64,000 bases of DNA, from assembly GCF_029626035.1 (NCBI RefSeq), contig NZ_JARUBE010000003.1:6386001-6450000 (forward strand), given 5' to 3'. The notes beneath the pieces were generated by a model. The model made no database searches. It saw only the letters and a list, made by a program, of their open reading frames with translations, and had not been told where the DNA came from. The DNA comes from Micromonospora sp. WMMD980 (GTDB taxonomy: Bacteria > Actinomycetota > Actinomycetes > Mycobacteriales > Micromonosporaceae). The translations under genes and the position numbers were made by a program. Positions 1-64,000 of the stretch are shown here, in pieces (the first letter of the stretch is position 1; every line of letters begins with the position of its first letter).

Positions 1-822
1 GCGCCACTGCCCGTCCCGGTTGTCGTACGCCAGCTCGCGCGGCACCAGCACCCGCAGGCCGGCGCCGGAGAGCATGCCCTCGGTGGAGAGCAGGTGGGTC
101 ACGCCGTAGGCGGCGGCCACCCGCGCCCGCAGCAACGCGTCGCTGATCTCGTCGGGCCGCCGGGCCAGCGGCACCGCCACCAGCGTGGCCGGCGGCATCC
201 GGTCGCGGGCCGCGAACACGCTGCGCACCAGTGCCTCGGCCGGCAGGCCACCGGTCGACTCCTCGCCCACCGGAATGAGCACCAGCAGGTGCGCGCCGAG
301 CGTACGGGCCGCGTGCGCGATCTGCGCCAACTGCGGGCGGTGCAGCGGGCGGTCGGCGAAGACGCCGAGCACCCGGCCCGGCGGCAGCAGCCCCCGCACC
401 TCGTCCGGGCTGCGCCGCAGGCGCTGGAACGGCCCGTGGCCGCCGTCGCCCAACCGGCGTACCGCGCCGCCCACACCCACCGTGCCCTCGCGGGCCGGCC
501 ACACGTCGGTCACGTCCATGGCCGCCACCGGGGCGCCCTCGCCGTCGGTGAGCACCAGCGCCCGACGGGCCGGGTCGGTCAGCTCCAGCCCGTCCGCGAG
601 CGCGGGCGGCACCTGGAGCGTCACCGGCACCGGCCACGGCGTGCCGTCGGCGAGCCGGCCGCGCCGGGCCAGCGCGGCCAGGTCCGCCCGGGTCATGAAG
701 CCGGTCAACGGCGCGTACGCCCCGGTCAGCAACAACTCGAGATCGGCCAGCTCAGCGGGCCTGGGCGCGTACGACGGCGCATCCCGCAGAACATCCTCGG
801 GCAGGATCCACCCGTTGCTCAT
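1..822 (-). CDS. ATP-sulfurylase-like protein, N-terminal part (probable adenylyl-sulfate kinase fusion), cut by window edge
   Basis: Begins ATG at 822 and runs open to base 1, giving 274 residues without a stop. The PUA-like N-terminus carries the sulfurylase-type motif GAYAPLTGFM at residues 34-43. The region that should hold the catalytic QTRNPxHxxH motif reads ADRPLHRPQ (156-164), and the later GRDHAG position reads LLSTEGML, so the sulfurylase active site looks degenerate. Family knowledge: in actinomycetes such degenerate domains often precede an APS kinase (CysC) domain, which would lie off the left edge. Role in sulfate activation is therefore inferred. Confidence is high for the fold, moderate for the enzyme name. 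Confidence 0.75.
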   Translation of the reverse strand, partial: MSNGWILPEDVLRDAPSYAPRPAELADLELLLTGAYAPLTGFMTRADLAALARRGRLADGTPWPVPVTLQVPPALADGLELTDPARRALVLTDGEGAPVAAMDVTDVWPAREGTVGVGGAVRRLGDGGHGPFQRLRRSPDEVRGLLPPGRVLGVFADRPLHRPQLAQIAHAARTLGAHLLVLIPVGEESTGGLPAEALVRSVFAARDRMPPATLVAVPLARRPDEISDALLRARVAAAYGVTHLLSTEGMLSGAGLRVLVPRELAYDNRDGQWR

Positions 823-933
823 CGAACCCCCAACTCGCCGGCCGGCACACAGTTTCGCAGCCCACCAGCGATCGGTCGAGAGCGCCACTCCACCTCCCGG
901 CCACGCCGCTGTCGGCCGGCCGTCGCCGGTCGC

Positions 934-1500
934 TCAGCCGGCGGGGGCCAGCGCCGCCGCGCCGAACGAGACGGCGAACCGTTCGCACCAGATCGAGACG
1001 CTGGTCAGCCCGGTGAGATCGGTTCCGGCGGGAATCGGGTACGCCTGGTCGCCCCGGTTGCCCTTGAGCGGACCGAGCGCCACGTGCCGGCCGTCGTCGA
1101 AGACATGCCACCCGGACGGACCGGTCCGAACCGGCTGGTCGGTCAGCCAGACCTGAAGATCCGGGCCGTTGGAGGTGTCCAGCCCGACCAGCTCCAGCCG
1201 GTGCCGCCCGTCGGCGGTGCGGACGATCCGCGCGGCGCCCCTGGTCTCGTGCTCGTGGCTGACGAAGGAGCCGCCGCCGACCAGCACCGGGCCGGCCGGC
1301 GTCGACGCGGGTACGGCCGACGACGCCGGGCCGGACGGCGACAGCGCCGGCGCGGACGGCACCGCCACCAGCTCCTCGTGCACCTCGGTGTCGGTGACCA
1401 GCTTCCAGGGCTGGAACCAGTAGAGCGCGGTCGCCGCGCCGAGCGCGAGGACGGCGACGGCGACCCAGGTCAGCGGGGCGCGCAACAGACGCATCGGCAT
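934..1500 (-). CDS. Membrane-anchored DM13 domain protein
   Basis: 188 residues. A hydrophobic segment (about residues 8-28) follows a short basic N-terminus, so the protein is probably anchored in the membrane with its C-terminal domain outside. After an Ala/Pro/Ser-rich linker, residues about 75-185 match the DM13 pattern: G.F.SHEHETRG at the start, then an LELVGLDTSNGPDLQVWL core and a later SIWCERF Cys-bearing strand. DM13 domains are proposed to take part in extracellular redox or electron transfer, but the function is unproven. ATG is preceded by GGGAGA at 8 nt. It stands alone, separated by 111 bp from the sulfurylase-like gene. Confidence 0.8.
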   Translation of the reverse strand: MPMRLLRAPLTWVAVAVLALGAATALYWFQPWKLVTDTEVHEELVAVPSAPALSPSGPASSAVPASTPAGPVLVGGGSFVSHEHETRGAARIVRTADGRHRLELVGLDTSNGPDLQVWLTDQPVRTGPSGWHVFDDGRHVALGPLKGNRGDQAYPIPAGTDLTGLTSVSIWCERFAVSFGAAALAPAG

Positions 1501-1631
1501 GCGTCGAGTCTCCCGGGCGCCGGCCGCCCGGTCACCGGTCCGGCCGCTTACGGAAGCCTTACCGGCGGCCTACGGGCGGAATCAGGGACATCCCCGAGCG
1601 TTTCCCGGTGCACCGGCGAGCCCTCGCTTCC

Positions 1632-1637
1632 TAGGCT
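1632..1637 (+). promoter_or_regulatory. Candidate leaderless -10 box (TAGGCT)
   Basis: TAGGCT matches the actinobacterial TANNNT -10 pattern and ends 6 nt before the GTG at 1644. No Shine-Dalgarno sequence lies between, so transcription probably starts at or next to the start codon. Confidence 0.55.
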
Positions 1638-1643
1638 GGCAGC

Positions 1644-2558
1644 GTGACACTGCTCGCGACCGAGTCGCTGACCAAGACGTACGGAGGCCGGGTCACCGCG
1701 TTGGCCGACCTCACCGTGTCGGTCGAGCCCGGGATCATCGGGCTGGTCGGTGCCAACGGCGCCGGCAAGTCCACCCTGATCAAGATCCTGCTGGGTCTGC
1801 TCCCGCCGACCACCGGCCGGGTGCGGGTGCTCGGCCTCGACCCCACCACCGACCCGGCCGCGGTCCGCGCCCGGGTCGGCTACATGCCCGAGCACGACGC
1901 CCTCCCGCCGGACCTGTCCGCCGCCGAACTGGTCACCCACCTGGGCCGGATGAGCGGGCTGCCGCGCACGGTCGCCCGGGAACGGGCCTCCGAGGCGCTG
2001 CGCCACGTCGGCCTGCACGAGGAGCGGCACCGAGCGGTCGGTGGCTACTCCACCGGCATGAAGCAGCGGGTCAAGCTCGCCCAGGCCCTGGTGCACGACC
2101 CGGACCTGCTGCTGCTCGACGAACCCACCAACGGCCTCGACCCGGCCGGCCGGGACGCGATGCTCGCCCTGATCCACCGGATCGGCACCGAGTTCGGCAT
2201 CTCGGTGGTGGTCTGCTCGCACCTGCTCGGCGAGGTGGAGCGGATCTGCGACACGCTCGTCGCGATCGACGGCGGCCGGCTGCTGCGCGCCGACCGGGTC
2301 GCCGCCATGACCACCGCCACCGACGTGCTCGCGGTCGAGGTGAGCGAGGGCACGGAGGAGTTGGCCGCCCGGCTGGCCGCGCTCGACCTGCCGGTGTCCC
2401 GCGACGGGCGACTGCTGCTCGTCCCGCTCGCCGACGACCACACCTACGACCTGATCCTCGGCGCGGTGGCCGAGCTGGACCTGCCGTTGCACCGGCTGGA
2501 CCAGCGGCGGCACCGGGTGGCCGAACTCTTCGCCCCGAGGGAGCCCAGCCATGCCTGA
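1644..2558 (+). CDS. ABC-2 type transporter ATP-binding protein (first of operon)
   Basis: 304 residues. Walker A GANGAGKST at 36-44, signature YSTGMKQR, Walker B LLLLDEPTNGLD, then a switch His in VVCSHL. It is a cytoplasmic nucleotide-binding subunit of the DRA/ABC-2 class. GTG start with no ribosome site but a TAGGCT -10 box just upstream. It overlaps the next permease by 8 nt, and four genes to 5095 form one tightly packed operon of two ATPase/permease pairs. Substrate is not indicated. The layout (ATPase-permease-ATPase-permease) suggests two related transporters or one hetero-oligomeric system. Confidence 0.9.
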   Translation: MTLLATESLTKTYGGRVTALADLTVSVEPGIIGLVGANGAGKSTLIKILLGLLPPTTGRVRVLGLDPTTDPAAVRARVGYMPEHDALPPDLSAAELVTHLGRMSGLPRTVARERASEALRHVGLHEERHRAVGGYSTGMKQRVKLAQALVHDPDLLLLDEPTNGLDPAGRDAMLALIHRIGTEFGISVVVCSHLLGEVERICDTLVAIDGGRLLRADRVAAMTTATDVLAVEVSEGTEELAARLAALDLPVSRDGRLLLVPLADDHTYDLILGAVAELDLPLHRLDQRRHRVAELFAPREPSHA

Positions 2559-3429
2559 AGCCACCGGCGTCATCCACGACATCGGCTACCAGCGCTACAC
2601 CGGCCCCCGGCTGGGTCGCCGGCAGGTCTTCGGCGCGCTCTACGGCCACGGTCTGCGTACCGTCTTCGGGCTGGGCCGCAGCGCCAAGGCGAAGATCTTT
2701 CCCTGGCTGGTGGTGGCCGTGGTCACCGTGGTGGCCGCCGGGCTGACCGCGGTGCGCAGCCAGATCGGCCAGGTGGTGCTGACCTACGCCCAGTTCGCCG
2801 ACGCGATGAGCTGGCTGGTCATCTTCTTCGTCGCGGTGGCCGCGCCCGAGCTGGTCTCCCGCGACCTGCGCAGCGGCGTGCTGCCGCTCTACTTCTCCCG
2901 GCCGCTGCCGCGCGGCGACTACGCGCTGGCGAAGCTGCTGGCGCTCGTCACGTCGCTCTGGCTGCTGCTCGGTGGCCCGCAACTGGTGATGTTCCTGGGC
3001 GCCGCGTTCACCACCTCCCGGGGCATGCGCGGGGTGTGGGACGAGCTGCTCGACCTGCTGCCCGGGCTGCTCTACGCCGGCTTGTGGGCGGTGGTCTTCG
3101 CCTCGATCGCGCTGCTCGTCGCCTCGCTCACCGGCAAGCGCGCCTTCGCCGCCGGCGGCATCGTGGCGGTGTTCCTGATGACCACGCCGGTGGTCGGCGT
3201 GCTGAACATCATGCCCTCCCGGACGGTGAACGAGCTGTCCTTCCTCGCCTCCCCGTCGACGCTCGTCGGCGGCGTGGGCAACTGGGCGCTCGGCGACAAG
3301 CTGACCCAGGGGCGCGGCGGCATGCCGATCGGCGACTTCGGCCCGGTCTACGCCGTGGTCGCCGTCCTGCTGGTCGCCGCCTGCGTCAGCCTGCTGCTCC
3401 TGCGATACCGGAAGGTGGCCGCCCGATGA
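2551..3429 (+). CDS. ABC-2 family membrane permease
   Basis: 292 residues with about six hydrophobic segments (for example around residues 50-68, 85-105, 135-155, 175-195, 205-225 and 265-285). N-terminal cytoplasmic portion contains IGYQRYTGPRLGRRQVF, a start common among actinobacterial ABC-2 permeases. ATG lies inside the end of the upstream ATPase, preceded by GAGGGAG. The next gene starts in an ATGA overlap with its stop, indicating translational coupling. It is expected to form the membrane channel for the ATPase at 1644-2558. Substrate unknown. Confidence 0.88.
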   Translation: MPEATGVIHDIGYQRYTGPRLGRRQVFGALYGHGLRTVFGLGRSAKAKIFPWLVVAVVTVVAAGLTAVRSQIGQVVLTYAQFADAMSWLVIFFVAVAAPELVSRDLRSGVLPLYFSRPLPRGDYALAKLLALVTSLWLLLGGPQLVMFLGAAFTTSRGMRGVWDELLDLLPGLLYAGLWAVVFASIALLVASLTGKRAFAAGGIVAVFLMTTPVVGVLNIMPSRTVNELSFLASPSTLVGGVGNWALGDKLTQGRGGMPIGDFGPVYAVVAVLLVAACVSLLLLRYRKVAAR

Positions 3430-4385
3430 CGGCGCTGCACACGCAACCGGCGGCCGACGTGCCCGCCGCGACGACCAGCACCCTCGACCTGGCGGGCGTC
3501 TCCCGCTGGTACGGCAACGTGGTGGCGGTCAACGACGTCACCATGCGGCTCGGCCCCGGCGTGACCGGCCTGCTCGGCCCGAACGGCGCCGGCAAGACCA
3601 CGCTGCTGCACATGATGGCCGGGTTCCTCGCCCCGTCCCGGGGCACGGTGACGCTGGATGGGGAGCCGACCTGGCGCAACCCCGGCGTCTACCGGCGGCT
3701 CGGCCTGGTCAGCGAGCGGGAGGCGGTGCACACCTTCCTCAGCGCGTACGAGTTCGTGCTGGCCAGCGCGAAGCTGCACCGGTTGCCCGACCCGGAGGCG
3801 GCGGCCCGGCGGGCGATCGAGCTGGTCGAGATGGAGAGCGCGCAGGGCCGGCGGATCGGCACCTACTCCAAGGGCATGCGGCAACGCACCCGGGTGGCCG
3901 CCGCGCTGGTGCACGACCCGCAGGTGCTGCTGCTCGACGAGCCGTTCAACGGGATGGACCCGCGGCAGCGGCTGCACATGATGGCGCTGCTGCACCGCCT
4001 CGGCGACGCCGGCCGGACCATCCTGTTCAGCTCGCACATCCTGGAGGAGGTCGAGCAGGTCTCCGGCACGGTCCAGGTGATGGTCGCCGGCCGGCTGGCC
4101 GCGTCCGGCGACTACCGCACCATCCGCCGGTTGATGACCAACCGGCCGCACGTCTTCACGGTGCGCTCCACCGACGACCGGGCTCTGGCGGTGGCGCTGA
4201 TGGCGGAGACCTCGGTCTCCGGCGTCGAGCTGGGCCGCGCCGGGCTGACCGTGCAGGCCGGTGACTACGGCGCGTTCACCCGGGCGCTGCCCAGGATTGC
4301 ACTCCGCCACGACATCCGGGTCCGGCAGTTGCTGCCGGAGGACGAGTCGCTGGAGAGCGTCTTCTCGTATCTGGTGGAGGCCTGA
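3426..4385 (+). CDS. ABC-2 type transporter ATP-binding protein (second)
   Basis: 319 residues from the ATG in the ATGA overlap at 3426; the frame is open further upstream but that part is antisense-like noise over the permease. Walker A GPNGAGKTT, signature YSKGMRQR, Walker B LLLLDEPFNGMD and H-loop FSSHIL are all present. The Phe in DEPFNGMD replaces the usual Thr. A C-terminal domain of about 90 residues after the NBD resembles that of other DRA-family ATPases. It ends in a TGATG overlap with the second permease. Confidence 0.9.
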   Translation: MTALHTQPAADVPAATTSTLDLAGVSRWYGNVVAVNDVTMRLGPGVTGLLGPNGAGKTTLLHMMAGFLAPSRGTVTLDGEPTWRNPGVYRRLGLVSEREAVHTFLSAYEFVLASAKLHRLPDPEAAARRAIELVEMESAQGRRIGTYSKGMRQRTRVAAALVHDPQVLLLDEPFNGMDPRQRLHMMALLHRLGDAGRTILFSSHILEEVEQVSGTVQVMVAGRLAASGDYRTIRRLMTNRPHVFTVRSTDDRALAVALMAETSVSGVELGRAGLTVQAGDYGAFTRALPRIALRHDIRVRQLLPEDESLESVFSYLVEA

Positions 4386-5095
4386 TGTCCACAGTCACCT
4401 GGATCACCGCCCGCGGCCTGTTCGGTCGCAGCCGGTTCCTCATGCTCCTGCCGTTGCCGCTGATCCTGATCGGCCTGGCGGTGCTCTGCCGGTCGCTCGG
4501 GGTGGACCCCGGCCAGTGGGGGCCGCCGGTGCTCGTCGGCCTCGGCCTCGCGGTGGTGCTGCCGGTGGTCGCCCTGATCGTGGGCACCGGCGTGCTCGGC
4601 GCCGAGATCGACGACGGCACCGTGGTGCACATCCTCACCAAGCCGCTGCCCCGCTGGCAGATCGTGCTGCCGAAGCTCGCGGTGGCGGCCGTGGTCAGCG
4701 CCGTCACCGTCGGCATCCCGCTCTACGTCGCGGGCGTGCTCGCCGACTCGGTACGCCTCGGGCTGGCCCTGGTCGCCGCGTCCGCGGCGGGTGCGCTCGC
4801 CTACTCGGCGCTGTTCCTGGCGCTCAGCCTGGTGAGCCGGCGGCCGGTGCTGCTCGGCCTGGTCTACGTGTTGATCTGGGAGGGTCTGCTCGGCCGGTTC
4901 GTCAACGGCACCAAGGTGCTCTCGGTCCAGCAGTGGGTGATCGCGTTGGCCGACCGGATGGCCCCCACGTCGCTGCTCGGCACCACGGTCTCGGTGTCCG
5001 TCGCGGCCGTGCTGACCGCCCTGGTGGCGGTCGGTTTCACGGTGCTGGCGATCGACCGGCTCCGGTCGTTCAGCGTGGCCGGCGAGACGAGCTGA
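4385..5095 (+). CDS. ABC-2 family membrane permease, short
   Basis: 236 residues, mostly membrane-embedded, with about six hydrophobic segments. The motif GAEIDDGTVVHILTKPLPRWQIVLPK (residues about 72-97, split here only for description) is the cytoplasmic loop typical of ABC-2 permeases. Shorter than its sister permease at 2551-3429. It starts with ATG sharing its A with the upstream TGA and ends the operon. It presumably pairs with the ATPase at 3426-4385. Confidence 0.85.
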   Translation: MSTVTWITARGLFGRSRFLMLLPLPLILIGLAVLCRSLGVDPGQWGPPVLVGLGLAVVLPVVALIVGTGVLGAEIDDGTVVHILTKPLPRWQIVLPKLAVAAVVSAVTVGIPLYVAGVLADSVRLGLALVAASAAGALAYSALFLALSLVSRRPVLLGLVYVLIWEGLLGRFVNGTKVLSVQQWVIALADRMAPTSLLGTTVSVSVAAVLTALVAVGFTVLAIDRLRSFSVAGETS

Positions 5096-5155
5096 GCCGG
5101 GCGGGACCCCGGCCCCGCGCGCTACGGCGGCGGAAAGGGGTCCCGCCCGACCTCC

Positions 5156-5692
5156 GTGGTTCTGTTACGTTGCGGCGGCGACAACACCAGACACGGGGAG
5201 AACAATTTCCGTTCCGCTCGACACGCCCTGCTGGCTCCGGCCGCGGCGGCGCTGATCATCATGTCCGGCTGCACCACCGACGGTGACGACACGTCGGTGG
5301 CCGAGCCCGCCGGATCGTCCGCGCCGGCCGCGTCGACGCCGACCGCGTCGTCGGTGTCACCCGCCCCGGTCGGTCTCGACGAGGCCACCCGGACCACCTG
5401 CGCCGCCGCCGAGAAGGACATCAAGGCGGCCCTGAAGGAGGTGGCCGAGGCGGAGAAGATCGGCCCGCCGGCCGGGCACTCCGCGGTGAGCGCGCAATAC
5501 TCCGCCGGCGCGGCGACCCTGTACACGCACGCGTTCACCAGTAGCGACGAGGTCAACGGCGCGGTGAAGGCGGTCGCGACCGAGATGGGCGACCTGGCCG
5601 ACACCTGGGCCGAGGCGCCGAAGAAGGCACCGAGCAAGGCGGATCTCGCCGCCGCCCAGGGCAAGCTCAAGACGGCCTGCGCGGCCGGCTAG
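5156..5692 (+). CDS. Putative secreted lipoprotein, unknown function
   Basis: About 178 residues from GTG 5156; the start is uncertain because no canonical start lies closer to the signal peptide and the good GGGGAG at 5195-5200 has no in-frame start after it. Hydrophobic stretch at residues 24-37 ends in a lipobox-like IMSGC with Cys39 as the predicted lipidation site. A Ser/Ala/Thr/Pro-rich linker follows, then a largely helical, charged domain of about 110 residues with two Cys (about 75 and 175). No family recognised. It may be monocistronic, 60 bp behind the ABC operon, and converges on valS. Confidence 0.65.
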   Translation: MVLLRCGGDNTRHGENNFRSARHALLAPAAAALIIMSGCTTDGDDTSVAEPAGSSAPAASTPTASSVSPAPVGLDEATRTTCAAAEKDIKAALKEVAEAEKIGPPAGHSAVSAQYSAGAATLYTHAFTSSDEVNGAVKAVATEMGDLADTWAEAPKKAPSKADLAAAQGKLKTACAAG

Positions 5693-5700
5693 CCCGCCGG

Positions 5701-5732
5701 GACGGGCGGTCGGCGTCTGCCGGCCGCCCGTC
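5701..5732. terminator. Shared hairpin between convergent genes
   Basis: GACGGGCGG (5701-5709) pairs perfectly with CCGCCCGTC (5724-5732). It lies between the stops of the lipoprotein and valS, and probably serves as a bidirectional terminator. No U-tract, as is usual in actinomycetes. Confidence 0.6.
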
Positions 5733-5738
5733 CCGTCC

Positions 5739-8303
5739 TCAGAACGCGCAGGCGATGACCAGCTCTCCGGTGCGGTCGGGAAGCAGGTCGAGCTTCGCGA
5801 TCCGCCCCGCCGCTCGCAGGTCGTCGGCCACGGTGGTGAGCTGGTCGAGCACCGCCGCCGGCCCGAGCGCCTCGGCCAGCGGCACGTCCGCCTTCATCGA
5901 CAGCTTCCGTTCCGACTTGGCCCGGCGCACCTGCCCCAACGCGTCGGCGGCCAGCCGCAGCAGCTCCGGGTCACCGGGCACGGCCATCGCGCGGCCCACC
6001 TCGTAGGTGGTCGGCCACGTGGAGCGGTGCACCGAGCCGTACCGCCACCAGGACCAGACCTCCTCGGTGACGAACGGCAGCACCGGGGCGAAGAGCCGCA
6101 ACTGCACCGACAGCGCGGTCGCCAGCGCCGCCCGGGCCGAGTCGGCCGCCGGGCCGGAGCCGTAGGCGCGCTCCTTCACCAGCTCGATGTAGTCGTCGCA
6201 GAACCGCCAGAAGAACGCCTCCGTGGCCATCAGGGCGGCCGTGTGGTCGTACCCGTCGAGGGCGGTGGTCGCGGTGGCGACCACGCCGGACAGTTCGGCG
6301 AGCATCGCGGTGTCCAACGGTTGCGTCACCGGCGCCCGCAGCGCGTCGGCGGCGCCCAGCCCGAGCGCGAACCGGGACGCGTTGAGCACCTTCGTGGCCA
6401 GCCGGCGACCCACCTTGACCTGGGCCGGGTCGAAGGCCAGATCCATGCCCGGCTTGCCGTTGGCGGCCCAGTAGCGCACCGCGTCGGAGCCGTGCTGCTC
6501 CAGCAGCCCCATCGGCGTGACCACGTTCCCCTTGGACTTGGACATCTTCTTGCGGTCCGGGTCGAGGATCCAGCCGGAGAGCACCGCCGTGCGCCAGGGC
6601 AGCACGCCGTGCTCCAGATGGGCCCGGACCACGGTGGCGAACAGCCAGGTGCGGATGATGTCGTGCCCCTGCGGGCGCAGGTCCATCGGGAAGACCCGGC
6701 GGTGCAGGTCCGGATCGGTCTCCCAGCCGCCGACGATCTGCGGGGTCAGCGACGAGGTGGCCCAGGTGTCCAGCACGTCCTGCTCCCCGGTGAAACCGCC
6801 GGGGACGTCGCGCTGCGCCTCCTGGTAGCCGGGCGGCGGCTCGCTGCTCGGGTCGATCGGCAACATCGCCTCGTCCGGTGTGAGAGGGTGGGTCCAGTCC
6901 GGTTCGCCAGTGTCGTCGAGCCGGTACCACACCGGCACCGGCACGCCGAAGAACCGCTGCCGGCTGACCAGCCAGTCACCGGTGAGACCGCCCACCCAGT
7001 GCTCGTAGCGGTGCCGCATGTGCTCCGGCACCCAGCGCAGCTCGCGCCCCCGGGCCAGCAACTCCTCGCGCAGGTCCGCGTCCCGGCCACCGTTGCGCAG
7101 ATACCACTGCCGGGTCGAGACGATCTCCAACGGCCGGTCGCCGCGCTCGTAGAACTTCACCGGGTGGGTGATCGGGCGCGGCTCGCCGACCAGGTCGCCC
7201 GCGTCGGCCAGCAACTCCACCAGGGTCCGCCGGGCGCCGTTGACCGTCTGCCCGGCCAGCGCCGCGTAGGGCCCGGCCGGCACCCCGGCCGGCGGCTCCG
7301 GCAGCAGCCGACCGTCCCGGCCGATCACCACCCGGGTGTCCAGCCGCAGCTCCCGCCACCAGGTCACGTCCGCCAGGTCACCGAATGTGCAGACCATCGC
7401 GATGCCCGTGCCCTTGGCCGGGTCCGCCAGCGGGTGCGCGCGCACCGGCACCTGGACCCCGAAGACCGGGGTACGCGCGGACGCGCCGACCAGGTCGCCG
7501 TAGCGCTCGTCGTCCGGGTGACAGACCAGCGCCACGCAGGCCGGCAGCAGCTCCGGCCGGGTGGTGTCGATCAGCACCTCGCGCCCGCCCGGCCCGGTGA
7601 ACCGCAGCCGGTGGTAGGCGCCCGGCCGCTCCCGGTCCTCCAGCTCCGCCTGGGCCACCGCGGTGCCGAAGCCCACGTCCCAGAGCGTCGGCGCCTCCGC
7701 CTGGTAGGCCTCGCCCCGGGCCAGGTTGCGCAGGAACGCGCGCTGGCTGGCCGCCCGGGCCGCCCGCCCGATCGTGGTGTAGGTCAGCGACCAGTCCACC
7801 GACAGGCCGAGCCGGCGCCACAGCGCCTCGAAGACCTTCTCGTCCTCCACGGTCAGCGTCTCGCACAGCTCGATGAAGTTGCGCCGGGAGATCGCGGTCG
7901 GGTTCTTCCGCGCGTCGTCGCCGACCGGGGCGGCCGGCGGCCGCCAGTCCCTGCCGTACGGCAGCGCCGGGTCGGGGCGCACCCCGTAGACGTTCTGCAC
8001 CCGGCGTTCGGTGGGTAGCCCGTTGTCGTCCCAGCCCATCGGGTAGAACACCGTCCGCCCGCGCATCCGCTGGAACCGGGCCACCGTGTCGGTGTGCGTG
8101 TAGGAGAAGACGTGCCCCATGTGCAGCTCACCCGACACGGTCGGCGGCGGGGTGTCGATGGAGTAGACGTCCGACCGCTCCTTCGACCGGTCGAACGCGT
8201 ACGTGCCGTCGGACTGCCAGCGGCGGGACCAGGTCTCTTCGAGTCCGTCCAGGCTCGGACGCTCGGGGACCCCGGCGCGGGCCGTCCTCGTCGTGTCGGT
8301 CAT
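5739..8303 (-). CDS. valS: Valyl-tRNA synthetase
   Basis: 854 residues from ATG 8303. Attaches valine to tRNA-Val in the cytoplasm. Class I signatures: HMGH (HIGH) at 61-64 and KMSKS at about 586-590; an editing (CP1) domain lies between about 200 and 350. The anticodon domain is present but the C-terminal coiled-coil arm of many ValRS proteins is missing, as in the shorter actinobacterial type. No ribosome site precedes ATG 8303. A TACCAT -10-like box ends 6 nt upstream, and the frame is open upstream into the small Cys-rich ORF that starts at 8591. So synthesis could be leaderless from 8303 or as a 950-residue fusion. Confidence 0.96.
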   Translation of the reverse strand: MTDTTRTARAGVPERPSLDGLEETWSRRWQSDGTYAFDRSKERSDVYSIDTPPPTVSGELHMGHVFSYTHTDTVARFQRMRGRTVFYPMGWDDNGLPTERRVQNVYGVRPDPALPYGRDWRPPAAPVGDDARKNPTAISRRNFIELCETLTVEDEKVFEALWRRLGLSVDWSLTYTTIGRAARAASQRAFLRNLARGEAYQAEAPTLWDVGFGTAVAQAELEDRERPGAYHRLRFTGPGGREVLIDTTRPELLPACVALVCHPDDERYGDLVGASARTPVFGVQVPVRAHPLADPAKGTGIAMVCTFGDLADVTWWRELRLDTRVVIGRDGRLLPEPPAGVPAGPYAALAGQTVNGARRTLVELLADAGDLVGEPRPITHPVKFYERGDRPLEIVSTRQWYLRNGGRDADLREELLARGRELRWVPEHMRHRYEHWVGGLTGDWLVSRQRFFGVPVPVWYRLDDTGEPDWTHPLTPDEAMLPIDPSSEPPPGYQEAQRDVPGGFTGEQDVLDTWATSSLTPQIVGGWETDPDLHRRVFPMDLRPQGHDIIRTWLFATVVRAHLEHGVLPWRTAVLSGWILDPDRKKMSKSKGNVVTPMGLLEQHGSDAVRYWAANGKPGMDLAFDPAQVKVGRRLATKVLNASRFALGLGAADALRAPVTQPLDTAMLAELSGVVATATTALDGYDHTAALMATEAFFWRFCDDYIELVKERAYGSGPAADSARAALATALSVQLRLFAPVLPFVTEEVWSWWRYGSVHRSTWPTTYEVGRAMAVPGDPELLRLAADALGQVRRAKSERKLSMKADVPLAEALGPAAVLDQLTTVADDLRAAGRIAKLDLLPDRTGELVIACAF

Positions 8304-8591
8304 CTGCCGATGGTAGGCAGGTGCACCGGACCGCTCCACGGCTTTCGCGGGCCAGCCGACGAACCGGGCGAACAGCGCTTGCGGTGACGGTGCCTCGTTC
8401 GGGTTGAGGCGGTGCAGGTCGGTCGCCGCTTCGTAGAGCTGCCCGCACAGGTAGACCGACATGCCCACCCGATCATCCGCGTACTCGGCGACCAGGGCCA
8501 GGCGGGCGACCGCGCACGGCCATGGCTGGGCGCAACGCTTGCAGAGCCAGATCGGGCGTAACGGCAGGTGCGGGCGGCCGGCGCCGCTCAT
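8304..8591 (-). CDS. Small Cys-rich (CxxC...C) protein, open into valS with no stop codon
   Basis: Starts ATG 8591 in an ATGA overlap with the upstream 97-aa gene and reads 96 codons directly into the valS ATG. The N-terminus has WLCKRCAQPWPC (Cys17, Cys20, Cys26), followed by a helical ARFVGW-ending domain at about residue 80. From memory, actinomycete genomes carry similar 75-85-aa proteins next to XRE/DUF397 genes, often labelled flavin reductase without support. Such homologues should stop near residue 80; here the last 16 residues look like former valS leader. Coordinates give the part before the valS ATG. Function unknown; possibly zinc-binding. Confidence 0.65.
8310..8315 (-). promoter_or_regulatory. 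Candidate leaderless -10 box for valS (TACCAT)
   Basis: On the minus strand TACCAT lies 6 nt before ATG 8303, fitting TANNNT leaderless promoters. It lies inside the open frame of the small upstream ORF. A partial -35 (TGGAGC) sits about 18 bp further upstream. Confidence 0.45.
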
Positions 8592-8881
8592 GCCCGCACC
8601 GACGCCTTGCCGCGGGGCGGGCGACGGCTGGAAGGCACTGCCCGAGTGGGAGCAGTGAGCCAGCGCAGCCCAGCGGGCTGTACGAACAGTTCCCGCTTGG
8701 CGACCGCCTCTCCCGCGACGTTCAGCGCGTAAGCCTCGATCCAGGTCCAGCCGTCGTAGCAGTGCCGGTCGGTGATCTCTCGAATGACGCGGACGATGAT
8801 CGGACGGACGAACTGGACGCTTGCGGAGCGGGCCAGGTGCAAGACGTCTCCGCCCTTGATCAAGCCAGTGGTCGCCGGCAT
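8588..8881 (-). CDS. Conserved hypothetical protein of XRE/DUF397 neighbourhoods
   Basis: 97 residues from ATG 8881, chosen because AAGGGGAAGG directly precedes it; an upstream in-frame start at 8983 would read through a hairpin. The body contains LIKGGDVLHL, VRPIIVRVIREI and a TYDGW-like CYDGWTWIEAY segment, which suggest a small beta-rich domain. The C-terminus is basic and disordered. I recall similar small genes beside DUF397 genes but know no function. It is translationally coupled to the Cys-rich ORF downstream and divergent from the XRE regulator at 9077. Confidence 0.6.
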   Translation of the reverse strand: MPATTGLIKGGDVLHLARSASVQFVRPIIVRVIREITDRHCYDGWTWIEAYALNVAGEAVAKRELFVQPAGLRWLTAPTRAVPSSRRPPRGKASVRA

Positions 8882-8904
8882 CCTTCCCCTTCCGTTGCTG
8901 GGAA

Positions 8905-8940
8905 GGGGCCGTCCCTGGCTGCTCGGCCACGGACGGCCCC
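8905..8940. promoter_or_regulatory. 10-bp inverted repeat in divergent control region
   Basis: GGGGCCGTCC (8905-8914) and GGACGGCCCC (8931-8940) are perfect complements with a 16-nt loop. It lies 24 bp upstream of the 97-aa gene, in the 195-bp divergent region facing the XRE gene. It could be a leader hairpin or operator. Confidence 0.45.
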
Positions 8941-9076
8941 GGGCAGTGCTCCCGCCGGAAATCGGGCCTCCCCCGGGTAGCACCGCTCATCTGCCACCCT
9001 GCCGAGAGCGACGGGATCAGTACACAGCGTGCATGTATGGTGCCGAGATATCCGGGGCGTCCATAGGGGAGGCGGG

Positions 9077-9844
9077 ATGAACCACGTACTCCAAGCGGCG
9101 ATGGCCGCGGCCGGTGAGACAGCCGAGAGCCTTGCAGCTCAGACCGGCGTAGACCCGAAGACGGCGGCGCGTTGGATCTCCCCGGGACGTGTGCCGCAAC
9201 CACGCCGACGCGCGCAGCTGGCCGCACTCCTTGGCCGGGACGTGGGGGACCTATGGCCCGATGTCCTGAAGCGACGTGAGCCCCAGTGGCTGCGCGAGTG
9301 GGTCGACTGGGAACGGGAGGCCGTAGCCCTCCGCTGGTTCGAGCACTGCTGGATACCTGGCCTGCTTCAGACCGAGTCGTACGCGCGGGCGACGCTTGCC
9401 GGTGAGGCGCTGACCTCGGCGGAGGTGGACGAGCTGGTTGCCTCACGCATCGAGCGGCAAGCCATCCTGCGCCGGGAGTGCCCACCCCTGTACGTCGCCG
9501 TCATCTTCGAAGGGGTGCTGTACCAGTCGGCGTACGGCGATCGTGAGCTGATGCGCGAGCAGGTCGAGCACCTTGCCCGCTGCGCAGCTCTCCCCATGGT
9601 GCAGGTGCACATCGTGCCGAGGGGGGTTGGCATGTATCCAGGGCTCGGCGGGGGCTTCATCATCGCCGAGCTACCCAGCGGTGAGCATGTCGCGCACGTC
9701 GACAGTCAGGGGCCGGCGCAGATCGTAAATGAGGCTGCGCCCGTTGCTACGCTCAGTCGCAGGTGGGAGCGCATCAGGGGTGAAGCCCTCTCCCGCAACC
9801 AGTCTCTAGACCTGATCAGAGAAGCGGCAGGATCATGGACATGA
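9077..9844 (+). CDS. XRE-family regulator with DUF5753 domain
   Basis: 255 residues from ATG 9077 (strong GGGGAGGCGGG upstream; the frame is open 16 codons earlier). Helix-turn-helix at about residues 8-55 (ESLAAQTGVDPKTAARW), then a DUF5753 domain of about 180 residues starting near EPQWLREWVDWEREA with the typical IPGLLQTESYARA motif. Family members are DNA-binding regulators paired with DUF397 proteins; some are described as Scr1-type antitoxin-like or developmental regulators (WhiJ-like). Overlaps the DUF397 start by 10 nt. It likely controls its own divergent promoter region. Confidence 0.88.
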   Translation: MNHVLQAAMAAAGETAESLAAQTGVDPKTAARWISPGRVPQPRRRAQLAALLGRDVGDLWPDVLKRREPQWLREWVDWEREAVALRWFEHCWIPGLLQTESYARATLAGEALTSAEVDELVASRIERQAILRRECPPLYVAVIFEGVLYQSAYGDRELMREQVEHLARCAALPMVQVHIVPRGVGMYPGLGGGFIIAELPSGEHVAHVDSQGPAQIVNEAAPVATLSRRWERIRGEALSRNQSLDLIREAAGSWT

Positions 9845-10035
9845 CCGGTGCGCAGTGGCGCAAGAGCACGAAGAGCGGCAACAACGGTGGCTCATGTGTC
9901 GAGATCGCCGACAACCTTCCCGGCGTCGTCCTGGTCAGGGACACAAAGGACCGCGACGGCGGAACGCTGACCTTCGGGCCGGCATCCTGGCGGGGCTTCG
10001 TCAACCTGGCCAAGAAGATCGGCCCCTCGGGCTGA
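9835..10035 (+). CDS. DUF397 domain protein
   Basis: 66 residues; ATG 9835 or 9841. The WRKSTKSGNNGGSCVEIAD opening and VLVRDTKDRDGGTLTFGPASW core are diagnostic of DUF397. These small proteins are encoded directly after XRE-DUF5753 genes and are thought to modulate or be neutralised by them, as in WhiJ/BldB-like or toxin-antitoxin-like pairs. No toxic activity is shown by sequence. A strong terminator follows 12 bp after the stop. Confidence 0.9.
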   Translation: MDMTGAQWRKSTKSGNNGGSCVEIADNLPGVVLVRDTKDRDGGTLTFGPASWRGFVNLAKKIGPSG

Positions 10036-10047
10036 CCAAGGACCAAG

Positions 10048-10083
10048 AGCAGCCCCGGCACCCATCAGGATGCCGGGGCTGCT
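10048..10083 (+). terminator. Strong intrinsic-type hairpin after DUF397
   Basis: AGCAGCCCCGGCA (10048-10060) pairs perfectly with TGCCGGGGCTGCT (10071-10083) around a 10-nt loop. It closes the XRE-DUF397 transcript. Confidence 0.8.
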
Positions 10084-10276
10084 TCGTGTCGGGGTACGTG
10101 AGAAATGGTTATCACCAGCCGCCCTGTTGCATCGAACGTACGAACAGCCGTCCGATATGGTGTCTCCGGCGCACGACATTAAACCCGAACTACTCCCTGA
10201 GAAGCAGGCCGGCGCGCCCGTCCTGACGCTAGCGGGGGACGGACCCCCGACCTCTGAATCTCAGGGAGCGTGGCGA

Positions 10277-10441
10277 GTGACGACGCGCCGAAAGGGACCT
10301 TCGGGCCCCATGAGGTACCGACCGACCAGCACCAATCGGTGGCGGGAGGTCACGGAGTGGGCGGCACTGATACTCAAAGTGCTTGCCTACGCCGCAGGGC
10401 TCGCGGTGACGGTAGCCAGCCGGGGATGCGGGCCCAACTGA
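10277..10441 (+). CDS. Possible small membrane protein
   Basis: 54 residues from GTG 10277 with GGGAG 9 nt upstream. Basic N-terminus (TTRRKGPSG...), then one hydrophobic segment at about residues 28-47 (WAALILKVLAYAAGLAVTV) and a short CGPN tail. Not recognised. Codon use is less GC-extreme than in neighbours. Could be chance; position after the XRE/DUF397 pair and the plausible ribosome site support it weakly. Confidence 0.35.
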   Translation: MTTRRKGPSGPMRYRPTSTNRWREVTEWAALILKVLAYAAGLAVTVASRGCGPN

Positions 10442-10537
10442 CCAACCGTCAGCCAACCCCACATCCCCACCCGAGGAAGGTAAGGCCCCTCGCCCGGCTC
10501 CCATACCTGTGGCGGGGGGTACTTCCTGTGCTGTGCT

Positions 10538-10572
10538 GTCGTGCACGGTCTCGTTCGGTCGTGCACGGTCTC
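10538..10572. repeat. Tandem direct repeat containing GTGCAC palindromes
   Basis: GTCGTGCACGGTCTC occurs at 10538-10552 and again at 10558-10572, a 20-bp period (about two helical turns). Each copy contains the palindrome GTGCAC. The arrangement resembles a double operator or short iteron pair. Confidence 0.6.
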
Positions 10573-10857
10573 ACTCTGTCTCAGACGATACACAACACGG
10601 AAGAATGCCAAGCGGCGATGTAGCGCCATTTTTCTGCGCCGTGTAGCGAGTATGCGAGCTTGCTCGTCTAGTTAGCGACGCCTTCTCGCCGCCTATCGTC
10701 GTGTCCGGAAGTCTCCGCAGAGCTTGATAGGGCCGTGACCTCCGATATTTCCGGGGTCGGGACATGCAAACTGCGGAGCTTCACTCCCGGTGAGGTGGCC
10801 AACTGCATCTCAGGACGGTAGGGGCGGGAACCGTGGCCCGAATCTTGAGATGCGTAA

Positions 10858-10906
10858 AGATCTTGGTATGAAAGTGCCCCTATGGGGGCCATTTCGTACC
10901 AAGATC
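10858..10906. repeat. Dispersed palindromic repeat, family A copy 1
   Basis: Left arm GATCTTGGTATGAAA and right arm TTTCGTACCAAGATC close a near-perfect stem of about 22 bp with a CCCC-TAT-GGGG tip. Shares its arms with the copy at 22106-22157. It lies 50 bp beyond the stop of the leftward ABC exporter gene and could terminate that transcript. Confidence 0.7.
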
Positions 10907-10933
10907 GCCTCGCGCCTCGCGCCTCGCGCCTCG
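10906..10933. repeat. 7-bp tandem repeat, four copies
   Basis: CGCCTCG repeated four times without interruption, directly after palindrome family A copy 1. A simple sequence tract that may vary between strains. Confidence 0.75.
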
Positions 10934-10956
10934 CGGACGATCGGCCTGAGACGCGT

Positions 10957-12894
10957 TCAGAGCAGCGAGTCGCGCCACTGGCGGTGCAGCGCGGCGTAGC
11001 GGCCCCCGGCGGCGGCCAGGTCGGCCGGCGAGCCGTCCTCGACGATCCCGCCCGCGTCCAGCACCAGCACCCGGTCGGCGATCTCCACAGTGGAGAGCCG
11101 GTGCGCGATCACCAGCGCGGTGCGGTCACGCAGCACGTTCCGCAGCGCCCGCTGCACCAGGCGTTCGGTCGGCACGTCGAGCGACGACGTGGCCTCGTCG
11201 AGGATCAGCACCCGGGGGTCGGCCAGGAACGCCCGGGCGAACGCGACGAGCTGCCGCTGCCCGGCGGAGAGCCGGCCGCCACGCCGGTGCACGTCGGTGG
11301 CGTACCCATCGGGCAGCGCGGCGATGAACTCGTGCGCGCCGATGGCCCGCGCGGCGGCGACCACCGCGGCGTCGTCGGCGTCCGGGCGGCCGAACCTGAT
11401 GTTCTCCGCCACGGACCCGCTGAACAGGTGGGTCTCCTGGGTGACCAGCACCACCGCCCGGCGCAGCTCGGCGTCGGCCAGGTCGCGCAGGTCCACACCG
11501 TCGAGGCGGACCGCGCCGGCGTCCGGGTCGTGGAACCGGGCCAGTAGCTTGGCCACTGTGGACTTGCCCGCACCGGTCGGCCCGATCAGCGCGACCGTCT
11601 GCCCCGCCGGCACGGTCAGCTCCAGGCCGGACAGGATCGGCGTCTCCGGACGGTAACCGAAGGAGACCGAGCGGAAGTCCACCGCGCCGCGAGGCGGCCC
11701 GGCGGGCAGCGGCGCCGGCCGGGCCGGCTCGGCCACCGCCGGCCGCTCGTCGAGCACCCCGGCCAGCTTCTCCAGCGCCGCGGTCGCCGACTGGAGCGAG
11801 TTGTAGAACTGGCTCAACTCCTCCATCGGCTCGAAGAACCGCCGCAGGTAGAGCAGGAACGCGGCGAGCACGCCCACCTCGGTGTGGCCGCCCAGCACCC
11901 GCCAGCCCCCGTACGCGAGCACCGTCGCGGCGGTGAGGTTGCCGATCAGCCGGATGCCGGGGGAGTAGACCGCGATCAGCCGGAACGCGCGCAGGCTGGC
12001 CCGCCGGTAGTCGTCGTTCACCGCGTCGAAGATGCGCTGGTTGCGGGTCTCGCGGCGGAACGCCTGCACCGCCCGGATCCCGCGCAGCGACTCGACGAAG
12101 TGCACGATGACCAGCGCCACCGCCTCCCGGGTGCGCCGGTAGGCCCCGGCCGACGCCCGGGCGAACCAGCGGGACAGCCAGAACAGGAACGGGAACGCGA
12201 ACAGGGTGACCGCGGCCAGCGGCAGGTCCAGCCAGAGCAGGATGCCCGCCACCGACAGCACGGACAGCACGGCCATGACCAGCCGGTCGATCCCGCCGTC
12301 GACCAGCTCGCCGATCGACTCCAGGTCGCTGGTCAGCCGGGACACCATCCGACCGGACGTGTAACGCTCGTGGAAGCCGACGTCGAGCCGCAGGAAGTGC
12401 GCGTAGACCCGGCGGCGCAGGTCGAGCAGGACGGCCTGGCCGATCCGGGCGGCGAGGGCGAGGAACGCGCGCCGGGCCGCGTACTCGACGGCGGTGGCCA
12501 CCACGAAGGCGGCGGCCACCGCGACCAGCGGGCCCGCGTCGCCGGCCCGCAGCGGACCGATGCCCCGGTCGATGCCGAGCATGACCAGGTACGGACCGGC
12601 CATCGCGGCCGCGTTCTGGGCCAGCAGCAGCGTCACGGCCAGCCCGAGCGGGCGCCGGTGCGGGCGGAGCAGTTGCCGCAGCAGGAGCCGGCTACGGGCG
12701 CGGAGCCGGGTCACCGCCGCGGGTGACGAGTCCTCGGCGCGGCTTCGGTCGGCGTCCGGGTCGGTGGCCCGCCCTCGCCACCGGGACAGGTCGCCGTCGG
12801 GCTCGGGCTCGTCGGTGCCGGCGTGGCGCGGGGCGGCGGCACGTCCGTTGGACGCGCCACCCCGCGGCAGGACGCGTGGGGCGCGCCAGGTCAC
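10957..12894 (-). CDS. ABC exporter half-transporter, catalytic NBD (heterodimer partner)
   Basis: 645 residues; GTG start in a GTGA overlap with the upstream partner gene. A charged N-terminal extension of about 65 residues precedes six membrane helices (about 80-370) and an NBD. Walker A GPTGAGKST is near 437, Q-loop VTQETHLFSG, signature LSAGQRQ and canonical Walker B with catalytic Glu (LILDEATSSLD). Probably forms a heterodimeric multidrug or lipid exporter with the 604-aa protein, whose Walker B lacks the Glu. Substrate unknown. Confidence 0.92.
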   Translation of the reverse strand: MTWRAPRVLPRGGASNGRAAAPRHAGTDEPEPDGDLSRWRGRATDPDADRSRAEDSSPAAVTRLRARSRLLLRQLLRPHRRPLGLAVTLLLAQNAAAMAGPYLVMLGIDRGIGPLRAGDAGPLVAVAAAFVVATAVEYAARRAFLALAARIGQAVLLDLRRRVYAHFLRLDVGFHERYTSGRMVSRLTSDLESIGELVDGGIDRLVMAVLSVLSVAGILLWLDLPLAAVTLFAFPFLFWLSRWFARASAGAYRRTREAVALVIVHFVESLRGIRAVQAFRRETRNQRIFDAVNDDYRRASLRAFRLIAVYSPGIRLIGNLTAATVLAYGGWRVLGGHTEVGVLAAFLLYLRRFFEPMEELSQFYNSLQSATAALEKLAGVLDERPAVAEPARPAPLPAGPPRGAVDFRSVSFGYRPETPILSGLELTVPAGQTVALIGPTGAGKSTVAKLLARFHDPDAGAVRLDGVDLRDLADAELRRAVVLVTQETHLFSGSVAENIRFGRPDADDAAVVAAARAIGAHEFIAALPDGYATDVHRRGGRLSAGQRQLVAFARAFLADPRVLILDEATSSLDVPTERLVQRALRNVLRDRTALVIAHRLSTVEIADRVLVLDAGGIVEDGSPADLAAAGGRYAALHRQWRDSLL

Positions 12895-14705
12895 GAGCGC
12901 ACCAGGCCGACGCCGCCGGCACGGCGCTCCGGCTCGGCGGAGAGCACCGCCCGGTAGGCCGGCACTTCCGCCAGCATCTCCGAGTGGGTGCCGACGGCGA
13001 CGATCCGGCCGCCCTCCATCAGCGCCACCCGGTCGGCGAGCGCCACCGTGGAGGGTCGGTGCACGACCAGCAGCGCCGTCGTGTCCCGCAGCACCCGTCT
13101 AAGCGCCGCCTCGACGAGTGCCTCGGTGTGCACGTCGAGCGCGGAGAGCGGGTCGTCGAGGACCAGCAGCGCGGGCCGCCCGAGCACGGCCCGGGCCAGC
13201 GCCAACCGCTGCCGCTGGCCGCCGGAGAGGGACAGTCCCTGCTCGCCGATCCGGGTGGCCAGCCCCCACGGCAGCTCGTACGCGAAGTCGGCCTGTGCCA
13301 GCGCCAGCGCGGCCCGGACCTCCTCGTCGCCGGCGTCCGGCCGGCCCAGGGTGAGGTTCTCCCGGACCGACATGGAGAACAGCGTCGGTTCCTCGAAGGC
13401 CACCCCGACCAGCCGGCGCAGCGAGCCGAGCCGCAGGTCGCGCAGGTCGTGCCCGTCGAGCGTGATCCGGCCGCCGGTTACCTCGTGCAGTCGAGGGACC
13501 AGCGAGAGCAGCGTGCTCTTGCCGCACCCGGTGGCGCCGACCAGGGCGAGCGTCTCGCCCGGTTCGAGGGCGAGATCCAGCTCGTGCAGCACCGGGGTGG
13601 GCGCGCCCGGGTAGCGGAAGCTCACCCGCTCGAACCGGAGCCGGCCATGGACCTCGCCTCGTCGCAACGGCCGGGCGTGCGGCGCGTCCACGATGGTCGG
13701 CGGCGTGTCGAGCACCTCCTGGATCCGGTCGGCGGCGGTGGCGGCCTCCTGCCCGTTGGCGATGATCCAGCCGAGCGACTGCACCGGCCAGATCAACATG
13801 AGCTGGAGGCTGACGAAGGCGACCAGTTGCCCGATGGTGAGCGCGCCCCCGGCCACGGCCGCGGCGCCGGCCACCAGGACCGCGCCGAGCGTCAGGTTGG
13901 GCACCAGGTCGAACAGCGCGGACGTGCGGGCCAACAGCCGGGCCTTGCCGACCCCGGTGTCGTGCAGCCGGTGGGCGCCGGCGGTGAACCGGGCGGCCAG
14001 CTCCGGGCCGCGCCCGTACGCCCGCATGGTGCGCAGGCCCTGCGCCGTCTCCTCGACGAGCGTGGCGACGTCGCCCTGCTGGTCCTGCATGCGGCGGGAC
14101 GCCGCATGGTAGTGCCGGGCGAACCGGCGGCTGATCAGGAACAGCGGCACGGCGCTGGCCGCGACCAGCAGCCCCAGCCACGGGTGCAGCCGGATCAGCA
14201 GCACCACCACCGCGACGTAGGTGATCAGGTTGAGCACCAGGAAGAGCAGGCCGAAGGAGAGGAACCGGCGGATCACCGAGAGGTCGCTGGTGATCCGGGA
14301 GAGCAGTTGGCCGGACTGCCAGCGGTCGTGGAAGCCGGCCGGGAGGCGTTGCAGGTGCGCGTAGATGTCGGCCCGGATGGCCGCCTCCATGCCGACCGAG
14401 GAGGAGGACTGCGTCCAGCGCCGGATGAAGATCAGCACCGCCTCGGCGAGCCCGAGCAGCAGCGCGAGCATGCCGAGGCGGAGCAGCCCGGCCTCGTCGT
14501 GCCGGGCGACCGGGCCGTCCACCACCCGCTGCACCACCAGCGGGACGGCCAGGCTCGCCGCGGTCGCGGCCAGCGCCGCGACCAGGAGCCAGGCGAACTC
14601 CGCCGCGTATGGGCGCAGGTAGGGCCGCAGCCGCCAGAGGTTGCGCAGCGGCTGGGACCGGGCGTCGGGTGGCGCCGCGGGATTGCCGTCGCTGGGCGCG
14701 GGCAC
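12891..14705 (-). CDS. ABC exporter half-transporter, degenerate NBD
   Basis: 604 residues, GTG start. Six membrane helices in residues about 35-320, Walker A GATGCGKST near 390, signature LSGGQRQ, and Walker B LLVLDDPLSALD, in which Asp stands where the catalytic Glu is expected. That is the known pattern of the non-hydrolytic site in heterodimeric exporters such as TM287/288. It is first in the two-gene operon and is coupled by GTGA to its partner. Upstream, 36 bp separate it from the stop of ogt, transcribed in the same direction. Confidence 0.92.
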   Translation of the reverse strand: MPAPSDGNPAAPPDARSQPLRNLWRLRPYLRPYAAEFAWLLVAALAATAASLAVPLVVQRVVDGPVARHDEAGLLRLGMLALLLGLAEAVLIFIRRWTQSSSSVGMEAAIRADIYAHLQRLPAGFHDRWQSGQLLSRITSDLSVIRRFLSFGLLFLVLNLITYVAVVVLLIRLHPWLGLLVAASAVPLFLISRRFARHYHAASRRMQDQQGDVATLVEETAQGLRTMRAYGRGPELAARFTAGAHRLHDTGVGKARLLARTSALFDLVPNLTLGAVLVAGAAAVAGGALTIGQLVAFVSLQLMLIWPVQSLGWIIANGQEAATAADRIQEVLDTPPTIVDAPHARPLRRGEVHGRLRFERVSFRYPGAPTPVLHELDLALEPGETLALVGATGCGKSTLLSLVPRLHEVTGGRITLDGHDLRDLRLGSLRRLVGVAFEEPTLFSMSVRENLTLGRPDAGDEEVRAALALAQADFAYELPWGLATRIGEQGLSLSGGQRQRLALARAVLGRPALLVLDDPLSALDVHTEALVEAALRRVLRDTTALLVVHRPSTVALADRVALMEGGRIVAVGTHSEMLAEVPAYRAVLSAEPERRAGGVGLVRS

Positions 14706-14741
14706 CAGCCGACGGTAGCGGCCCGGTGCGACGGTGCGGGG

Positions 14742-15254
14742 TCAGCTAGCCGTCACCCGTCCCTCATGCCCGAGAAGCCACTTCTTCACGTCCAGCCCCC
14801 AGCGGTAACCGCCGAGCGTGCCGTCGGTGCGCAGCACCCGGTGGCAGGGGACGAAGAGCGCGGCGGCGTTGCGCGCGCAGGCCGCCGCGGCGGCGCGGAC
14901 CGCGGCCGGCCGACCGGCCAGCGCGGCGAAGCCGGTGTAGGTCACCGGGTCGCCCGGCGTGACGTCGCGCAGCACCCGCCAGGCGTGCGCCAGGAAGCGC
15001 CCATCGGTGTGCTGCTCCACCTCGACCGCGTCGATCGCGGCCAGGTCACCGTCGAGGTAGGCCCGGACGGCGGCGGTCACCGGGCCGAGGTCGGTCCGCT
15101 GCCGCAGGTCGCCGCGCAGGCTGAGGTGCGCCAGCGGCACCAGCGTCGCCGGGTCGGCGGTGAAGCCGGCGGCGCGCACCGCCCCGGAGGGACCGGCGAG
15201 CACGCTCAGCGGGCCGGCGGGCGTGTCGATGACGGTGCTGTCCAACGTGGTCAT
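14742..15254 (-). CDS. ogt: Methylated-DNA--protein-cysteine methyltransferase
   Basis: 170 residues from ATG 15254, in an ATGA overlap with the upstream Ada-AlkA gene. The acceptor motif FVPCHRV places the active-site Cys at 137. The preceding helix-turn-helix reads YTGFAALAGRPAAVRAAAAAC. It transfers O6-alkyl groups from guanine to its own Cys and is used once. The frame is open far upstream, but that part is antisense to nothing useful and overlaps the AlkA gene. Coupling with an Ada-type regulator/glycosylase makes a two-protein adaptive-response cassette. Confidence 0.93.
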   Translation of the reverse strand: MTTLDSTVIDTPAGPLSVLAGPSGAVRAAGFTADPATLVPLAHLSLRGDLRQRTDLGPVTAAVRAYLDGDLAAIDAVEVEQHTDGRFLAHAWRVLRDVTPGDPVTYTGFAALAGRPAAVRAAAAACARNAAALFVPCHRVLRTDGTLGGYRWGLDVKKWLLGHEGRVTAS

Positions 15255-16693
15255 GCCGCTCTCCAGAGTCGGATCGTCGCGTAGGACCGCCAGGGGCGCC
15301 AGCGGTCGGCGTGGGCGTGCAGGGTCTTCGGGTCGTCGGGCAGGCCGAGCGCGGCGGCGCCGCGGCGGACGCCCAGGTCGGTGGCGAGCACGACGTCGGG
15401 GTCGCCGAGCGCGCGCATGGCCAGGTAGCCGGCGGTCCACGGCCCCACCCCGGGCAGCGCGGAGAGCTGCCGCACCGCCTCCTCCCGGTCGCCGCCCGGC
15501 TCCAGGTCCAGTTCGCCGTCGGCGATGGCCCGGGCCAGCGCCCGGATCGTCTCCCGCCGGGCACCGGGCATCCGGAACGCGGCATCCGGCGCCGCGAGCA
15601 CCTCGGCCGGGCTCGGGAACGCCCGTAGCCCGCCGTCGGCGGCCGCCGCGTCGGCGCTCCGGACGGCGGCGAGCAGGTGGCCGAGCGTGGTCCGGGCGGA
15701 GCGGAGCGAGACCTGCTGGGTGGTGACGGCACGGACGGTCATCTCGAAGCCGTCCACCGCGTGCGGGAGCCGGACCCCCGGCTCGGCGGCGACCGCCGGC
15801 GCCAGGGCCGGATCGGCGGCCAGGGCGGAATCCACCGCGACCGGGTCGGCGTCGAGGTCGAGCAGGCGGCGGCAGCGGGCCACCGCGGGGGCCAGGTCGC
15901 GCATGTCGGCCAGCCGTAGGGTGGCGGCCACGTGCCCGTCGGCCGGGGTCAGCGCCACCGCGCCGGGCCCGTGCGGCAGGCGCAGGCCCCGGTGGTACGT
16001 CCCGTCGCCGACCTTCTCGACGCCGGGCAGCGCGCGCAGCGCGAGGAAGTCGAGCAGCGCGCCCGCGTGCAGCGGCGGCCGATGAGCCAGGCGCAGCGAG
16101 AGGGTGCCCGCGCCGTCGGCCGCCGGTCGGCTGCTCCGGCCGGCCCGCAGCTCGGACGGGGTGGTGCCGTAGACCTCGCGGACCGTGTTGTTGAACTGCC
16201 GCACGCTGCCGAAACCGGCGGCGAAGGCCACCTCGGCGAGGCCGAGCCCGGTGGTCTCGACCAGGATCCGGGCGGTCTGCGCGCGCTGCGCCCGGGCCAG
16301 CGCGAGCGGACCGGCGCCCAACTCCGCCCGGAGCATCCGGTGCAGGTGCCGCTCGGTGTAGCCGAGCCGGGTGGCCAGCCCGGGCACGCCGTCGCGGTCG
16401 ACCACGCCGTCGGCGATCAGCCGCATCGCGCGACCGACCAGGTCGGCCCGGGCGTCCCAGAGCGGGGAGCCCGGCGCGGCGTCGGGCCGGCAGCGGCGGC
16501 AGGCCCGCAGCCCGGCACCCTGGGCGGCGGCGGCGGACGGGAAGAACCGGACGTTCTGCCGTTTCGGCGTCATCGCCGGACAGGACGGCCGGCAGTAGAT
16601 CCCGGTCGAGGTGACACCGGTGTAGAACCAGCCGTCGAACCGCGGGTCGCGGCTGTCGACGGCCCGGTAGCACCGCTCGAAGTCCAGTTCCAT
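15251..16693 (-). CDS. Ada metal-binding/AraC regulator fused to AlkA 3-methyladenine glycosylase
   Basis: 480 residues from ATG 16693. Domain 1 (about 1-80): Ada phosphotriester-sensing zinc domain with Cys34, Cys38, Cys65 and Cys68. Domain 2 (about 85-185): AraC-type helix-turn-helix (LAEVAFAAGFGSVRQFNNTVREVYG). Domain 3 (about 200-480): AlkA N-terminal fold and HhH-GPD glycosylase with LPGVGPWTAGYLAMR and the catalytic Asp in VVLATDLGVRRG. Methylation of the zinc Cys should turn it into an activator of alkylation repair genes, including itself and the coupled ogt. AlkA-Ada fusions are known in actinomycetes. Confidence 0.94.
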   Translation of the reverse strand: MELDFERCYRAVDSRDPRFDGWFYTGVTSTGIYCRPSCPAMTPKRQNVRFFPSAAAAQGAGLRACRRCRPDAAPGSPLWDARADLVGRAMRLIADGVVDRDGVPGLATRLGYTERHLHRMLRAELGAGPLALARAQRAQTARILVETTGLGLAEVAFAAGFGSVRQFNNTVREVYGTTPSELRAGRSSRPAADGAGTLSLRLAHRPPLHAGALLDFLALRALPGVEKVGDGTYHRGLRLPHGPGAVALTPADGHVAATLRLADMRDLAPAVARCRRLLDLDADPVAVDSALAADPALAPAVAAEPGVRLPHAVDGFEMTVRAVTTQQVSLRSARTTLGHLLAAVRSADAAAADGGLRAFPSPAEVLAAPDAAFRMPGARRETIRALARAIADGELDLEPGGDREEAVRQLSALPGVGPWTAGYLAMRALGDPDVVLATDLGVRRGAAALGLPDDPKTLHAHADRWRPWRSYATIRLWRAA

Positions 16694-16781
16694 GACACCG
16701 ATCCTGCCTCGCAGGTCGAACGCTCGGCTGGCGGGATTCGGACGTGACGTGCGGCAGCGCCGCCAGCTCGGGGAGGTGGCG

Positions 16782-16850
16782 GTTTCCCGGGTCCCCGGAT
16801 GCCGCCACCGCGGCGAGGTGGCGTGGATCTTGGCGACCGACCCGGGAAAC
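16782..16850. repeat. Nested inverted repeats between ada-alkA and hypothetical gene
   Basis: GTTTCCCGGGTC (16782-16793) and GACCCGGGAAAC (16839-16850) are perfect complements 45 bp apart. Inside, CGCCACC and GGTGGCG form a second stem. The element sits in the 242-bp divergent intergenic region and includes ATCTTGG, reminiscent of family A arms. Regulatory site or small dispersed element. Confidence 0.55.
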
Positions 16851-16935
16851 TGTCGTAAGTGGTCGGTACCGTCCCGCCACCAACTCAAGAAAAGGTGCGT
16901 GGCATGGCGAGCGTGGCCGGGCGGGGTGTCCGCTG

Positions 16936-17400
16936 ATGCGATCGGGGCGAGCGCGCATCGACGCCGCGGTGGTGCAGGGCTTCTACGACCGGATGCGGGC
17001 GGTGGCGCCGGCCGCCTACGGCGCGATCGAGCGGGACCGGGTCGGCGACCCGGGGCGACCCTTCCCCGACACCGCCTGCGGCCGGCTGGTCGGCTCGCTC
17101 GACCCCGCCGGGCTGCGGGCGCTGGGCATGTGGGCGCACCACTGGTGCATGCGGTTCTACGACGACGACACCCGGGCCGGGGTGCGGTTGGTGCGGGAGA
17201 TCGCCGCCCGGTCCGGCCTCGGCTGGACCGTCGACGAGGTGCGCTGGCTGCTCGACCGCTCCCACGAGGCCGGGCCCGCCGTCGCGCACCGGTTCGCGCT
17301 GCCGCTCGCCGCCGCCGCCGAGCTGCCGCCCGACGGGGTGGCCGACGCGGTGGCCGACGACGCCCGGCCCGACGGGTGGCGCCGGCTGCGGGCCGGCTGA
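16936..17400 (+). CDS. Conserved-looking hypothetical protein
   Basis: 154 residues from ATG 16936. Strong third-position GC supports coding. The centre contains ALGMWAHHWCMRFYDDDTRAG, a His/Asp-rich segment that could bind metal, followed by VDEVRWLLDRSHEAGP. No family recognised. A ten-codon ORF (16904-16936) preceded by AAAAGG ends in a TGATG overlap with this start, so translation may be coupled through a mini-leader. Its last 244 bp are antisense to the tail of the EamA gene. Confidence 0.6.
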   Translation: MRSGRARIDAAVVQGFYDRMRAVAPAAYGAIERDRVGDPGRPFPDTACGRLVGSLDPAGLRALGMWAHHWCMRFYDDDTRAGVRLVREIAARSGLGWTVDEVRWLLDRSHEAGPAVAHRFALPLAAAAELPPDGVADAVADDARPDGWRRLRAG

Positions 17401-18311
17401 GGGGGCGACACCCCGACCTCGGGTCCAGCGGCCGGCGCGCCGGGCCGGCCGCCGGTCGCGGTCCGGTCCGGAAGCTGGCCGAGCACCAGGGCGGCGACGG
17501 CCACCGCGAAGCCGGCGAGCTGGACCGGCCCGAGCGCCTGGCCGAGCACCAGCCACCCCAGCGCCGCGGCGGTCAGCGGGCTGAGCGCGCCGAGCATCGA
17601 CACCTGCGCCACCGGGAGCCGAGCCGCGCCCCGGAACCACAGCACGTACGCCAGCGCGGTGCCGACCAGCCCGAGCCACGCGTACCCGAGCAGGGCCGGT
17701 CCGTCGGGCGCGGGCGGTGCGCCCTCGACGGCGGCGGCGACCGGCACGATCAGCAGGCCGCCGGCGACAAGCTGCCAGCTGGTGGCCGCCAGCGTGCCCA
17801 CCCCCGGCGGTCGGCCCCAGCGGCGGGTGAGCACCAGCCCGGTGGCCATGGCCGCGGTGCCGGCGAGGCCGGCGGCGACGCCGAGCGGGTCGAGCCCGGC
17901 GCCGGGCCGCAGCACGACCAGCGCGACGCCGGCCGGGGCGGCCACGGCGGCGAGCAGCGCGGGGCGGCCCGGCCGGTCCCGGAGCAGGGTGACGGTGAGC
18001 ACCGCGACCAGCAGCGGCTGGGCGGCGCCGAGCACCGCCGCGGTGCCGCCGGGCAGCCGGTAGGCGGCGAGGAAGAGCAGCGGGAAGAACGCCCCGATGT
18101 TGAGCGTGCCGAGCAGGGCGGCCCGCCCCCACCAGATGCCGTGCGGTCGGCGGCGGGTCAGGGCCAGCAGCAGCAGGCCCGCCGGCAAGGCCCGGATCGC
18201 CCCGGCCCAGAGCGGGCGGTCGGCGGGCAGCAGTTCTGCGGTCACCAGATAGGTGGTGCCCCAGGTGGCGGGCGCGAGCGCGGTGAGCGCGACGTCGGTC
18301 CGGCGGGTCAT
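17157..18311 (-). CDS. EamA/DMT-family transporter with unusual C-terminal tail
   Basis: 384 residues from ATG 18311 (GAGG 5-6 nt upstream; GTG 18314 possible). Ten hydrophobic helices in residues about 7-300 in the duplicated EamA pattern, starting LTALAPATWGTTYLVTAELL. EamA proteins usually end near residue 300; here about 85 further residues rich in Ser, Arg and Pro run antisense through the 3' half of the hypothetical gene at 16936-17400. The tail is probably read-through after loss of an original stop. Metabolite or drug export is likely. Divergent MarR gene at 18405 is the probable regulator. Confidence 0.85.
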   Translation of the reverse strand: MTRRTDVALTALAPATWGTTYLVTAELLPADRPLWAGAIRALPAGLLLLALTRRRPHGIWWGRAALLGTLNIGAFFPLLFLAAYRLPGGTAAVLGAAQPLLVAVLTVTLLRDRPGRPALLAAVAAPAGVALVVLRPGAGLDPLGVAAGLAGTAAMATGLVLTRRWGRPPGVGTLAATSWQLVAGGLLIVPVAAAVEGAPPAPDGPALLGYAWLGLVGTALAYVLWFRGAARLPVAQVSMLGALSPLTAAALGWLVLGQALGPVQLAGFAVAVAALVLGQLPDRTATGGRPGAPAAGPEVGVSPPQPARSRRHPSGRASSATASATPSGGSSAAAASGSANRCATAGPASWERSSSQRTSSTVQPRPDRAAISRTNRTPARVSSS

Positions 18312-18327
18312 CACGGCCTCTTTCTAT

Positions 18328-18363
18328 GACACTAAGTATCTTAGCCCTAAGCCACTTGGTGTC
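18328..18363. promoter_or_regulatory. Overlapping dyad operator between EamA and MarR genes
   Basis: CTAAG (18332-18336) and CTTAG (18340-18344) form a palindrome with a 3-bp centre. The same half-site recurs at 18347-18351, and outer arms GACACTAAG (18328-18336) and CTTGGTGTC (18355-18363) form a wider dyad. The site lies in the 93-bp divergent promoter region and is a good MarR operator candidate. Confidence 0.65.
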
Positions 18364-18404
18364 GAGTAAAAGCGGAAGGGCGAGGTACGGCACAATCGAC
18401 AGCC

Positions 18405-18923
18405 GTGGCAACGGACGAGGTCGACGCGATCGTCGAGCAGTGGCGTCGGGAACGGCCCGGCATGCGGCCCGAGCCGATGGCGGTCTTCGGTCGCATCTAC
18501 CGGCTGGCCCGGCTGGTCGGCGACCGCCAGGAGAAGGTGTACGCCGGCTGGGGCATCGGTCGGGGCGAGTTCGACGTGCTCGCCGCGCTGCGCCGCGCCG
18601 GCGCGCCGTACACCCTCGCGCCGAAGGCGCTCACCGCCACGCTGATGCTCACCTCCGGCGGGATGACCGGCCGGCTCGACCGACTGGAGCGGGCCGGGTT
18701 GGTGCGGCGCGCGCCCGACCCGGCCGACCGGCGGGCGCTGCGGGTCAGCCTCACCGACGCCGGCCGCCGGGTGGTCGAGGAGTCGGCGGAGGCCGGGCTG
18801 GAGGTGCAGCGCCGGATCCTCGACGCGCTGCCCCCCGCCGAGCAGGACCGGCTGGCCGACCTGCTGCGGACGCTGCTCGCCGCCGCCGAGGCGGCGGAAC
18901 CGGCGCCGGACGGGGCACAATGA
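18405..18923 (+). CDS. MarR-family transcriptional regulator
   Basis: 172 residues from GTG 18405. A winged helix lies at about residues 50-125, with recognition-helix region LMLTSGGMTGRLDRLERAGLV and the wing DPADRRALRVSLTDAG, which are classical MarR features. Likely a homodimeric repressor that senses a small molecule. Divergent from the EamA exporter with an overlapping-dyad operator between, the standard layout for a MarR protein controlling an efflux pump. CACAAT lies 8 nt before GTG, so a leaderless start is plausible. Confidence 0.9.
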   Translation: MATDEVDAIVEQWRRERPGMRPEPMAVFGRIYRLARLVGDRQEKVYAGWGIGRGEFDVLAALRRAGAPYTLAPKALTATLMLTSGGMTGRLDRLERAGLVRRAPDPADRRALRVSLTDAGRRVVEESAEAGLEVQRRILDALPPAEQDRLADLLRTLLAAAEAAEPAPDGAQ

Positions 18924-18953
18924 TCTCGACAGCCACCGGCCGGAAGGACGCCC

Positions 18954-19706
18954 GTGCCCGCCTCTGAACCGACGATCGTCGCCACCAGCATGGGCTACTT
19001 CAGCCGGCGCCGGGGCCCGTGGGACGCCCGGCCCAGCCAACTCTTCGAGCACATGGCCGAACTGGCGCAGGCCGGCGACGCGCCCCGGGTCTGCTACCTC
19101 GGCCAGGCCGTCGGCGACCAGCCCACCGGCCTCACCGTGTTCTACGGCGCGTTCGCGAACACCCGGTACCGCGCGTCGCACCTGGCGCTCTTCCCGATGC
19201 CCACCGTCGACGACGTCCGGGCGCACCTGCTCGCCCAGGACATCATCTGGGTCGGCGGCGGCAGCGTGGCGAACCTGTGCGCGGTGTGGCGGGTGCACGG
19301 CCTGCCGGAGATCCTGCACGAGTGCTGGCAGGCCGGCGTGGTGCTCGGCGGCGTCTCCGCCGGCTCGATCTGCTGGCACACCGGTGGCGCGACCGACAGC
19401 TACGGCCCCGACCTGCGGGCCTTCACCGACGGGCTGGGCTGGCTCCCGTACGGCAACGGGGTGCACTACGACAGCGAGGAGCAGCGCCGGCCGCTGATGC
19501 ACCGGCTGGTCGCCGACGGGACGCTGCCGACCAGCCACTGCACCGACGACGGCGTCGGGCTGGTCTACCGGGGCACCGAGCTGGCCGAGGCGGTGGCCGA
19601 CCGGCCGGACGTGGCCGCGTACGAGCTGGTGCGCGCCGAGGACGGCACGGTGCGGGAGACCCGGATCGAGCCCCGGCTGCTGCCCGCCGGGCCGGACGGC
19701 CGGTAG
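18954..19706 (+). CDS. pepE: Peptidase E (S51 family)
   Basis: 250 residues from GTG 18954, with GGAAGGA just upstream. Nucleophile Ser135 in GGVSAGSICW, preceded by the oxyanion-type WVGGGSVANL motif. S51 peptidases are cytoplasmic and cleave Asp-X dipeptides; related branches include cyanophycinase. Catalytic His is probably the one in SHCTDDG (about 187). It follows marR by 30 bp in the same direction, and ychF follows after 20 bp with its own -10 box. Confidence 0.85.
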   Translation: MPASEPTIVATSMGYFSRRRGPWDARPSQLFEHMAELAQAGDAPRVCYLGQAVGDQPTGLTVFYGAFANTRYRASHLALFPMPTVDDVRAHLLAQDIIWVGGGSVANLCAVWRVHGLPEILHECWQAGVVLGGVSAGSICWHTGGATDSYGPDLRAFTDGLGWLPYGNGVHYDSEEQRRPLMHRLVADGTLPTSHCTDDGVGLVYRGTELAEAVADRPDVAAYELVRAEDGTVRETRIEPRLLPAGPDGR

Positions 19707-19712
19707 ACCGCG

Positions 19713-19718
19713 TAAGCT
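19713..19718 (+). promoter_or_regulatory. Candidate leaderless -10 box for ychF (TAAGCT)
   Basis: TAAGCT ends 8 nt before GTG 19727, with no ribosome site between. Confidence 0.45.
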
Positions 19719-19726
19719 GGCTCGTC

Positions 19727-20812
<1,086 letters not shown>

Positions 20813-20853
20813 ACCCGGCTCGTTTCCGCATTCCTGCCAGCCGCCGCTAGCGT

Positions 20854-21105
20854 GTGCTCCGTGAACCTCACGACCACCTCACCTTCGGCTGTCGGGTCGG
20901 CCCGGTGATCGGCTCTCCGGCGCCCGCCGCGACGCTCGTCAACGGTGGCGAGGTTGCCGGCGACAACCCGATCTTCGGTCGCAAGCTCAGCCGGGAAGAG
21001 GGGTTGGGGCACCCTCGGCTCGCCGAGTTCTGGCACGTCGTCGACCTGATCCTGGAGCAGGACGACCTCGTGCGCCGGCACCTCTACGGAGCGGTGGCGG
21101 AGTAG
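20854..21105 (+). pseudogene. Small hypothetical ORF, possibly frameshifted
   Basis: The frame encodes about 83 residues ending LGHPRLAEFWHVVDLILEQDDLVRRHLYGAVAE, which has an amphipathic helical look. The best start, GTG 20861, has a TAGCGT -10 box 7 nt upstream but is in another frame and stops after 15 codons. In the longer frame no good start is visible (TTG/ATG-like at 20854 or GTG at 20905). This suggests a small gene broken by an indel near 20900, or a weakly coding ORF. No family recognised. Confidence 0.35.
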
Positions 21106-21113
21106 CCACGCGA

Positions 21114-21695
21114 TCAGCTCTTGCGGCCTGGCACCAGCCTGGTCAGCTCAATCGTGATCGGGAACGGCACCGCTGTGCGTAGCTCGTGCCGATGGATTCC
21201 GGCCGGCGCGTACGAGCGAGTGGGCCCGTCGAGCTCGTACGCGTGAACCGCCGGTGATCCGTCCTCGTCCTCGACCCGCCAGTAATTGGCGATACCCGCC
21301 TCCGCGTACTTGCGCAGCTTGACGCTGCGGTCCCGGTGCGCGGACTCCGGTGAGACCACCTCAACGACCAGGAGTGTCTCCTCGGGCGTGTAGAAGGTGC
21401 GGGACGGGTCGTAGGGCGCCGTCGTGGCAAGGAGATCGGGCTCGGGGCGGTTCCATCTGTCGAGCCGGATTGTGATTTCCCGGTCGACCTCGATGCCTGG
21501 CGGCGCCTGGTCCGTCAGAGAGTTCACCAGTGCGGTGACCATCCGGGCGTGCCAGACCCGCTGGGGGGACATCATGAAGACGAGCGCTCCATCGATGAGT
21601 TCGGTGTGCCGCGGCGCTTCGGCCAACTGGTCCAGGTCCTCGGAATACCAGCCCTCAGGGCGAGGTGGCCGCATCCACTCGGGCACCGCAGTCAT
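21114..21695 (-). CDS. Uma2-family putative endonuclease (DUF820)
   Basis: 193 residues from ATG 21695, preceded by GTGAGG; the frame opens further upstream without a better start. PD-(D/E)XK-like core: PEPDLLA followed by LLVVEVVSPES, then RSVKLRKYAEAGIANYW, all diagnostic of Uma2. These proteins are very common in actinomycetes and cyanobacteria; nuclease activity is predicted and a biological role is unknown. A second Uma2 gene lies at 36003-36551 with only weak similarity. Confidence 0.88.
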   Translation of the reverse strand: MTAVPEWMRPPRPEGWYSEDLDQLAEAPRHTELIDGALVFMMSPQRVWHARMVTALVNSLTDQAPPGIEVDREITIRLDRWNRPEPDLLATTAPYDPSRTFYTPEETLLVVEVVSPESAHRDRSVKLRKYAEAGIANYWRVEDEDGSPAVHAYELDGPTRSYAPAGIHRHELRTAVPFPITIELTRLVPGRKS

Positions 21696-21835
21696 GACCT
21701 CACGGTAGCACCAGGTAACGGGTCTGACCTGCGCGCGTACACCGTCGGTGCGGACGTCGTCCGGGTCGAGCCGCATCGATGTGGGTATCAGAGTGCGGCA
21801 CCGTAACAGGCGGTGGGTTGCGCGAGAAGCTTGGC

Positions 21836-22162
21836 GTGACGGACGACATGTACGGGCACGTCGTCGAGACCGACGGCGCCGTGGTGCGGTTCATGCTCGG
21901 CGGCCGTGGAGATGCCGAGACCGTCGACAACGTCGACGCGCACATCTACCTCGCCGACGGTAGCCACCGGTACGCCACCTTCTTCACCCTCGGCGCCGTG
22001 CAGGAGGTCCTGACCCGGCATGCCCGCACCGGAGAGACAGGCGGTGGTCGTTACTTCTGGTGTTCGGATCAGGTGAGGAAACCTAGGCGGTCCGGGGCCG
22101 ATCAGAGATCTTGGTACGAACACGTGCACCCGCCGGTACCCGTGCGTACCAAGATCTGCTGA
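21836..22162 (+). CDS. Small hypothetical protein whose C-terminus is encoded by a palindromic repeat
   Basis: 108 residues from GTG 21836 (ATG 21848 also possible). The body, MYGHVVETDGAVVRF, then DAHIYLADGSHRYATFFTL and GGGRYFWCSDQV, looks like a compact alpha/beta domain and is well biased. After about residue 82 the sequence changes to low-quality residues, and from base 22106 it runs through dispersed palindrome family A copy 2, which supplies the last 17 residues and leads into the TGA. The natural C-terminus appears lost. Function unknown; immunity-like or regulatory small protein cannot be excluded. Confidence 0.5.
   Translation: MTDDMYGHVVETDGAVVRFMLGGRGDAETVDNVDAHIYLADGSHRYATFFTLGAVQEVLTRHARTGETGGGRYFWCSDQVRKPRRSGADQRSWYEHVHPPVPVRTKIC
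22106..22157. repeat. Dispersed palindromic repeat, family A copy 2
   Basis: AGATCTTGGTACG (22106-22118) pairs with CGTACCAAGATCT (22145-22157). The outer arms match family A copy 1 at 10858-10906, while the loops differ. It overlaps the 3' end of the small ORF at 21836. Confidence 0.7.
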
Positions 22163-22305
22163 GTCGTTGTCGACATCAGGTCTACAGGCGCACGGACCGC
22201 CACCCCGCGTCGGCGTAACTGCAGGGAACAAGGCTCGTGGCATCACGATGGCGTCGGCATGGTTGCTGCTCAAGCGGGCCTGATGCGCGGATCCGCCAAA
22301 GTGTG

Positions 22306-22366
22306 GTGCCATAGTGATGCCATGAAGGCTTGCCGCGGTGCCATGCTGTGTGCCACAGTAGTGCCA
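22306..22366 (+). promoter_or_regulatory. Phased TGCCA direct repeats in the HicB-like promoter
   Basis: TGCCA occurs at 22307, 22318, 22339, 22351 and 22362, spacings 11, 21, 12 and 11 bp, so all copies face one side of the helix. Four are in the form GTGCCA. The last overlaps the ATG at 22366. This is the usual form of a ribbon-helix-helix operator, pointing to autoregulation. Confidence 0.65.
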
Positions 22367-22884
22367 TGGACTTGACCTCGTATGTGAGCAACCTCGGGCG
22401 GGAGTTCGCCGCGCTCGCCGAAGCCGGTGGTGAGGAGTCGCGTGCGCTGGTCGAGCGCCTGACCGGGCCGCTGGAGTCGGCGATCCGGATGACCCTGCTG
22501 GACGCGTTGTCGGCCGCCGCCGACGAGATCACCCGGGAGTTGGCCCCGGGCTCGGTCGAGCTGCGACTGCGGGGCCGCGACCCCGAGTTCGTGGTGACCG
22601 TGCCGCCCACCGAGCCGCTCCTCGCCACGCCCGAGGCCGGCGTGGCGTCCGACATCGACCTGCCGGTCACCGAGGACGGCCCGGTCGCCCGGATCAACGT
22701 CCGCATGCCCGAGCCGCTCAAGGCCGCGGTCGAGGTGGCCGCGGCCGCCGAGGGGCGGTCGGTGAACGCCTGGCTGGTCCGGGCCGCCGCCGCCGGCCTG
22801 CGGGGCGCCGACCGGGAGCCTCGTCCCGAGCCACCCCACATCGGGGCGCGGTCCCAGCGGCGGTTCACCGGCTGGGTGCGCTGA
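22366..22884 (+). CDS. HicB-like protein with C-terminal ribbon-helix-helix
   Basis: 172 residues from ATG 22366; no ribosome site, so a leaderless message is likely. An N-terminal helical region (1-65) is followed by a short acidic linker and an Arc/HicB-type ribbon-helix-helix at about 108-146 (ARINVRMPEPLKAAVEVAAAAEGRSVNAWLVRA). Databases label similar proteins HicB-family antitoxins, but no HicA toxin gene is next to it. Phased operators upstream support a DNA-binding autorepressor. It may also control the DUF4097-ABC operon that starts 83 bp downstream. Confidence 0.75.
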   Translation: MDLTSYVSNLGREFAALAEAGGEESRALVERLTGPLESAIRMTLLDALSAAADEITRELAPGSVELRLRGRDPEFVVTVPPTEPLLATPEAGVASDIDLPVTEDGPVARINVRMPEPLKAAVEVAAAAEGRSVNAWLVRAAAAGLRGADREPRPEPPHIGARSQRRFTGWVR

Positions 22885-22966
22885 CCGCGCCGCGCCGCAC
22901 CACTTCTCCTCTCACGTCCCCCTGACCTGCGGGGACGACCCACCCACCCAGGATGCGGGGACAACC

Positions 22967-23806
22967 ATGCCTGTTTTCGACACGCCCGAATCGATCTCCG
23001 TCACGATGGATCTCGGTATCGCCTCGGTGCGGATCGCCGCGAGCGACCGCGCCGACACCGTGGTCGAGGTCCGCCCGAGCAACGGCGACGACGAGTCCGA
23101 CGTGCAGGCCGCCGCGCAGGTACGCGTCGACTACACCGACGGCACGCTCCAGGTCACCGGCCCGAGGCGTGCCTTCGACTTCTCGAAGAAGAGCAGGTCG
23201 GTGGAGGTCTCCATCGAGCTGCCGACCGACTCCCGGCTGGCCGCGCACCTGCTGATGGGCGACGTGGTGGCCGCCGGTCGGCTCGGCGAGACCCGGGTCA
23301 AGACGACCGGGAACGTCCGGCTGGAGCTGACCGGGCCGCTGCGCCTGCACACCGGCGTCGGCCGCGTCACCGTCGACGGCGTCACCGGCGACGCGGAGAT
23401 CTCCACCGGCTCCGGCACCGTCCAGATCGGCCGGGTCGAGGGCACCCTGGCGGTCAAGAACTCCAACGGCGACACCACTATCGACGCGGCCACCGGCGAC
23501 GTACGGGTCCGCAACGCCAACGGCGCCATCGAGGTGGCCCGCGCCGGCGCGGGCGTGGACGCGAAGACCTCCAACGGCGGTATCCGCGTCGCCGAGGTGG
23601 TACGCGGCTCGGTGGTGCTCGGCACGGCCATGGGCGACCTGGACATCGGTGTCGCCCAGGGCACCGCCGCGTGGCTGGAGGTCAACACCGGCTTCGGCCA
23701 GGTGCGCAACCTCCTGGAGAGCACCGCCCGGCCCGACGGTGCCGAGCAGACCGTCGAGGTGCGCGGCCGCACCTCCTACGGCGACATCACCGTCCACCGG
23801 TCCTGA
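22967..23806 (+). CDS. DUF4097 beta-strand repeat protein
   Basis: 279 residues from ATG 22967 with GGGGAC upstream. No signal peptide. From about residue 85 to the end a regular series of short beta repeats is visible (VTVDGVTGDAEISTGSGTVQI, GDVRVRNANGAIEVARAGAG, and so on), the DUF4097 adhesin-like solenoid. The family is common beside ABC-2 transporters in actinomycetes; function unknown. It is 12 bp ahead of the ATPase gene and very likely in the same operon. Confidence 0.88.
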   Translation: MPVFDTPESISVTMDLGIASVRIAASDRADTVVEVRPSNGDDESDVQAAAQVRVDYTDGTLQVTGPRRAFDFSKKSRSVEVSIELPTDSRLAAHLLMGDVVAAGRLGETRVKTTGNVRLELTGPLRLHTGVGRVTVDGVTGDAEISTGSGTVQIGRVEGTLAVKNSNGDTTIDAATGDVRVRNANGAIEVARAGAGVDAKTSNGGIRVAEVVRGSVVLGTAMGDLDIGVAQGTAAWLEVNTGFGQVRNLLESTARPDGAEQTVEVRGRTSYGDITVHRS

Positions 23807-23818
23807 GGGAGAGCGACC

Positions 23819-24763
23819 ATGACCACGAATCAGATCTCGGTCACCGGGCTCCGGAAGTCGTTCGGCGACCACGTCGTGCTCGACGGCATCGACCTGCGCG
23901 TACCCGGGGGAACGGTCTTCTCGCTGCTCGGCGCGAACGGCGCGGGGAAGACCACCACCCGGATCCTGTCCACCCTGCTCGCCGCCGACGCCGGCGAGGT
24001 GCGGGTGGCCGGGCGCGACCTGGCCCGCGAGCCGGACGCGGTGCGCGCCGCGATCGGCGTCACCGGGCAGTTCTCCGCGGTGGACAAGCTGCTCACCGGC
24101 GCGGAGAACCTGCGGCTGATGGCCGACCTGCACCACCTGTCCCGGAACGAGGGCCGGCGGCGGACCGCCGGGCTGCTCGAACGGTTCGGCCTCACCGAGG
24201 CGGCCGGCAAGCCGGCGTCGACCTACTCCGGTGGCATGCTGCGCCGGCTCGACCTGGCGATGACGCTGGTCGGTGACCCGCGCGTGATCTTCCTGGACGA
24301 GCCGACCACCGGGCTCGACCCGCGCAGCCGCCGCGACATGTGGCAGATCGTCCGCGACCTGGTGGCCGGTGGCGTCACCATCTTCCTGACCACCCAGTAC
24401 CTGGAGGAGGCGGACGAGCTGGCCGACCGGATCGCGGTCCTGGACCGCGGCCGGGTGGTCGCCGAGGGCACGCCCGACGAGCTGAAGCGCCGCATCCCCG
24501 GCGGGCACGTCCGGTTGCGGTTCGCCGACCCGCAGGCCCTCGAAGCGGCCGTACGGGTGCTCGACCGGGCCACCCGCGACACCGACGCGCTCGCCCTGCG
24601 GGTGCCCGGCGACGGCAGCCTGCGCTCGCTACGGGCGCTGATCGGCCAGCTCGACGACCGGGGCGTCGAGGTCGACGAGCTGTCCGTGCACACCCCCGAC
24701 CTCGACGACGTCTTCCTCGCCCTCACCGGCGACCCCAGCCACGGGAAGGTGACCGCGCGATGA
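23819..24763 (+). CDS. DrrA-like ABC transporter ATP-binding protein
   Basis: 314 residues. Walker A GANGAGKTT, Q-loop TGQFSAVD, signature YSGGMLRRLDLA, Walker B VIFLDEPTTGLD and a C-terminal regulatory domain of about 80 residues ending in the DLDDVFLALTG motif typical of the daunorubicin-resistance (DrrA) subfamily. It should power the permease encoded next. ATGA overlap with it shows coupling. Family substrates are drugs or lipids, but none can be named here. Confidence 0.93.
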   Translation: MTTNQISVTGLRKSFGDHVVLDGIDLRVPGGTVFSLLGANGAGKTTTRILSTLLAADAGEVRVAGRDLAREPDAVRAAIGVTGQFSAVDKLLTGAENLRLMADLHHLSRNEGRRRTAGLLERFGLTEAAGKPASTYSGGMLRRLDLAMTLVGDPRVIFLDEPTTGLDPRSRRDMWQIVRDLVAGGVTIFLTTQYLEEADELADRIAVLDRGRVVAEGTPDELKRRIPGGHVRLRFADPQALEAAVRVLDRATRDTDALALRVPGDGSLRSLRALIGQLDDRGVEVDELSVHTPDLDDVFLALTGDPSHGKVTAR

Positions 24764-25563
24764 GCATCCCGGTCCAGGCCGAACTGCGTTTCCACCCGTT
24801 GCGCGACTCGGTGACGATGCTGCGCCGCAACCTCCGGCGCATGCTGCGCTACCCGTCGATGACCGTGATGCTCGTCGGGATGCCCGTGGTGTTCCTGCTG
24901 CTCTTCGTCTACGTGCTGGGCGGCACGCTGGGCGCCGGGTTGGCGTCCGGCGGTGGGCGCGCCGAATATGCCAACTACGTGGCGCCGGCGATCATCCTGA
25001 TGACCGTGGCGGCCACGGTCCAGGGGACCGCCATCTCGATCGCCATGGACATGACCGAGGGCATCATCGCCCGGTTCCGCACCATGCACATCGCCCGGGT
25101 CTCGGTGCTGACCGGCCACGTGCTCGGCAGCATGATCCAGGCGGCGATCAGCCTGGCCGTGGTGATCGGCGTGGCGTTGCTTGTCGGCTTCCGACCCACC
25201 GCCGGTCCGGCCGGCTGGTTCGGCGCGGTCGGCCTGCTCGCGGCGGTCACGTTCGCGCTGGTCTGGCTGGCCGTCGCGCTGGGCCAGGTGAGCGAGAGCG
25301 TGGAGACCGCGAGCAACCTGCCGATGCCGCTGATCCTGGTGCCGTTCCTCGGCAGCGGGTTCGTGCCCACCGACTCGATGCCCGCCGGGCTGCGCTGGTT
25401 CGCCGAGTACCAGCCGTTCACCCCGATCATCGAGAGCCTGCGCGGCCTGCTGATGGCGCAGCCGATCGGCGACGACGGCTGGGTCGCGCTCGGCTGGTGC
25501 GCCGCCATCGCGCTCGGCGGGTATCTCTGGTCCCGGCGACTGTTCAACCGCGAGTCGCGGTAG
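24760..25563 (+). CDS. DrrB-like ABC-2 permease
   Basis: 267 residues from ATG 24760 (upstream open frame is shadow). Six hydrophobic segments; the cytoplasmic N-terminus is followed by TMLRRNLRRMLRYPSMTVML and the ABC-2 signature FLGSGFVPTDSMPAGLRWFAEYQP near residue 200. Pairs with the DrrA-like ATPase as an exporter. End of the operon HicB-DUF4097-ATPase-permease; a shared hairpin follows. Confidence 0.92.
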   Translation: MSIPVQAELRFHPLRDSVTMLRRNLRRMLRYPSMTVMLVGMPVVFLLLFVYVLGGTLGAGLASGGGRAEYANYVAPAIILMTVAATVQGTAISIAMDMTEGIIARFRTMHIARVSVLTGHVLGSMIQAAISLAVVIGVALLVGFRPTAGPAGWFGAVGLLAAVTFALVWLAVALGQVSESVETASNLPMPLILVPFLGSGFVPTDSMPAGLRWFAEYQPFTPIIESLRGLLMAQPIGDDGWVALGWCAAIALGGYLWSRRLFNRESR

Positions 25564-25576
25564 CGCCCGGCGCTCA

Positions 25577-25605
25577 CCCCCGGTCCGCGTCAGCGGATCC
25601 GGGGG
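25577..25605. terminator. Shared hairpin between convergent genes
   Basis: CCCCCGGTCCGC and GCGGATCCGGGGG form a long stem around a 4-nt GTCA loop with one mismatch. It overlaps the stop of the leftward GNAT gene and ends both transcripts. Confidence 0.65.
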
Positions 25606-26084
25606 CTGCGCCGTTCGATGAGCGTGACGTCCCGCCAGACGCCGTGGTGGCGCCCGATCCGCTCCCGGGTGCCGACCACCCGGAACCCGCGGGCCGCGTG
25701 CAGGGCCAGGCTGGCGGCGTTCTCCGGGAACACGCCGGACTGGATGGTCCAGACGCCTGCCGCCTCGGTGGAGGCGATCAGCGCGTCCAGCAGCGCGCCG
25801 CCGACACCACGCCCGCGCGCCTCCGGGTGCACGTAGACGGAGTGCTCGACCACCCCGGCGTAGACGCAGCGGTCGGAAACCGCCGAGCAGGCCACCCAGC
25901 CGAGCAGCCGCCCGGTCGGGTCGAGCGCCACCCACCGGTGGCCGGGCATCCGGGCCGAGGCGAACCGCTCCCAGCCGGGCGGCTCGGTCTCGAACGTGGC
26001 GTTGCCCTCGGCGATGCCCAGGCGGTAGATCTCCAGCACGGCGTCGGCGTGCGCGTCGTCCATCGCGGCAATGGTCACGGTCAT
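25590..26084 (-). CDS. GNAT N-acetyltransferase, phosphinothricin/methionine-sulfoximine type
   Basis: 164 residues from ATG 26084. Acetyl-CoA site in VHPEARGRGVGGALLDALI; the substrate side shows EGNATFETEPP near the start and GRHHGVWRDVTLIERR at the end, features of the PAT/Bar and MddA-like branch. It should acetylate small amino acid analogues in the cytoplasm. It sits 11 bp downstream of the methyltransferase gene in the same direction and may be co-transcribed. Confidence 0.85.
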   Translation of the reverse strand: MTVTIAAMDDAHADAVLEIYRLGIAEGNATFETEPPGWERFASARMPGHRWVALDPTGRLLGWVACSAVSDRCVYAGVVEHSVYVHPEARGRGVGGALLDALIASTEAAGVWTIQSGVFPENAASLALHAARGFRVVGTRERIGRHHGVWRDVTLIERRSPRIR

Positions 26085-26095
26085 CGACGGGAACG

Positions 26096-26827
26096 TTATC
26101 CGAGCCGGTAGACGGAGATGTGCGCGCGGCTCTCCGCGTCGAACGGGGTGCGGTCCCAGTCGGCGTACCGGTCGGCGAGGCGCAGGCCGGCCCGCTCCGC
26201 CATCTCGTCGATCTGCTCCGGCCAGGCGTAGCGCATCGCGAACGGCTGCAGGTGTACGCCGCCGGCGTCGAACGTGATCGTCTGCCGCAGGAACGTCTGT
26301 GCCGCCCGGTCGTACCGGTGCATCCGGATGGTCGCCGAGTCCTCGGTCACCTCCCGGACCTGGACCTGCTCGTCCCGGTCGAAGTCGGCCGGGTCCGGCA
26401 CGAACGCCTCGATGACGAACGCCCCGCCCGGGGCCAGCACCCGGGCGACGTTGCGGAAGCACGCCGCCTGGCGCTCCGCGTCGACCAGGTTGAACAGCGT
26501 GTTGAACACCAGGAGGACCAGCCGGTACGGCCCGGACACCGGAACGTCGGCCATGTCGCCGATGGTGACCGGCAGGTACTCGCCGCCCGGCTTGGCGCGC
26601 AGCTTCGCCACCATCTCCGGGGACGCCTCCACGCCTTCCACGGTGAGGCCGCGGGCGGCCAACGGCAGGGCCACCCGGCCGGTGCCGACGGCCAGTTCGA
26701 GCACCGGGCCGCCGTCGGCCAGGGGCGCGAGGAAGTCGACGGCCGGTGCGGGGTCGGGGTTGCCGGGGCTGTCGTAGGTGGCGGCCCAGAGTCGGCCGAA
26801 GTGGCCGGGATCGTCGAAGACTGACAT
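26096..26827 (-). CDS. Class I SAM-dependent methyltransferase
   Basis: 243 residues from ATG 26827 (GTG 26830 possible). SAM-binding motif VLELAVGTGRVALPLA at about 47-62, acidic loop VEGVEASPEMV and post-motif FNTLFNLVDAE. Soluble, substrate unknown. Upstream open frame to 26998 lacks coding character. Probably first of a two-gene unit with the acetyltransferase. Confidence 0.85.
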   Translation of the reverse strand: MSVFDDPGHFGRLWAATYDSPGNPDPAPAVDFLAPLADGGPVLELAVGTGRVALPLAARGLTVEGVEASPEMVAKLRAKPGGEYLPVTIGDMADVPVSGPYRLVLLVFNTLFNLVDAERQAACFRNVARVLAPGGAFVIEAFVPDPADFDRDEQVQVREVTEDSATIRMHRYDRAAQTFLRQTITFDAGGVHLQPFAMRYAWPEQIDEMAERAGLRLADRYADWDRTPFDAESRAHISVYRLG

Positions 26828-26868
26828 CACGCCAGCAGACCAGCGACCGTCCGGGGTGGACAACCGGA

Positions 26869-27585
26869 TTACCGGGCCCGCAGGGCGTCGTCCACACCGG
26901 TCTCCCGGCGGCCGAGGTGCACCGGGTCGCGGCGGGACAGCACGTCGAACGCGGCCTTCACGCCGGCGCCGTACTCCCGGGTGGTGCTGATGCGCCACTG
27001 CTCGGCGAACCGGCGGACGGTGTCGTCACCGACGCCGTTGGTCTCGATGCCGACCTCCCGGCAGAGCGCCACCGCGCGGGGCAGGTGGAACGTCTGGGTG
27101 ACCACGGTGGCCCGCCGCACGCCGAAGATGCGCCGGGCCCGCGCGCACGAGTCGTAGGTGTCGAAGCCGGCGTGATCGAGCACGATCTTCTCGGCCGGCA
27201 CGCCCCGCTCGACCAGCCAGCGGCGCATCGCGTCCGGCTCGTCGTAGTCCCAGTCCATGTGGTCGCCGGAGACCAGCACCACCTTGACCTTGCCGGCCGC
27301 GAACAGTTGTCGCGCGATCTCCAGCCGGGCGGCCAGGAACGGCGACGGCGTGCCGTCGGCCTCCACCTTGGCGCCGAGCACCAGCGCCACCGGCGCGTCC
27401 GGCACGTCGGCGGCGGTGAACACGTGCCCGGCGGCGTCGCCGCGGATCCAGGCCACGCTGGCCGCGGTCACCGCGGCCAGCACCACCATGCCGGCCGCGG
27501 CGACCAGGACGAGTCGGCGGAGCAGGCGTACGGCCCGCCGGTGTGTGGCGCGCCAGGCGCACCAGCGTGCGATCAACCCCCGCAT
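26869..27585 (-). CDS. SanA/YdcF-family membrane protein
   Basis: 238 residues. One N-terminal membrane helix (about 22-47) after a basic segment. The DUF218 core includes ALVLGAKVEADGTPSPFLAARLE, VVLVSGDH and VTQTFHLPRA, all diagnostic of the SanA/ElyC/YdcF group. SanA affects envelope integrity and vancomycin exclusion in Escherichia coli; the role here is inferred only from family. CACAAT lies 7 nt before ATG 27585, suggesting a leaderless message. Confidence 0.88.
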   Translation of the reverse strand: MRGLIARWCAWRATHRRAVRLLRRLVLVAAAGMVVLAAVTAASVAWIRGDAAGHVFTAADVPDAPVALVLGAKVEADGTPSPFLAARLEIARQLFAAGKVKVVLVSGDHMDWDYDEPDAMRRWLVERGVPAEKIVLDHAGFDTYDSCARARRIFGVRRATVVTQTFHLPRAVALCREVGIETNGVGDDTVRRFAEQWRISTTREYGAGVKAAFDVLSRRDPVHLGRRETGVDDALRAR

Positions 27586-27607
27586 GGCGGCGATTGTGCC
27601 AGCCCGG

Positions 27608-27970
27608 TCAGGAGATGTGGTGCAGGATCACGTTGTGCACGTGGTGGGCCTTGTCCGCGCCCCGGAACTCCACCTCGTAGGAGTGCGCGCCGACGTGCAC
27701 GGCGATCGCTCCGGTGGAGAAGAAGGAGCCACCCCAGGACTTGTTGCTCACCACGCTCACGCTGGTGACCTTCGGGTACGGGATGCTCGTGATGGCGTAC
27801 TTCTTGCCGACGAACGAGCGGTCCTGGATGATCACCCGCCGGTCGGTCAGGCCGATGAAGCCGGTACCGGTGCCGATCGCGTCGTAGACGGCGATGATCT
27901 GTTCACCGGGCAGCAGGCCGCTCTGGATCTGCTGGAACTGTTCCTTGCGGTCGTACGTGGGGCCAGACAT
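27608..27970 (-). CDS. Small bacterial PH-domain protein
   Basis: 120 residues from ATG 27970. LLPGEQIIAVYDAIGTGTGFIGLTDRRVIIQD, then KYAITSIPYPKVTSVSV: the GLTDRRVI turn and alternating strands identify a bacterial pleckstrin-like (YokE/bPH-type) domain. No membrane segment. Function unknown. TACCGT lies 7 nt before the ATG; GAGGA in between could instead act as a ribosome site. Confidence 0.82.
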   Translation of the reverse strand: MSGPTYDRKEQFQQIQSGLLPGEQIIAVYDAIGTGTGFIGLTDRRVIIQDRSFVGKKYAITSIPYPKVTSVSVVSNKSWGGSFFSTGAIAVHVGAHSYEVEFRGADKAHHVHNVILHHIS

Positions 27971-28001
27971 GTCCTCGACGGTAGGACAGCCGCGCCAGCG
28001 C

Positions 28002-28310
28002 TCAGTGCTCGGTGACGGCGCGGACCGCGTCCTCGATGCGGGCCGCGAGCAGAACCTCACCCTCGGTGAGTGGTTCGCCGTCGTCGTGTCCGAGCCGGAT
28101 CTGGGTCCGGTCGGCCCGGCGGCTGATCTCGGGGCGCAGGCGCAGCGCGTCGGCCACCACGGCCACCCGCTCGGTGAGCGCGGCGTGCTGGGTGTCGTCG
28201 AGGACGAGCGTGCGGCGGATCTGCTCACCCTCCCGCGTCCATCCGGACAGCAGGGCGAGCGCGTCACTGAGGTAGTCGTGCTTCGCCCGGCTGCTGAACA
28301 GCACGCGCAT
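28002..28310 (-). CDS. Pterin-carbinolamine-dehydratase-like protein lacking the catalytic His pair
   Basis: 102 residues from ATG 28310, with GGGAGG upstream. Matches the small PCD fold: LSGWTREGEQIRRTLVLDD, ALTERVAVVADAL, TQIRLGH and LTEGEVLLAARIE. At the place of the conserved HHPE the sequence is RLRPE (57-61), so dehydratase activity is doubtful. Actinobacterial homologues of this kind are often labelled 4a-hydroxytetrahydrobiopterin dehydratase. It may have a binding or regulatory role instead. Separated by 31 bp from the PH protein, same direction. Confidence 0.7.
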   Translation of the reverse strand: MRVLFSSRAKHDYLSDALALLSGWTREGEQIRRTLVLDDTQHAALTERVAVVADALRLRPEISRRADRTQIRLGHDDGEPLTEGEVLLAARIEDAVRAVTEH

Positions 28311-28494
28311 CACCGCACCTCCCAGGCGTCGTTGCCGGCTTGTGGCCAAATCGTCGCCATCCCGTGTCCCAGTCGACGCCCTCTAGTCTGTCGTCGCACA
28401 GATGGTGTGTCCACGCCCACACTTCCGTGTTCTGTTGGCCTGATGGCCGACTCAGTTACCCAAACCGCCGATTGATCTGGCACGCTGGTGGCCC

Positions 28495-28935
28495 GTGCGG
28501 ACCGAACGGTTTAGCGAGAGTGGGCAGGCCGACCGGCGGGAGCCGAGGGTGGTCGTCGGAGCGGCGATCATCGTGGCCGGCCGGGTCCTCGCCTGCGAGC
28601 GCTCGGCGCCCCCCGAGGTGGCCGGGCGCTGGGAGTTCCCCGGCGGCAAGGTCGAGCCGGGCGAGACCGAGACCGACGCGCTGGCCCGCGAGTGCGCCGA
28701 GGAGTTGGGCGTCCGGGTCGAGGTCGGCGCCCGGGTCGGCCGGGACGTGCGGATGGCCCACGGCCGCTCCGTCCTGCGGGTCTACGCGGCCCGCCTGCTC
28801 CACGGCGACCAGCCGGAGGCCCTGGAACACGCCGAGCTGCGCTGGCTCTCCGCCGCCGAGCTGGACAGCGTCGACTGGCTGCCGGCCGACGTGCCGATCG
28901 TCCCCGCGCTGCGCCCGCTGCTCGCCGGATCCTGA
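28495..28935 (+). CDS. Nudix hydrolase, MutT-like
   Basis: 146 residues from GTG 28495. A perfect Nudix box spans residues 51-73: Gly51, Glu57, Arg65-Glu66, Glu69-Glu70 and Gly72 (GX5EX7REUXEEXGU). WEFPGG before the box and a [17 protein letters not shown] tail are typical of (deoxy)nucleoside triphosphate pyrophosphohydrolases that remove 8-oxo-dGTP. Monocistronic, ended by a strong hairpin shared with sdhB. Confidence 0.9.
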
Positions 28936-29047
28936 GCCGCGCCGGCCGGGCTCGTCGTCCCCCGCCGCGAACCGCCGGTCGGGTCCGCCCGGGTCGAGGC
29001 CGCGCCGGACCGGACCGGCGCCGAACCGGACAGCCGGCCGGAAACGG

Positions 29048-29083
29048 GACGGGGGCCGGCGGCGTGTGCCGCTGGCCCCCGTC
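29048..29083. terminator. Shared terminator hairpin between nudix gene and sdhB
   Basis: GACGGGGGCC (29048-29057) and GGCCCCCGTC (29074-29083) pair perfectly, continued by GCGGC/GCCGC with one mismatch and a GTGT loop. Lies between convergent stops. Confidence 0.75.
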
Positions 29084-29099
29084 ATCGTCGTGTCGCTGC

Positions 29100-30170
29100 T
29101 CAGTGCTTCGGCTCGTCCTGCTGCGGGTGGGCGAAGTTGAGGTGCTCGGCCGGCAGCGGGAACTCCACGTCGTCGCCGAACGGCGACGGCGCGGCGGCCC
29201 GGTCGAACGTCAGTTCGGTCAGCGGCAGCTTGCCACTGGCGTCGACCGCCGGCGCCGTCGGGTGCGGCACCTCCCGCTGCCAGTTGACGCCCTGCTGGGC
29301 CTGGCGCTCGGCGCCGCTGTCGTGCGAGCCGCCGGCGTGCGAGTGCACCCCGCCGTGGGCCGCGCCGCTGGTCACCGCACCGCTGGAATGCCCGCTGGTC
29401 GCGCTGGTCTGAGGCACCTGACCCCTCCGGAAGATCTTGTTACCGAGCCACACAAGGGGATCGTACCTGCGGTCGACGACCCGCTCCTTCATGGGGATGA
29501 TCCCGTTGTCGGTGATCTTGATGTGCTCGGGGCAGACCTCGGTGCAGCACTTGGTGATGTTGCAGAAGCCGAGACCCATCTCGGACTGCGCGTACTCCTT
29601 GCGGTCGGTGCGCGCGTCGAGCGGGTGCATGTCCAGCTCCGAGGCCCGGATGAAGAACCGGGGGCCGGAGAACGCCTGCTTGTTCTCGTCGTGGTCACGG
29701 ATCACGTGGCAGACGTTCTGGCACAGGAAGCACTCGATGCACTTGCGGAACTCCTGCGACCGCTCCACGTCGATCTGCTGCATCCGGTAGTCGCCGGGCG
29801 CCACGTCGGCCGGCGGCGCGAACGCCGGAGTCTCCCGGGCCTTCTCGTAGTTGAACGAGACGTCGGTGACCAGATCCCGGATCACCGGGAAGGTGCGCAG
29901 CGGGGTGACCGTGACGGTCTCCGCCTCCTCGAACGTCGACATCCGCGTCATGCAGCCCAGCCGCGGCTTGCCGTTGATCTCCATCGAGCAGGAGCCGCAC
30001 TTGCCGGCCTTGCAGTTCCACCGGCACGCCAGGTCCGGCGCCTCGGTGGCCTGGAGGCGGTGGATGACGTCGAGGACGACCTCGCCCTCGTTCACCTCGA
30101 CCGTGTAGTCCTGCAGGTCGCCGCCGGTCTCGTCGCCCCGCCAGATGCGGAACTGCCGCTTGCTTCCCAT
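29100..30170 (-). CDS. sdhB: Succinate dehydrogenase iron-sulfur subunit with long C-terminal tail
   Basis: 356 residues. [2Fe-2S] ligands Cys53, Cys58, Cys61, Cys73; further cluster motifs CIECFLCQNVC (144-154) and CNITKCCTEVC (203-213). It passes electrons from the flavoprotein to the membrane quinone site. The conserved part ends near residue 250; about 106 extra residues follow, rich in His, Ser, Gly and Ala, then acidic. Such a tail is unusual for SdhB. It starts in a TGATG overlap with sdhA. This is the actinobacterial Sdh1 type (compare Rv0247c). Confidence 0.95.
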   Translation of the reverse strand: MGSKRQFRIWRGDETGGDLQDYTVEVNEGEVVLDVIHRLQATEAPDLACRWNCKAGKCGSCSMEINGKPRLGCMTRMSTFEEAETVTVTPLRTFPVIRDLVTDVSFNYEKARETPAFAPPADVAPGDYRMQQIDVERSQEFRKCIECFLCQNVCHVIRDHDENKQAFSGPRFFIRASELDMHPLDARTDRKEYAQSEMGLGFCNITKCCTEVCPEHIKITDNGIIPMKERVVDRRYDPLVWLGNKIFRRGQVPQTSATSGHSSGAVTSGAAHGGVHSHAGGSHDSGAERQAQQGVNWQREVPHPTAPAVDASGKLPLTELTFDRAAAPSPFGDDVEFPLPAEHLNFAHPQQDEPKH

Positions 30171-32083
30171 CAGTTGCTCGCCTCCTCGGTGAGGGCGTCG
30201 AACTCGGCGAGTTCCTCATCGGTCAGGTACTTGGACAGCTCGGCCCGGTCGAAGAGCCCGATCAGCTTCGGGCGCATCTTCGGCAGCGGCTTGTGGGTCA
30301 GCCGGACGGCGTCGCCGTCCAGCGCGCAGACCAGGTTGACCCGCCGCCACTTCGGGTCCATCGCCGGGTAGTCCTCCCGGGTGTGCCCGCCGCGCGACTC
30401 CTGCCGCTCCAGCGCCGCCTTCGCGGTGCACTCCGACACCACGAGCATGTTGCGCAGGTCGAGCGCCAGGTGCCAGCCCGGGTTGTAGCGCCGTCCGCCG
30501 ACCGCGCTCACCTTCGCCACCCGCTCCCGCAGCTCGGCCAGCCGGCCGAGCGCGTCGGCCAGCTCGCCCTCCCGGCGGATGATGCCGACCAGGTCGCCCA
30601 TCACCACCTGGAGGTCCTGCTGGAGCTGGTAGGGGCTCTCGCCGGTGTCACGCTGCAACGGCGCCAGCGCCGTCTCCACCGCGGCCTCCACCGCCGCCAC
30701 CGACACCGCCGGGCGTGCACCGAGCTGATCGGCGTACGTCGCCGCGTGGCCGCCCGCCCGCTTGCCGAAGACCAGCAGGTCGGACAGGGAGTTGCCGCCG
30801 AGCCGGTTGGAGCCGTGCATGCCACCGGAGACCTCGCCGGCGGCGAAGAGCCCGCGTACCGTGCCCGCCGCCGCGCCGGAGTCGGGGTCCACCTCGACGC
30901 CGCCCATCACGTAGTGGCAGGTCGGGCCGACCTCCATCGGTTCCTTCGTGATGTCGACGTCGGCCAACTCCTTGAACTGGTGGTACATCGAGGGCAGTCG
31001 GCGCCGGATCTCCTCCGCCGACTTCCGGGACGCGATGTCCAGGTACACGCCGCCGGCCGGCGTACCCCGACCGGCCTTGACCTCGCTGTTGATCGCCCGG
31101 GCGACCTCGTCGCGGGGCAGCAGTTCCGGCGGACGCCGGTTGTTGTCCGGGTCGGTGTACCAGCGGTCCGCCTCCTCCTCCGTCTCCGCGTACTGCTTGC
31201 GGAAGACGTCGGGGACGTAGTCGAACATGAACCGCTTGCCCTCGGAGTTCTTCAGCACGCCGCCGTCACCGCGCACCGACTCGGTGACCAGGATGCCCTT
31301 CACCGAGGGTGGCCAGACCATGCCGGTCGGGTGGAACTGGAGGAACTCCATGTTGATCAGCGTGGCCCCGGCGCGCAGCGCCAGCGCGTGCCCGTCCCCG
31401 GTGTACTCCCAGGAGTTCGAGGTGACCTTGTAGGACCGGCCGACACCGCCGGTGGCCAGCACCACGGCCGGCGCCTCGAAGAGGATGAACTCGCCGGACT
31501 CCCGGTAGTAGCCGAACGCGCCGGCCACCCGGTCGCCGTCCAGCAGCAGCTCGGTGATCGTGGTCTCGGAGAAGACCCGGATCCGCGCGTCGTAGCTGCC
31601 GAACTCGCGCTTGTCCTCCTGCTGGAGGGAGACGATCTTCTGCTGGAGCGTGCGGATCAGCTCCAGGCCGGTCCGGTCACCGACGTGCGCCAGGCGCGGA
31701 TACTCGTGGCCGCCGAAGTTGCGCTGCGAGATCTTGCCGTCCTTGGTCCGGTCGAAGAGCGCACCGTACGTCTCCAGCTCCCAGATCCGCTGCGGTGACT
31801 CCTTCGCGTGCAGCTCGGCCATCCGGAAGTTGTTGAGGAACTTGCCGCCGCGCATGGTGTCCCGGAAGTGCACCTGCCAGTTGTCCCGCGAGTTCACGTT
31901 GCCCATCGCGGCGGCGGCGCCGCCCTCGGCCATCACCGTGTGCGCCTTGCCGAACAGCGACTTCGAGATGATCGCGGTCTTCTTGCCGGCCAGCCGGGCC
32001 TCGATCGCCGCGCGCAGACCGGCGCCGCCGGCCCCGATCACGACGACGTCGTAGTGGTGTCGTTCGATTCGCGTTTCAGTCAT
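30170..32083 (-). CDS. sdhA: Succinate dehydrogenase/fumarate reductase flavoprotein subunit
   Basis: 637 residues from ATG 32083. FAD dinucleotide motif VVVIGAGGAGLRAA at 13-26; His48 in GKAHTVMAEGG is the likely covalent FAD attachment site. FHPTGMVWP and the R-containing GEVSGGMHGSNRLGGNSLSD region form the active site. It oxidises succinate in the TCA cycle and feeds the respiratory chain on the inner membrane face. Middle gene of sdhC-sdhA-sdhB. Confidence 0.97.
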   Translation of the reverse strand: MTETRIERHHYDVVVIGAGGAGLRAAIEARLAGKKTAIISKSLFGKAHTVMAEGGAAAAMGNVNSRDNWQVHFRDTMRGGKFLNNFRMAELHAKESPQRIWELETYGALFDRTKDGKISQRNFGGHEYPRLAHVGDRTGLELIRTLQQKIVSLQQEDKREFGSYDARIRVFSETTITELLLDGDRVAGAFGYYRESGEFILFEAPAVVLATGGVGRSYKVTSNSWEYTGDGHALALRAGATLINMEFLQFHPTGMVWPPSVKGILVTESVRGDGGVLKNSEGKRFMFDYVPDVFRKQYAETEEEADRWYTDPDNNRRPPELLPRDEVARAINSEVKAGRGTPAGGVYLDIASRKSAEEIRRRLPSMYHQFKELADVDITKEPMEVGPTCHYVMGGVEVDPDSGAAAGTVRGLFAAGEVSGGMHGSNRLGGNSLSDLLVFGKRAGGHAATYADQLGARPAVSVAAVEAAVETALAPLQRDTGESPYQLQQDLQVVMGDLVGIIRREGELADALGRLAELRERVAKVSAVGGRRYNPGWHLALDLRNMLVVSECTAKAALERQESRGGHTREDYPAMDPKWRRVNLVCALDGDAVRLTHKPLPKMRPKLIGLFDRAELSKYLTDEELAEFDALTEEASN

Positions 32084-32094
32084 GTCAGGGGCCC

Positions 32095-32901
32095 TCAGTT
32101 GATGAACCGCAGGTCGTTGAACCAGCCGGCGGCGATCGCCATCACGTAGAAGTCGGTGAACGCCAGGGTGCCCAGCGTGATCCAGGCGAGCTGCATGTGC
32201 CGGACGTTCAGCCAGGACACGCCGGTCCACGCCTTGTATCGCACCGGGTGCTTGGAGAAGTGCTTGAGCCGGCCGCCGATGATGTGCCGGCAGGAGTGGC
32301 AGGAGATCGTGTACGCCCAGAGCATCACCACGTTGACCAGCAGGATGACGTTGCCCAGGCCGAAGCCGAAGCCCTCCGGGGAGTGGAAGGCGTAGATCGC
32401 GTCCCAGGTGTTGATCAGCGAGATGATCGCGGCGGCGTAGAAGAAGTAACGGTGCAGGTTCTGCCCGAGCAGCGGGAAGCGGGTCTCCCCGCTGTAGCTG
32501 TCGTGGCCGTCCGGCACCGCGCAGGCCGGCGGCGACAGCCAGAACGACCGGTAGTAGGCCTTGCGGTAGTAGTAGCAGGTCAGCCGGAACAGCAGCAGGA
32601 ACGGCAGGGTCAGCGCCGCATCCGGGATGATCCACCAACCGGGCAGGAAGCTGCCGAAGTGCGAGGCGCCCTCGACACACCGCTCGGTGACGCAGGGGGA
32701 GTAGAACGGCGTCAGGTAGTGGTATTGATCCACCCAGTACCACTTGTGCATGAACACCCGGACGGTCGCGTAGATGACCCAGGCGCTCAGCCCGACCACG
32801 GTGACCAGCGGTGCGAGCCACCAGCGGTCGGTCCGCAACGTCTTCGCCGCGATGGCGGCACGCGCCCGCGCTCCCCGCGGTCTCGTTGCCGTTGATGTCA
32901 T
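32095..32901 (-). CDS. sdhC: Succinate dehydrogenase membrane anchor/cytochrome b subunit
   Basis: 268 residues from ATG 32901, chosen for GGGAG 9 nt upstream (ATG 32910 is too close to it). About five membrane helices. Candidate haem or quinone His residues occur in NLHRYFFYAA and TISCHSCRHIIGG. The large single-anchor type matches Rv0249c-like Sdh1 anchors. First gene of the operon, 11 bp before sdhA. Confidence 0.88.
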   Translation of the reverse strand: MTSTATRPRGARARAAIAAKTLRTDRWWLAPLVTVVGLSAWVIYATVRVFMHKWYWVDQYHYLTPFYSPCVTERCVEGASHFGSFLPGWWIIPDAALTLPFLLLFRLTCYYYRKAYYRSFWLSPPACAVPDGHDSYSGETRFPLLGQNLHRYFFYAAAIISLINTWDAIYAFHSPEGFGFGLGNVILLVNVVMLWAYTISCHSCRHIIGGRLKHFSKHPVRYKAWTGVSWLNVRHMQLAWITLGTLAFTDFYVMAIAAGWFNDLRFIN

Positions 32902-33120
32902 ACGAGTCATCTCCCTGACGTCACTGTCACGTCCTGCGCACGCGTGGGACCACGCCGTTGAACCGGCGCGGCTAAGTGACACACGTTACGCCGATCTTCA
33001 CGGCCCGGCCGCGCAACGCAGTGTCCCGTGTGTCCCGCCTGTTGGAAAGACCCGGATCATGATCAATATGGTTGTGTCGGCGGTCGGCGCGCCGACCGGT
33101 CGCCGGCACGGGCCGACCGG

Positions 33121-34539
33121 TCAGCCGGACGCGCCGCCGGTGAAGTTCCACGAGGACAGTCGCACCGCCGGCGCCTCCCACCAGGACCCGTCGGACCGGT
33201 CCGGCTGACGCACCGGCGACCGGCCCAGGCCGAGTACCCGCCCCGGGCCCAACGCGCGCGGATAGGACTCGGTGAACCGGAAGTCGCGCACCGCCCGGAC
33301 CGGCACACCGTCCTCGATCAGCCAGACGCCGTTGCGGGTCAGCCCGGTGACCACCAACTGCTTCGGATCCAGCACCCGCGTGTACCAGAAGTCGCTGACC
33401 AGCAACCCACGCCGCACGCCGGCGACCAGGGTGGCGGTGTCCGGGTCGCCCACCGCGCCGGTCACCCCCGCGCCCACCGCCCCGGCCGGACCGCCGGCGG
33501 TCACCCGCGCCGCCCGGTCCGCCGGCAGCAGGCGCACGTTGCGCGGGATCGGGCCGAAGGTCGACCCGCCGGGCATGCCGTGCCCGGTGGACCCGACACC
33601 CGCCTCGGCGCCGCTGCGCCGGTCGTGTGCCACCGCGCCGGTGGTGCCCGCCGTCACCAGGGGCAGCGCCCGTCGGGCCGTGCCCTCCAGGTCGAACGGC
33701 AGTGTCGAGCCGTGCAGCGGGTCGTCCACGAGCGTCACCGCCGGGTCGAACTGGACCGTGCCCGGCTCGGCGAAGGACTGGCGTTCGGCGTGCCGCTTGC
33801 CGTTGAAGCCGTACCAGGCGAGGTTCTGGAGCAGGTCGGCCCCCGCGGCCGGTTCGAGCACCACCTCGTAGCGCCCCGGCGGCAGCTCGACCGGGTCGGC
33901 GGCGGCGCGTGCCTTGGCCGCCGCGCGGGCGCCGAGCGCGGCGCCGTCCAGGTCGGTGAGGCGGTCGGCGCAGTGCCGGGCCACCCCGTCCGCGCCGCCG
34001 GCGCGGGCGATGCCGTCCATGGCCGCCTCGGCGGCCCGCCCCACCGTCGAGTGCCCGGCCGAGTTGGCGAACGCGCCGGACCGGTAGGACGTGCGGCAGT
34101 AGCCGGCCGCCTCCAACCCCTCGACCGCGTCCACGAACGCGCGCACCCGGGCGGCCCGTTCGTCCGGCGACGCGAACGCGGTCGCCTCGTCGAGCGCCGG
34201 GCCGGGCGGCACCGGAGCCGGCGTGGTGAGCCCCGGCCAGGCCGGGTCCGGCGGGACCAGCCGGGCCGCCACCCGGGTCCGCTCGACCAGCGCGGCCAGC
34301 CCCTCCGGGTCGACCTGGCTGCCGCCGCCGGTGGCCGTCCGGCCGTCGACGTGCAGCCGGAGCTGCACGGCGGTGCCGGACTCGGCCACGTTCTGGTGGA
34401 TGAACGAGTTGGCGAACCGGGTCAGGGCCAGGTCGGAGTGGGTCACCACCACCTCCGCCTCGGCGGCCGCGCCGGCCGCGCGCCGGACCAGCTCCACCAC
34501 GCGGGCCGCGAGATCCCGTTCGTCGCTTCGCTCGTTCAC
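33121..34539 (-). CDS. pmbA: PmbA/TldE-like metalloprotease subunit
   Basis: 472 residues from GTG 34539, in a GTGA overlap with tldD. N-terminal AVQLRLHVDGRTATGGG and C-terminal LLVSDFWYTRVLDPKQLVVTGLTRNGVWLIEDG are diagnostic of the TldE/PmbA half. This half lacks zinc ligands and forms the substrate chamber with TldD. The heterodimer degrades unfolded peptides and, in some bacteria, matures modified peptides such as microcin B17. No RiPP precursor is visible nearby. Confidence 0.92.
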   Translation of the reverse strand: MNERSDERDLAARVVELVRRAAGAAAEAEVVVTHSDLALTRFANSFIHQNVAESGTAVQLRLHVDGRTATGGGSQVDPEGLAALVERTRVAARLVPPDPAWPGLTTPAPVPPGPALDEATAFASPDERAARVRAFVDAVEGLEAAGYCRTSYRSGAFANSAGHSTVGRAAEAAMDGIARAGGADGVARHCADRLTDLDGAALGARAAAKARAAADPVELPPGRYEVVLEPAAGADLLQNLAWYGFNGKRHAERQSFAEPGTVQFDPAVTLVDDPLHGSTLPFDLEGTARRALPLVTAGTTGAVAHDRRSGAEAGVGSTGHGMPGGSTFGPIPRNVRLLPADRAARVTAGGPAGAVGAGVTGAVGDPDTATLVAGVRRGLLVSDFWYTRVLDPKQLVVTGLTRNGVWLIEDGVPVRAVRDFRFTESYPRALGPGRVLGLGRSPVRQPDRSDGSWWEAPAVRLSSWNFTGGASG

Positions 34540-35999
34540 GCGTGCACCCCCACGCGAACGCCGCGGAACCGGGCCGGCGCGGCTGGGTGGCCGGTGTGCC
34601 CGATCTGGCCCGGCTGCCCCTTGCCGCAGTTGGGGGTGCCCCAGGCGACCGTCTCCGAGGAGAGCATGTCCATCGAGCGCCAGAAGACCGGGCCGATCCC
34701 GGTGTAGGTCGGGTTGCGCAGCATCCGGCCCCGCCGGCCGTTGCGTATCTCCCAACCGACCTCGCAGCCGAACTGGAAGTTCAGCCGCTTGTCGTCGATC
34801 GACCAGGAGCGGTTGATGTCCATCAGCACCCCGTCGTCGGTGGCCGCGATGATCTCGTCGAGAGTGTGCGGGCCCGGTTCCAGGCCCACGTTCGTCATCC
34901 GCACCATCGGCAGCCGGGCCCAGCCGTCCGCGCGGACGCTCCCGCCGTAGCCCAGGCCGGCGACGGCGGCCGAATCCCGGCCGGCGAGCACACCGACCCA
35001 CCGCCCCTCGCGGACTGCGTCCCGGGCGACCGCCGGGGAGCCCTCGTCGTCGAAGCCGAAGCTGCCCAGCGCTCCCGGGATGGTCGGGTCGATGGTCACG
35101 TTCATCAGCTCGGAGCCGTAGCGCAGCGAGCCGAGGCGGGCCAGGTCGAGCCAGGAGGTGCCGGCGAAGGCCGCCTCCCAGCCGAGGATGCGGTCCAGCT
35201 CGATGGCGTGCCCGACCGACTCGTGGATCTGCAGCGCGAGCTGCTCGCCGCCGAGGATCAGGTCGGTCTCGCCGGCCGGGCACTCCGCTGCGGTGAGCAG
35301 CTCCCGCGACTCCTCGGCGACCCGGGCGGCGTGCGCGGCCAGGTCGAGCGAGGTGACCAGCTCCCAACCGGTGGTGCCGTACTGCCCGCGGTAGCTCGGG
35401 TAGGACCGCCGCTGCGTCTCGCCGTCGCCGATCGAGGTGGCCGAGATGCCGCCGCCGCACTCCCGGATGCGCTGGTCGATCCGGTGGCCCTCGCTGGAGA
35501 CGAACCACTTGGTGGTGTCCCAGATCTGGTAGAGCCCCTCGGCCAGGTCGGCGCCGTGCTCGCGCATCGTGGCGGTGGCGCCGACCAGCAGGTCGCCCTT
35601 GTCCGACAGCGGCACCCCGAGCGGATCGACGGCGCAGTCGGAGGCCCAGCTCGCCACCGCCGCGTCGACCGGCACCAGGTCGATCGGCGGGCCCGGGACC
35701 CGCGCGCTCGCCCGTGCGATCGCCGCGGCGCGCCGCCCGGCGTCGCGGGCCGCGGCGTCGGACAGCTCGGGTACGGCGTGGAAGCCCCAGCCGGAGCCGA
35801 CCAGGGCGCGCACCCCCAGGCCGACGCTCTCGTGCTGGGTCAGCTCCTCGACGTCGCCGTTGCGCGCCGACATCGACTCGTAGCGCCGGTGCATCACCCG
35901 CGCGTCCGCGTAGCGGGCTCCCGCGTCGAGGGCGGCCTGGACGGCGGCGGTGGCCGCGTCGAATCCCATGCGCCCGACCATAGGCGAGCGCACCGACAT
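34536..35999 (-). CDS. tldD: TldD-like metalloprotease, catalytic subunit
   Basis: 487 residues from ATG 35999; in-frame ATGs at 35981 and 35969 are alternatives. Zinc motif HESVGH at about 258-263 (HExxxH), followed by the GS.GFDDEG (GSFGFDDEGS) segment near 320 and a late FQFGCEVGWEI containing the Cys ligand. The catalytic partner of PmbA. Starts 3 bp after the stop of the upstream Uma2 gene, so the three genes may share a transcript. Confidence 0.93.
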   Translation of the reverse strand: MSVRSPMVGRMGFDAATAAVQAALDAGARYADARVMHRRYESMSARNGDVEELTQHESVGLGVRALVGSGWGFHAVPELSDAAARDAGRRAAAIARASARVPGPPIDLVPVDAAVASWASDCAVDPLGVPLSDKGDLLVGATATMREHGADLAEGLYQIWDTTKWFVSSEGHRIDQRIRECGGGISATSIGDGETQRRSYPSYRGQYGTTGWELVTSLDLAAHAARVAEESRELLTAAECPAGETDLILGGEQLALQIHESVGHAIELDRILGWEAAFAGTSWLDLARLGSLRYGSELMNVTIDPTIPGALGSFGFDDEGSPAVARDAVREGRWVGVLAGRDSAAVAGLGYGGSVRADGWARLPMVRMTNVGLEPGPHTLDEIIAATDDGVLMDINRSWSIDDKRLNFQFGCEVGWEIRNGRRGRMLRNPTYTGIGPVFWRSMDMLSSETVAWGTPNCGKGQPGQIGHTGHPAAPARFRGVRVGVHA

Positions 36000-36002
36000 C
36001 CG

Positions 36003-36551
36003 TCAGTCGAGCAGATCCTCCGGCCGGATCGCGACCCGGACGGGATCCGTCAGCTCCAGCGTCTCGCCCGCCTTGGTGACGGACCGCTCGACATAGTGTG
36101 CGCCCCGCCGTTGGTACAGGTGCATCGTCAGGGACTCCTGGTCGACGAGGAGGTACCACTCGATGCCGGCGGCCGCGTAGTAGTGCATCTTGAGCACCTT
36201 GTCGGTGGCGGCGTTGCTGGGGGAGATGATTTCGCAGACCAACCGGACACTGCTCGCCTCGATCACCGGAACGCAGAGGTCGACGTCTTCGACGATGGCG
36301 AGGTCCGGGATCGGGATCCGACCGGGCCTGAGCCGGACGCTTACCGCTTCCAGCACGCGGAGCCCGGCTTGGCGTACCGGTGTCCGTAGGGCGGCGCGCA
36401 GCTCGCCGGAGATGTTCTGATGCCGTGGGGTGGGACCTGGGGTCACGCAGAGGCTCCAGTCGAAGAGTTCGACGCGTTCCTGCGTCTCGCCGAGGGCGAG
36501 GTACTCCTCTTCTGTCCACGGGCCGTCGTGGCCGAACACCGCCGTGGTCAT
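36003..36551 (-). CDS. Uma2-family putative endonuclease (second copy)
   Basis: 182 residues from ATG 36551 (GAGAGG 5 nt upstream; GTG/ATG at 36566 less likely). TEEEYLALGE start, then IPIPDLAIVEDVD and RLVCEIISPSNAATDKVLKMHYYAAAGIEWYLLVD give the Uma2 PD-(D/E)XK core. Nuclease activity and function unproven. It is placed at the head of the tldD-pmbA run. Confidence 0.88.
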   Translation of the reverse strand: MTTAVFGHDGPWTEEEYLALGETQERVELFDWSLCVTPGPTPRHQNISGELRAALRTPVRQAGLRVLEAVSVRLRPGRIPIPDLAIVEDVDLCVPVIEASSVRLVCEIISPSNAATDKVLKMHYYAAAGIEWYLLVDQESLTMHLYQRRGAHYVERSVTKAGETLELTDPVRVAIRPEDLLD

Positions 36552-36602
36552 GGCTACCTCTCTCATGTCGGCGGGAATCGTCCCTTGGTCACCACGACCA
36601 TG

Positions 36603-36621
36603 GTCGCACCTTGGGTGCGAC
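36603..36621. promoter_or_regulatory. Hairpin/palindrome upstream of Uma2 gene
   Basis: GTCGCACC (36603-36610) and GGTGCGAC (36614-36621) with TTG between; it directly follows the palindrome CGACCATGGTCG. Two adjacent dyads 50-70 bp upstream of the Uma2 start could be operators. Confidence 0.4.
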
Positions 36622-36752
36622 GACGGGGCGGTGACGCCTAGTCGCGATGGTGAATGTCCCAGGTGACGGACTGCGGGTCGGAAACCCAGTCGTTACGCTC
36701 TGACCGCTGACAGCCCGAGTTTTGTAGCTTATTTTCGCCTCCAGAGGTTTCC

Positions 36753-36767
36753 TGTAGGTTCCCTACA
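36753..36767 (+). promoter_or_regulatory. TGTAGG-TTC-CCTACA inverted repeat before peptide ABC operon
   Basis: Perfect 6-bp arms with a 3-bp centre, ending about 6 bp before the GAGGAGGAGG ribosome site of the first gene. A possible promoter (CTGACA at 36707, TTATTT at 36729, 16-bp spacer) lies upstream, so a bound repressor here would block the transcript. Confidence 0.5.
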
Positions 36768-36787
36768 TCACCGAGGAGGAGGCGGTC

Positions 36788-37891
36788 ATGGGCAGGTCGG
36801 AGGCGGTGCCGTCCGGGGAGCCGGACCGCTCGGAGGTGCCGGAGCAGCGCTCCGGCGAAGCGCCCTATCTCCAGGTCAGGGACCTGCGGGTGCGCTTCGA
36901 GACCGAGGACGGCGTGGTCAGGGCCGTGGACGGGGTGTCGTTCGCCGTCGAGCGTGGCCGCACGCTGGGGATCGTGGGGGAGTCGGGTTCCGGTAAGAGC
37001 GTGACGTCGTTGGCGATCCTCGGTCTGCATCACTCGAAGCGGGCGTCGATCACCGGGGAGATCGCGGTGGGTGGTCGTCAGCTCGTCGGCCTGCCCGACG
37101 AGGAGGTGCGGCGGCTGCGCGGTCGGGACATGGCGATGATCTTCCAGGATCCGTTGTCGGCGTTGCACCCGTACTACACGGTCGGGAAGCAGATCGCGGA
37201 GGCGTACCGGGTGCACCATCCGAGGGTCGGGAAGCGGGAGGCGCGCACCCGGGCGGTGGACATGCTGAACCGGGTCGGCATCCCGCAGCCGGCGAAGCGG
37301 TTCGAGCAGTACCCGCACGAGTTCTCGGGTGGGATGCGGCAGCGGGCGATGATCGCGATGGCGCTGGTCAACGACCCCGACCTGCTGATCGCCGACGAGC
37401 CGACCACGGCGTTGGACGTGACCGTGCAGGCGCAGATCCTGGACCTGCTCAGCGACCTCCAAGAGGAGTTCCGCTCGGCGATCATCCTGATCACCCACGA
37501 CCTGGGCGTGGTCAGCCAGGTGGCCGACGACGTGCTCGTCATGTACGGCGGTCGGGCGGTGGAGCACGGCAGCGTGACGCAGGTGTTGCGGCGGCCGCAG
37601 CATCCGTACACCTGGGGGTTGTTGTCGTCGGTGCCCTCGCTGCACGGCGACGCGGACGCGGACCTGGTGCCGATCCCCGGTAACCCGCCGTCGCTGATCA
37701 ACCTGCCGTCGGGGTGCGCGTTCCATCCCCGCTGCCGTTACGCCGACGTCAACGGCGACCGCTCCCGCACGGAGGTGCCCGAGCTGCGCGCCGCCGGCCA
37801 GCCGGGGCACCGGGTGGCGTGTCACCTGTCCGCCGAGGAGCGCACCCGCCTCTCCCGGCAGGACGTCGCCCGGACGGGAGTGGCCCGATGA
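36788..37891 (+). CDS. Peptide/nickel-type ABC uptake ATPase (OppD/DppD-like)
   Basis: 367 residues from ATG 36788 with GAGGAGGAGG upstream. Walker A GESGSGKS, signature [12 protein letters not shown], Walker [13 protein letters not shown], then the oligopeptide-transporter C-terminal region starting [21 protein letters not shown]. That region usually has four Cys able to hold a 4Fe-4S cluster; here only three are present, because the CRYAD...C position reads NGDRSRTEV. Coupled by ATGA overlap to the second ATPase. Expected to power uptake of peptides or similar solutes. Confidence 0.93.
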
Positions 37892-39021
37892 ACGCCGACC
37901 CGAGCGCGGGCCAGCCGGCCGCGACCGAGGCGTCGCCCGCGGCGTCGTCGGAGGCCGAGCCGCTGCTGCGTGTGCGCGGGTTGACCAAGCACTTCCCGGT
38001 GCGTGAGGGCTTCCGCGCCAGGGGGGCGGTGCGGGCGGTCGACGGGCTGGACTTCGACGTGCGCCCCGGCGAGACCCTCGGCCTGGTCGGGGAGTCCGGC
38101 TGCGGTAAGACCACCACCGGGCGGATGCTGGTCCGGCTGCTGGAACCCACCGCCGGCAGCATCACCTTCGCCGGCCGCGACATCACCCACGCCGGCCGCC
38201 GGGACCTACGCGCCCTGCGCCAGGACCTGCAAATCATCTTCCAGGACCCCTACGCCTCGCTGAACCCCCGCCACACCGTCGGACGGATCGTGGCCATGCC
38301 GTTGCAGGTCAACAACATCAGCCCACCCGGCGGGATCAAACGCCGCGTGCAGGAGTTGCTGGAGTTGGTCGGGCTCAACCCCGAGCACTACAACCGCTAC
38401 CCCCACGAGTTCTCCGGCGGGCAACGCCAACGCATCGGCATCGCCCGCGCCCTCGCGTTGAAGCCGAAGCTCATCGTCGCCGACGAACCCGTCTCCGCGT
38501 TGGACGTCTCCATCCAGGCCCAGGTCATCAACCTGCTACGCGACCTGCAACGCGACCTCGACCTGGCGTTCGTGTTCATCGCCCACGACCTTGCCGTCAT
38601 CCGCCACTTCTGCCACCGCGTCGCCGTCATGTACCTCGGCAAAATCGTCGAGATCGGCGACCGCGACACCATCTACACCCACCCGCAACACCCCTACACC
38701 CGAGCCCTGCTCTCGGCCATCCCCGACGTCACCACCCTCGGCCCCGCCGGCCGCATCCGCCTCACCGGCGACGTCCCCACCCCGCTCAACCCACCGTCCG
38801 GCTGCCGCTTCCGCACCCGCTGCTGGAAAGCCACCGACCACTGCGCCACCGAAGAACCCACCCTCACCACCCGCGACGGCGGCACCCAACACACCGCCTG
38901 CCACCACCCGGAGAACGGGCCCGCTGACGCCGGTGCGCCCGCGACGGTCGGCGGCGACGCCGTCCAACCGGCGGGGGTCGGCGGCGGCGACAACCCGCAA
39001 CTGAAGGAGGTGGCGGAATGA
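37888..39021 (+). CDS. Peptide/nickel-type ABC uptake ATPase (OppF/DppF-like)
   Basis: 377 residues from ATG 37888 (upstream open frame is shadow). Walker [10 protein letters not shown], signature [15 protein letters not shown], Walker [14 protein letters not shown]-terminal Cys motif [15 protein letters not shown] plus a later TACHH: four Cys, unlike its partner. The 3' two thirds are visibly C-rich in third positions with many CAC, CAA and CCC codons, while the preceding ATPase is G-rich, which may reflect recombination. A Gly/Asp/Ala-rich tail of about 40 residues follows the family domain. Confidence 0.93.
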
Positions 39022-40025
39022 GTCTCTCCCCGGTCGAGGGCGTAGCGCTCGCGGAGATCGAGTCCCCCGGTGAGGGGGACGAGCGCCGGAACAAGGAGTT
39101 CGTCGGTCGCTCACCCGGTCAGCTCGCGCTGGCGCGGCTCCGGCGGGACCGCACCGCCATGGTCAGCGGCGCGTTGCTCGTCTTCTTCGTGCTGGTCGCG
39201 CTGGCCGTGCCGCTGATCCAGGCGCTGTACGGGGTGGGCCCGAAGGAGCAGTTCCAGAGCCGCCTCGACGGCTACGGCATGCCGTTGGGCTACGCCGGCG
39301 GCGTCACCGGCGAGCACTGGTTCGGCCTGGAGCCCGGTCTGGGCCGGGACATCTTCATCCGGATGGTGCACGGCCTGCGGACGTCGTTGTTCATCGCGTT
39401 CGCCGCCGCCGTGCTGACCGCGGTGATCGGCGTGACGCTGGGTACGCTCGCCGGCTACCTCGGCGGCTGGCTGGACTCGGTGATCAACTGGATCACCGAC
39501 CTGACCCTGGCCATGCCGTTCCTGATCATCGCGCTGGCGCTGATGCCGACCGTCGCGCTGCGCTTCTACGGCCAGCGGGAGGCCGTCCCGGCGTACTTCC
39601 AGATCGGTGTGCTCATCGCGATCTTCGCGCTGTTCGGCTGGACCAGCACGGCCCGGCTGGTGCGCGGTCAGATCATCGCGTTGCGCGAGCGCGAGTTCGT
39701 GGAGGCGGCCCGGGCCAGCGGCGCCGGGTTGGGGCACATGCTGTTCCGCCAGTTGCTGCCGAACGTCTGGGCGCCGATCCTGGTGGCCTTCTCGCTCGCG
39801 GTTCCGCAATACATCACCAGCGAGGCGGCGCTGTCGTTCATCGGCGTCGGCCTGACGGATGAGACGCCGAGCTTCGGGCGGATGATCTACCGCAGCCTCG
39901 ACTACCTGCAGACCGATCCGTCGTACGTGTTCTTCCCCGGCATCACGATCTTCGCGCTCGTGCTCGCCTTCAACCTCTTCGGCGACGCGCTGCGCGACGC
40001 GCTCGACCCGAAGTCGTCCCGGTAG
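39018..40025 (+). CDS. Peptide-type ABC permease (OppC/DppC-like)
   Basis: 335 residues; ATGA overlap with the ATPase before it. N-terminal cytoplasmic region with [21 protein letters not shown], then about six membrane helices. The EAA coupling loop reads [24 protein letters not shown]. Includes the extra extracytoplasmic domain typical of OppC ([15 protein letters not shown]). Forms the channel with the permease at 40037. Confidence 0.93.
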
Positions 40026-40036
40026 GAGGCCGACCC

Positions 40037-41023
40037 ATGACGCGTTTCCTCGTCCGCCGGCTGCTCTCGGCCGCGCTCACCCTGTTCGCGGTGAGCGTGC
40101 TCAGCTTCCTGATGTTCTTCGCCCTGCCGCGTGACCCGGTGACCGGGATGTGCCCGAAGAACTGCAACCCGGAGCGGCTGGAGCGGGTGCGGCAGGAGCT
40201 GGGCCTGCGCGACCCGCTGATCAGCCAGTACGCCGGTTACATGAAGGGCATCGTCACCGGCCGGGATCTGGGCAGCGCCCAGGGTGGCCGCTGCGACGCG
40301 CCCTGCCTCGGCTGGTCGTACGTCTCCAACGAGGCGGTGTCGGACACCATCGCCCGGGTGTTGCCGGTGACGCTGAGCATCGTCATCCCGGCGGCGGTCC
40401 TGTGGCTGCTGCTCGGGGTCGGGCTCGGCATGCTCTCGGCGCTGCGCCGGGGCAGTTGGTTGGACCGGGCGGCGATCGGCTTCTCGCTGACCGGCGCCTC
40501 GTTGCAGCTCTACTTCGTCGGCGCGGTGCTGCTCATCGTCTTCGTCTACAACCTGCGGTTGCTGCCGGTGCCGAGCTACACCTCGTTGTTCGACAATCCG
40601 TTGAAGTGGAGCAGCGGGCTGGTGCTGGCCTGGGTGGCGCTGGCCTTCCTCTTCTCCGCCATCTACGCCCGGCTGTCCCGGGCACAGATGTTGGAGACGC
40701 TGTCGGAGGACTTCGTCCGCACCGCGCGGGCCAAGGGGCTGGCCAAACGCTCGGTGTACGGGCGGCACGCGCTGCGCGCCGCGATCACGCCGGTGGTGAC
40801 CATCGCCGGCCTGGACGTGGGCGGGGCGCTGGGTGGGACGGTGATCACCGAGACGACGTTCGGTCTGAACGGGATGGGGCGTACCGCTGTCGACGCGGTC
40901 CGCTCGGGAGACCTGCCGACCATCATGGCGACCGTGTTGATCGCGGCGGTCTTCGTGGTGTTGGCGAACGTGGTGGTGGACCTGCTCTACGCGGTGATCG
41001 ACCCGCGGGTGCGGCTCGGCTGA
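40037..41023 (+). CDS. Peptide-type ABC permease (OppB/DppB-like)
   Basis: 328 residues from ATG 40037, GGAGG upstream. Starts FLVRRLLSAALTLFAVSVLSFLMF, the classical OppB first helix; about six helices in all; EAA loop DFVRTARAKGLAKRSVYGRHALR. Four Cys in the first external loop (MCPKNC and RCDAPC) could form disulfides, which is not usual for the family. It follows OppC, the reverse of the common B-then-C order. Confidence 0.92.
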   Translation: MTRFLVRRLLSAALTLFAVSVLSFLMFFALPRDPVTGMCPKNCNPERLERVRQELGLRDPLISQYAGYMKGIVTGRDLGSAQGGRCDAPCLGWSYVSNEAVSDTIARVLPVTLSIVIPAAVLWLLLGVGLGMLSALRRGSWLDRAAIGFSLTGASLQLYFVGAVLLIVFVYNLRLLPVPSYTSLFDNPLKWSSGLVLAWVALAFLFSAIYARLSRAQMLETLSEDFVRTARAKGLAKRSVYGRHALRAAITPVVTIAGLDVGGALGGTVITETTFGLNGMGRTAVDAVRSGDLPTIMATVLIAAVFVVLANVVVDLLYAVIDPRVRLG

Positions 41024-41131
41024 ACCGCGACGAAATTTATCGACAACTGTTACCCAACTTGTAGTTTTTCTTCTTTACGATCCTCGGGACGTCGGCGGAT
41101 GCGCTCGGCGAACGGGTGGAGGAGGTAGGAC

Positions 41132-42874
41132 ATGCGACCACGCGCAGCGGCCGCCGCGGGCGGTGCCATCGCACTGGTTGTGGCACTCGGCGCCTGCTCG
41201 GAGAACACGGGCGAAGGCACCAAGGTGGACACCAACCGGCAGCAGACCGGGGTCATCGCGACCGACCCCAAGGACTCACAGGGGCCGGCCGCCGAGATCG
41301 ACGGCGCGGCCAAGGGCGGGACGTTCACCATCATCCGGGAGACCCCCATCTCCCACCTGGACCCGCAGCGGACGTACTCGTTCGCCGGTCTGATGGCCAG
41401 CCCGCTCTTCGCCCGCTACCTGACCACCTGGAAGGACGACGGCAAGGGCGGCCTGGTCCTGGTGGGCGACCTGGCCGAGACGCCGGGCACGAACGTCGAC
41501 AACGACTGCAAGGTCTGGGAGTTCAAGGTCAAGGACGGGGTGAAGTTCGAGGACGGCAGCCCGATCACCGCCAAGGAGATCGCGTACGGCATCGCCCGCT
41601 CCTTCGACCCGGACCTCACCAGCGGCCCGACCTACATCCAGGAGTGGCTGGCCGACACCCCGCAGTACGACACCAAGTGGGACTTCAAGAAGAACAAGAC
41701 GTCGCTGCCGCCGGGCCTGACCACGCCGGACGACAAGACGCTCCGGTTCGAGTTCGCCAAGCCGCGCTGCGACCTGCCGTTCGCGGTCTCGCTGCCCACC
41801 ACGGCGCCGCTGAAGCCGGAGAAGGACACCGGGGTCAACCTGGACCAGAGGCCGTTCTCGTCCGGTCCCTACAAGATCGCCAAGAACCAGGTGGGCGTCC
41901 AGCTCACGCTGGACCGCAACCCGAACTGGGACGCGAAGACCGACCCGGTGCGCCACCAGTACCCAGACCAGTTCGTCTGGACCTTCGGCCCGACCCAGGA
42001 CGCCGCCAACAACCGGGTGATCGCCGACAACGGCGCGGACCAGAGCGCGCTGGCGTTCAACTCGGTGCCGCCGGCGCTGGTCGCCAAGGTGGCCGGTGAC
42101 CCGGCGCTGAAGTCCCGCACGCTGCTGTCCCCGACCCCGAGCGCCAACCAGCTCGTGATCAACACCCAGCGGGTCAAGGACCTGAAGATCCGCCAGGCGC
42201 TCAACTACGCGATCGACCGGGAGGGCCTGGTCAAGGCGCTCGGCGGCCAGACCGTCGCCCAGCCGATGACCACCCTGATGCCGCCGTCGACCATCGGCTA
42301 CAAGGCGTACGACGCCTATCCGGCGGGCGCCAACGGCAACCCGGACAAGGCGAAGGAACTGCTCGGCGGCCAGACGCCGGAGCTGGTCCTCGGCGTCGCG
42401 GACAACACCGACGAGCAGCAGATCGCGGTCCAGCTCAAGGGCAACCTGGAGCGCGCCGGCTTCAAGATCACCGTCCGGAACATCCCGGACGACGCGAAGC
42501 TGGACGAGGTCAAGAAGAAGGACAACCCCTGGGACCTCTACATCGGCAACTGGGCCGCCGACTGGCCGAGCGGCGCCTCGATCCTGCCGGTGCTCTACGA
42601 CGGCCGCACCATCAAGGCCGAGGGCAACAGCAACTCGTCCTACTTCAACGACGACAAGATCAACGCCGAGATGGACCGGATCCTGGCCATGCCCCCGGCC
42701 GACCAGGGCCCGGAGTGGGGCAAGCTGGATGAGCGGATCATGAAGGAGTTCGCGCCGGTGGTGCCGCTCTACGTCGACGTGGCGTACAACGTGCACGGCT
42801 CCAAGGCCGGCGGCGTCTTCATCTCGTCCGTCTTCGGCTACCCGAACTTCGTCAACGCGTTCGTCAAGCAGTAA
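41132..42874 (+). CDS. Family 5 extracellular solute-binding lipoprotein
   Basis: 580 residues. Lipoprotein signal with ALGAC and Cys22 as the anchor. SBP_bac_5 features: HLDPQRTYSFAGLMASPLF, LAETP...WEFKVKDGVKFEDGSPITAKEIAYG and later IRQALNYAIDREGLVKALGGQ. Binds peptides or similar solutes outside the membrane for the upstream transporter. It comes last in the operon, after a 108-bp AT-rich gap (41024-41131) that may contain its own promoter or a processing site, allowing higher expression than the ATPases. Ended by a strong hairpin. Confidence 0.95.
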   Translation: MRPRAAAAAGGAIALVVALGACSENTGEGTKVDTNRQQTGVIATDPKDSQGPAAEIDGAAKGGTFTIIRETPISHLDPQRTYSFAGLMASPLFARYLTTWKDDGKGGLVLVGDLAETPGTNVDNDCKVWEFKVKDGVKFEDGSPITAKEIAYGIARSFDPDLTSGPTYIQEWLADTPQYDTKWDFKKNKTSLPPGLTTPDDKTLRFEFAKPRCDLPFAVSLPTTAPLKPEKDTGVNLDQRPFSSGPYKIAKNQVGVQLTLDRNPNWDAKTDPVRHQYPDQFVWTFGPTQDAANNRVIADNGADQSALAFNSVPPALVAKVAGDPALKSRTLLSPTPSANQLVINTQRVKDLKIRQALNYAIDREGLVKALGGQTVAQPMTTLMPPSTIGYKAYDAYPAGANGNPDKAKELLGGQTPELVLGVADNTDEQQIAVQLKGNLERAGFKITVRNIPDDAKLDEVKKKDNPWDLYIGNWAADWPSGASILPVLYDGRTIKAEGNSNSSYFNDDKINAEMDRILAMPPADQGPEWGKLDERIMKEFAPVVPLYVDVAYNVHGSKAGGVFISSVFGYPNFVNAFVKQ

Positions 42875-42890
42875 CGCCCACGATCTCGTC

Positions 42891-42935
42891 CGGCTGAGCC
42901 CCGGACCGGCGCTGGTGCCGGCCGGGGCTCAGCCG
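42891..42935 (+). terminator. Strong hairpin after solute-binding protein gene
   Basis: CGGCTGAGCCCCGG and CCGGGGCTCAGCCG pair perfectly, extended by CCGGC/GCCGG, with a short loop. Terminates the peptide transporter operon. Confidence 0.8.
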
Positions 42936-42958
42936 TTTGCGGAGTCCGGGTCTCGGGC

Positions 42959-43087
42959 CTACTCCTCGTCGTCTGCCGGCCGGGGTGGTCGGTGGTCCCG
43001 GATGTAGCGCTCGACGTCCCGCTTGAGCCAGACCGCGCCGACCGACTGGGTCCGGCACCTGACGGTCACCCGCAGCCGGATCCGCCA
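42959..43087 (-). pseudogene. Remnant of a small HTH/excisionase-like protein
   Basis: A minus-strand frame ending TAG at 42959-42961 reads VTVRCRTQSVGAVWLKRDVERYIRDHRPPRPADDEE. The VGAVWLKRDVERYIRDHRP part resembles the end of small actinobacterial helix-turn-helix proteins that close with a V.W...DV..W...HRP pattern. The N-terminal helix-turn-helix is absent: upstream codons in this frame (GHESTW...) do not look like it, and no good start exists. Probably a decayed 3' fragment. Confidence 0.35.
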
Positions 43088-43133
43088 CGTCGACTCATGA
43101 CCGCCTCCAGCGACACAGCCAGCACGTGCGGGA

Positions 43134-43186
43134 GTTAATAGGGGCCCCCGCCTATGCAGAAAGCGTTAACAGGGGCCCCCTCCTTA
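43134..43186 (-). repeat. Dispersed repeat family B copy 1 (53 bp)
   Basis: Read on the minus strand: TAAGGAGGGGGCCCC, then TTAACGCTTTC, AGGCGGGGGCCCC and TTAAC. It matches the copy at 51910-51962 over exactly 53 bp, about 43 identical positions by hand. Its first three bases are the TAA stop of the S9 peptidase gene. Confidence 0.75.
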
Positions 43187-45328
43187 CAAGCAGCGGCGGA
43201 GGAAATCCAGCTCGAGGCGGAGCAGGCGCTCGGACACGCCGCCGGCCGCCAGGTGGCTCGCGCCGGGCAGCGGCAGCACCGCGTGCGGGCGGCCGGTGGA
43301 CAGCAGCGCGGCGGAGAGCCGCAGCGTGTGCGCGGCCAGCACGTTGTCGTCGACCAGGCCGTGCACCAGCAGCATCGGCCGCGCCTCCTCCGGGTCGCCG
43401 ACCGGTTCGGCGGCCAGCTCGACCAGCGAGTGGTGGGCGTAGACGTCCATGCCGTCCTCCGGCATGCCCAGGTAACGCTCGCTGTAGGCGGTGTCGTACA
43501 GCGCCCAGTCGGTGACCGGCGCGCCCGCGATCGCGCAGCGGAACAGCTCCGGGTGCCGTAGCACCGCCAGCCCGGCCAGCCAGCCGCCGAACGACCAGCC
43601 GCGCACCGCGACCCGGCCCAGGTCCAGGTCGGGATGCTTGCCGGCGAGCGCGGTCAGCGCGTCCACCTGGTCGGCGAGGATCACGTCCGCCACCCGGCGG
43701 TGGATCGCCTTCTCGAACGAGGGCGCGATGCCCGGGGTGCCCCGGTTGTCGACGGTCACCACCGCGAAGCCCTGGTCGGCCCACCACTGCCGCTCCAGCC
43801 AGGCGTCGCGTGCCGCGACCACCTCCTGGTGGCCGGGCCCGCCGTAGATGTCCACCAGCACCGGCAGCCGGGTGCCCTTGACGTGCTCGCCGGGGTAGAG
43901 CACCGCGCTGGGCAGCCGCCGGTCGGTCACCCGCACCAGCGTCGGTCGCGGGGCGGACGAGCTGGTGGCGGCGAGCGAACGCAACTCGGCCACCTCGCGG
44001 TCGCCGTGCCACACCCGCCAGCGGACCCCGGCGTGCTCCAGCGAGGCGACGCCCACCGCCAGCGTGGACCCGCCGATCGAGGCGGTGTGCCAGCCCGGGT
44101 CGCTGCCCATCCGGCGGGCGTCCATCCCGCCGCCGACAGCGGTTCGCACCCGATAGAGGTGGCGCTGGCTGGGTTCGCCCTCGCTCGCCTCGACCAACAG
44201 GTCGGCCGCGGTGCCCGGGCCGGCCGGCAGCCGCCCGACCACCCGCCGCACGTAGAGCGAGGGCGGGGTGAGCAGCGTGCCGTCGGCGAACAGGCACCTG
44301 GCGTCGTACCCGTCGTGGGCCAGTTCGCCGCCGACCAGCACCCGCCCGTCGGGCAGGTGCGCCGGGGTGCCCGGGATCGGTTCCACCCAGCGCGGGTCGG
44401 CCAGCTCGGCGTGCACCTGCGTCTCCCCGGTGCGCGGGTCCACCGCGAGCACCAGGCCGTGCTGCTGGGAGCGGCGCAGCACCGTGATCAGTGGCCCGCC
44501 GTCGGCCCACTCGACCGAGTTGAGGTAGGGGTAGGTCTCGCGGTCCCAGTGCACGTCGACCCAGCCGCCGTCGAGGTCGAGCAGGTGCAGGCTCACCTCC
44601 GCGTTCGGGCCGCCCGCGACCGGGTACGCCACCGACGTCGGTGGGCTCGCCGGCTCGGCCGGGTCGTACAGGTACCAGCGGGGCAGGCGGGACTCGTCCA
44701 CCCGGGCGGCGAGCACCGAGCGCCCGTCCGGCGCCCACCAGTAGCCCCGGTGGCGGTGGAACTCCTCGGCCGCGACGTGCTCGGCCAGCCCCCAGGTCAC
44801 GCCGCTGTCCTCGCCGGCGAGCAGGTTGTCCGCGCCGTCCGGCTCGACCACCCGCAGCTGGCCCCGGCGGACACCCTCGGCGGTGTCGGTGACGTAGGCG
44901 AGTCGTTCGCCGGTCGGGTCGGGCCGGGGATCGATCACCGGCCCGACGGCGGCCACCTCGATCACGTCGCCGTGCACCAGGTCGGCCCGGAACAGCCGCC
45001 CGGCCAGCGCGAACGCGGCGACCCGTCCGGCGGCGTCCAGCGCGTACGAGCCGATGCCGCCGGAGCTGAGCCGCAGCCGTTCGCGCAGCGCCCGTTCGCC
45101 GGGCGCCAGGCGGGCCGGCTCGGCGTCCGCGCCCAGCAGCACCGTCGGGTCGGCGACCAGACACTCCGCGCCGGTGTCGACATCGAGGAGCCAGAGCGCG
45201 TCGGCCGGGTCCTCCGGCCCCGCCGACCGCAGGAAGAGCACCCGGGAGCCGTCACCCGCGACGGTCACGGCGCGCGGCGCTCCGTGGCTGAACCGACGGG
45301 TACGGGCGGCCAGCTCGGGAAAGTCCAC
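43184..45328 (-). CDS. S9-family prolyl peptidase (dipeptidyl-peptidase IV-like)
   Basis: 714 residues from GTG 45328; the frame stays open to 46135 but that part is antisense to mshB. N-terminal beta-propeller (about 1-450) followed by an alpha/beta hydrolase domain: nucleophile Ser579 in GWSFGGW, Asp in HGLVDDNV and His in GASHLAAGG. VDIYGGPGHQ marks the oxyanion strand. No signal peptide, so probably cytoplasmic peptide turnover. TACGAT 8 nt before GTG suggests a leaderless start. The stop codon is provided by repeat family B. Confidence 0.93.
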   Translation of the reverse strand: MDFPELAARTRRFSHGAPRAVTVAGDGSRVLFLRSAGPEDPADALWLLDVDTGAECLVADPTVLLGADAEPARLAPGERALRERLRLSSGGIGSYALDAAGRVAAFALAGRLFRADLVHGDVIEVAAVGPVIDPRPDPTGERLAYVTDTAEGVRRGQLRVVEPDGADNLLAGEDSGVTWGLAEHVAAEEFHRHRGYWWAPDGRSVLAARVDESRLPRWYLYDPAEPASPPTSVAYPVAGGPNAEVSLHLLDLDGGWVDVHWDRETYPYLNSVEWADGGPLITVLRRSQQHGLVLAVDPRTGETQVHAELADPRWVEPIPGTPAHLPDGRVLVGGELAHDGYDARCLFADGTLLTPPSLYVRRVVGRLPAGPGTAADLLVEASEGEPSQRHLYRVRTAVGGGMDARRMGSDPGWHTASIGGSTLAVGVASLEHAGVRWRVWHGDREVAELRSLAATSSSAPRPTLVRVTDRRLPSAVLYPGEHVKGTRLPVLVDIYGGPGHQEVVAARDAWLERQWWADQGFAVVTVDNRGTPGIAPSFEKAIHRRVADVILADQVDALTALAGKHPDLDLGRVAVRGWSFGGWLAGLAVLRHPELFRCAIAGAPVTDWALYDTAYSERYLGMPEDGMDVYAHHSLVELAAEPVGDPEEARPMLLVHGLVDDNVLAAHTLRLSAALLSTGRPHAVLPLPGASHLAAGGVSERLLRLELDFLRRCL

Positions 45329-45336
45329 GCCTGCAG

Positions 45337-45342
45337 ATCGTA
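45337..45342 (-). promoter_or_regulatory. Candidate leaderless -10 box for S9 peptidase (TACGAT)
   Basis: TACGAT on the minus strand ends 8 nt before GTG 45328. Confidence 0.45.
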
Positions 45343-45411
45343 GGCGGGCTCCCGGCGTGATGTGGCCGACCTGGGCGGACGCATGACCGCCGGAGGGGCA
45401 GGACCGCCGGT

Positions 45412-45417
45412 TAGAGT
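45412..45417 (+). promoter_or_regulatory. Candidate leaderless -10 box for mshB (TAGAGT)
   Basis: TAGAGT ends 7 nt before GTG 45425, with no ribosome site between; divergent from the S9 promoter 70 bp away. Confidence 0.55.
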
Positions 45418-45424
45418 GACGGGC

Positions 45425-46339
45425 GTGACGACGCTGCCCGACCGACGCCTCCTGCTGGTCCACGCGCATCCCGACGACGAGTCGATCGGCACCGGCTCGA
45501 CGATGGCGCACTACGCCGCCGCCGGCGCCCACGTCACGCTGGTGACCTGCACGCTGGGCGAGGAGGGCGAGATCCACGTGCCGGCGCTGTCCGGTCTCGC
45601 CGCGGCCGAGGCCGACCAGCTCGGCGGCTACCGGATCGCGGAGCTGGCCTCGGCCTGCGCCGCGCTCGGCGTGGCCGACCACCGGTTCCTCGGCGGCGCG
45701 GGCCGCTACCGCGACTCCGGGATGATGGGGCTGGCCACCAACGACCACCCGCGGGCGTTCTGGCGGGCCGATCTCGACTCCGCCGCCGGGCACCTGCTGG
45801 CGGTCGTCCGCGAGGTCCGCCCCCAGGTCCTGATCACGTACGACCCGAACGGCTTCTACGGCCACCCCGACCACATCCAGGCGCACCGGGTGGCCATGCG
45901 CGCCGTCGAGCTGGCCGCGGCCGAGGGGATCGCCCCGGCGAAGGTCTACTGGACGGCCATGCCGCGCAGCGTGCTGGACGCCGGCCTGGAGGCGTTCACC
46001 GAGTCGTCCGACAATCCTTTCGCCGGCATCTCCGACGTGGCGGAGTTGCCGTTCGGCACGCCCGACGCGCAGATCGCGGCCCGGATCGACGCCACCGACC
46101 AGCACGCCGCGAAGGAGGCGGCGATGCGCGCCCACGCCACCCAGATCCCGGCCGACTCCTGGCTCTACTCGATCGCCGGCAACTTCGGTGCCGAGTTCAT
46201 GGGCGTCGAATACTTCACGCTCGCGGTCGGCGAGAAGGGACCCGGCAACGGCCCGTACGGCTGGGAGGACGACCTCTTCGCGGGGTTGGCCCCGGACGCG
46301 CCGGACCGCGCCCCGGTCGCGGCGGCCGGTCTCCGGTGA
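45425..46339 (+). CDS. mshB: GlcNAc-inositol deacetylase MshB (mycothiol biosynthesis)
   Basis: 304 residues from GTG 45425. Zinc motif VHAHPDDES with His15 and Asp18 as ligands and Asp17 as likely base; the third ligand lies in [10 protein letters not shown]. It removes the acetyl group from GlcNAc-Ins, second step to mycothiol, the actinobacterial thiol buffer. It is the strongest taxonomic marker in the window. GTGA overlap couples it to the membrane protein that follows. Confidence 0.95.
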
Positions 46340-46830
46340 CGTCGCCCGCCGCGCCCGTGTCGGTCCTGCCCGAGCCGTCGCCGTCCGCTCCGCCCGGCCG
46401 GGCGGAGCGGGCGCTCGACCGCGCGCTGCGGGTGGCCGGCGGCGTGGTGGCGGTCTGGGCCGGCGTGCTGGCCGCGCTGCTCGACCTGATCTTCGCCACC
46501 TGGGCCTGGGAGACCGTGCAGGGCCGCGCCGGCGGCACCCAGGCTCTGGTCGGGATCGGGTTGGCGGTGGCCGGTGTCGCCGCGGTGGCGGCGTCGACGG
46601 TGCTGCTCGGCTGGTTCGCGCACGCCTCGACCGGCAGCCGGTGGGGGGTGGCGCTGGCCGCGCTGCCGTGGTTCCTGGTGATCGTGGTGGGCGGTTTCCG
46701 CACCACCGAGGGCGATCTGGCGTTGGCCGGCGACAACGTGCTCGGCCTCGCGCTGATCGTGACCGGCGCGGTCACCTTCGCGGTGCTCGGCTTCCGGCAC
46801 CTCGTGGCGCCACCGCCCGCACAACCGTGA
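46336..46830 (+). CDS. Hypothetical membrane protein coupled to mshB
   Basis: 164 residues, GTG start inside the mshB stop. A Pro/Ala/Ser-rich N-terminus of about 30 residues is followed by four membrane helices (about 33-58, 70-95, 103-120 and 128-148). No family name recognised, but such a small four-helix protein next to mshB is plausible in the genus. Function unknown. Confidence 0.75.
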
Positions 46831-46916
46831 GGTGCTGACGCCGCACAGCCGGCGGTGGTAGACATTCCTGCCAGAGACCCGCCGCGGGGGCGGGGCGGTA
46901 CGGCGGGAGGCGTGCG

Positions 46917-47381
46917 ATGGGTCAGCGGTGGCGTGCGGTGGTTGTGCTGACGGCCGCGTTGTTCGTGGTCAACGTGGTGGCCCGGCTGGTCATCAGGTTC
47001 GCCTTCCCGGACGACGACACCGCGGCCAGCCGGGTCTCGTTGGTGATGTTCCTGGCCATCGGTCTGATCCTGGCCGGCGCCGCGTTCCGCTGGGGCGCCG
47101 CCCGGCCGCTCGGGCACTGGGCCGGTGACCTGGCCCTGGTGGTGGTCGCGGCGCTGGCGCTCACCGTCTTCGTCGGGCCGCTGCTGGTCGGCGAGAACCC
47201 GTTCGGTGGTGGGGCCGGCCTGTTCTTCGCCCAGATCTGGCTCTATCTCGCGGCCACCGCGGCGGGTGTGCTGGTCGGCTACCTGACCCTCACCGCGCTC
47301 GGCCGGGACTTCCGCTCCCGCCAGCTCAAGCGGTACGCCGAGCTGAAGCAGTCCCGGCCCCGCAAGGTCGTCCGGCGTTGA
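46917..47381 (+). CDS. Hypothetical four-helix membrane protein
   Basis: 154 residues from ATG 46917 with GGGAGG upstream. Four hydrophobic segments (about 8-28, 42-60, 70-90 and 103-125), then a basic tail (RSRQLKRYAELKQSRPRKVVRR). The tail should face the cytoplasm. Not recognised. It lies 86 bp after the previous membrane protein and converges on the GNAT gene with only one base between stops. Confidence 0.75.
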   Translation: MGQRWRAVVVLTAALFVVNVVARLVIRFAFPDDDTAASRVSLVMFLAIGLILAGAAFRWGAARPLGHWAGDLALVVVAALALTVFVGPLLVGENPFGGGAGLFFAQIWLYLAATAAGVLVGYLTLTALGRDFRSRQLKRYAELKQSRPRKVVRR

Positions 47382-47382
47382 G

Positions 47383-48384
47383 TCAGGGCGCCACCCGGGT
47401 GAGATAGGTGTGGTGGGTGGTGAAGCCGAGCCGGCGATAGAGCGCCACCGCGCCCACGTTCGTCTGCTCCACCTGGAGGAACGCCTGCGTGGCGCCCTCG
47501 GCGGCGGCCCAGCCGGCCAGGGCCCGCACGACCGCCCCGGCGTAGCCGCGCCGGCGGGCCTCCGGCAGCACCTCGAGCAGGCTCACCCCGAGCCAACGCC
47601 CCGCACCGGTGACGGTGCCCCGGCCCACCGCGAGCAGTCGGCCGTCGACCCGCAGCTCGGCGAAGCGGATCCGGTCCACGGCGGTGAGCACGTGAAGGGC
47701 GGCCTGCGGCAGCCCGCCCTTGCGGTCGGCGGCGACCGCCAGCCAGTCGTCGGCGGGTACCCGGGCCAGTGTCACCGGGGGAGCGTCCCCGCCGGTCGAC
47801 GCGTTCGTGGGTGGCCCCGCCCCGTGCGCCGTCCCGACGGCGCGGCCTGGCGTCGTCAGGGTGACCAGCGGGACGGTCTGCACCAGCACCGGCGGGCGGG
47901 ACGTCCAGCCGCGCGCGTCCAGCTCCGCGCCGACCGGGGCGGCCAGCGGCAGCGGCGTGTTCACCAGGGCGTGCTGGCCGTGGTCGGCGTACCAGCGGTG
48001 CACCGCGTCCAGCGCCTCGGGCAGCGGGCGGTCCGGGTCGCCGATCGGCAGCGCGCTGTTCGCCCGGCCGGTCCAGCCGGCGGCGGCCCGCAGCCGCCAG
48101 TCGCCGAGCCGCCCGCGTACCGGCGCGGGCCAGGCCTCGTCGGCGGCGGTCTCCAGGGCGATCACCGCGGCGGCGGTCGGCCGGCGGGCCGGCGGCACCC
48201 GCCTGGCGCGGTGCACCTCGCCGACCGGGACGCGCAGCGGCCCGCGGTCGGTGGCGAGGGTGATGTGGGTCTCGCTCAGCTCCACCAGCTCCCCGAGCGC
48301 GTCGGAGAAGAGCGGCCGGCCCTCGCGAATCCCCACAATCCGGCGAACCACGATCCGGTGTCCCACGTCCTGCTGTCGGAGCAC
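47383..48384 (-). CDS. GNAT acetyltransferase, Rv0428c/cg3035 type
   Basis: 333 residues from GTG 48384. N-terminal small beta domain (about 1-62, VVRRIVGIREGRPLFSDALGELVEL), a middle DWRLRAAAGWTGRANSALPIGDP motif and a C-terminal GNAT fold with LEVLPEARRRGYAGAVVRALAGWA for acetyl-CoA. This three-part architecture is typical of the actinobacterial Rv0428c group. Substrate unknown. Divergent from the ferredoxin-dapC operon. Confidence 0.9.
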   Translation of the reverse strand: MLRQQDVGHRIVVRRIVGIREGRPLFSDALGELVELSETHITLATDRGPLRVPVGEVHRARRVPPARRPTAAAVIALETAADEAWPAPVRGRLGDWRLRAAAGWTGRANSALPIGDPDRPLPEALDAVHRWYADHGQHALVNTPLPLAAPVGAELDARGWTSRPPVLVQTVPLVTLTTPGRAVGTAHGAGPPTNASTGGDAPPVTLARVPADDWLAVAADRKGGLPQAALHVLTAVDRIRFAELRVDGRLLAVGRGTVTGAGRWLGVSLLEVLPEARRRGYAGAVVRALAGWAAAEGATQAFLQVEQTNVGAVALYRRLGFTTHHTYLTRVAP

Positions 48385-48463
48385 GATCGACCCCCTCCCC
48401 GGCGAGATACTAGGCTCTTACCGTTGCGGATGATCGCGACGAGTCTTGCGGAGGAGAAGACCG

Positions 48464-48790
48464 GTGACCTACATCATCGCCGAGCCGTGCGTGGATGTGC
48501 TCGACAAGGCATGCATCGAGGAGTGCCCGGTCGACTGCATCTACGAGGGCAACCGGATGCTCTACATCCACCCCGACGAGTGCGTCGACTGTGGTGCCTG
48601 CGAGCCGGTCTGCCCGGTGGAAGCGATCTTCTACGAGGACGACGTGCCGGAGCAGTGGAAGGACTACACCGGCGCGAACTACGAGTTCTTCGAGGACCTG
48701 GGCTCGCCCGGGGGCGCCTCGAAGATCGGCAAGGTGGAGAAGGACGCCACCTTCGTCGCCGCGCAGCCGCCGCGCGGCGAGGGCCACTGA
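48464..48790 (+). CDS. fdxA: 7Fe ferredoxin
   Basis: 108 residues from GTG 48464, GGAGGAGAAG upstream. Cluster ligands in PCVDVLDKACIEECPVDC and CVDCGACEPVCPVEA, the classical FdxA/FdxC [3Fe-4S][4Fe-4S] arrangement. TAGGCT about 55 bp upstream may be its -10. It carries electrons in the cytoplasm. The adjacent dapC gene overlaps its stop, an association conserved in many actinobacteria. Confidence 0.95.
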   Translation: MTYIIAEPCVDVLDKACIEECPVDCIYEGNRMLYIHPDECVDCGACEPVCPVEAIFYEDDVPEQWKDYTGANYEFFEDLGSPGGASKIGKVEKDATFVAAQPPRGEGH

Positions 48791-49896
48791 GCCGGCCCAC
48801 GCCGGTCTCGGCACGGCTGCCCGAGTTCACCTGGGACACGCTGGACGCCGCGGCCGCCACGGCCGCGGCGCACCCGGGTGGTCTCATCAACCTCTCCATG
48901 GGCACGCCGGTCGACCCGGTGCCGCCGCTGATCCGGCAGGCGCTCGCCGACGCGTCGGACGCGCCGGGCTATCCGCTGACCGCGGGCACGCCCGCCCTGC
49001 GGGACGCCATCGCGGCCTGGGTGGCCCGGGCCTGCGGCGCGGGTGTCGACGGGCTGGGGGTGCTGCCCACGATCGGCTCCAAGGAGCTGGTGGCCTGGCT
49101 GCCCACGCTGCTCGGGCTCGGCCCGGGTGACGTGGTCGTGGTGCCGTCGGTCGCCTATCCGACATACGAGGACGGGGCCCGGCTGGCCGGCGCGACGGTC
49201 GTGCGCAGTGACTCGCTGACCGCGCTCGGCCCCGACCCCCGGGTCCGCCTGGTCTGGGTCAACTCGCCGGGCAACCCGACCGGCCGGGTGCTGCCCGCCG
49301 CCCACCTGCGCAAGGTGGTCGAGTGGGCCCGCGAGCGCGGCGCGGTGGTCGCCAGCGACGAGTGCTACCTGCCGTTGGGCTGGGACGCCGAACCCGTCTC
49401 GGTGCTCTCGCCGCAGGTGTGCGGCGGGTCCTACGCGGGCGTGCTCGCGGTGCACTCGCTCTCCAAGCGCTCCAACCTGGCCGGCTACCGGGCCGGGTTC
49501 GTGGCCGGCGACCCGGCGCTGACGGCCGAGCTGCTCAAGGTGCGCAAGCACGCCGGCATGATCGTGCCGGCCCCGGTGCAGGCGGCCATGGTGGCCGCGC
49601 TCGCCGACCAGGCGCACGCCGACGCCCAGCGGGAGCGCTACCGGGCCCGGCGGGAGACGCTGCGCGCCGCGTTCACCGGCGCCGGCTTCACGGTCGAGCA
49701 CTCCGAGGCCGGGCTCTACCTCTGGCTGACCCGCGACGAGGACTGTTGGGACACGGTCGACTGGCTGGCCCGGCGCGGCATCCTGGTCGCCGCCGGCGTC
49801 TTCTACGGCCCGGCCGGCGCCCGGCACGTGCGGGCGGCGCTGACCGAGTCCGACGCGCACGTCGACGCGGTGGCCGGCCGGCTCGCCGAGTCCTGA
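48787..49896 (+). CDS. dapC: N-succinyldiaminopimelate aminotransferase with CTG start
   Basis: 369 residues if read from CTG 48787, which shares two bases with the fdxA stop (CTGA). The encoded start (M)SRPTPVSARLPEFTW matches the start expected for actinobacterial homologues, and no ATG, GTG or TTG exists in frame near it; the frame is open far upstream only as shadow. GAGG lies 4 nt before. PLP lysine is Lys227 in SLSKRSNLAGYR; NSPGNPTG is present. Works in DAP/lysine and peptidoglycan synthesis with dapD and dapE further right. Confidence 0.9.
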   Translation: MSRPTPVSARLPEFTWDTLDAAAATAAAHPGGLINLSMGTPVDPVPPLIRQALADASDAPGYPLTAGTPALRDAIAAWVARACGAGVDGLGVLPTIGSKELVAWLPTLLGLGPGDVVVVPSVAYPTYEDGARLAGATVVRSDSLTALGPDPRVRLVWVNSPGNPTGRVLPAAHLRKVVEWARERGAVVASDECYLPLGWDAEPVSVLSPQVCGGSYAGVLAVHSLSKRSNLAGYRAGFVAGDPALTAELLKVRKHAGMIVPAPVQAAMVAALADQAHADAQRERYRARRETLRAAFTGAGFTVEHSEAGLYLWLTRDEDCWDTVDWLARRGILVAAGVFYGPAGARHVRAALTESDAHVDAVAGRLAES

Positions 49897-49937
49897 CCGC
49901 CGGCCGCCGACCCCGTCAACGGGGCCGGCGGCCGGCG
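49897..49937. terminator. Shared hairpin between dapC and M48 gene
   Basis: CCGCCGGCCGCCG and CGGCGGCCGGCG pair, continued by CCCCGT-CA-ACGGGG at the tip. Convergent gene ends. Confidence 0.75.
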
Positions 49938-49941
49938 CGGC

Positions 49942-51783
49942 TCAGCCGTTGATCCGCCGGAACACCGTCAGCAGCGTGTCCCGGCTGCGCTTTTCCAGGA
50001 ACTCACTGGCCATCAGCTCCTGCATCTGCACGGTGCGGCCGTCGAAGAGCGTCAGCGTGGCCTTCAGCGGCACCTCCCGCCGCACCTCCACCGAGGTGAT
50101 CTCCTCGTAGGGCAGATAGGGGTGGCGGGCGGCCAGGTCGGCGACCGGCACCGAACCGACGAGCGCGGTCAGCCGCTTCTCGCCCTGGCCGGCCTTGCCC
50201 GGGTCGGCGATCAGCACCAGGCCGTTGTCGAGCACCAGCACGTCGTGCTCCCGGCCGTCGATCTTGATGTTGGCCAGGCCGGCGATCAGGTCGGCGTTCC
50301 GGGCGGTGGCACGGGCCTGCACCACGGTGGCGCCGGCGACGTCGACGCCCCGCTCGGCCAGCCGGGCCAGCGCCTCGTCCAGGCTCTCCGGGGTGACCGC
50401 CAGCTTGGCCTCGTCGGCCAGGTCCCACGGCTCGCCCGACGTGCCGACCAGCGAGGCCGGGCCGGACCAGGAGAGTTGCCAGCGCGCCCGGCCGGAGCGG
50501 ACCGCCGCGTGGTCCAGCAGCGTCTCCATCGGGCCGGCGAACGCGGCCGCCGCCTCCTTGCGGGTGGCACCGTCGAACAACTGCTCGGCGAACTCGCCCA
50601 GCCGGCCGGCGCGGACCAGGTCCAGCACCGTCGGGAGGCCCGGCGCGGGAGTGCCGGTGAACCGGCCGACCGCCCGGTAGAGGTTGTCCGCCCGCCGCTG
50701 CACGTCGGCGGCGACCGACTCGGCGACGAACTCCGGCCACGGCAGCACCCGCCGGGAGCCGTGCTCGACCACCAGCGCCTGGAGCTGGCGGCCGGCGGCG
50801 GCCACGTCCGCGAGCAGCGTCCGCGCCGGCTGGTCGTCCGCGCCCGCCGTGGTCGGGGGAGCGGCCGTCATGGCGGCGACCCGGACGCCGATCGGCGGGT
50901 GGGTGTCCCAGCGGGACGGCTCCCGCTCCGGCGCGTTCTCCCGCAGCGCGTCGATCTCCTCGCGGCGGGCGTCCAGCAGCTCCGCGAAGCCGCCGAAGAG
51001 GTCGTCCGGGGCCAGCCCGGCGGACCAGCCCGACTCGACGTAGCGGCGCGTGTAGAAGGCCCAGGCGGCGTCGAGCGCGGGCAGCGTACGCAGCGCCGAG
51101 GTGGCCGCCTCGGTGCCGGCGAGCGCCACCGACGCCCGGTCGGCCTCCAGTTCCTGGCGGCGTGAGGCGGCGTTGTCCACCATCAGGTAGAGCAGCGAGT
51201 AGCCCTTGAACACCCAGCCGATCGGGTTGCGCGGGCTGATCCGCTCGATCGTCTCCTCGATGGCCAGCCGGCCCCGGTAGGCCACCCCGCCGAGGCGGGT
51301 GTGCCGGCCGGAGTAGTGGCCCAGCTCGTGCGCGAGCACCGAACGGAACTGGTCCATCCGCATCGCCTGGAGCAGCGGCAGCCCGACGTAGAGCGTGCGC
51401 CGACCACCGACCAGACCGAGCAGCCGGCTCTGCTCGCCGACCGCGGCGTTCACCTCGGGCACCAGCCGGATCTCGTCCGGTGCCCGGGTGCCGACCGCGG
51501 TGGCCAGCTCGCGCACGGTGGCCCAGAGCCGGGGCGCCGCCCGCTCGTCCAGGACCAGGCCGGGCGCCGGTTCGTTCCTGGTACGGATCGCCTTCCACAT
51601 CCCGACGCCCACCGCGCCCAGCGCGACCACCAGCGGCAGCAGCAGCTTGCCGGTGACGATGCCCGAGGTGTGGCCGAACAGCCAGATCCCGAGCGCGATC
51701 ACGGCGGCGAGCTGGAGCAGCGCGACGACGTAGAAACCGATCAACATGACCACCGAGGCGAGCGCCCGGTACGTCGCGGACAT
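49942..51783 (-). CDS. M48-family membrane metalloprotease
   Basis: 613 residues from ATG 51783. Two N-terminal membrane helices (about 10-36 and 45-65); zinc motif HELGH at about 151-155; the third ligand Glu is probably in RRQELEADRAS. A long C-terminal half (about 330-613), with a PH-like VLVLDNGLVLIADPG segment, is unlike the short HtpX type. Membrane protein quality control is the likely job. Divergent from tyrA across a region that carries repeat family B. Confidence 0.92.
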   Translation of the reverse strand: MSATYRALASVVMLIGFYVVALLQLAAVIALGIWLFGHTSGIVTGKLLLPLVVALGAVGVGMWKAIRTRNEPAPGLVLDERAAPRLWATVRELATAVGTRAPDEIRLVPEVNAAVGEQSRLLGLVGGRRTLYVGLPLLQAMRMDQFRSVLAHELGHYSGRHTRLGGVAYRGRLAIEETIERISPRNPIGWVFKGYSLLYLMVDNAASRRQELEADRASVALAGTEAATSALRTLPALDAAWAFYTRRYVESGWSAGLAPDDLFGGFAELLDARREEIDALRENAPEREPSRWDTHPPIGVRVAAMTAAPPTTAGADDQPARTLLADVAAAGRQLQALVVEHGSRRVLPWPEFVAESVAADVQRRADNLYRAVGRFTGTPAPGLPTVLDLVRAGRLGEFAEQLFDGATRKEAAAAFAGPMETLLDHAAVRSGRARWQLSWSGPASLVGTSGEPWDLADEAKLAVTPESLDEALARLAERGVDVAGATVVQARATARNADLIAGLANIKIDGREHDVLVLDNGLVLIADPGKAGQGEKRLTALVGSVPVADLAARHPYLPYEEITSVEVRREVPLKATLTLFDGRTVQMQELMASEFLEKRSRDTLLTVFRRING

Positions 51784-51909
51784 GAGTGTCCCTTCCCCGT
51801 TGACGAAGGCCCGACCGGTCGTTCCGGTCGAGCCGCCGGAGGACCGTACGCCGTACCGCGGGCACCGACATCCACCGTCCGGCCGGATCGATATCCGCCG
51901 TCGATGCCG

Positions 51910-51989
51910 TAAGGCGGGGCCCCTTCTTAACGCTTTCGGTAGAGGCGGGGCCCCTTCTTAACACCTGGTGTTAAGAAGGGGCCCCGCCT
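51910..51989. repeat. Repeat family B copy 2 plus inverted half; contains a 47-bp perfect palindrome
   Basis: Bases 51910-51962 are the 53-bp element (two direct halves of the form AGGCGGGGCCCCTTCTTAAC). A third half follows in inverse orientation, so 51943-51965 and 51967-51989 are perfect 23-bp complements around a single T at 51966. It lies in the divergent region between the M48 and tyrA starts, so a terminator role is unlikely. Confidence 0.85.
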
Positions 51990-52085
51990 TGCATCCGGGC
52001 CTCGGTGGGATGGGCGATATTCTCGGCGGGACTTCCCGCGGGGCCGACCGGGCTCCGCCGACGACGCGGACGCCGAGGTGGGCCG

Positions 52086-53111
52086 ATGGTGGGCGAGGCC
52101 GGCGGGCTGGCACGCGGGGCGGTGGTCGGGACCGGGCTGATCGGTGGTTCGGTGCTGTTCCGGCTCCGCGACGCCGGGCTCGACGTGGCCGCCTGGGACC
52201 CGGACCCGGCGGCCCGGCGACAGGTGCGCGAGCGGGGCGTCGCGGCCCCCGACGAGGTCGAGGACGCGGTCGCCGGGCGGGACGTGGTGTTCGTCTGCGG
52301 CCCGCTGCCCACGCTGCCGGCCATGCTGGCCCGGGTGGCCGCCGCCACCGACGACGGGTGCGTGCTCACGGACGTGGGCAGCGTCAAGGCCGAGGTGGCC
52401 ACCGTCGCCACCGCGCAGGGGCTCGGGCACCGGTTCGTGCCCGGTCATCCGATGGCCGGCGCCGACCGGGCCGGCCTGGCCGCCGCCGCCCCGGAACTGC
52501 TCGACGGCGCGGCCTGGGTGCTCTGCCCGGGCCCGACCGGGGTGGGCGCGTTCCGGCGGCTCGCCGCGCTGCTCGTCGACGTCTTCCACGCCCGGGTGGT
52601 GCCGATGTCGGCCCCGGAGCACGACGCCGCCGCCGCGCTCGCCTCGCACCTGCCGCACCTGCTGGCCGGCGCGCTGGCCGGTACGGTGCAGCGCTCGGCA
52701 TTGCGGGACGCGGTGCTGGCGCTGGCCGCCGGCAGCTTCTCCGACGGGACCCGGGTCGCCGGCGGCCCGCCCGAGCGGACCGCGAACATGCTGCTCGGCA
52801 ATCGGGACCGGGTGCTGGCCGAGCTGGCCGAGGTGGCCGCCTTCCTGGACGAGCTGACCGGCGCGCTGCGCGCCGGCGACGGCGCGGCGCTGGCCGGCCG
52901 GCTGGCCGAGGCCCGCACGGCGCGGGCCACGCTGCGGGGCCGCGCGTTCACCGCGCACCGGCGGGAGTTCCCGGCCGGTGCGGACCACGCGGTCGAGCTG
53001 GCCTACCTGCGCGAGCTGGGCGCGGCGGGGGGCCACCTGACCGGGTGCCGGGTGACGGCCGGCGCGGTCGGGTACACGGCGCACCTGCCGGCCACCCCGC
53101 CGTTAGGCTGA
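52086..53111 (+). CDS. tyrA: Prephenate dehydrogenase
   Basis: 341 residues from ATG 52086. NAD(P)-binding GTGLIG at 15-20 and Asp46 or so at the end of the second strand (DPDPAAR); VLTDVGSVK and GHPMAGADRAGL are the substrate-site motifs, and SHLPHLLA follows. It converts prephenate to 4-hydroxyphenylpyruvate for tyrosine. The protein ends after the family domain with no ACT domain visible. First of three closely packed genes with SIMPL and kinase genes. Confidence 0.93.
   Translation: MVGEAGGLARGAVVGTGLIGGSVLFRLRDAGLDVAAWDPDPAARRQVRERGVAAPDEVEDAVAGRDVVFVCGPLPTLPAMLARVAAATDDGCVLTDVGSVKAEVATVATAQGLGHRFVPGHPMAGADRAGLAAAAPELLDGAAWVLCPGPTGVGAFRRLAALLVDVFHARVVPMSAPEHDAAAALASHLPHLLAGALAGTVQRSALRDAVLALAAGSFSDGTRVAGGPPERTANMLLGNRDRVLAELAEVAAFLDELTGALRAGDGAALAGRLAEARTARATLRGRAFTAHRREFPAGADHAVELAYLRELGAAGGHLTGCRVTAGAVGYTAHLPATPPLG
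53104..53109 (+). promoter_or_regulatory. Candidate leaderless -10 box for SIMPL gene (TAGGCT)
   Basis: TAGGCT overlaps the end of tyrA and ends 7 nt before ATG 53117. Identical to the box at 1632-1637. Confidence 0.5.
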
Positions 53112-53116
53112 GCGGC

Positions 53117-53758
53117 ATGGCGGACGCACCGGTCGTGGCGGTACGCGGCGAGGCCTACCGGGAGGTCGCTCCCGAGCTGGCCCGGTTCACCGTGACCGCG
53201 GTCGCCCGGGACCGGGATCGGCAGGCCACGCTGACCCGGTTGGCCGAACGGGCCGCCGCGGTGCGCGCGCTGCTGGACGCGGCCGAGCCGGCCGTGGAAC
53301 GACGCGAGACCGGGCAGGTCAACGTCTGGCCGGTGACGAAGCGTTCGGGCGAACGCGTGGTGGCCTGGCAGGGCAGCGTCAGCACCACGGTCACGGTCAC
53401 CGACTTCACCTCGCTCGGTGAGCTGATGCTCCGCCTGGCCGAGCACGAACAGGTCGAGGTGGCTGGCCCGGTCTGGTCGCTGCGACCGGACAGCCCGGCC
53501 TACCGGGAGGCGCGGCACGCCGCGATCGCCGACGCCCTGGCCCGCGCCCGGGAATACGCCGAGGCGCTCGGCGCCCGCGTCACCGCGCTGCGCGAGCTGG
53601 CCGACACGGGCCTGACCGCGGTCCCGCCGATGCTGGCCAAGGCGGCGTACGCCCGGTCCGGCGAGTCCGTGCCGGAGCTGGAGCTGGACCCGGCGCCGCA
53701 GTCGGTGCAGGCGGCGGTCGAGGCGCGGTTCACCATCAGCGAGCCGGTGCTCGCCTGA
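53117..53758 (+). CDS. SIMPL (DUF541) domain protein
   Basis: 213 residues from ATG 53117; the longer open frame is shadow over tyrA. VVAVRGEAYREVAPELARFTVTAVARD, then VNVWPVTKRSGERVVAWQGSVSTTVTVTDF and a C-terminal VQAAVEARFTI are typical of SIMPL. Most members are secreted, but no signal peptide is present here, so it is probably cytoplasmic. Function unknown. TGATG overlap with the kinase gene. Confidence 0.85.
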   Translation: MADAPVVAVRGEAYREVAPELARFTVTAVARDRDRQATLTRLAERAAAVRALLDAAEPAVERRETGQVNVWPVTKRSGERVVAWQGSVSTTVTVTDFTSLGELMLRLAEHEQVEVAGPVWSLRPDSPAYREARHAAIADALARAREYAEALGARVTALRELADTGLTAVPPMLAKAAYARSGESVPELELDPAPQSVQAAVEARFTISEPVLA

Positions 53759-54405
53759 TGCCGCCCGCCCAGGTGCTCGCGCTCGACGAGCTGGTCGCCC
53801 GCGCGCGGGCGCTCGCCGAGGACGGCCCGCGGCAACTGCTCGGCATCGCCGGCGCTCCCGGGGTGGGCAAGTCCACCCTGGCCCAGCGGGTCGTCGCCGA
53901 GGTCGGCCCGACCGCCCGGCTGGTCCCGATGGACGGCTTCCACCTGGCCTCATCCGCGCTGGCCCGGTTGGGGCGCACGGCGCGCAAGGGCGCGCCGGAC
54001 ACCTTCGACGTCAACGGTTTCGTCGCCACGCTGCGCCGGTTGCGGCGACTGGAGCCGACTTCGGTGTGGGCGCCGGAGTTCCGCCGCGACCTGGAGGAGC
54101 CGGTCGCCGGCGCGATCGAGGTGCCGCCTGAGGTGCGGCTGGTGGTCACCGAGGGCAACTACCTGCTGCTGCGCGCCGACCCGTGGGAGGAGGTGCGCTC
54201 GCTGCTGCACCGGGCCTGGTTCCTCGACCTGGATGCCGAGCTGCGGGTGCGCCGCCTGACCGCCCGGCACGAGGCCTACGGGAAGTCGCCGGAGCAGGCC
54301 CGGGCCTGGGCGCTCGGCAGCGACGAGGAGAATGCCCGGCTGGTGGTCGGCACGGCCCCGCACGCCGACCTGGTGGTCCGGCTGGCCGAGCCGCCCCCGG
54401 CCTGA
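53758..54405 (+). CDS. P-loop nucleoside/pantothenate-kinase-like protein
   Basis: 215 residues. Walker A GAPGVGKST at 32-40, PMDGFHLASSALARLG (phosphate acceptor region of uridine kinase/PanK-like folds), VVTEGNYLLL and a late RLTARHEAYGKSPEQARAWALGSDEENARLV lid. This matches the broad YggC/FrcK-like group, for which substrates (sugars, nucleosides) vary. Coupled to the SIMPL gene by TGATG; ends at a shared hairpin. Confidence 0.87.
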   Translation: MPPAQVLALDELVARARALAEDGPRQLLGIAGAPGVGKSTLAQRVVAEVGPTARLVPMDGFHLASSALARLGRTARKGAPDTFDVNGFVATLRRLRRLEPTSVWAPEFRRDLEEPVAGAIEVPPEVRLVVTEGNYLLLRADPWEEVRSLLHRAWFLDLDAELRVRRLTARHEAYGKSPEQARAWALGSDEENARLVVGTAPHADLVVRLAEPPPA

Positions 54406-54412
54406 GCGCGCG

Positions 54413-54445
54413 GCGGCCCGCCGGTCGGGTGGCGGGGCGGGCCGC
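54413..54445. terminator. Shared hairpin between convergent genes
   Basis: GCGGCCCGCC (54413-54422) and GGCGGGCCGC (54436-54445) are perfect complements around a 13-nt loop. Confidence 0.65.
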
Positions 54446-54447
54446 GG

Positions 54448-57018
54448 TCAGCCGGCGCCGGGGCGGGGTGACGGCACGCTGCGGCGCAGCAGGCGGGCCA
54501 CCACGGCCCGCTCGCGGGCGAACTCGACCGCGTCCGGATAGCCGCTGTGACTGCGGATGGGCGGGTCGGCGACCTCCCCGCCGGACGGGTGCAGCGCCTC
54601 CGGGTCGGCCACCGGCACGTCCCGCTGCCCGGCGCTGACCTGCCAGCCGAGCGGGTCGGTGTCCCGCCAGAAGTTGGTCCAGGCGACGTGCCCGCTGGGC
54701 CAGGTGACGGCCCGGGCGAGCGTGCGCAGCCGCTCCGGCCCGAAGTAGGACGGGAAGACCCGGCCGTAGAGTCGGGTGAGCTGGCAGCCGTAGGAGAAGA
54801 ACCAGGTCCGCCGCCGCCACCGGGTGGGCAGTTGCAGCAGCACCGCGGCGCAGATGACGGTGCCCTGGCTGTGCCCGGAGAGGATCACGCCGTCCATTCG
54901 GTCGGGGTGGTGCGGCGGCAGCGCGAGCAGCCCGGCCACCCGGGTCTGGAGTTCCGGCACGGCCCGTTCGGCATAGCTGGGCGGGGCGAGCGGGTGCGCG
55001 GCCCGGGGCCAGAACGTGCAGACGTCCCAGATCACGCCGACCGAGCGGCGTACCGAGTCGGTGCGGTAGATGAGCAACCCGAGCGCGCTGGTCACCACCG
55101 GCAGCCAGCCGAGCACGGCGTCGCCGAGCTCGGCGGTCCAGTGGATCAGGGTCTGCCATCCGGCGGGGGAGAGGGGGTCGGGCCGGTGGCCGGAGAGCGC
55201 GGCGGCGCAACAGAGGGTGATCAGGACCGCGGAGACGGCCGCGTAGCAGCCGATCAACCGGACCGCGTGTTCGCCCACCAGCCGGTGCAGTGCCCGGTAG
55301 GTGCTGACGTCGCGGCAGCGGCGCCTGTCGTGCGCGGAGAGGCCGCCGGCGGCGGTCAGCCCGGCGTACTCCGCGCGGCGTAGGCCGTGCAGCAGGACCG
55401 CGACCCGGATCAGCAGTCCGAGCAGGGTGACCAGCCCGATCACGCAGGCCAGCCCGGCCCAGAAGACGGCGAGCGGCGGGACCACGCGGCTCGGGTCGCC
55501 GGGCTCGCCGGCGCCGGCGAGTCGCTCGCTGACCCAGTAGAGCAGCCCGGCGCAGTAGGCGACGGCCAGCATCCAGCCGAAGCCGGCGATGACCGCCGGG
55601 GCGCAACCGTGCCAGGCCATCCCGGTGTACGCGCCGAGCGGCTGGGTCGGCACGGCGGGCCGGAGCCGGGGCAGCAGGAGCCCGGCGACGGCCACCGCGA
55701 TGGCCGGGCCGACGAGCATCCAGGTATGCAGCTCGGCCGGCGCGGAGGGTAGGCCGGGCAGGCCGCGTTCGATCCAGACCACCGTGAGCGGCAGCAGCGC
55801 GGCGGCGGCCACCGGCCCGACGAGTGCCCGCCGGCCCGAGCGGTTCGCCGCGCCGATCGCCACCAGCAGCAGCACCTGGTAGGTGACGAGCCAGGCCAGC
55901 GTGGTCTCGTAGCCGGGCAGGGGCCGTGCGGCGTCGCAGCCGGGGAGCCCCGGGGTGCCCGCACATCCGGCCGGTGGCCGGTAGCCGGCCAGCGGGGTGC
56001 CGGCCGGGCCGTCCGGGAGCAGCAGGAGGACGAACGTGCCCAGCAGCCCGAGGCCGGTGAGCGCCGCCACCGCCACACTCCACCGGCCGAGCGGAGTGGC
56101 ACCCTGGCGCCGGCTGAGCCAGGGGCGGCCGACCGCGATCACGGCGATGGTCACCACGGTGGCGAACAGCAGCACGGTCGGCCAGGCGACCGCGGCCCGC
56201 AGGCCGCGCGGTGGATCCATGACCACCACCGCGCCGACCGGCACGGCGGCGGCGGCCACCGCCCCGGTGCACAGGTGCAGCACCGCGGCCCGCCGCAACT
56301 GGCCCTCGCCGTTCCAGAACGTCGGGTCCTGCAGCGGGTTCTCCAGCGGCTCGGGCGCTTCGGCCGGCCCGTCGTCGCCGGCCGGCCGGTGGCGCGGCTC
56401 GGCCGGCATCTCCGCCTCGTACTGGTAGGTGCGCCAGGCGAGCACCCCGATGACGCCCAGCACGAGCAGCGGCAGCAGCAGGCCGAAGGCGAGGGCCCGG
56501 GTGCCCTGACGCCACCAGGGGTCGCCGAGGAACTCCCACGGCCCGGGGATCTGGCCGAGGCACTCCCGGCTCACGCACTGCCAGCCGACGAGGTCCACCC
56601 CGATCCCGGTCACGGTGATCACCAGGGTGCAGGTCAGGCTCAGGCAGAACAGCCGGATGAGCCAGGCGGTGATGCCGGACCGGCTGGCCCAGCGTTCCCG
56701 GTCCGGGTCCGCCGGGATGCCGGCGCGGGCGTGCAGCGCGACGTTGGCCAGGGCGAACGGCAGCAGCAGCGTCCAGAGGGCGCGTTGGACGTCGCGCCGG
56801 GTCCGCGCGCCGGAGGTCAGCTTCCCCCAGCTGTACGCCTCGACGCTGATCGGGTCGTCGCGCACGGCGGCGGGGGACCGGAAGAATCCGGTCACCGGTC
56901 CGCCGGCCACCAGCTTCGGTGGTGTGCCGCCGGCTCCCGCTCCGGGGTCGAGGCCCAGCAGCTGATCCGGTGGGGTGTTGGACACCCCGTGGACCCGCAG
57001 TTCCAGCACGCGCTCCAT
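54448..57018 (-). CDS. Large polytopic membrane protein with serine-hydrolase triad
   Basis: 856 residues from ATG 57018 (GGGAGG 5 nt upstream; ATG 57045 less likely). It opens with VLELRVHGVSNTPPDQLLG, which looks like an alpha/beta-hydrolase strand with an HG oxyanion motif. About ten or more membrane helices fill residues 90-640. The C-terminal part has the nucleophile elbow GHSQGT (Ser717), NFWRDTDPLG (Asp788) and SHSGYPDAVEF (His824), a complete triad in the right order. It is most likely a membrane-bound lipase, esterase or thioesterase of unknown substrate. Confidence 0.75.
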   Translation of the reverse strand: MERVLELRVHGVSNTPPDQLLGLDPGAGAGGTPPKLVAGGPVTGFFRSPAAVRDDPISVEAYSWGKLTSGARTRRDVQRALWTLLLPFALANVALHARAGIPADPDRERWASRSGITAWLIRLFCLSLTCTLVITVTGIGVDLVGWQCVSRECLGQIPGPWEFLGDPWWRQGTRALAFGLLLPLLVLGVIGVLAWRTYQYEAEMPAEPRHRPAGDDGPAEAPEPLENPLQDPTFWNGEGQLRRAAVLHLCTGAVAAAAVPVGAVVVMDPPRGLRAAVAWPTVLLFATVVTIAVIAVGRPWLSRRQGATPLGRWSVAVAALTGLGLLGTFVLLLLPDGPAGTPLAGYRPPAGCAGTPGLPGCDAARPLPGYETTLAWLVTYQVLLLVAIGAANRSGRRALVGPVAAAALLPLTVVWIERGLPGLPSAPAELHTWMLVGPAIAVAVAGLLLPRLRPAVPTQPLGAYTGMAWHGCAPAVIAGFGWMLAVAYCAGLLYWVSERLAGAGEPGDPSRVVPPLAVFWAGLACVIGLVTLLGLLIRVAVLLHGLRRAEYAGLTAAGGLSAHDRRRCRDVSTYRALHRLVGEHAVRLIGCYAAVSAVLITLCCAAALSGHRPDPLSPAGWQTLIHWTAELGDAVLGWLPVVTSALGLLIYRTDSVRRSVGVIWDVCTFWPRAAHPLAPPSYAERAVPELQTRVAGLLALPPHHPDRMDGVILSGHSQGTVICAAVLLQLPTRWRRRTWFFSYGCQLTRLYGRVFPSYFGPERLRTLARAVTWPSGHVAWTNFWRDTDPLGWQVSAGQRDVPVADPEALHPSGGEVADPPIRSHSGYPDAVEFARERAVVARLLRRSVPSPRPGAG

Positions 57019-57113
57019 CGCGGCCTCCCAGAGTGAGCATCTCACTACCCAGAGTGCATGCTGATTCCGGAATCCGCATCCCCCTGAAGGGGTTGTTTCC
57101 GCAGCTCAGGAGG

Positions 57114-57671
57114 TTATTCGAGAGTTCTGATCGGGCGGGCGGGGTTGCCCACCGCCACCACGTTCGCCGGTAGGTCGCGGGTCACCACCGCGCCGGCGCC
57201 GACCACCGTGTTGTCGCCGATGCTCACCCCGGCGAGCACGATCACGCCGCCGCCGAGCCAGACGTTGTCGCCGATGGTGATCGGCTCGGCCGCCTCCCAC
57301 TTGGCCCGGCGGGCCTCCGGCTCCACCGGGTGGGTCGCGGTGAGCAACTGCACGTTGGGTCCGATCTGGACGTCCGCGCCGACGGTGATCCGGGCGACGT
57401 CGAGGAAGACGGCGTTGACGTTGACGAAGCTGCGCGCGCCGATGTGGGTGTGGTGGCCGTAGTCGCAGTGGAGCGGCGGCCGCACCCAGGCCCCCTCGCC
57501 GAGCGAGCCGAGCAGCTCACGCAGGGCGGCGGCACGGCCCTCCGGGTCCTCGGCGGAGCTGCGGTTGAAGCGTTCGGTGAGCCGGGCGGCCCGGTCCAGG
57601 TCGGCGGCGATCGCGGGGTCGTCGGCGAGGTACGGCTCGCCGGCGAGCATCCGGTCCTTCATGGAGGTCAC
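57114..57671 (-). CDS. Maltose/galactoside O-acetyltransferase-like hexapeptide enzyme
   Basis: 185 residues from GTG 57671 (ATG 57662 also possible). N-terminal MKDRMLAGEPYLADDPAIAADLDRA is the Maa/NodL cap, followed by left-handed beta-helix hexapeptide repeats; catalytic His in LTATHPVEPE, C-terminal AVGNPARPIRTL. It transfers acetyl from acetyl-CoA to a sugar hydroxyl in the cytoplasm. Divergent from the subtilase gene. Confidence 0.92.
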   Translation of the reverse strand: MTSMKDRMLAGEPYLADDPAIAADLDRAARLTERFNRSSAEDPEGRAAALRELLGSLGEGAWVRPPLHCDYGHHTHIGARSFVNVNAVFLDVARITVGADVQIGPNVQLLTATHPVEPEARRAKWEAAEPITIGDNVWLGGGVIVLAGVSIGDNTVVGAGAVVTRDLPANVVAVGNPARPIRTLE

Positions 57672-57735
57672 CGGGGGATCATCGCCGGTCCGGCCGACCG
57701 AACGGAACGGTTTGAGTCGGAATGGTGACTTCCTG

Positions 57736-57763
57736 TTGCATACCCGGTATGTAATCCTGATAA
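57736..57763 (+). promoter_or_regulatory. Promoter of subtilase gene with 13-bp palindromic operator
   Basis: TTGCAT (57736-57741) and TGATAA (57758-57763) are spaced 16 bp apart. Between and over them lies the perfect palindrome CATACC-C-GGTATG (57739-57751). The same palindrome with a G centre lies at 63585-63597. Confidence 0.65.
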
Positions 57764-57815
57764 CCCGCGTCGATGTGTCCCTCATCGACGATGACGCCGC
57801 ACAGAGGAGAAAAGG

Positions 57816-60800
57816 TTGCCCCGGAATCACCGAAAACTGGCCGCTCTCGGCCTCACCCTGGGCCTGGCGCTCGGCCTGCCGGTGCCCGCACACGCCGCCG
57901 CCCGGACGGCCCCGACCGGCCCGCCCGCCCGCAGCGGGTCGGCCGGACACCCCGCCACCGTCACACTGATCACCGGCGACCAGGTCACCGTCGCCGGCGG
58001 CGGCCGCGCGGCGGTACGCCCCGGCGCCGGCCGGGCCACGCTCCAGTTCCTGGTCCGGCGCGAGAAGACCGGCCTCAGCGTGGTCCCCCAGGACGCGCTG
58101 GCGCTGGTCCGGTCCGGCCGGCTCGATCCGCGCCTGTTCGACGTCACCGGGCTGATCGCGGCCGGTTACGACGACGCACACCGCGACAGCACACCGCTGC
58201 TGGTGTCGTACCGGGCGGGGGCGGCCCGACGGGCGGCGGCCCCGCTGGCCGGCACGCGGGTGACCCGCGACCTGCCGGCGATCGGCGGCGCGGCGGTCGC
58301 CGCGGCCAAGTCCGACGCGGGCGCGCTCTGGCGCTCCGTCGGCGCGGACGGGTCCGGCGCCCGGCTCGACGCGGCGGGGGGTGTCGACCGGATCTGGCTG
58401 GACGGCCGCCGGCGGGTGACGCTCGATCACAGCGTGCCGCAGATCGGCGCGCCGGCCGCCTGGGCCGCCGGGTGGACCGGCAAGGGCGTGAAGGTCGCGG
58501 TGCTCGACACCGGCGTCGACCTCACCCACCCGGACCTGGCCGGCAAGGTCGCCGAGTCGCGCAACTTCAGCGAGGAGGCCAACCCGGACGACATCGTCGG
58601 GCACGGCACCCACGTCGCCTCGATCATCGCCGGCAGCGGGGCCGCCTCCGGTGGCAAGTACCGGGGCGTGGCCCCGGACGCCACGCTGCTGTCCGGAAAG
58701 GTCTGCGAGGAGTTCGGCTGCACCGAGTCGGCGATCCTCGCCGGCATGCAGTGGGCCGCCGCGGAGCAGCACGCAACCGTGGTCAACATGAGCCTGAGCG
58801 GCTGGGACACCCCGGAGGTCGACCCGCTGGAGCAGGCGGTCGAGTCGCTCACCGCGCAGACCGGCACGCTCTTCGTGGCCGCCGCCGGCAACGACGGCGC
58901 CGACGGCTCGGTCGGCTCGCCGGCCAGTGCCGACGCCGCGTTGGCGGTCGGCGCGGTCGACCGGAACGACGAGTTGGCCGACTTCTCCAGTCGTGGGCCG
59001 CGGGTCGGCGACGGCGCCGTCAAGCCGGACATCACCGCGCCGGGCGTGGACATCGTGGCCGCCCGGGCCGCCCACGGCCAGATCGGCGACCCGGTGGGTG
59101 ACAGGTACGTCTCCCTCTCCGGCACCTCGATGGCGACCCCGCACGTGGTCGGCGCGGTGGCGCTGCTCGCCCAACAGCACCCCGGCTGGAACGCCGGCCG
59201 CTACAAGGCCACGCTGATGGCCTCCGCCCGGCCGCACCCGGAGCAGACCGCGTTCCAGCAGGGCGCCGGCCGGGTCGACGTGGCCCACGCGATCACCGAG
59301 CAGGTGACCAGCGAACCGCCGTCGGTCTCGTTCGGCGTCGCGCTCTGGCCGCACACCGACGACAAGCCGATCAGCCGGGCCGTCACCTACCACAACGGCG
59401 GGACCGCCGCGCTCACGCTCGACCTGGGCGCCGAGTTCACCGGCCCGGGCGGGCGGTCCGCGCCGGCCGGCATGGTCAGCCTCAGCGCGACCCGGCTCAC
59501 CGTCCCGGCCGGCGGCACCGCCCAGGTCACCGTCGTGGTGGACACCCGGCTCGGCGTCGACGGCTACTGGACCGGCCGGCTGACCGCCCGGTCCGGCGAC
59601 ACCGTCGCGGTTACTCCGCTCGCGGTCAACCGGGAGGTGGAGAGCTACGACCTGACCGTGACCCACCGCGACCGGGCCGGCGCGCTCACCGGCAACCACC
59701 TCACCACCCTGATCGGGCTCGACGACGGCGTCACCCGGGACGTCTTCGACGCCGCCGGCAAGTCCACCGTCCGGGTCCCCAAGGGCCGGTACGGCGTGCA
59801 GGGCCTGATCTTCAAGGAGGGCGACCAGGGCTGGTCGGAGATCTCCATGCTGACCCAGCCGGAGTTGGTGGTGAAGGGCAACCAGCGGCTCGACCTCGAC
59901 GCCCGGCGGGGGAAGCCGGTCCGCAGCACCGTGCCGCAGCGCGGCGCCGTTCCGCTGCTGATCGACGTCAGCGCCGCCTGGAGCTTCGGCGACTACTACG
60001 CCACCTTCGGGCTCTGGACGGACACCTTCGACGGCCTCTACTCGGCCCAGCTCGGCCGAAACGTCTCCGACAAGGTCTTCGTCGGCGCGCTGGCGAGCCA
60101 GTGGGCGGAGCCGAAGGATCCGGCACGCAGCCCCTACTTCTACGCCCTGAACGAGTTGTTCCCCGGCCGCTTCCCGACCGGGTTCGTCCGGAACTACCGG
60201 CCGGGCGACCTGGCCCACGTCACGAACCGGTTCGCGGCCGGCTACACCGGGGAGACCGAGCGGATCATCTTCCCGGAGTCCGACTACAACATCGGCGGTT
60301 CGGCGGTCGGCCTGCCCGTTCCGGTGCCGGGGAAGCGGATCGAGCACTTCAGCACCGCCCGGACGCGCTGGACCGCCGAGCTGGACTTCGGCAAGCGGGC
60401 CGAGGAAGGCTGGCTCGACGTGCAGGCGGTGCTGGAGTCCGGGCCCACCCGCTTCCGGGCCGGCCACCACTACACCGAGAACTGGAACAACGCGCCGTTC
60501 GGCCCGTCGTTCCCGCAGCCACGCTGGCCGGAACAGGGCATCACCCGTGCCGGGAACACGGTGGTGGTCTCGCTGCCGGTGTTCAGCGACGCGGCCGGGC
60601 ACCAGGGCTTCTCGCTCACCGACACCGCACGCACCGCGATCTACCGCAACGGCAAGCTCCTCGACGAGATCGAGGCCGCCGGGTACGGCGAGTTCGAGGT
60701 GCCTCCGGGCATCGCCAACTACCGGGTCGACACGCTGGCGAAGCGCAGTTTCACCGACCTGAGCACCGAGGTCTCGGCGAGCTGGACGTTCCGCTCGAAG

Positions 60801-61148
60801 CGGGTGCCGGGCGACACGCCGGCACGGCTGCCGGCGATGGCGGTCCGGTTCGCCCCGCCGCTCTCGGTGGACGGCACCACTCCGGCCGGCCGGACGTTCA
60901 CCGTCCCGGTGACGGTGCGACGCCAGCCCGGGGCACCGTCCGGCAAGGTCGAGGCGCTCACCGTCGACGTCTCCTACGACGGTGGGAAGACCTGGCGGAA
61001 GGCGACAGTGAAGAAGCAGGGCACCGGTTGGGCCGCCACGGTCCGGCACCCGGCCGGGCCCGGCTACGTGTCGCTGCGGGCCTCCGCCCGTGACGACGCC
61101 GGCAACACCGTGACCCAGCGGATCATCCAGGCGTACCGCCTGCGGTGA
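57816..61148 (+). CDS. Secreted S8 subtilisin-like serine protease
   Basis: 1110 residues from TTG 57816, chosen for GAGGAGAAAAGG immediately upstream. Signal peptide 1-28 (cleavage after AHA). Propeptide to about 200, then the catalytic domain: Asp231 (VLDTGVDLTHPD), His263 (GHGTHVASI), Ser438 (GTSMATPH). About 550 further residues form beta-rich accessory domains, including a final QPGAPSGKVEALTVDVSYDGGKTW Ig-like part. An exported scavenging protease. Promoter has a clear operator, so expression is probably regulated. Confidence 0.95.
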   Translation: MPRNHRKLAALGLTLGLALGLPVPAHAAARTAPTGPPARSGSAGHPATVTLITGDQVTVAGGGRAAVRPGAGRATLQFLVRREKTGLSVVPQDALALVRSGRLDPRLFDVTGLIAAGYDDAHRDSTPLLVSYRAGAARRAAAPLAGTRVTRDLPAIGGAAVAAAKSDAGALWRSVGADGSGARLDAAGGVDRIWLDGRRRVTLDHSVPQIGAPAAWAAGWTGKGVKVAVLDTGVDLTHPDLAGKVAESRNFSEEANPDDIVGHGTHVASIIAGSGAASGGKYRGVAPDATLLSGKVCEEFGCTESAILAGMQWAAAEQHATVVNMSLSGWDTPEVDPLEQAVESLTAQTGTLFVAAAGNDGADGSVGSPASADAALAVGAVDRNDELADFSSRGPRVGDGAVKPDITAPGVDIVAARAAHGQIGDPVGDRYVSLSGTSMATPHVVGAVALLAQQHPGWNAGRYKATLMASARPHPEQTAFQQGAGRVDVAHAITEQVTSEPPSVSFGVALWPHTDDKPISRAVTYHNGGTAALTLDLGAEFTGPGGRSAPAGMVSLSATRLTVPAGGTAQVTVVVDTRLGVDGYWTGRLTARSGDTVAVTPLAVNREVESYDLTVTHRDRAGALTGNHLTTLIGLDDGVTRDVFDAAGKSTVRVPKGRYGVQGLIFKEGDQGWSEISMLTQPELVVKGNQRLDLDARRGKPVRSTVPQRGAVPLLIDVSAAWSFGDYYATFGLWTDTFDGLYSAQLGRNVSDKVFVGALASQWAEPKDPARSPYFYALNELFPGRFPTGFVRNYRPGDLAHVTNRFAAGYTGETERIIFPESDYNIGGSAVGLPVPVPGKRIEHFSTARTRWTAELDFGKRAEEGWLDVQAVLESGPTRFRAGHHYTENWNNAPFGPSFPQPRWPEQGITRAGNTVVVSLPVFSDAAGHQGFSLTDTARTAIYRNGKLLDEIEAAGYGEFEVPPGIANYRVDTLAKRSFTDLSTEVSASWTFRSKRVPGDTPARLPAMAVRFAPPLSVDGTTPAGRTFTVPVTVRRQPGAPSGKVEALTVDVSYDGGKTWRKATVKKQGTGWAATVRHPAGPGYVSLRASARDDAGNTVTQRIIQAYRLR

Positions 61149-61154
61149 GTCCGA

Positions 61155-61194
61155 CCGTCCGGGTCCGCGGCGATCGTGTCGCGGGCCCGGACGG
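61155..61194. terminator. Shared hairpin between subtilase gene and dapD
   Basis: CCGTCCGGGTCCGCG and CGCGGGCCCGGACGG pair with one mismatch around a 10-nt loop. Convergent gene ends. Confidence 0.75.
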
Positions 61195-61203
61195 GGCCGT
61201 CAG

Positions 61204-62163
61204 CTAGTCGTTGGCGTGCAGCGCGGCGTTCAGCTCGATGCCCCGGCCGGTGCGCGGCTTCGCCTCCAGCGCGCCGGTCACCGAGTTGCGCCAGAACAGC
61301 AGCCCGTCCACGCCGGAGAGCGCACGCGCCTTGACCACGCGGCCGTCCGGCAGGGTGACCTTGGAGCCGGCGGTGACGTAGCAGCCGGCCTCGACCACGC
61401 AGTCGTCGCCGAGGGAGATGCCGATGCCGGCGTTCGCGCCGACCAGGCTGCGCTCGCCGATGCGCACCCGGTCGGTGCCGCCGCCGGACAGCGTGCCCAT
61501 GATCGAGGCGCCTGCGCCGACGTCGGAGCCGTCGCCCACCACCACGCCCTGCACGATCCGCCCCTCGACCATCGAGGTGCCCAGCGTGCCGGCGTTGAAG
61601 TTGCAGAAGCCCTCGTGCATCACGGTGGTGCCGGCGGCCAGGTGCGCGCCGAGCCGGACCCGGTCCGCGTCGGCGATCCGCACGCCGGCCGGCACCACGT
61701 AGTCGGTCATCCGGGGGAACTTGTCCACCCCGTAGACCGCCAGGTGGCGGCCGGCGGCCCGCTCGATGACGCGCAGCTCGTCGACCCGCTCCGGCGGGCA
61801 CGGCCCGGCCGACGTCCAGGCCACGTTCGCCAGCTTGCCGAAGATGCCGTCGAGGTTCAGCTCGTTGGGCCGCACCAGGCGGTGGGAGAGCAGGTGCAAC
61901 CGCAGGTACGCGTCGGCGGCGTCCTTGATCGGGTCGTCCAGCGAGCCGATCACCGTGGTCACCTCGACGGTGCGCAGGCCGGGCAGCGCCCGCTCGCCGA
62001 TCGCGCCCGGCGGCAGGTCCAGCACGTCGGCCTGGTCCTCCCCGGGCACCAGGGGCAGCTCGCCGAGACCCAGCTTGCCGGTCGGGTACCAGGTGTCGAG
62101 CACCTGGTCCTCGGCGGTGACGGTGGCCAGGCCGATGCCCCAGGCGGATGGTGCGGACGTCAC
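61204..62163 (-). CDS. dapD: Tetrahydrodipicolinate N-succinyltransferase
   Basis: 319 residues from GTG 62163, GAAGGG about 8 nt upstream. N-terminal domain typical of actinobacterial DapD, then left-handed beta-helix hexapeptides ([64 protein letters not shown]). The succinyl acceptor step in lysine/DAP synthesis. Divergent from dapE with a 103-bp shared control region. Length agrees with the family. Confidence 0.96.
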
Positions 62164-62253
62164 GATGTCACCCTTCTGCTCCGGCGGCGGCGTCCGCCGC
62201 TGCTCGCGGCCGCGGGCGCGCAACGTGTGCCTCGCACCCACCGAGGATGACGG

Positions 62254-62259
62254 TACCGT
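62254..62259 (+). promoter_or_regulatory. Candidate leaderless -10 box for dapE (TACCGT)
   Basis: TACCGT ends 7 nt before ATG 62267, no ribosome site between. Confidence 0.5.
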
Positions 62260-62266
62260 GCGAGAC

Positions 62267-63340
62267 ATGCAGAACCCGTTGACCCCCGAGGTCCTGGCCG
62301 ATCCGGTGGCGCTGACCCGTGCCCTGGTCGACATCGAGTCGGTCTCCCTCAACGAGAAGGCGATCACCGACTGCGTCGAGGAGGTGTTGCGAGACCTACC
62401 GCACCTGCGCACCTATCGACACTCGAACACCGTGATGGCCCGCACCGAGCTGGGCCGGGCGCAGCGTGTGGTGCTCGCCGGGCACCTCGACACCGTCCCG
62501 CTCAACGGCAACTTCCCGTCCACCATGCGCGGCGACCTGATGTACGGCTGCGGCACCTCGGACATGAAGTCCGGGGTGGCGTTCGCGCTGCACCTGGCGG
62601 TGACGCTGGCCGACCCGCGCTACGACGTCACCTACCTGTTCTACGAGGCCGAGGAGATCGAGTCGCGCTACAACGGCCTCACCCTGGTCGGCCAGAGCCA
62701 CCCCGAGTGGCTCCAGGCCGACTTCGCGGTGCTGCTCGAACCCACCTACGGGATCGTCGAGGCGGGCTGCCAGGGCACGATGCGGGCGGTCGTCAGCACG
62801 CACGGCGAGCGGGCCCACGCGGCCCGGTCCTGGCACGGGGTGAACGCCATCCACGGCGCCGGTGAGGTGCTGCGCCGCCTCGGCGCGTACGAGGCGCGTC
62901 GGGTGACCATCGAGGGCTGCGACTACCGCGAGGGCCTCAACGCGACGGGCATCCACGGCGGGGTGGCCGGCAACGTCATCCCCGACCTCTGCGAGATCGA
63001 GATCAACTACCGGTACGCCCCGGACCGGGACCCGGCCGGGGCCGAGGCCCACCTGCGCGAGGTGTTCGCCGGCTTCGACCTCAGGGTCACCGACGCGGCG
63101 GCCGGCGCGACCCCCGGGCTGGACAATCCGGCCGCGCAGGAGTTCCTGGCCGCGGTCGGCGCCGCGCCGATCGGCAAGCTCGGCTGGACGGACGTGGCGC
63201 GGTTCGCCGCCATGGGCATTCCGGCGCTGAACTTCGGGCCCGGCGATCCGAACCTGGCCCACCACAAGGACGAGCACGTCGAGCTGACCAAGATCCGGGA
63301 CGGCGCGGCCACCCTGCACCGCTGGCTCGCCCCGGCCTGA
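62267..63340 (+). CDS. dapE: Succinyl-diaminopimelate desuccinylase
   Basis: 357 residues from ATG 62267 (GTG 62258 possible); upstream open frame is antisense to dapD. M20 metallopeptidase features: LAGHLDTVP with His73 and Asp75, DMKSGVAF, catalytic [15 protein letters not shown], and a late [33 protein letters not shown]. Uses two metal ions to release succinate from N-succinyl-DAP. It acts with dapC and dapD in this window; the transaminase lies 13 kb to the left. Confidence 0.95.
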
Positions 63341-63348
63341 CCTGCACC

Positions 63349-63385
63349 GATCCGGGGCCCCGACCGGCGTCGCGGGCCCCGGATC
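63349..63385. terminator. Shared hairpin after dapE
   Basis: GATCCGGGGCCC (63349-63360) and GGGCCCCGGATC (63374-63385) pair perfectly around a 13-nt loop, just before the stop of the small leftward gene. Confidence 0.8.
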
Positions 63386-63386
63386 G

Positions 63387-63548
63387 TCAGACGCTCGTGG
63401 TCAGCGGCGTGTCCGCCTCGTCGGCGCCATCGGTCGGCTCGGCGCGGTGGGCCTCCGTCATCCGCGCGCGGCGGCGCTCGGCCACCACGTCGTGGATCCG
63501 CCGCTGCATCTGCCGGCGGATCCGGATCATCTCGCTGTTGCTGATCAA
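63387..63548 (-). CDS. Small basic protein, unknown
   Basis: 53 residues from TTG 63548, supported by GGAGGAG 8 nt upstream. A charged helix dominates: SEMIRIRRQMQRRIHDVVAERRRARM, followed by an acidic C-terminal tail (TDGADEADTPLTTSV). A coiled-coil or nucleic-acid-binding helix is possible. Not recognised. The promoter region carries the CATACC-N-GGTATG palindrome about 37 bp upstream. Confidence 0.55.
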   Translation of the reverse strand: MISNSEMIRIRRQMQRRIHDVVAERRRARMTEAHRAEPTDGADEADTPLTTSV

Positions 63549-63584
63549 AACGCTGGCTCCTCCCCCGAAGGCGCGTCTCCCAGG

Positions 63585-63597
63585 CATACCGGGTATG
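63585..63597. promoter_or_regulatory. 13-bp palindrome CATACC-G-GGTATG
   Basis: Same palindrome as in the subtilase promoter (57739-57751), differing only at the central base. It lies between the small leftward gene and the LOG-family gene. TACTAT on the minus strand (63601-63606) next to it is a -10 candidate for the small gene, with the palindrome over the start point. Confidence 0.6.
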
Positions 63598-63693
63598 TGA
63601 ATAGTAAGACGTACCAGCGAGCGAATTAGTTGCCTTGATCGCAAAGATTTTCTCCGGCTCGCCGGCCTGCGCGCCGGGTCGTTGTCGCTCCAC

Positions 63694-63699
63694 TACGGT
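63694..63699 (+). promoter_or_regulatory. Candidate leaderless -10 box (TACGGT)
   Basis: TACGGT ends 6 nt before ATG 63706, without a ribosome site. Confidence 0.5.
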
Positions 63700-63705
63700 G
63701 GCTCC

Positions 63706-64000
63706 ATGAGCGAGAGCAGCGGGAGGCCGGCTGAGCAGGGGCCGCGGATGGAGCGGCACCGGGGAGCGGTCACGCTGCGCAACCGGGCGATCCCGACCAG
63801 CACCGCCGACCAGCGGCTGCTCGACTCCCGGGAGCGCAGCGACTGGAAGACCAAGGACGCCTGGCGGGCCCTGCGGATCCTGTCCGAGTTCGTCGAGGGG
63901 TTCGACACGCTCGCCGACCTGCCGCCCGCGGTCAGCGTCTTCGGCTCGGCCCGCAGCAAGCCCGACAGCCCAGAATGCCGGCTGGCCGAGGAGTTGGGCG
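63706..64000 (+). CDS. TIGR00730/LOG-family protein, N-terminal part, cut by window edge
   Basis: 98 complete codons from ATG 63706, running open off the right edge. After a basic N-terminal extension, the body SDWKTKDAWRALRILSEFVEGFDTLADLPPAVSVFGSARSKPDSPEC matches the start of actinobacterial LOG-like proteins (compare Rv1205), often annotated as lysine decarboxylase but related to cytokinin nucleoside-monophosphate phosphoribohydrolases. The PGGxGTxxE catalytic motif lies beyond the window. Located after dapD/dapE, an arrangement known in actinomycetes. Confidence 0.85.
   Translation, partial: MSESSGRPAEQGPRMERHRGAVTLRNRAIPTSTADQRLLDSRERSDWKTKDAWRALRILSEFVEGFDTLADLPPAVSVFGSARSKPDSPECRLAEELG

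Follow-up and report, generated by a model that had tools for sequence, protein, structure and literature searches.

Introduction

In Actinobacteria, predicted leaderless genes are characterised by a TANNNT motif about 12 bp before the start codon (PMC3160421). Two further studies give leaderless genes as a quarter of the genes of M. tuberculosis (PMC3898074) and, for Actinoplanes, leaderless transcripts as 14% of genes, with TAnnnT standing before 98% of the mapped starts (PMC7682106). A second class of described systems that is relevant here comprises the XRE-DUF397 gene pairs, which were predicted to be toxin–antitoxin systems (PMC2701414); in a study of S. coelicolor, however, none of 14 such pairs showed this behaviour, and the pairs are described as acting as pleiotropic regulators (PMC10364602). 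In the listed literature on a second valyl-tRNA synthetase (ValRS), on nested or leaderless valS genes and on the ValRS of Micromonospora, we recognised nothing on the alternate valS gene (alt_valS).

The locus described here lies within a 64,000-nucleotide stretch of DNA from Micromonospora sp. WMMD980, which was analysed as a whole and is referred to as the window. Its valS gene shares with the leaderless actinobacterial genes (PMC3160421, PMC3898074, PMC7682106) a −10 box at −12 and the absence of a Shine–Dalgarno (SD)-like motif, but differs from them in being additionally in frame with a foreign upstream small ORF. That ORF belongs to an island which has in common with the XRE-DUF397 pairs (PMC2701414, PMC10364602) a regulator gene followed by a DUF397 gene. 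Unlike those pairs, the island has a DUF5753 regulator that is only weakly matched by helix–turn–helix (HTH) models and carries two small genes on the opposite strand.

Results

The features of the locus are listed below in window coordinates; G numbers denote genomes and L numbers denote loci.

5739..8303, minus strand: alt_valS, alternate archaeal-type valine--tRNA ligase, 854 aa, start ATG 8303 (profile matches)
8304..8348, minus strand: native valS promoter region, which in frame supplies the last codons of the 96-codon small ORF (also conserved upstream of valS in related genomes)
8310..8315, minus strand: TACCAT −10 box, −12 to −7 of ATG 8303 (TANNNT kept in relatives)
8347..8358, no strand assigned: stretch containing the joint between island and valS (about six bases match either side)
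8352..8591, minus strand: island part of the small ORF, codons 1–80, without the usual tail and stop (G065 copy)
8588..8881, minus strand: 97-aa ORF of the island, coupled by ATGA to the small ORF (conserved in the G065 island copy)
8907..8938, minus strand: hairpin predicted upstream of the 97-aa ORF (from folding and from comparison with the G065 copy)
9029..9844, plus strand: DUF5753 regulator gene of the island, start provisional (PF19054, 1.4e-46)
9835..10035, plus strand: DUF397 gene of the island (PF04149, 2.6e-20)
8352..10956, no strand assigned: island together with the rest of the gap, as far as the ABC-transporter stop (off-site G065 copy)
10957..12894, minus strand: ABC-transporter gene bordering the gap

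The original prediction rested on an uninterrupted frame of 950 residues from a small ORF through valS, and translation confirms it: on the minus strand of window 5739–8591, ATG 8591 and the valS ATG at 8303 are in the same frame with no stop between them, and the product comprises 950 residues and a single terminal stop. The small ORF occupies 96 codons of this frame, and its ATG overlaps the stop of the preceding ORF in an ATGA (8591–8588), as had been proposed for its coupling to that gene. The frame also stays open further upstream of 8591, to a GTG at 9485 (1248 aa in the ORF listing), and the complete stop-to-stop frame of valS in the window is 1253 codons long. With a GC content of 73%, random stretches of the window are free of stops in 83% of cases at a length of 16 codons and in 44% of cases at 96 codons. 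Among the 117 alt_valS genes that scored over the cut-off in the matches listed for 121 genomes of the genus (own genome included, drawn from a larger group), the surrounding stop-to-stop frame reaches at least 950 codons for 25 and at least 1253 codons for 13, the window being included in both counts. Of the 57 distinct upstream sequences, which include that of the window, 37 show no in-frame stop in the 20 codons next to the start of valS. The openness upstream of valS goes barely beyond chance. Since the frame runs on to 9485 and such long frames are found around so many other alt_valS genes, the open frame is weak evidence for a fusion.

The 57 upstream sequences were obtained by collapsing five identical ones in an alignment of 62 loci: that of the window, those of the 30 relatives with the best scores, and 31 fetched stretches, of which four come from genomes already represented by these relatives. 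The TACCAT box that had been proposed is indeed present, at 8315–8310, and is followed by 6 nt and then by ATG 8303; TANNNT occurs at exactly −12 in all 57 sequences, the window included. No SD-like motif precedes ATG 8303, in agreement with the earlier view that valS has no ribosome site of its own, and such motifs are found in three of the 57 sequences, in which the start codon is ATG (54) or GTG (three). Besides the −10 box, the native promoter region contains a second box at about −41 to −33 of valS (GAAAGCCGTGG in the window; GAAAGCCGTGGAG at 8346–8334), which is not TTGACA-like. A generic sigma-70 scan of 8200–11000, which demands the TTGACA-like box that valS lacks, returned no promoter-like site. 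Codon −14, located in the second box, is TAA in 18 of the 57 sequences and AAA, as in the window, in 18, so that this stop is often missing in relatives with other upstream DNA too. Of the two alternatives originally offered, a nested leaderless valS is the one that is well supported, and judging from the invariant position of the −10 box valS is most likely to be such a gene.

A DNA query spanning the joint (window 9080–8204, minus strand) splits between two places in relatives. Its positions 1–729 match island copies away from valS, the best of the matches listed being that of G065 (87%), while from positions 733–735 on it matches valS upstream regions, for instance those of G140 (94%), G073 (93%) and G026 (90%). 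Across the joint, the own genome alone matches among the matches listed for 160 genus genomes (own included), and the same result was obtained with a second, shorter joint query of 41 genomes. The valS site of G065 is empty (L068), with 59 bp from the last ABC-transporter codon to the valS ATG, and window 8352–10681 occurs off-site in that genome (L069) with 86% identity. The island part of the small ORF displays 90% protein identity to this off-site copy, in which the ORF runs 17 codons past a conserved G-W (residue 80) and then stops. An own stop is likewise found 3–28 codons after the codon matching residue 80 in all 29 of the other small-ORF copies examined, which are the best-scoring others for which loci were made (the stop table has 37 rows: the window, the 29 copies and seven larger loci that repeat seven of those). 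The small ORF of the window instead consists of 80 island codons followed by 16 codons of mainly valS promoter DNA, and its lack of an own stop is the unusual feature here.

Matches on the island side end at 8352, and those on the valS side reach 8346–8350 in most of the relatives fetched and 8358 in G018, G144 and G068; since about six bases fit both sides, the joint is placeable only within 8347–8358. A target-site duplication is not definable, as the gap sequence differs between relatives. The claim that an inserted island had removed the stop of the small gene needs to be divided. A DUF5753/DUF397 island does lie upstream of valS, and at the joint the small gene is left without its original tail and stop, but the insertion is only part of the reason for the open frame, given that codon −14 varies between TAA and AAA among the upstream sequences. 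A point loss or frameshift of the small-gene stop was considered and rejected, the island tail being absent and native valS DNA following in its place. An RNA element at the joint was also ruled out, the Rfam search of 8200–11000 being empty at E ≤ 0.1.

The gap between the ABC-transporter gene and valS is approximately 2.65 kb in the window by coordinates, and spans 47–2238 bp where measurable (44 of 61 other loci, from 57 genomes). Its contents differ among the eleven relatives inspected, the aligned flanks being 10 bp to 1757 bp apart. In G018 and G103 the gap contains relics of small genes of the same kind, accompanied in G018 by a DUF397 gene. The gap is possibly an insertion hot spot. 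In the window, a palindrome of about 50 bp (10857–10906) recurs at 11 further places of the own genome in versions that are 76–91% identical, and has the appearance of a small dispersed repeat; part of it is also present in the valS gap of G144 (L074). Within the island, the HTH matches of the regulator are below the Pfam cut-offs (HTH_23, 0.024; HTH_28, 0.042), and the 97-aa ORF has no Pfam or NCBIfam match. The hairpin at 8907–8938, for which Rfam gave no match, shows a compensatory stem change in the G065 copy, from C-G to T-A.

The product of the small ORF had been labelled a zinc ribbon. Searches of Pfam and NCBIfam gave no match for it, and its predicted model, built from nine sequences, is mostly helical (mean pLDDT of 84.7) and has no PDB match at E ≤ 0.001; the zinc ribbon was consequently rejected as unproven, no recognisable family or fold having been found in these three resources. 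Its four Cys residues are not invariant: in an alignment of nine proteins, one, whose match begins at residue 16, keeps only the last of them. Comparison of the small ORF with the G065 copy yielded a dN of 0.049 and a dS of 0.26, a ratio well under 1 that points to past constraint, and decay is not obvious. Members of the small-ORF family were matched in all 160 genus genomes, with 4–30 per genome and 24 in the own genome among the matches listed.

The protein encoded by valS exceeds the curated cut-offs of both the alt_ValS model (NF000540.1; 1431 bits, cut-off 900) and the archaeal-type model (NF009687; 1094 bits, cut-off 738), and with 565 bits falls under the cut-off of 612 of the standard model TIGR00422. 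Compared with known alt_ValS proteins it is in itself ordinary, and the own genome also possesses an intact canonical ValRS of 872 aa at G000:C3:127118-129664 (NF004349; 1171 bits, cut-off 704). Among the matches listed, alt_ValS is over the cut-off in 117 of 121 genus genomes (own included), the four exceptions being G059, G061, G078 and G084, the last of which has a 646-bit match. The canonical enzyme is over the cut-off in all 20 of the genus genomes checked, these four among them. At class level, alt_ValS is over the cut-off in 42 of 79 genomes among the matches listed, own included, the 79 being a sample drawn from a larger group. The proposal that an essential gene is tied to the island lacks support: the gene in question encodes an alternate ValRS in a genome that also has an intact canonical one, and it has kept its own promoter-like box; the designation 'essential' is unsupported for alt_valS.

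Discussion

The locus as a whole is very probably explained by a nested leaderless valS that lies beside a joined island, with read-through into it unused. An island of the XRE/DUF397 type, of which the genus Micromonospora has many, sits in the variable gap between the ABC-transporter gene and alt_valS. Its last small gene passes directly after the conserved codon 80 into native valS promoter DNA, and has thereby lost its tail and stop. The promoter DNA, open by chance in the frame of the small gene, provides a stop-free run into valS. Transcription of valS would proceed from its own conserved −10 box and start at ATG 8303, and the resulting mRNA, presumably leaderless, would be translated to the normal 854-residue ValRS. 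Since valS in all likelihood retains a leaderless transcript of its own, the island is expected to have little direct effect on the normal enzyme. The apparent fusion of the small ORF to valS is most likely to be an accident of GC-rich DNA.

Transcription of the island operon through the joint could nevertheless give rise to a 950-residue read-through product, since no site resembling a terminator was detected between valS and the genes of the island, and the ATGA coupling would carry ribosomes into the frame. No sign of use of such a product was seen, and we infer that it has no role. That switching on the island operon would lead to a detectable 950-residue small-protein–ValRS besides the normal enzyme, a chimera derived from the one-step loss of a stop where an insertion is joined, appears unlikely.

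A real fusion would go considerably further, with an island operon extending through valS and a 950-residue product that has a role, for example in island control of tRNA charging. The uninterrupted frame, the ATGA coupling, the missing terminator-like site and a small ORF that is intact over 80 codons with a dN/dS well under 1 all speak in its favour. Such a fusion is nonetheless very improbable: the joint occurs in one genome alone, both among the matches listed and in the 41-genome query, the linker of 16 codons consists of valS promoter DNA that is conserved in island-free relatives, and valS genes are commonly preceded by long open frames, with contents that vary between relatives. The zinc-ribbon–ValRS fusion, one of the two alternatives originally offered, is accordingly unsupported, its joint not being conserved beyond the own genome among the matches listed. 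The occurrence of the joint in a single genome would also fit a sequencing or assembly error that hides the stop of the small gene, as had been envisaged, but this is scarcely credible, because the island tail is wholly missing and native valS DNA comes next, which a single-base error cannot explain, and because the joint lies inside a 6.78-Mb contig.

A different history could underlie the same arrangement, with valS functioning as in the preferred explanation: the island, or an older one, may have been present here first with a complete small gene, whose tail and stop were subsequently removed by a deletion or by recombination between short stretches of shared bases. The small-gene relics of G018 and G103, which have their own stops and lie just upstream of the valS promoter, are consistent with such a course of events, as are the approximately six bases of the joint that fit both sides. 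These relics, however, come from other subfamilies (46–60% protein identity) and a direct intermediate was not seen among them; this history is possible, if somewhat short of probable.

Conclusions

The preferred reading, a nested leaderless valS beside a joined island, illustrates that at 73% GC little can be read into a long open frame that crosses a gene border, and that a promoter ending at the start codon keeps a gene independent of upstream arrivals. It also corrects the idea of an essential synthetase under the control of an island, the gene concerned being that of a second ValRS. The retention of an archaeal-type ValRS together with the canonical enzyme so often in the genus is the more interesting question.
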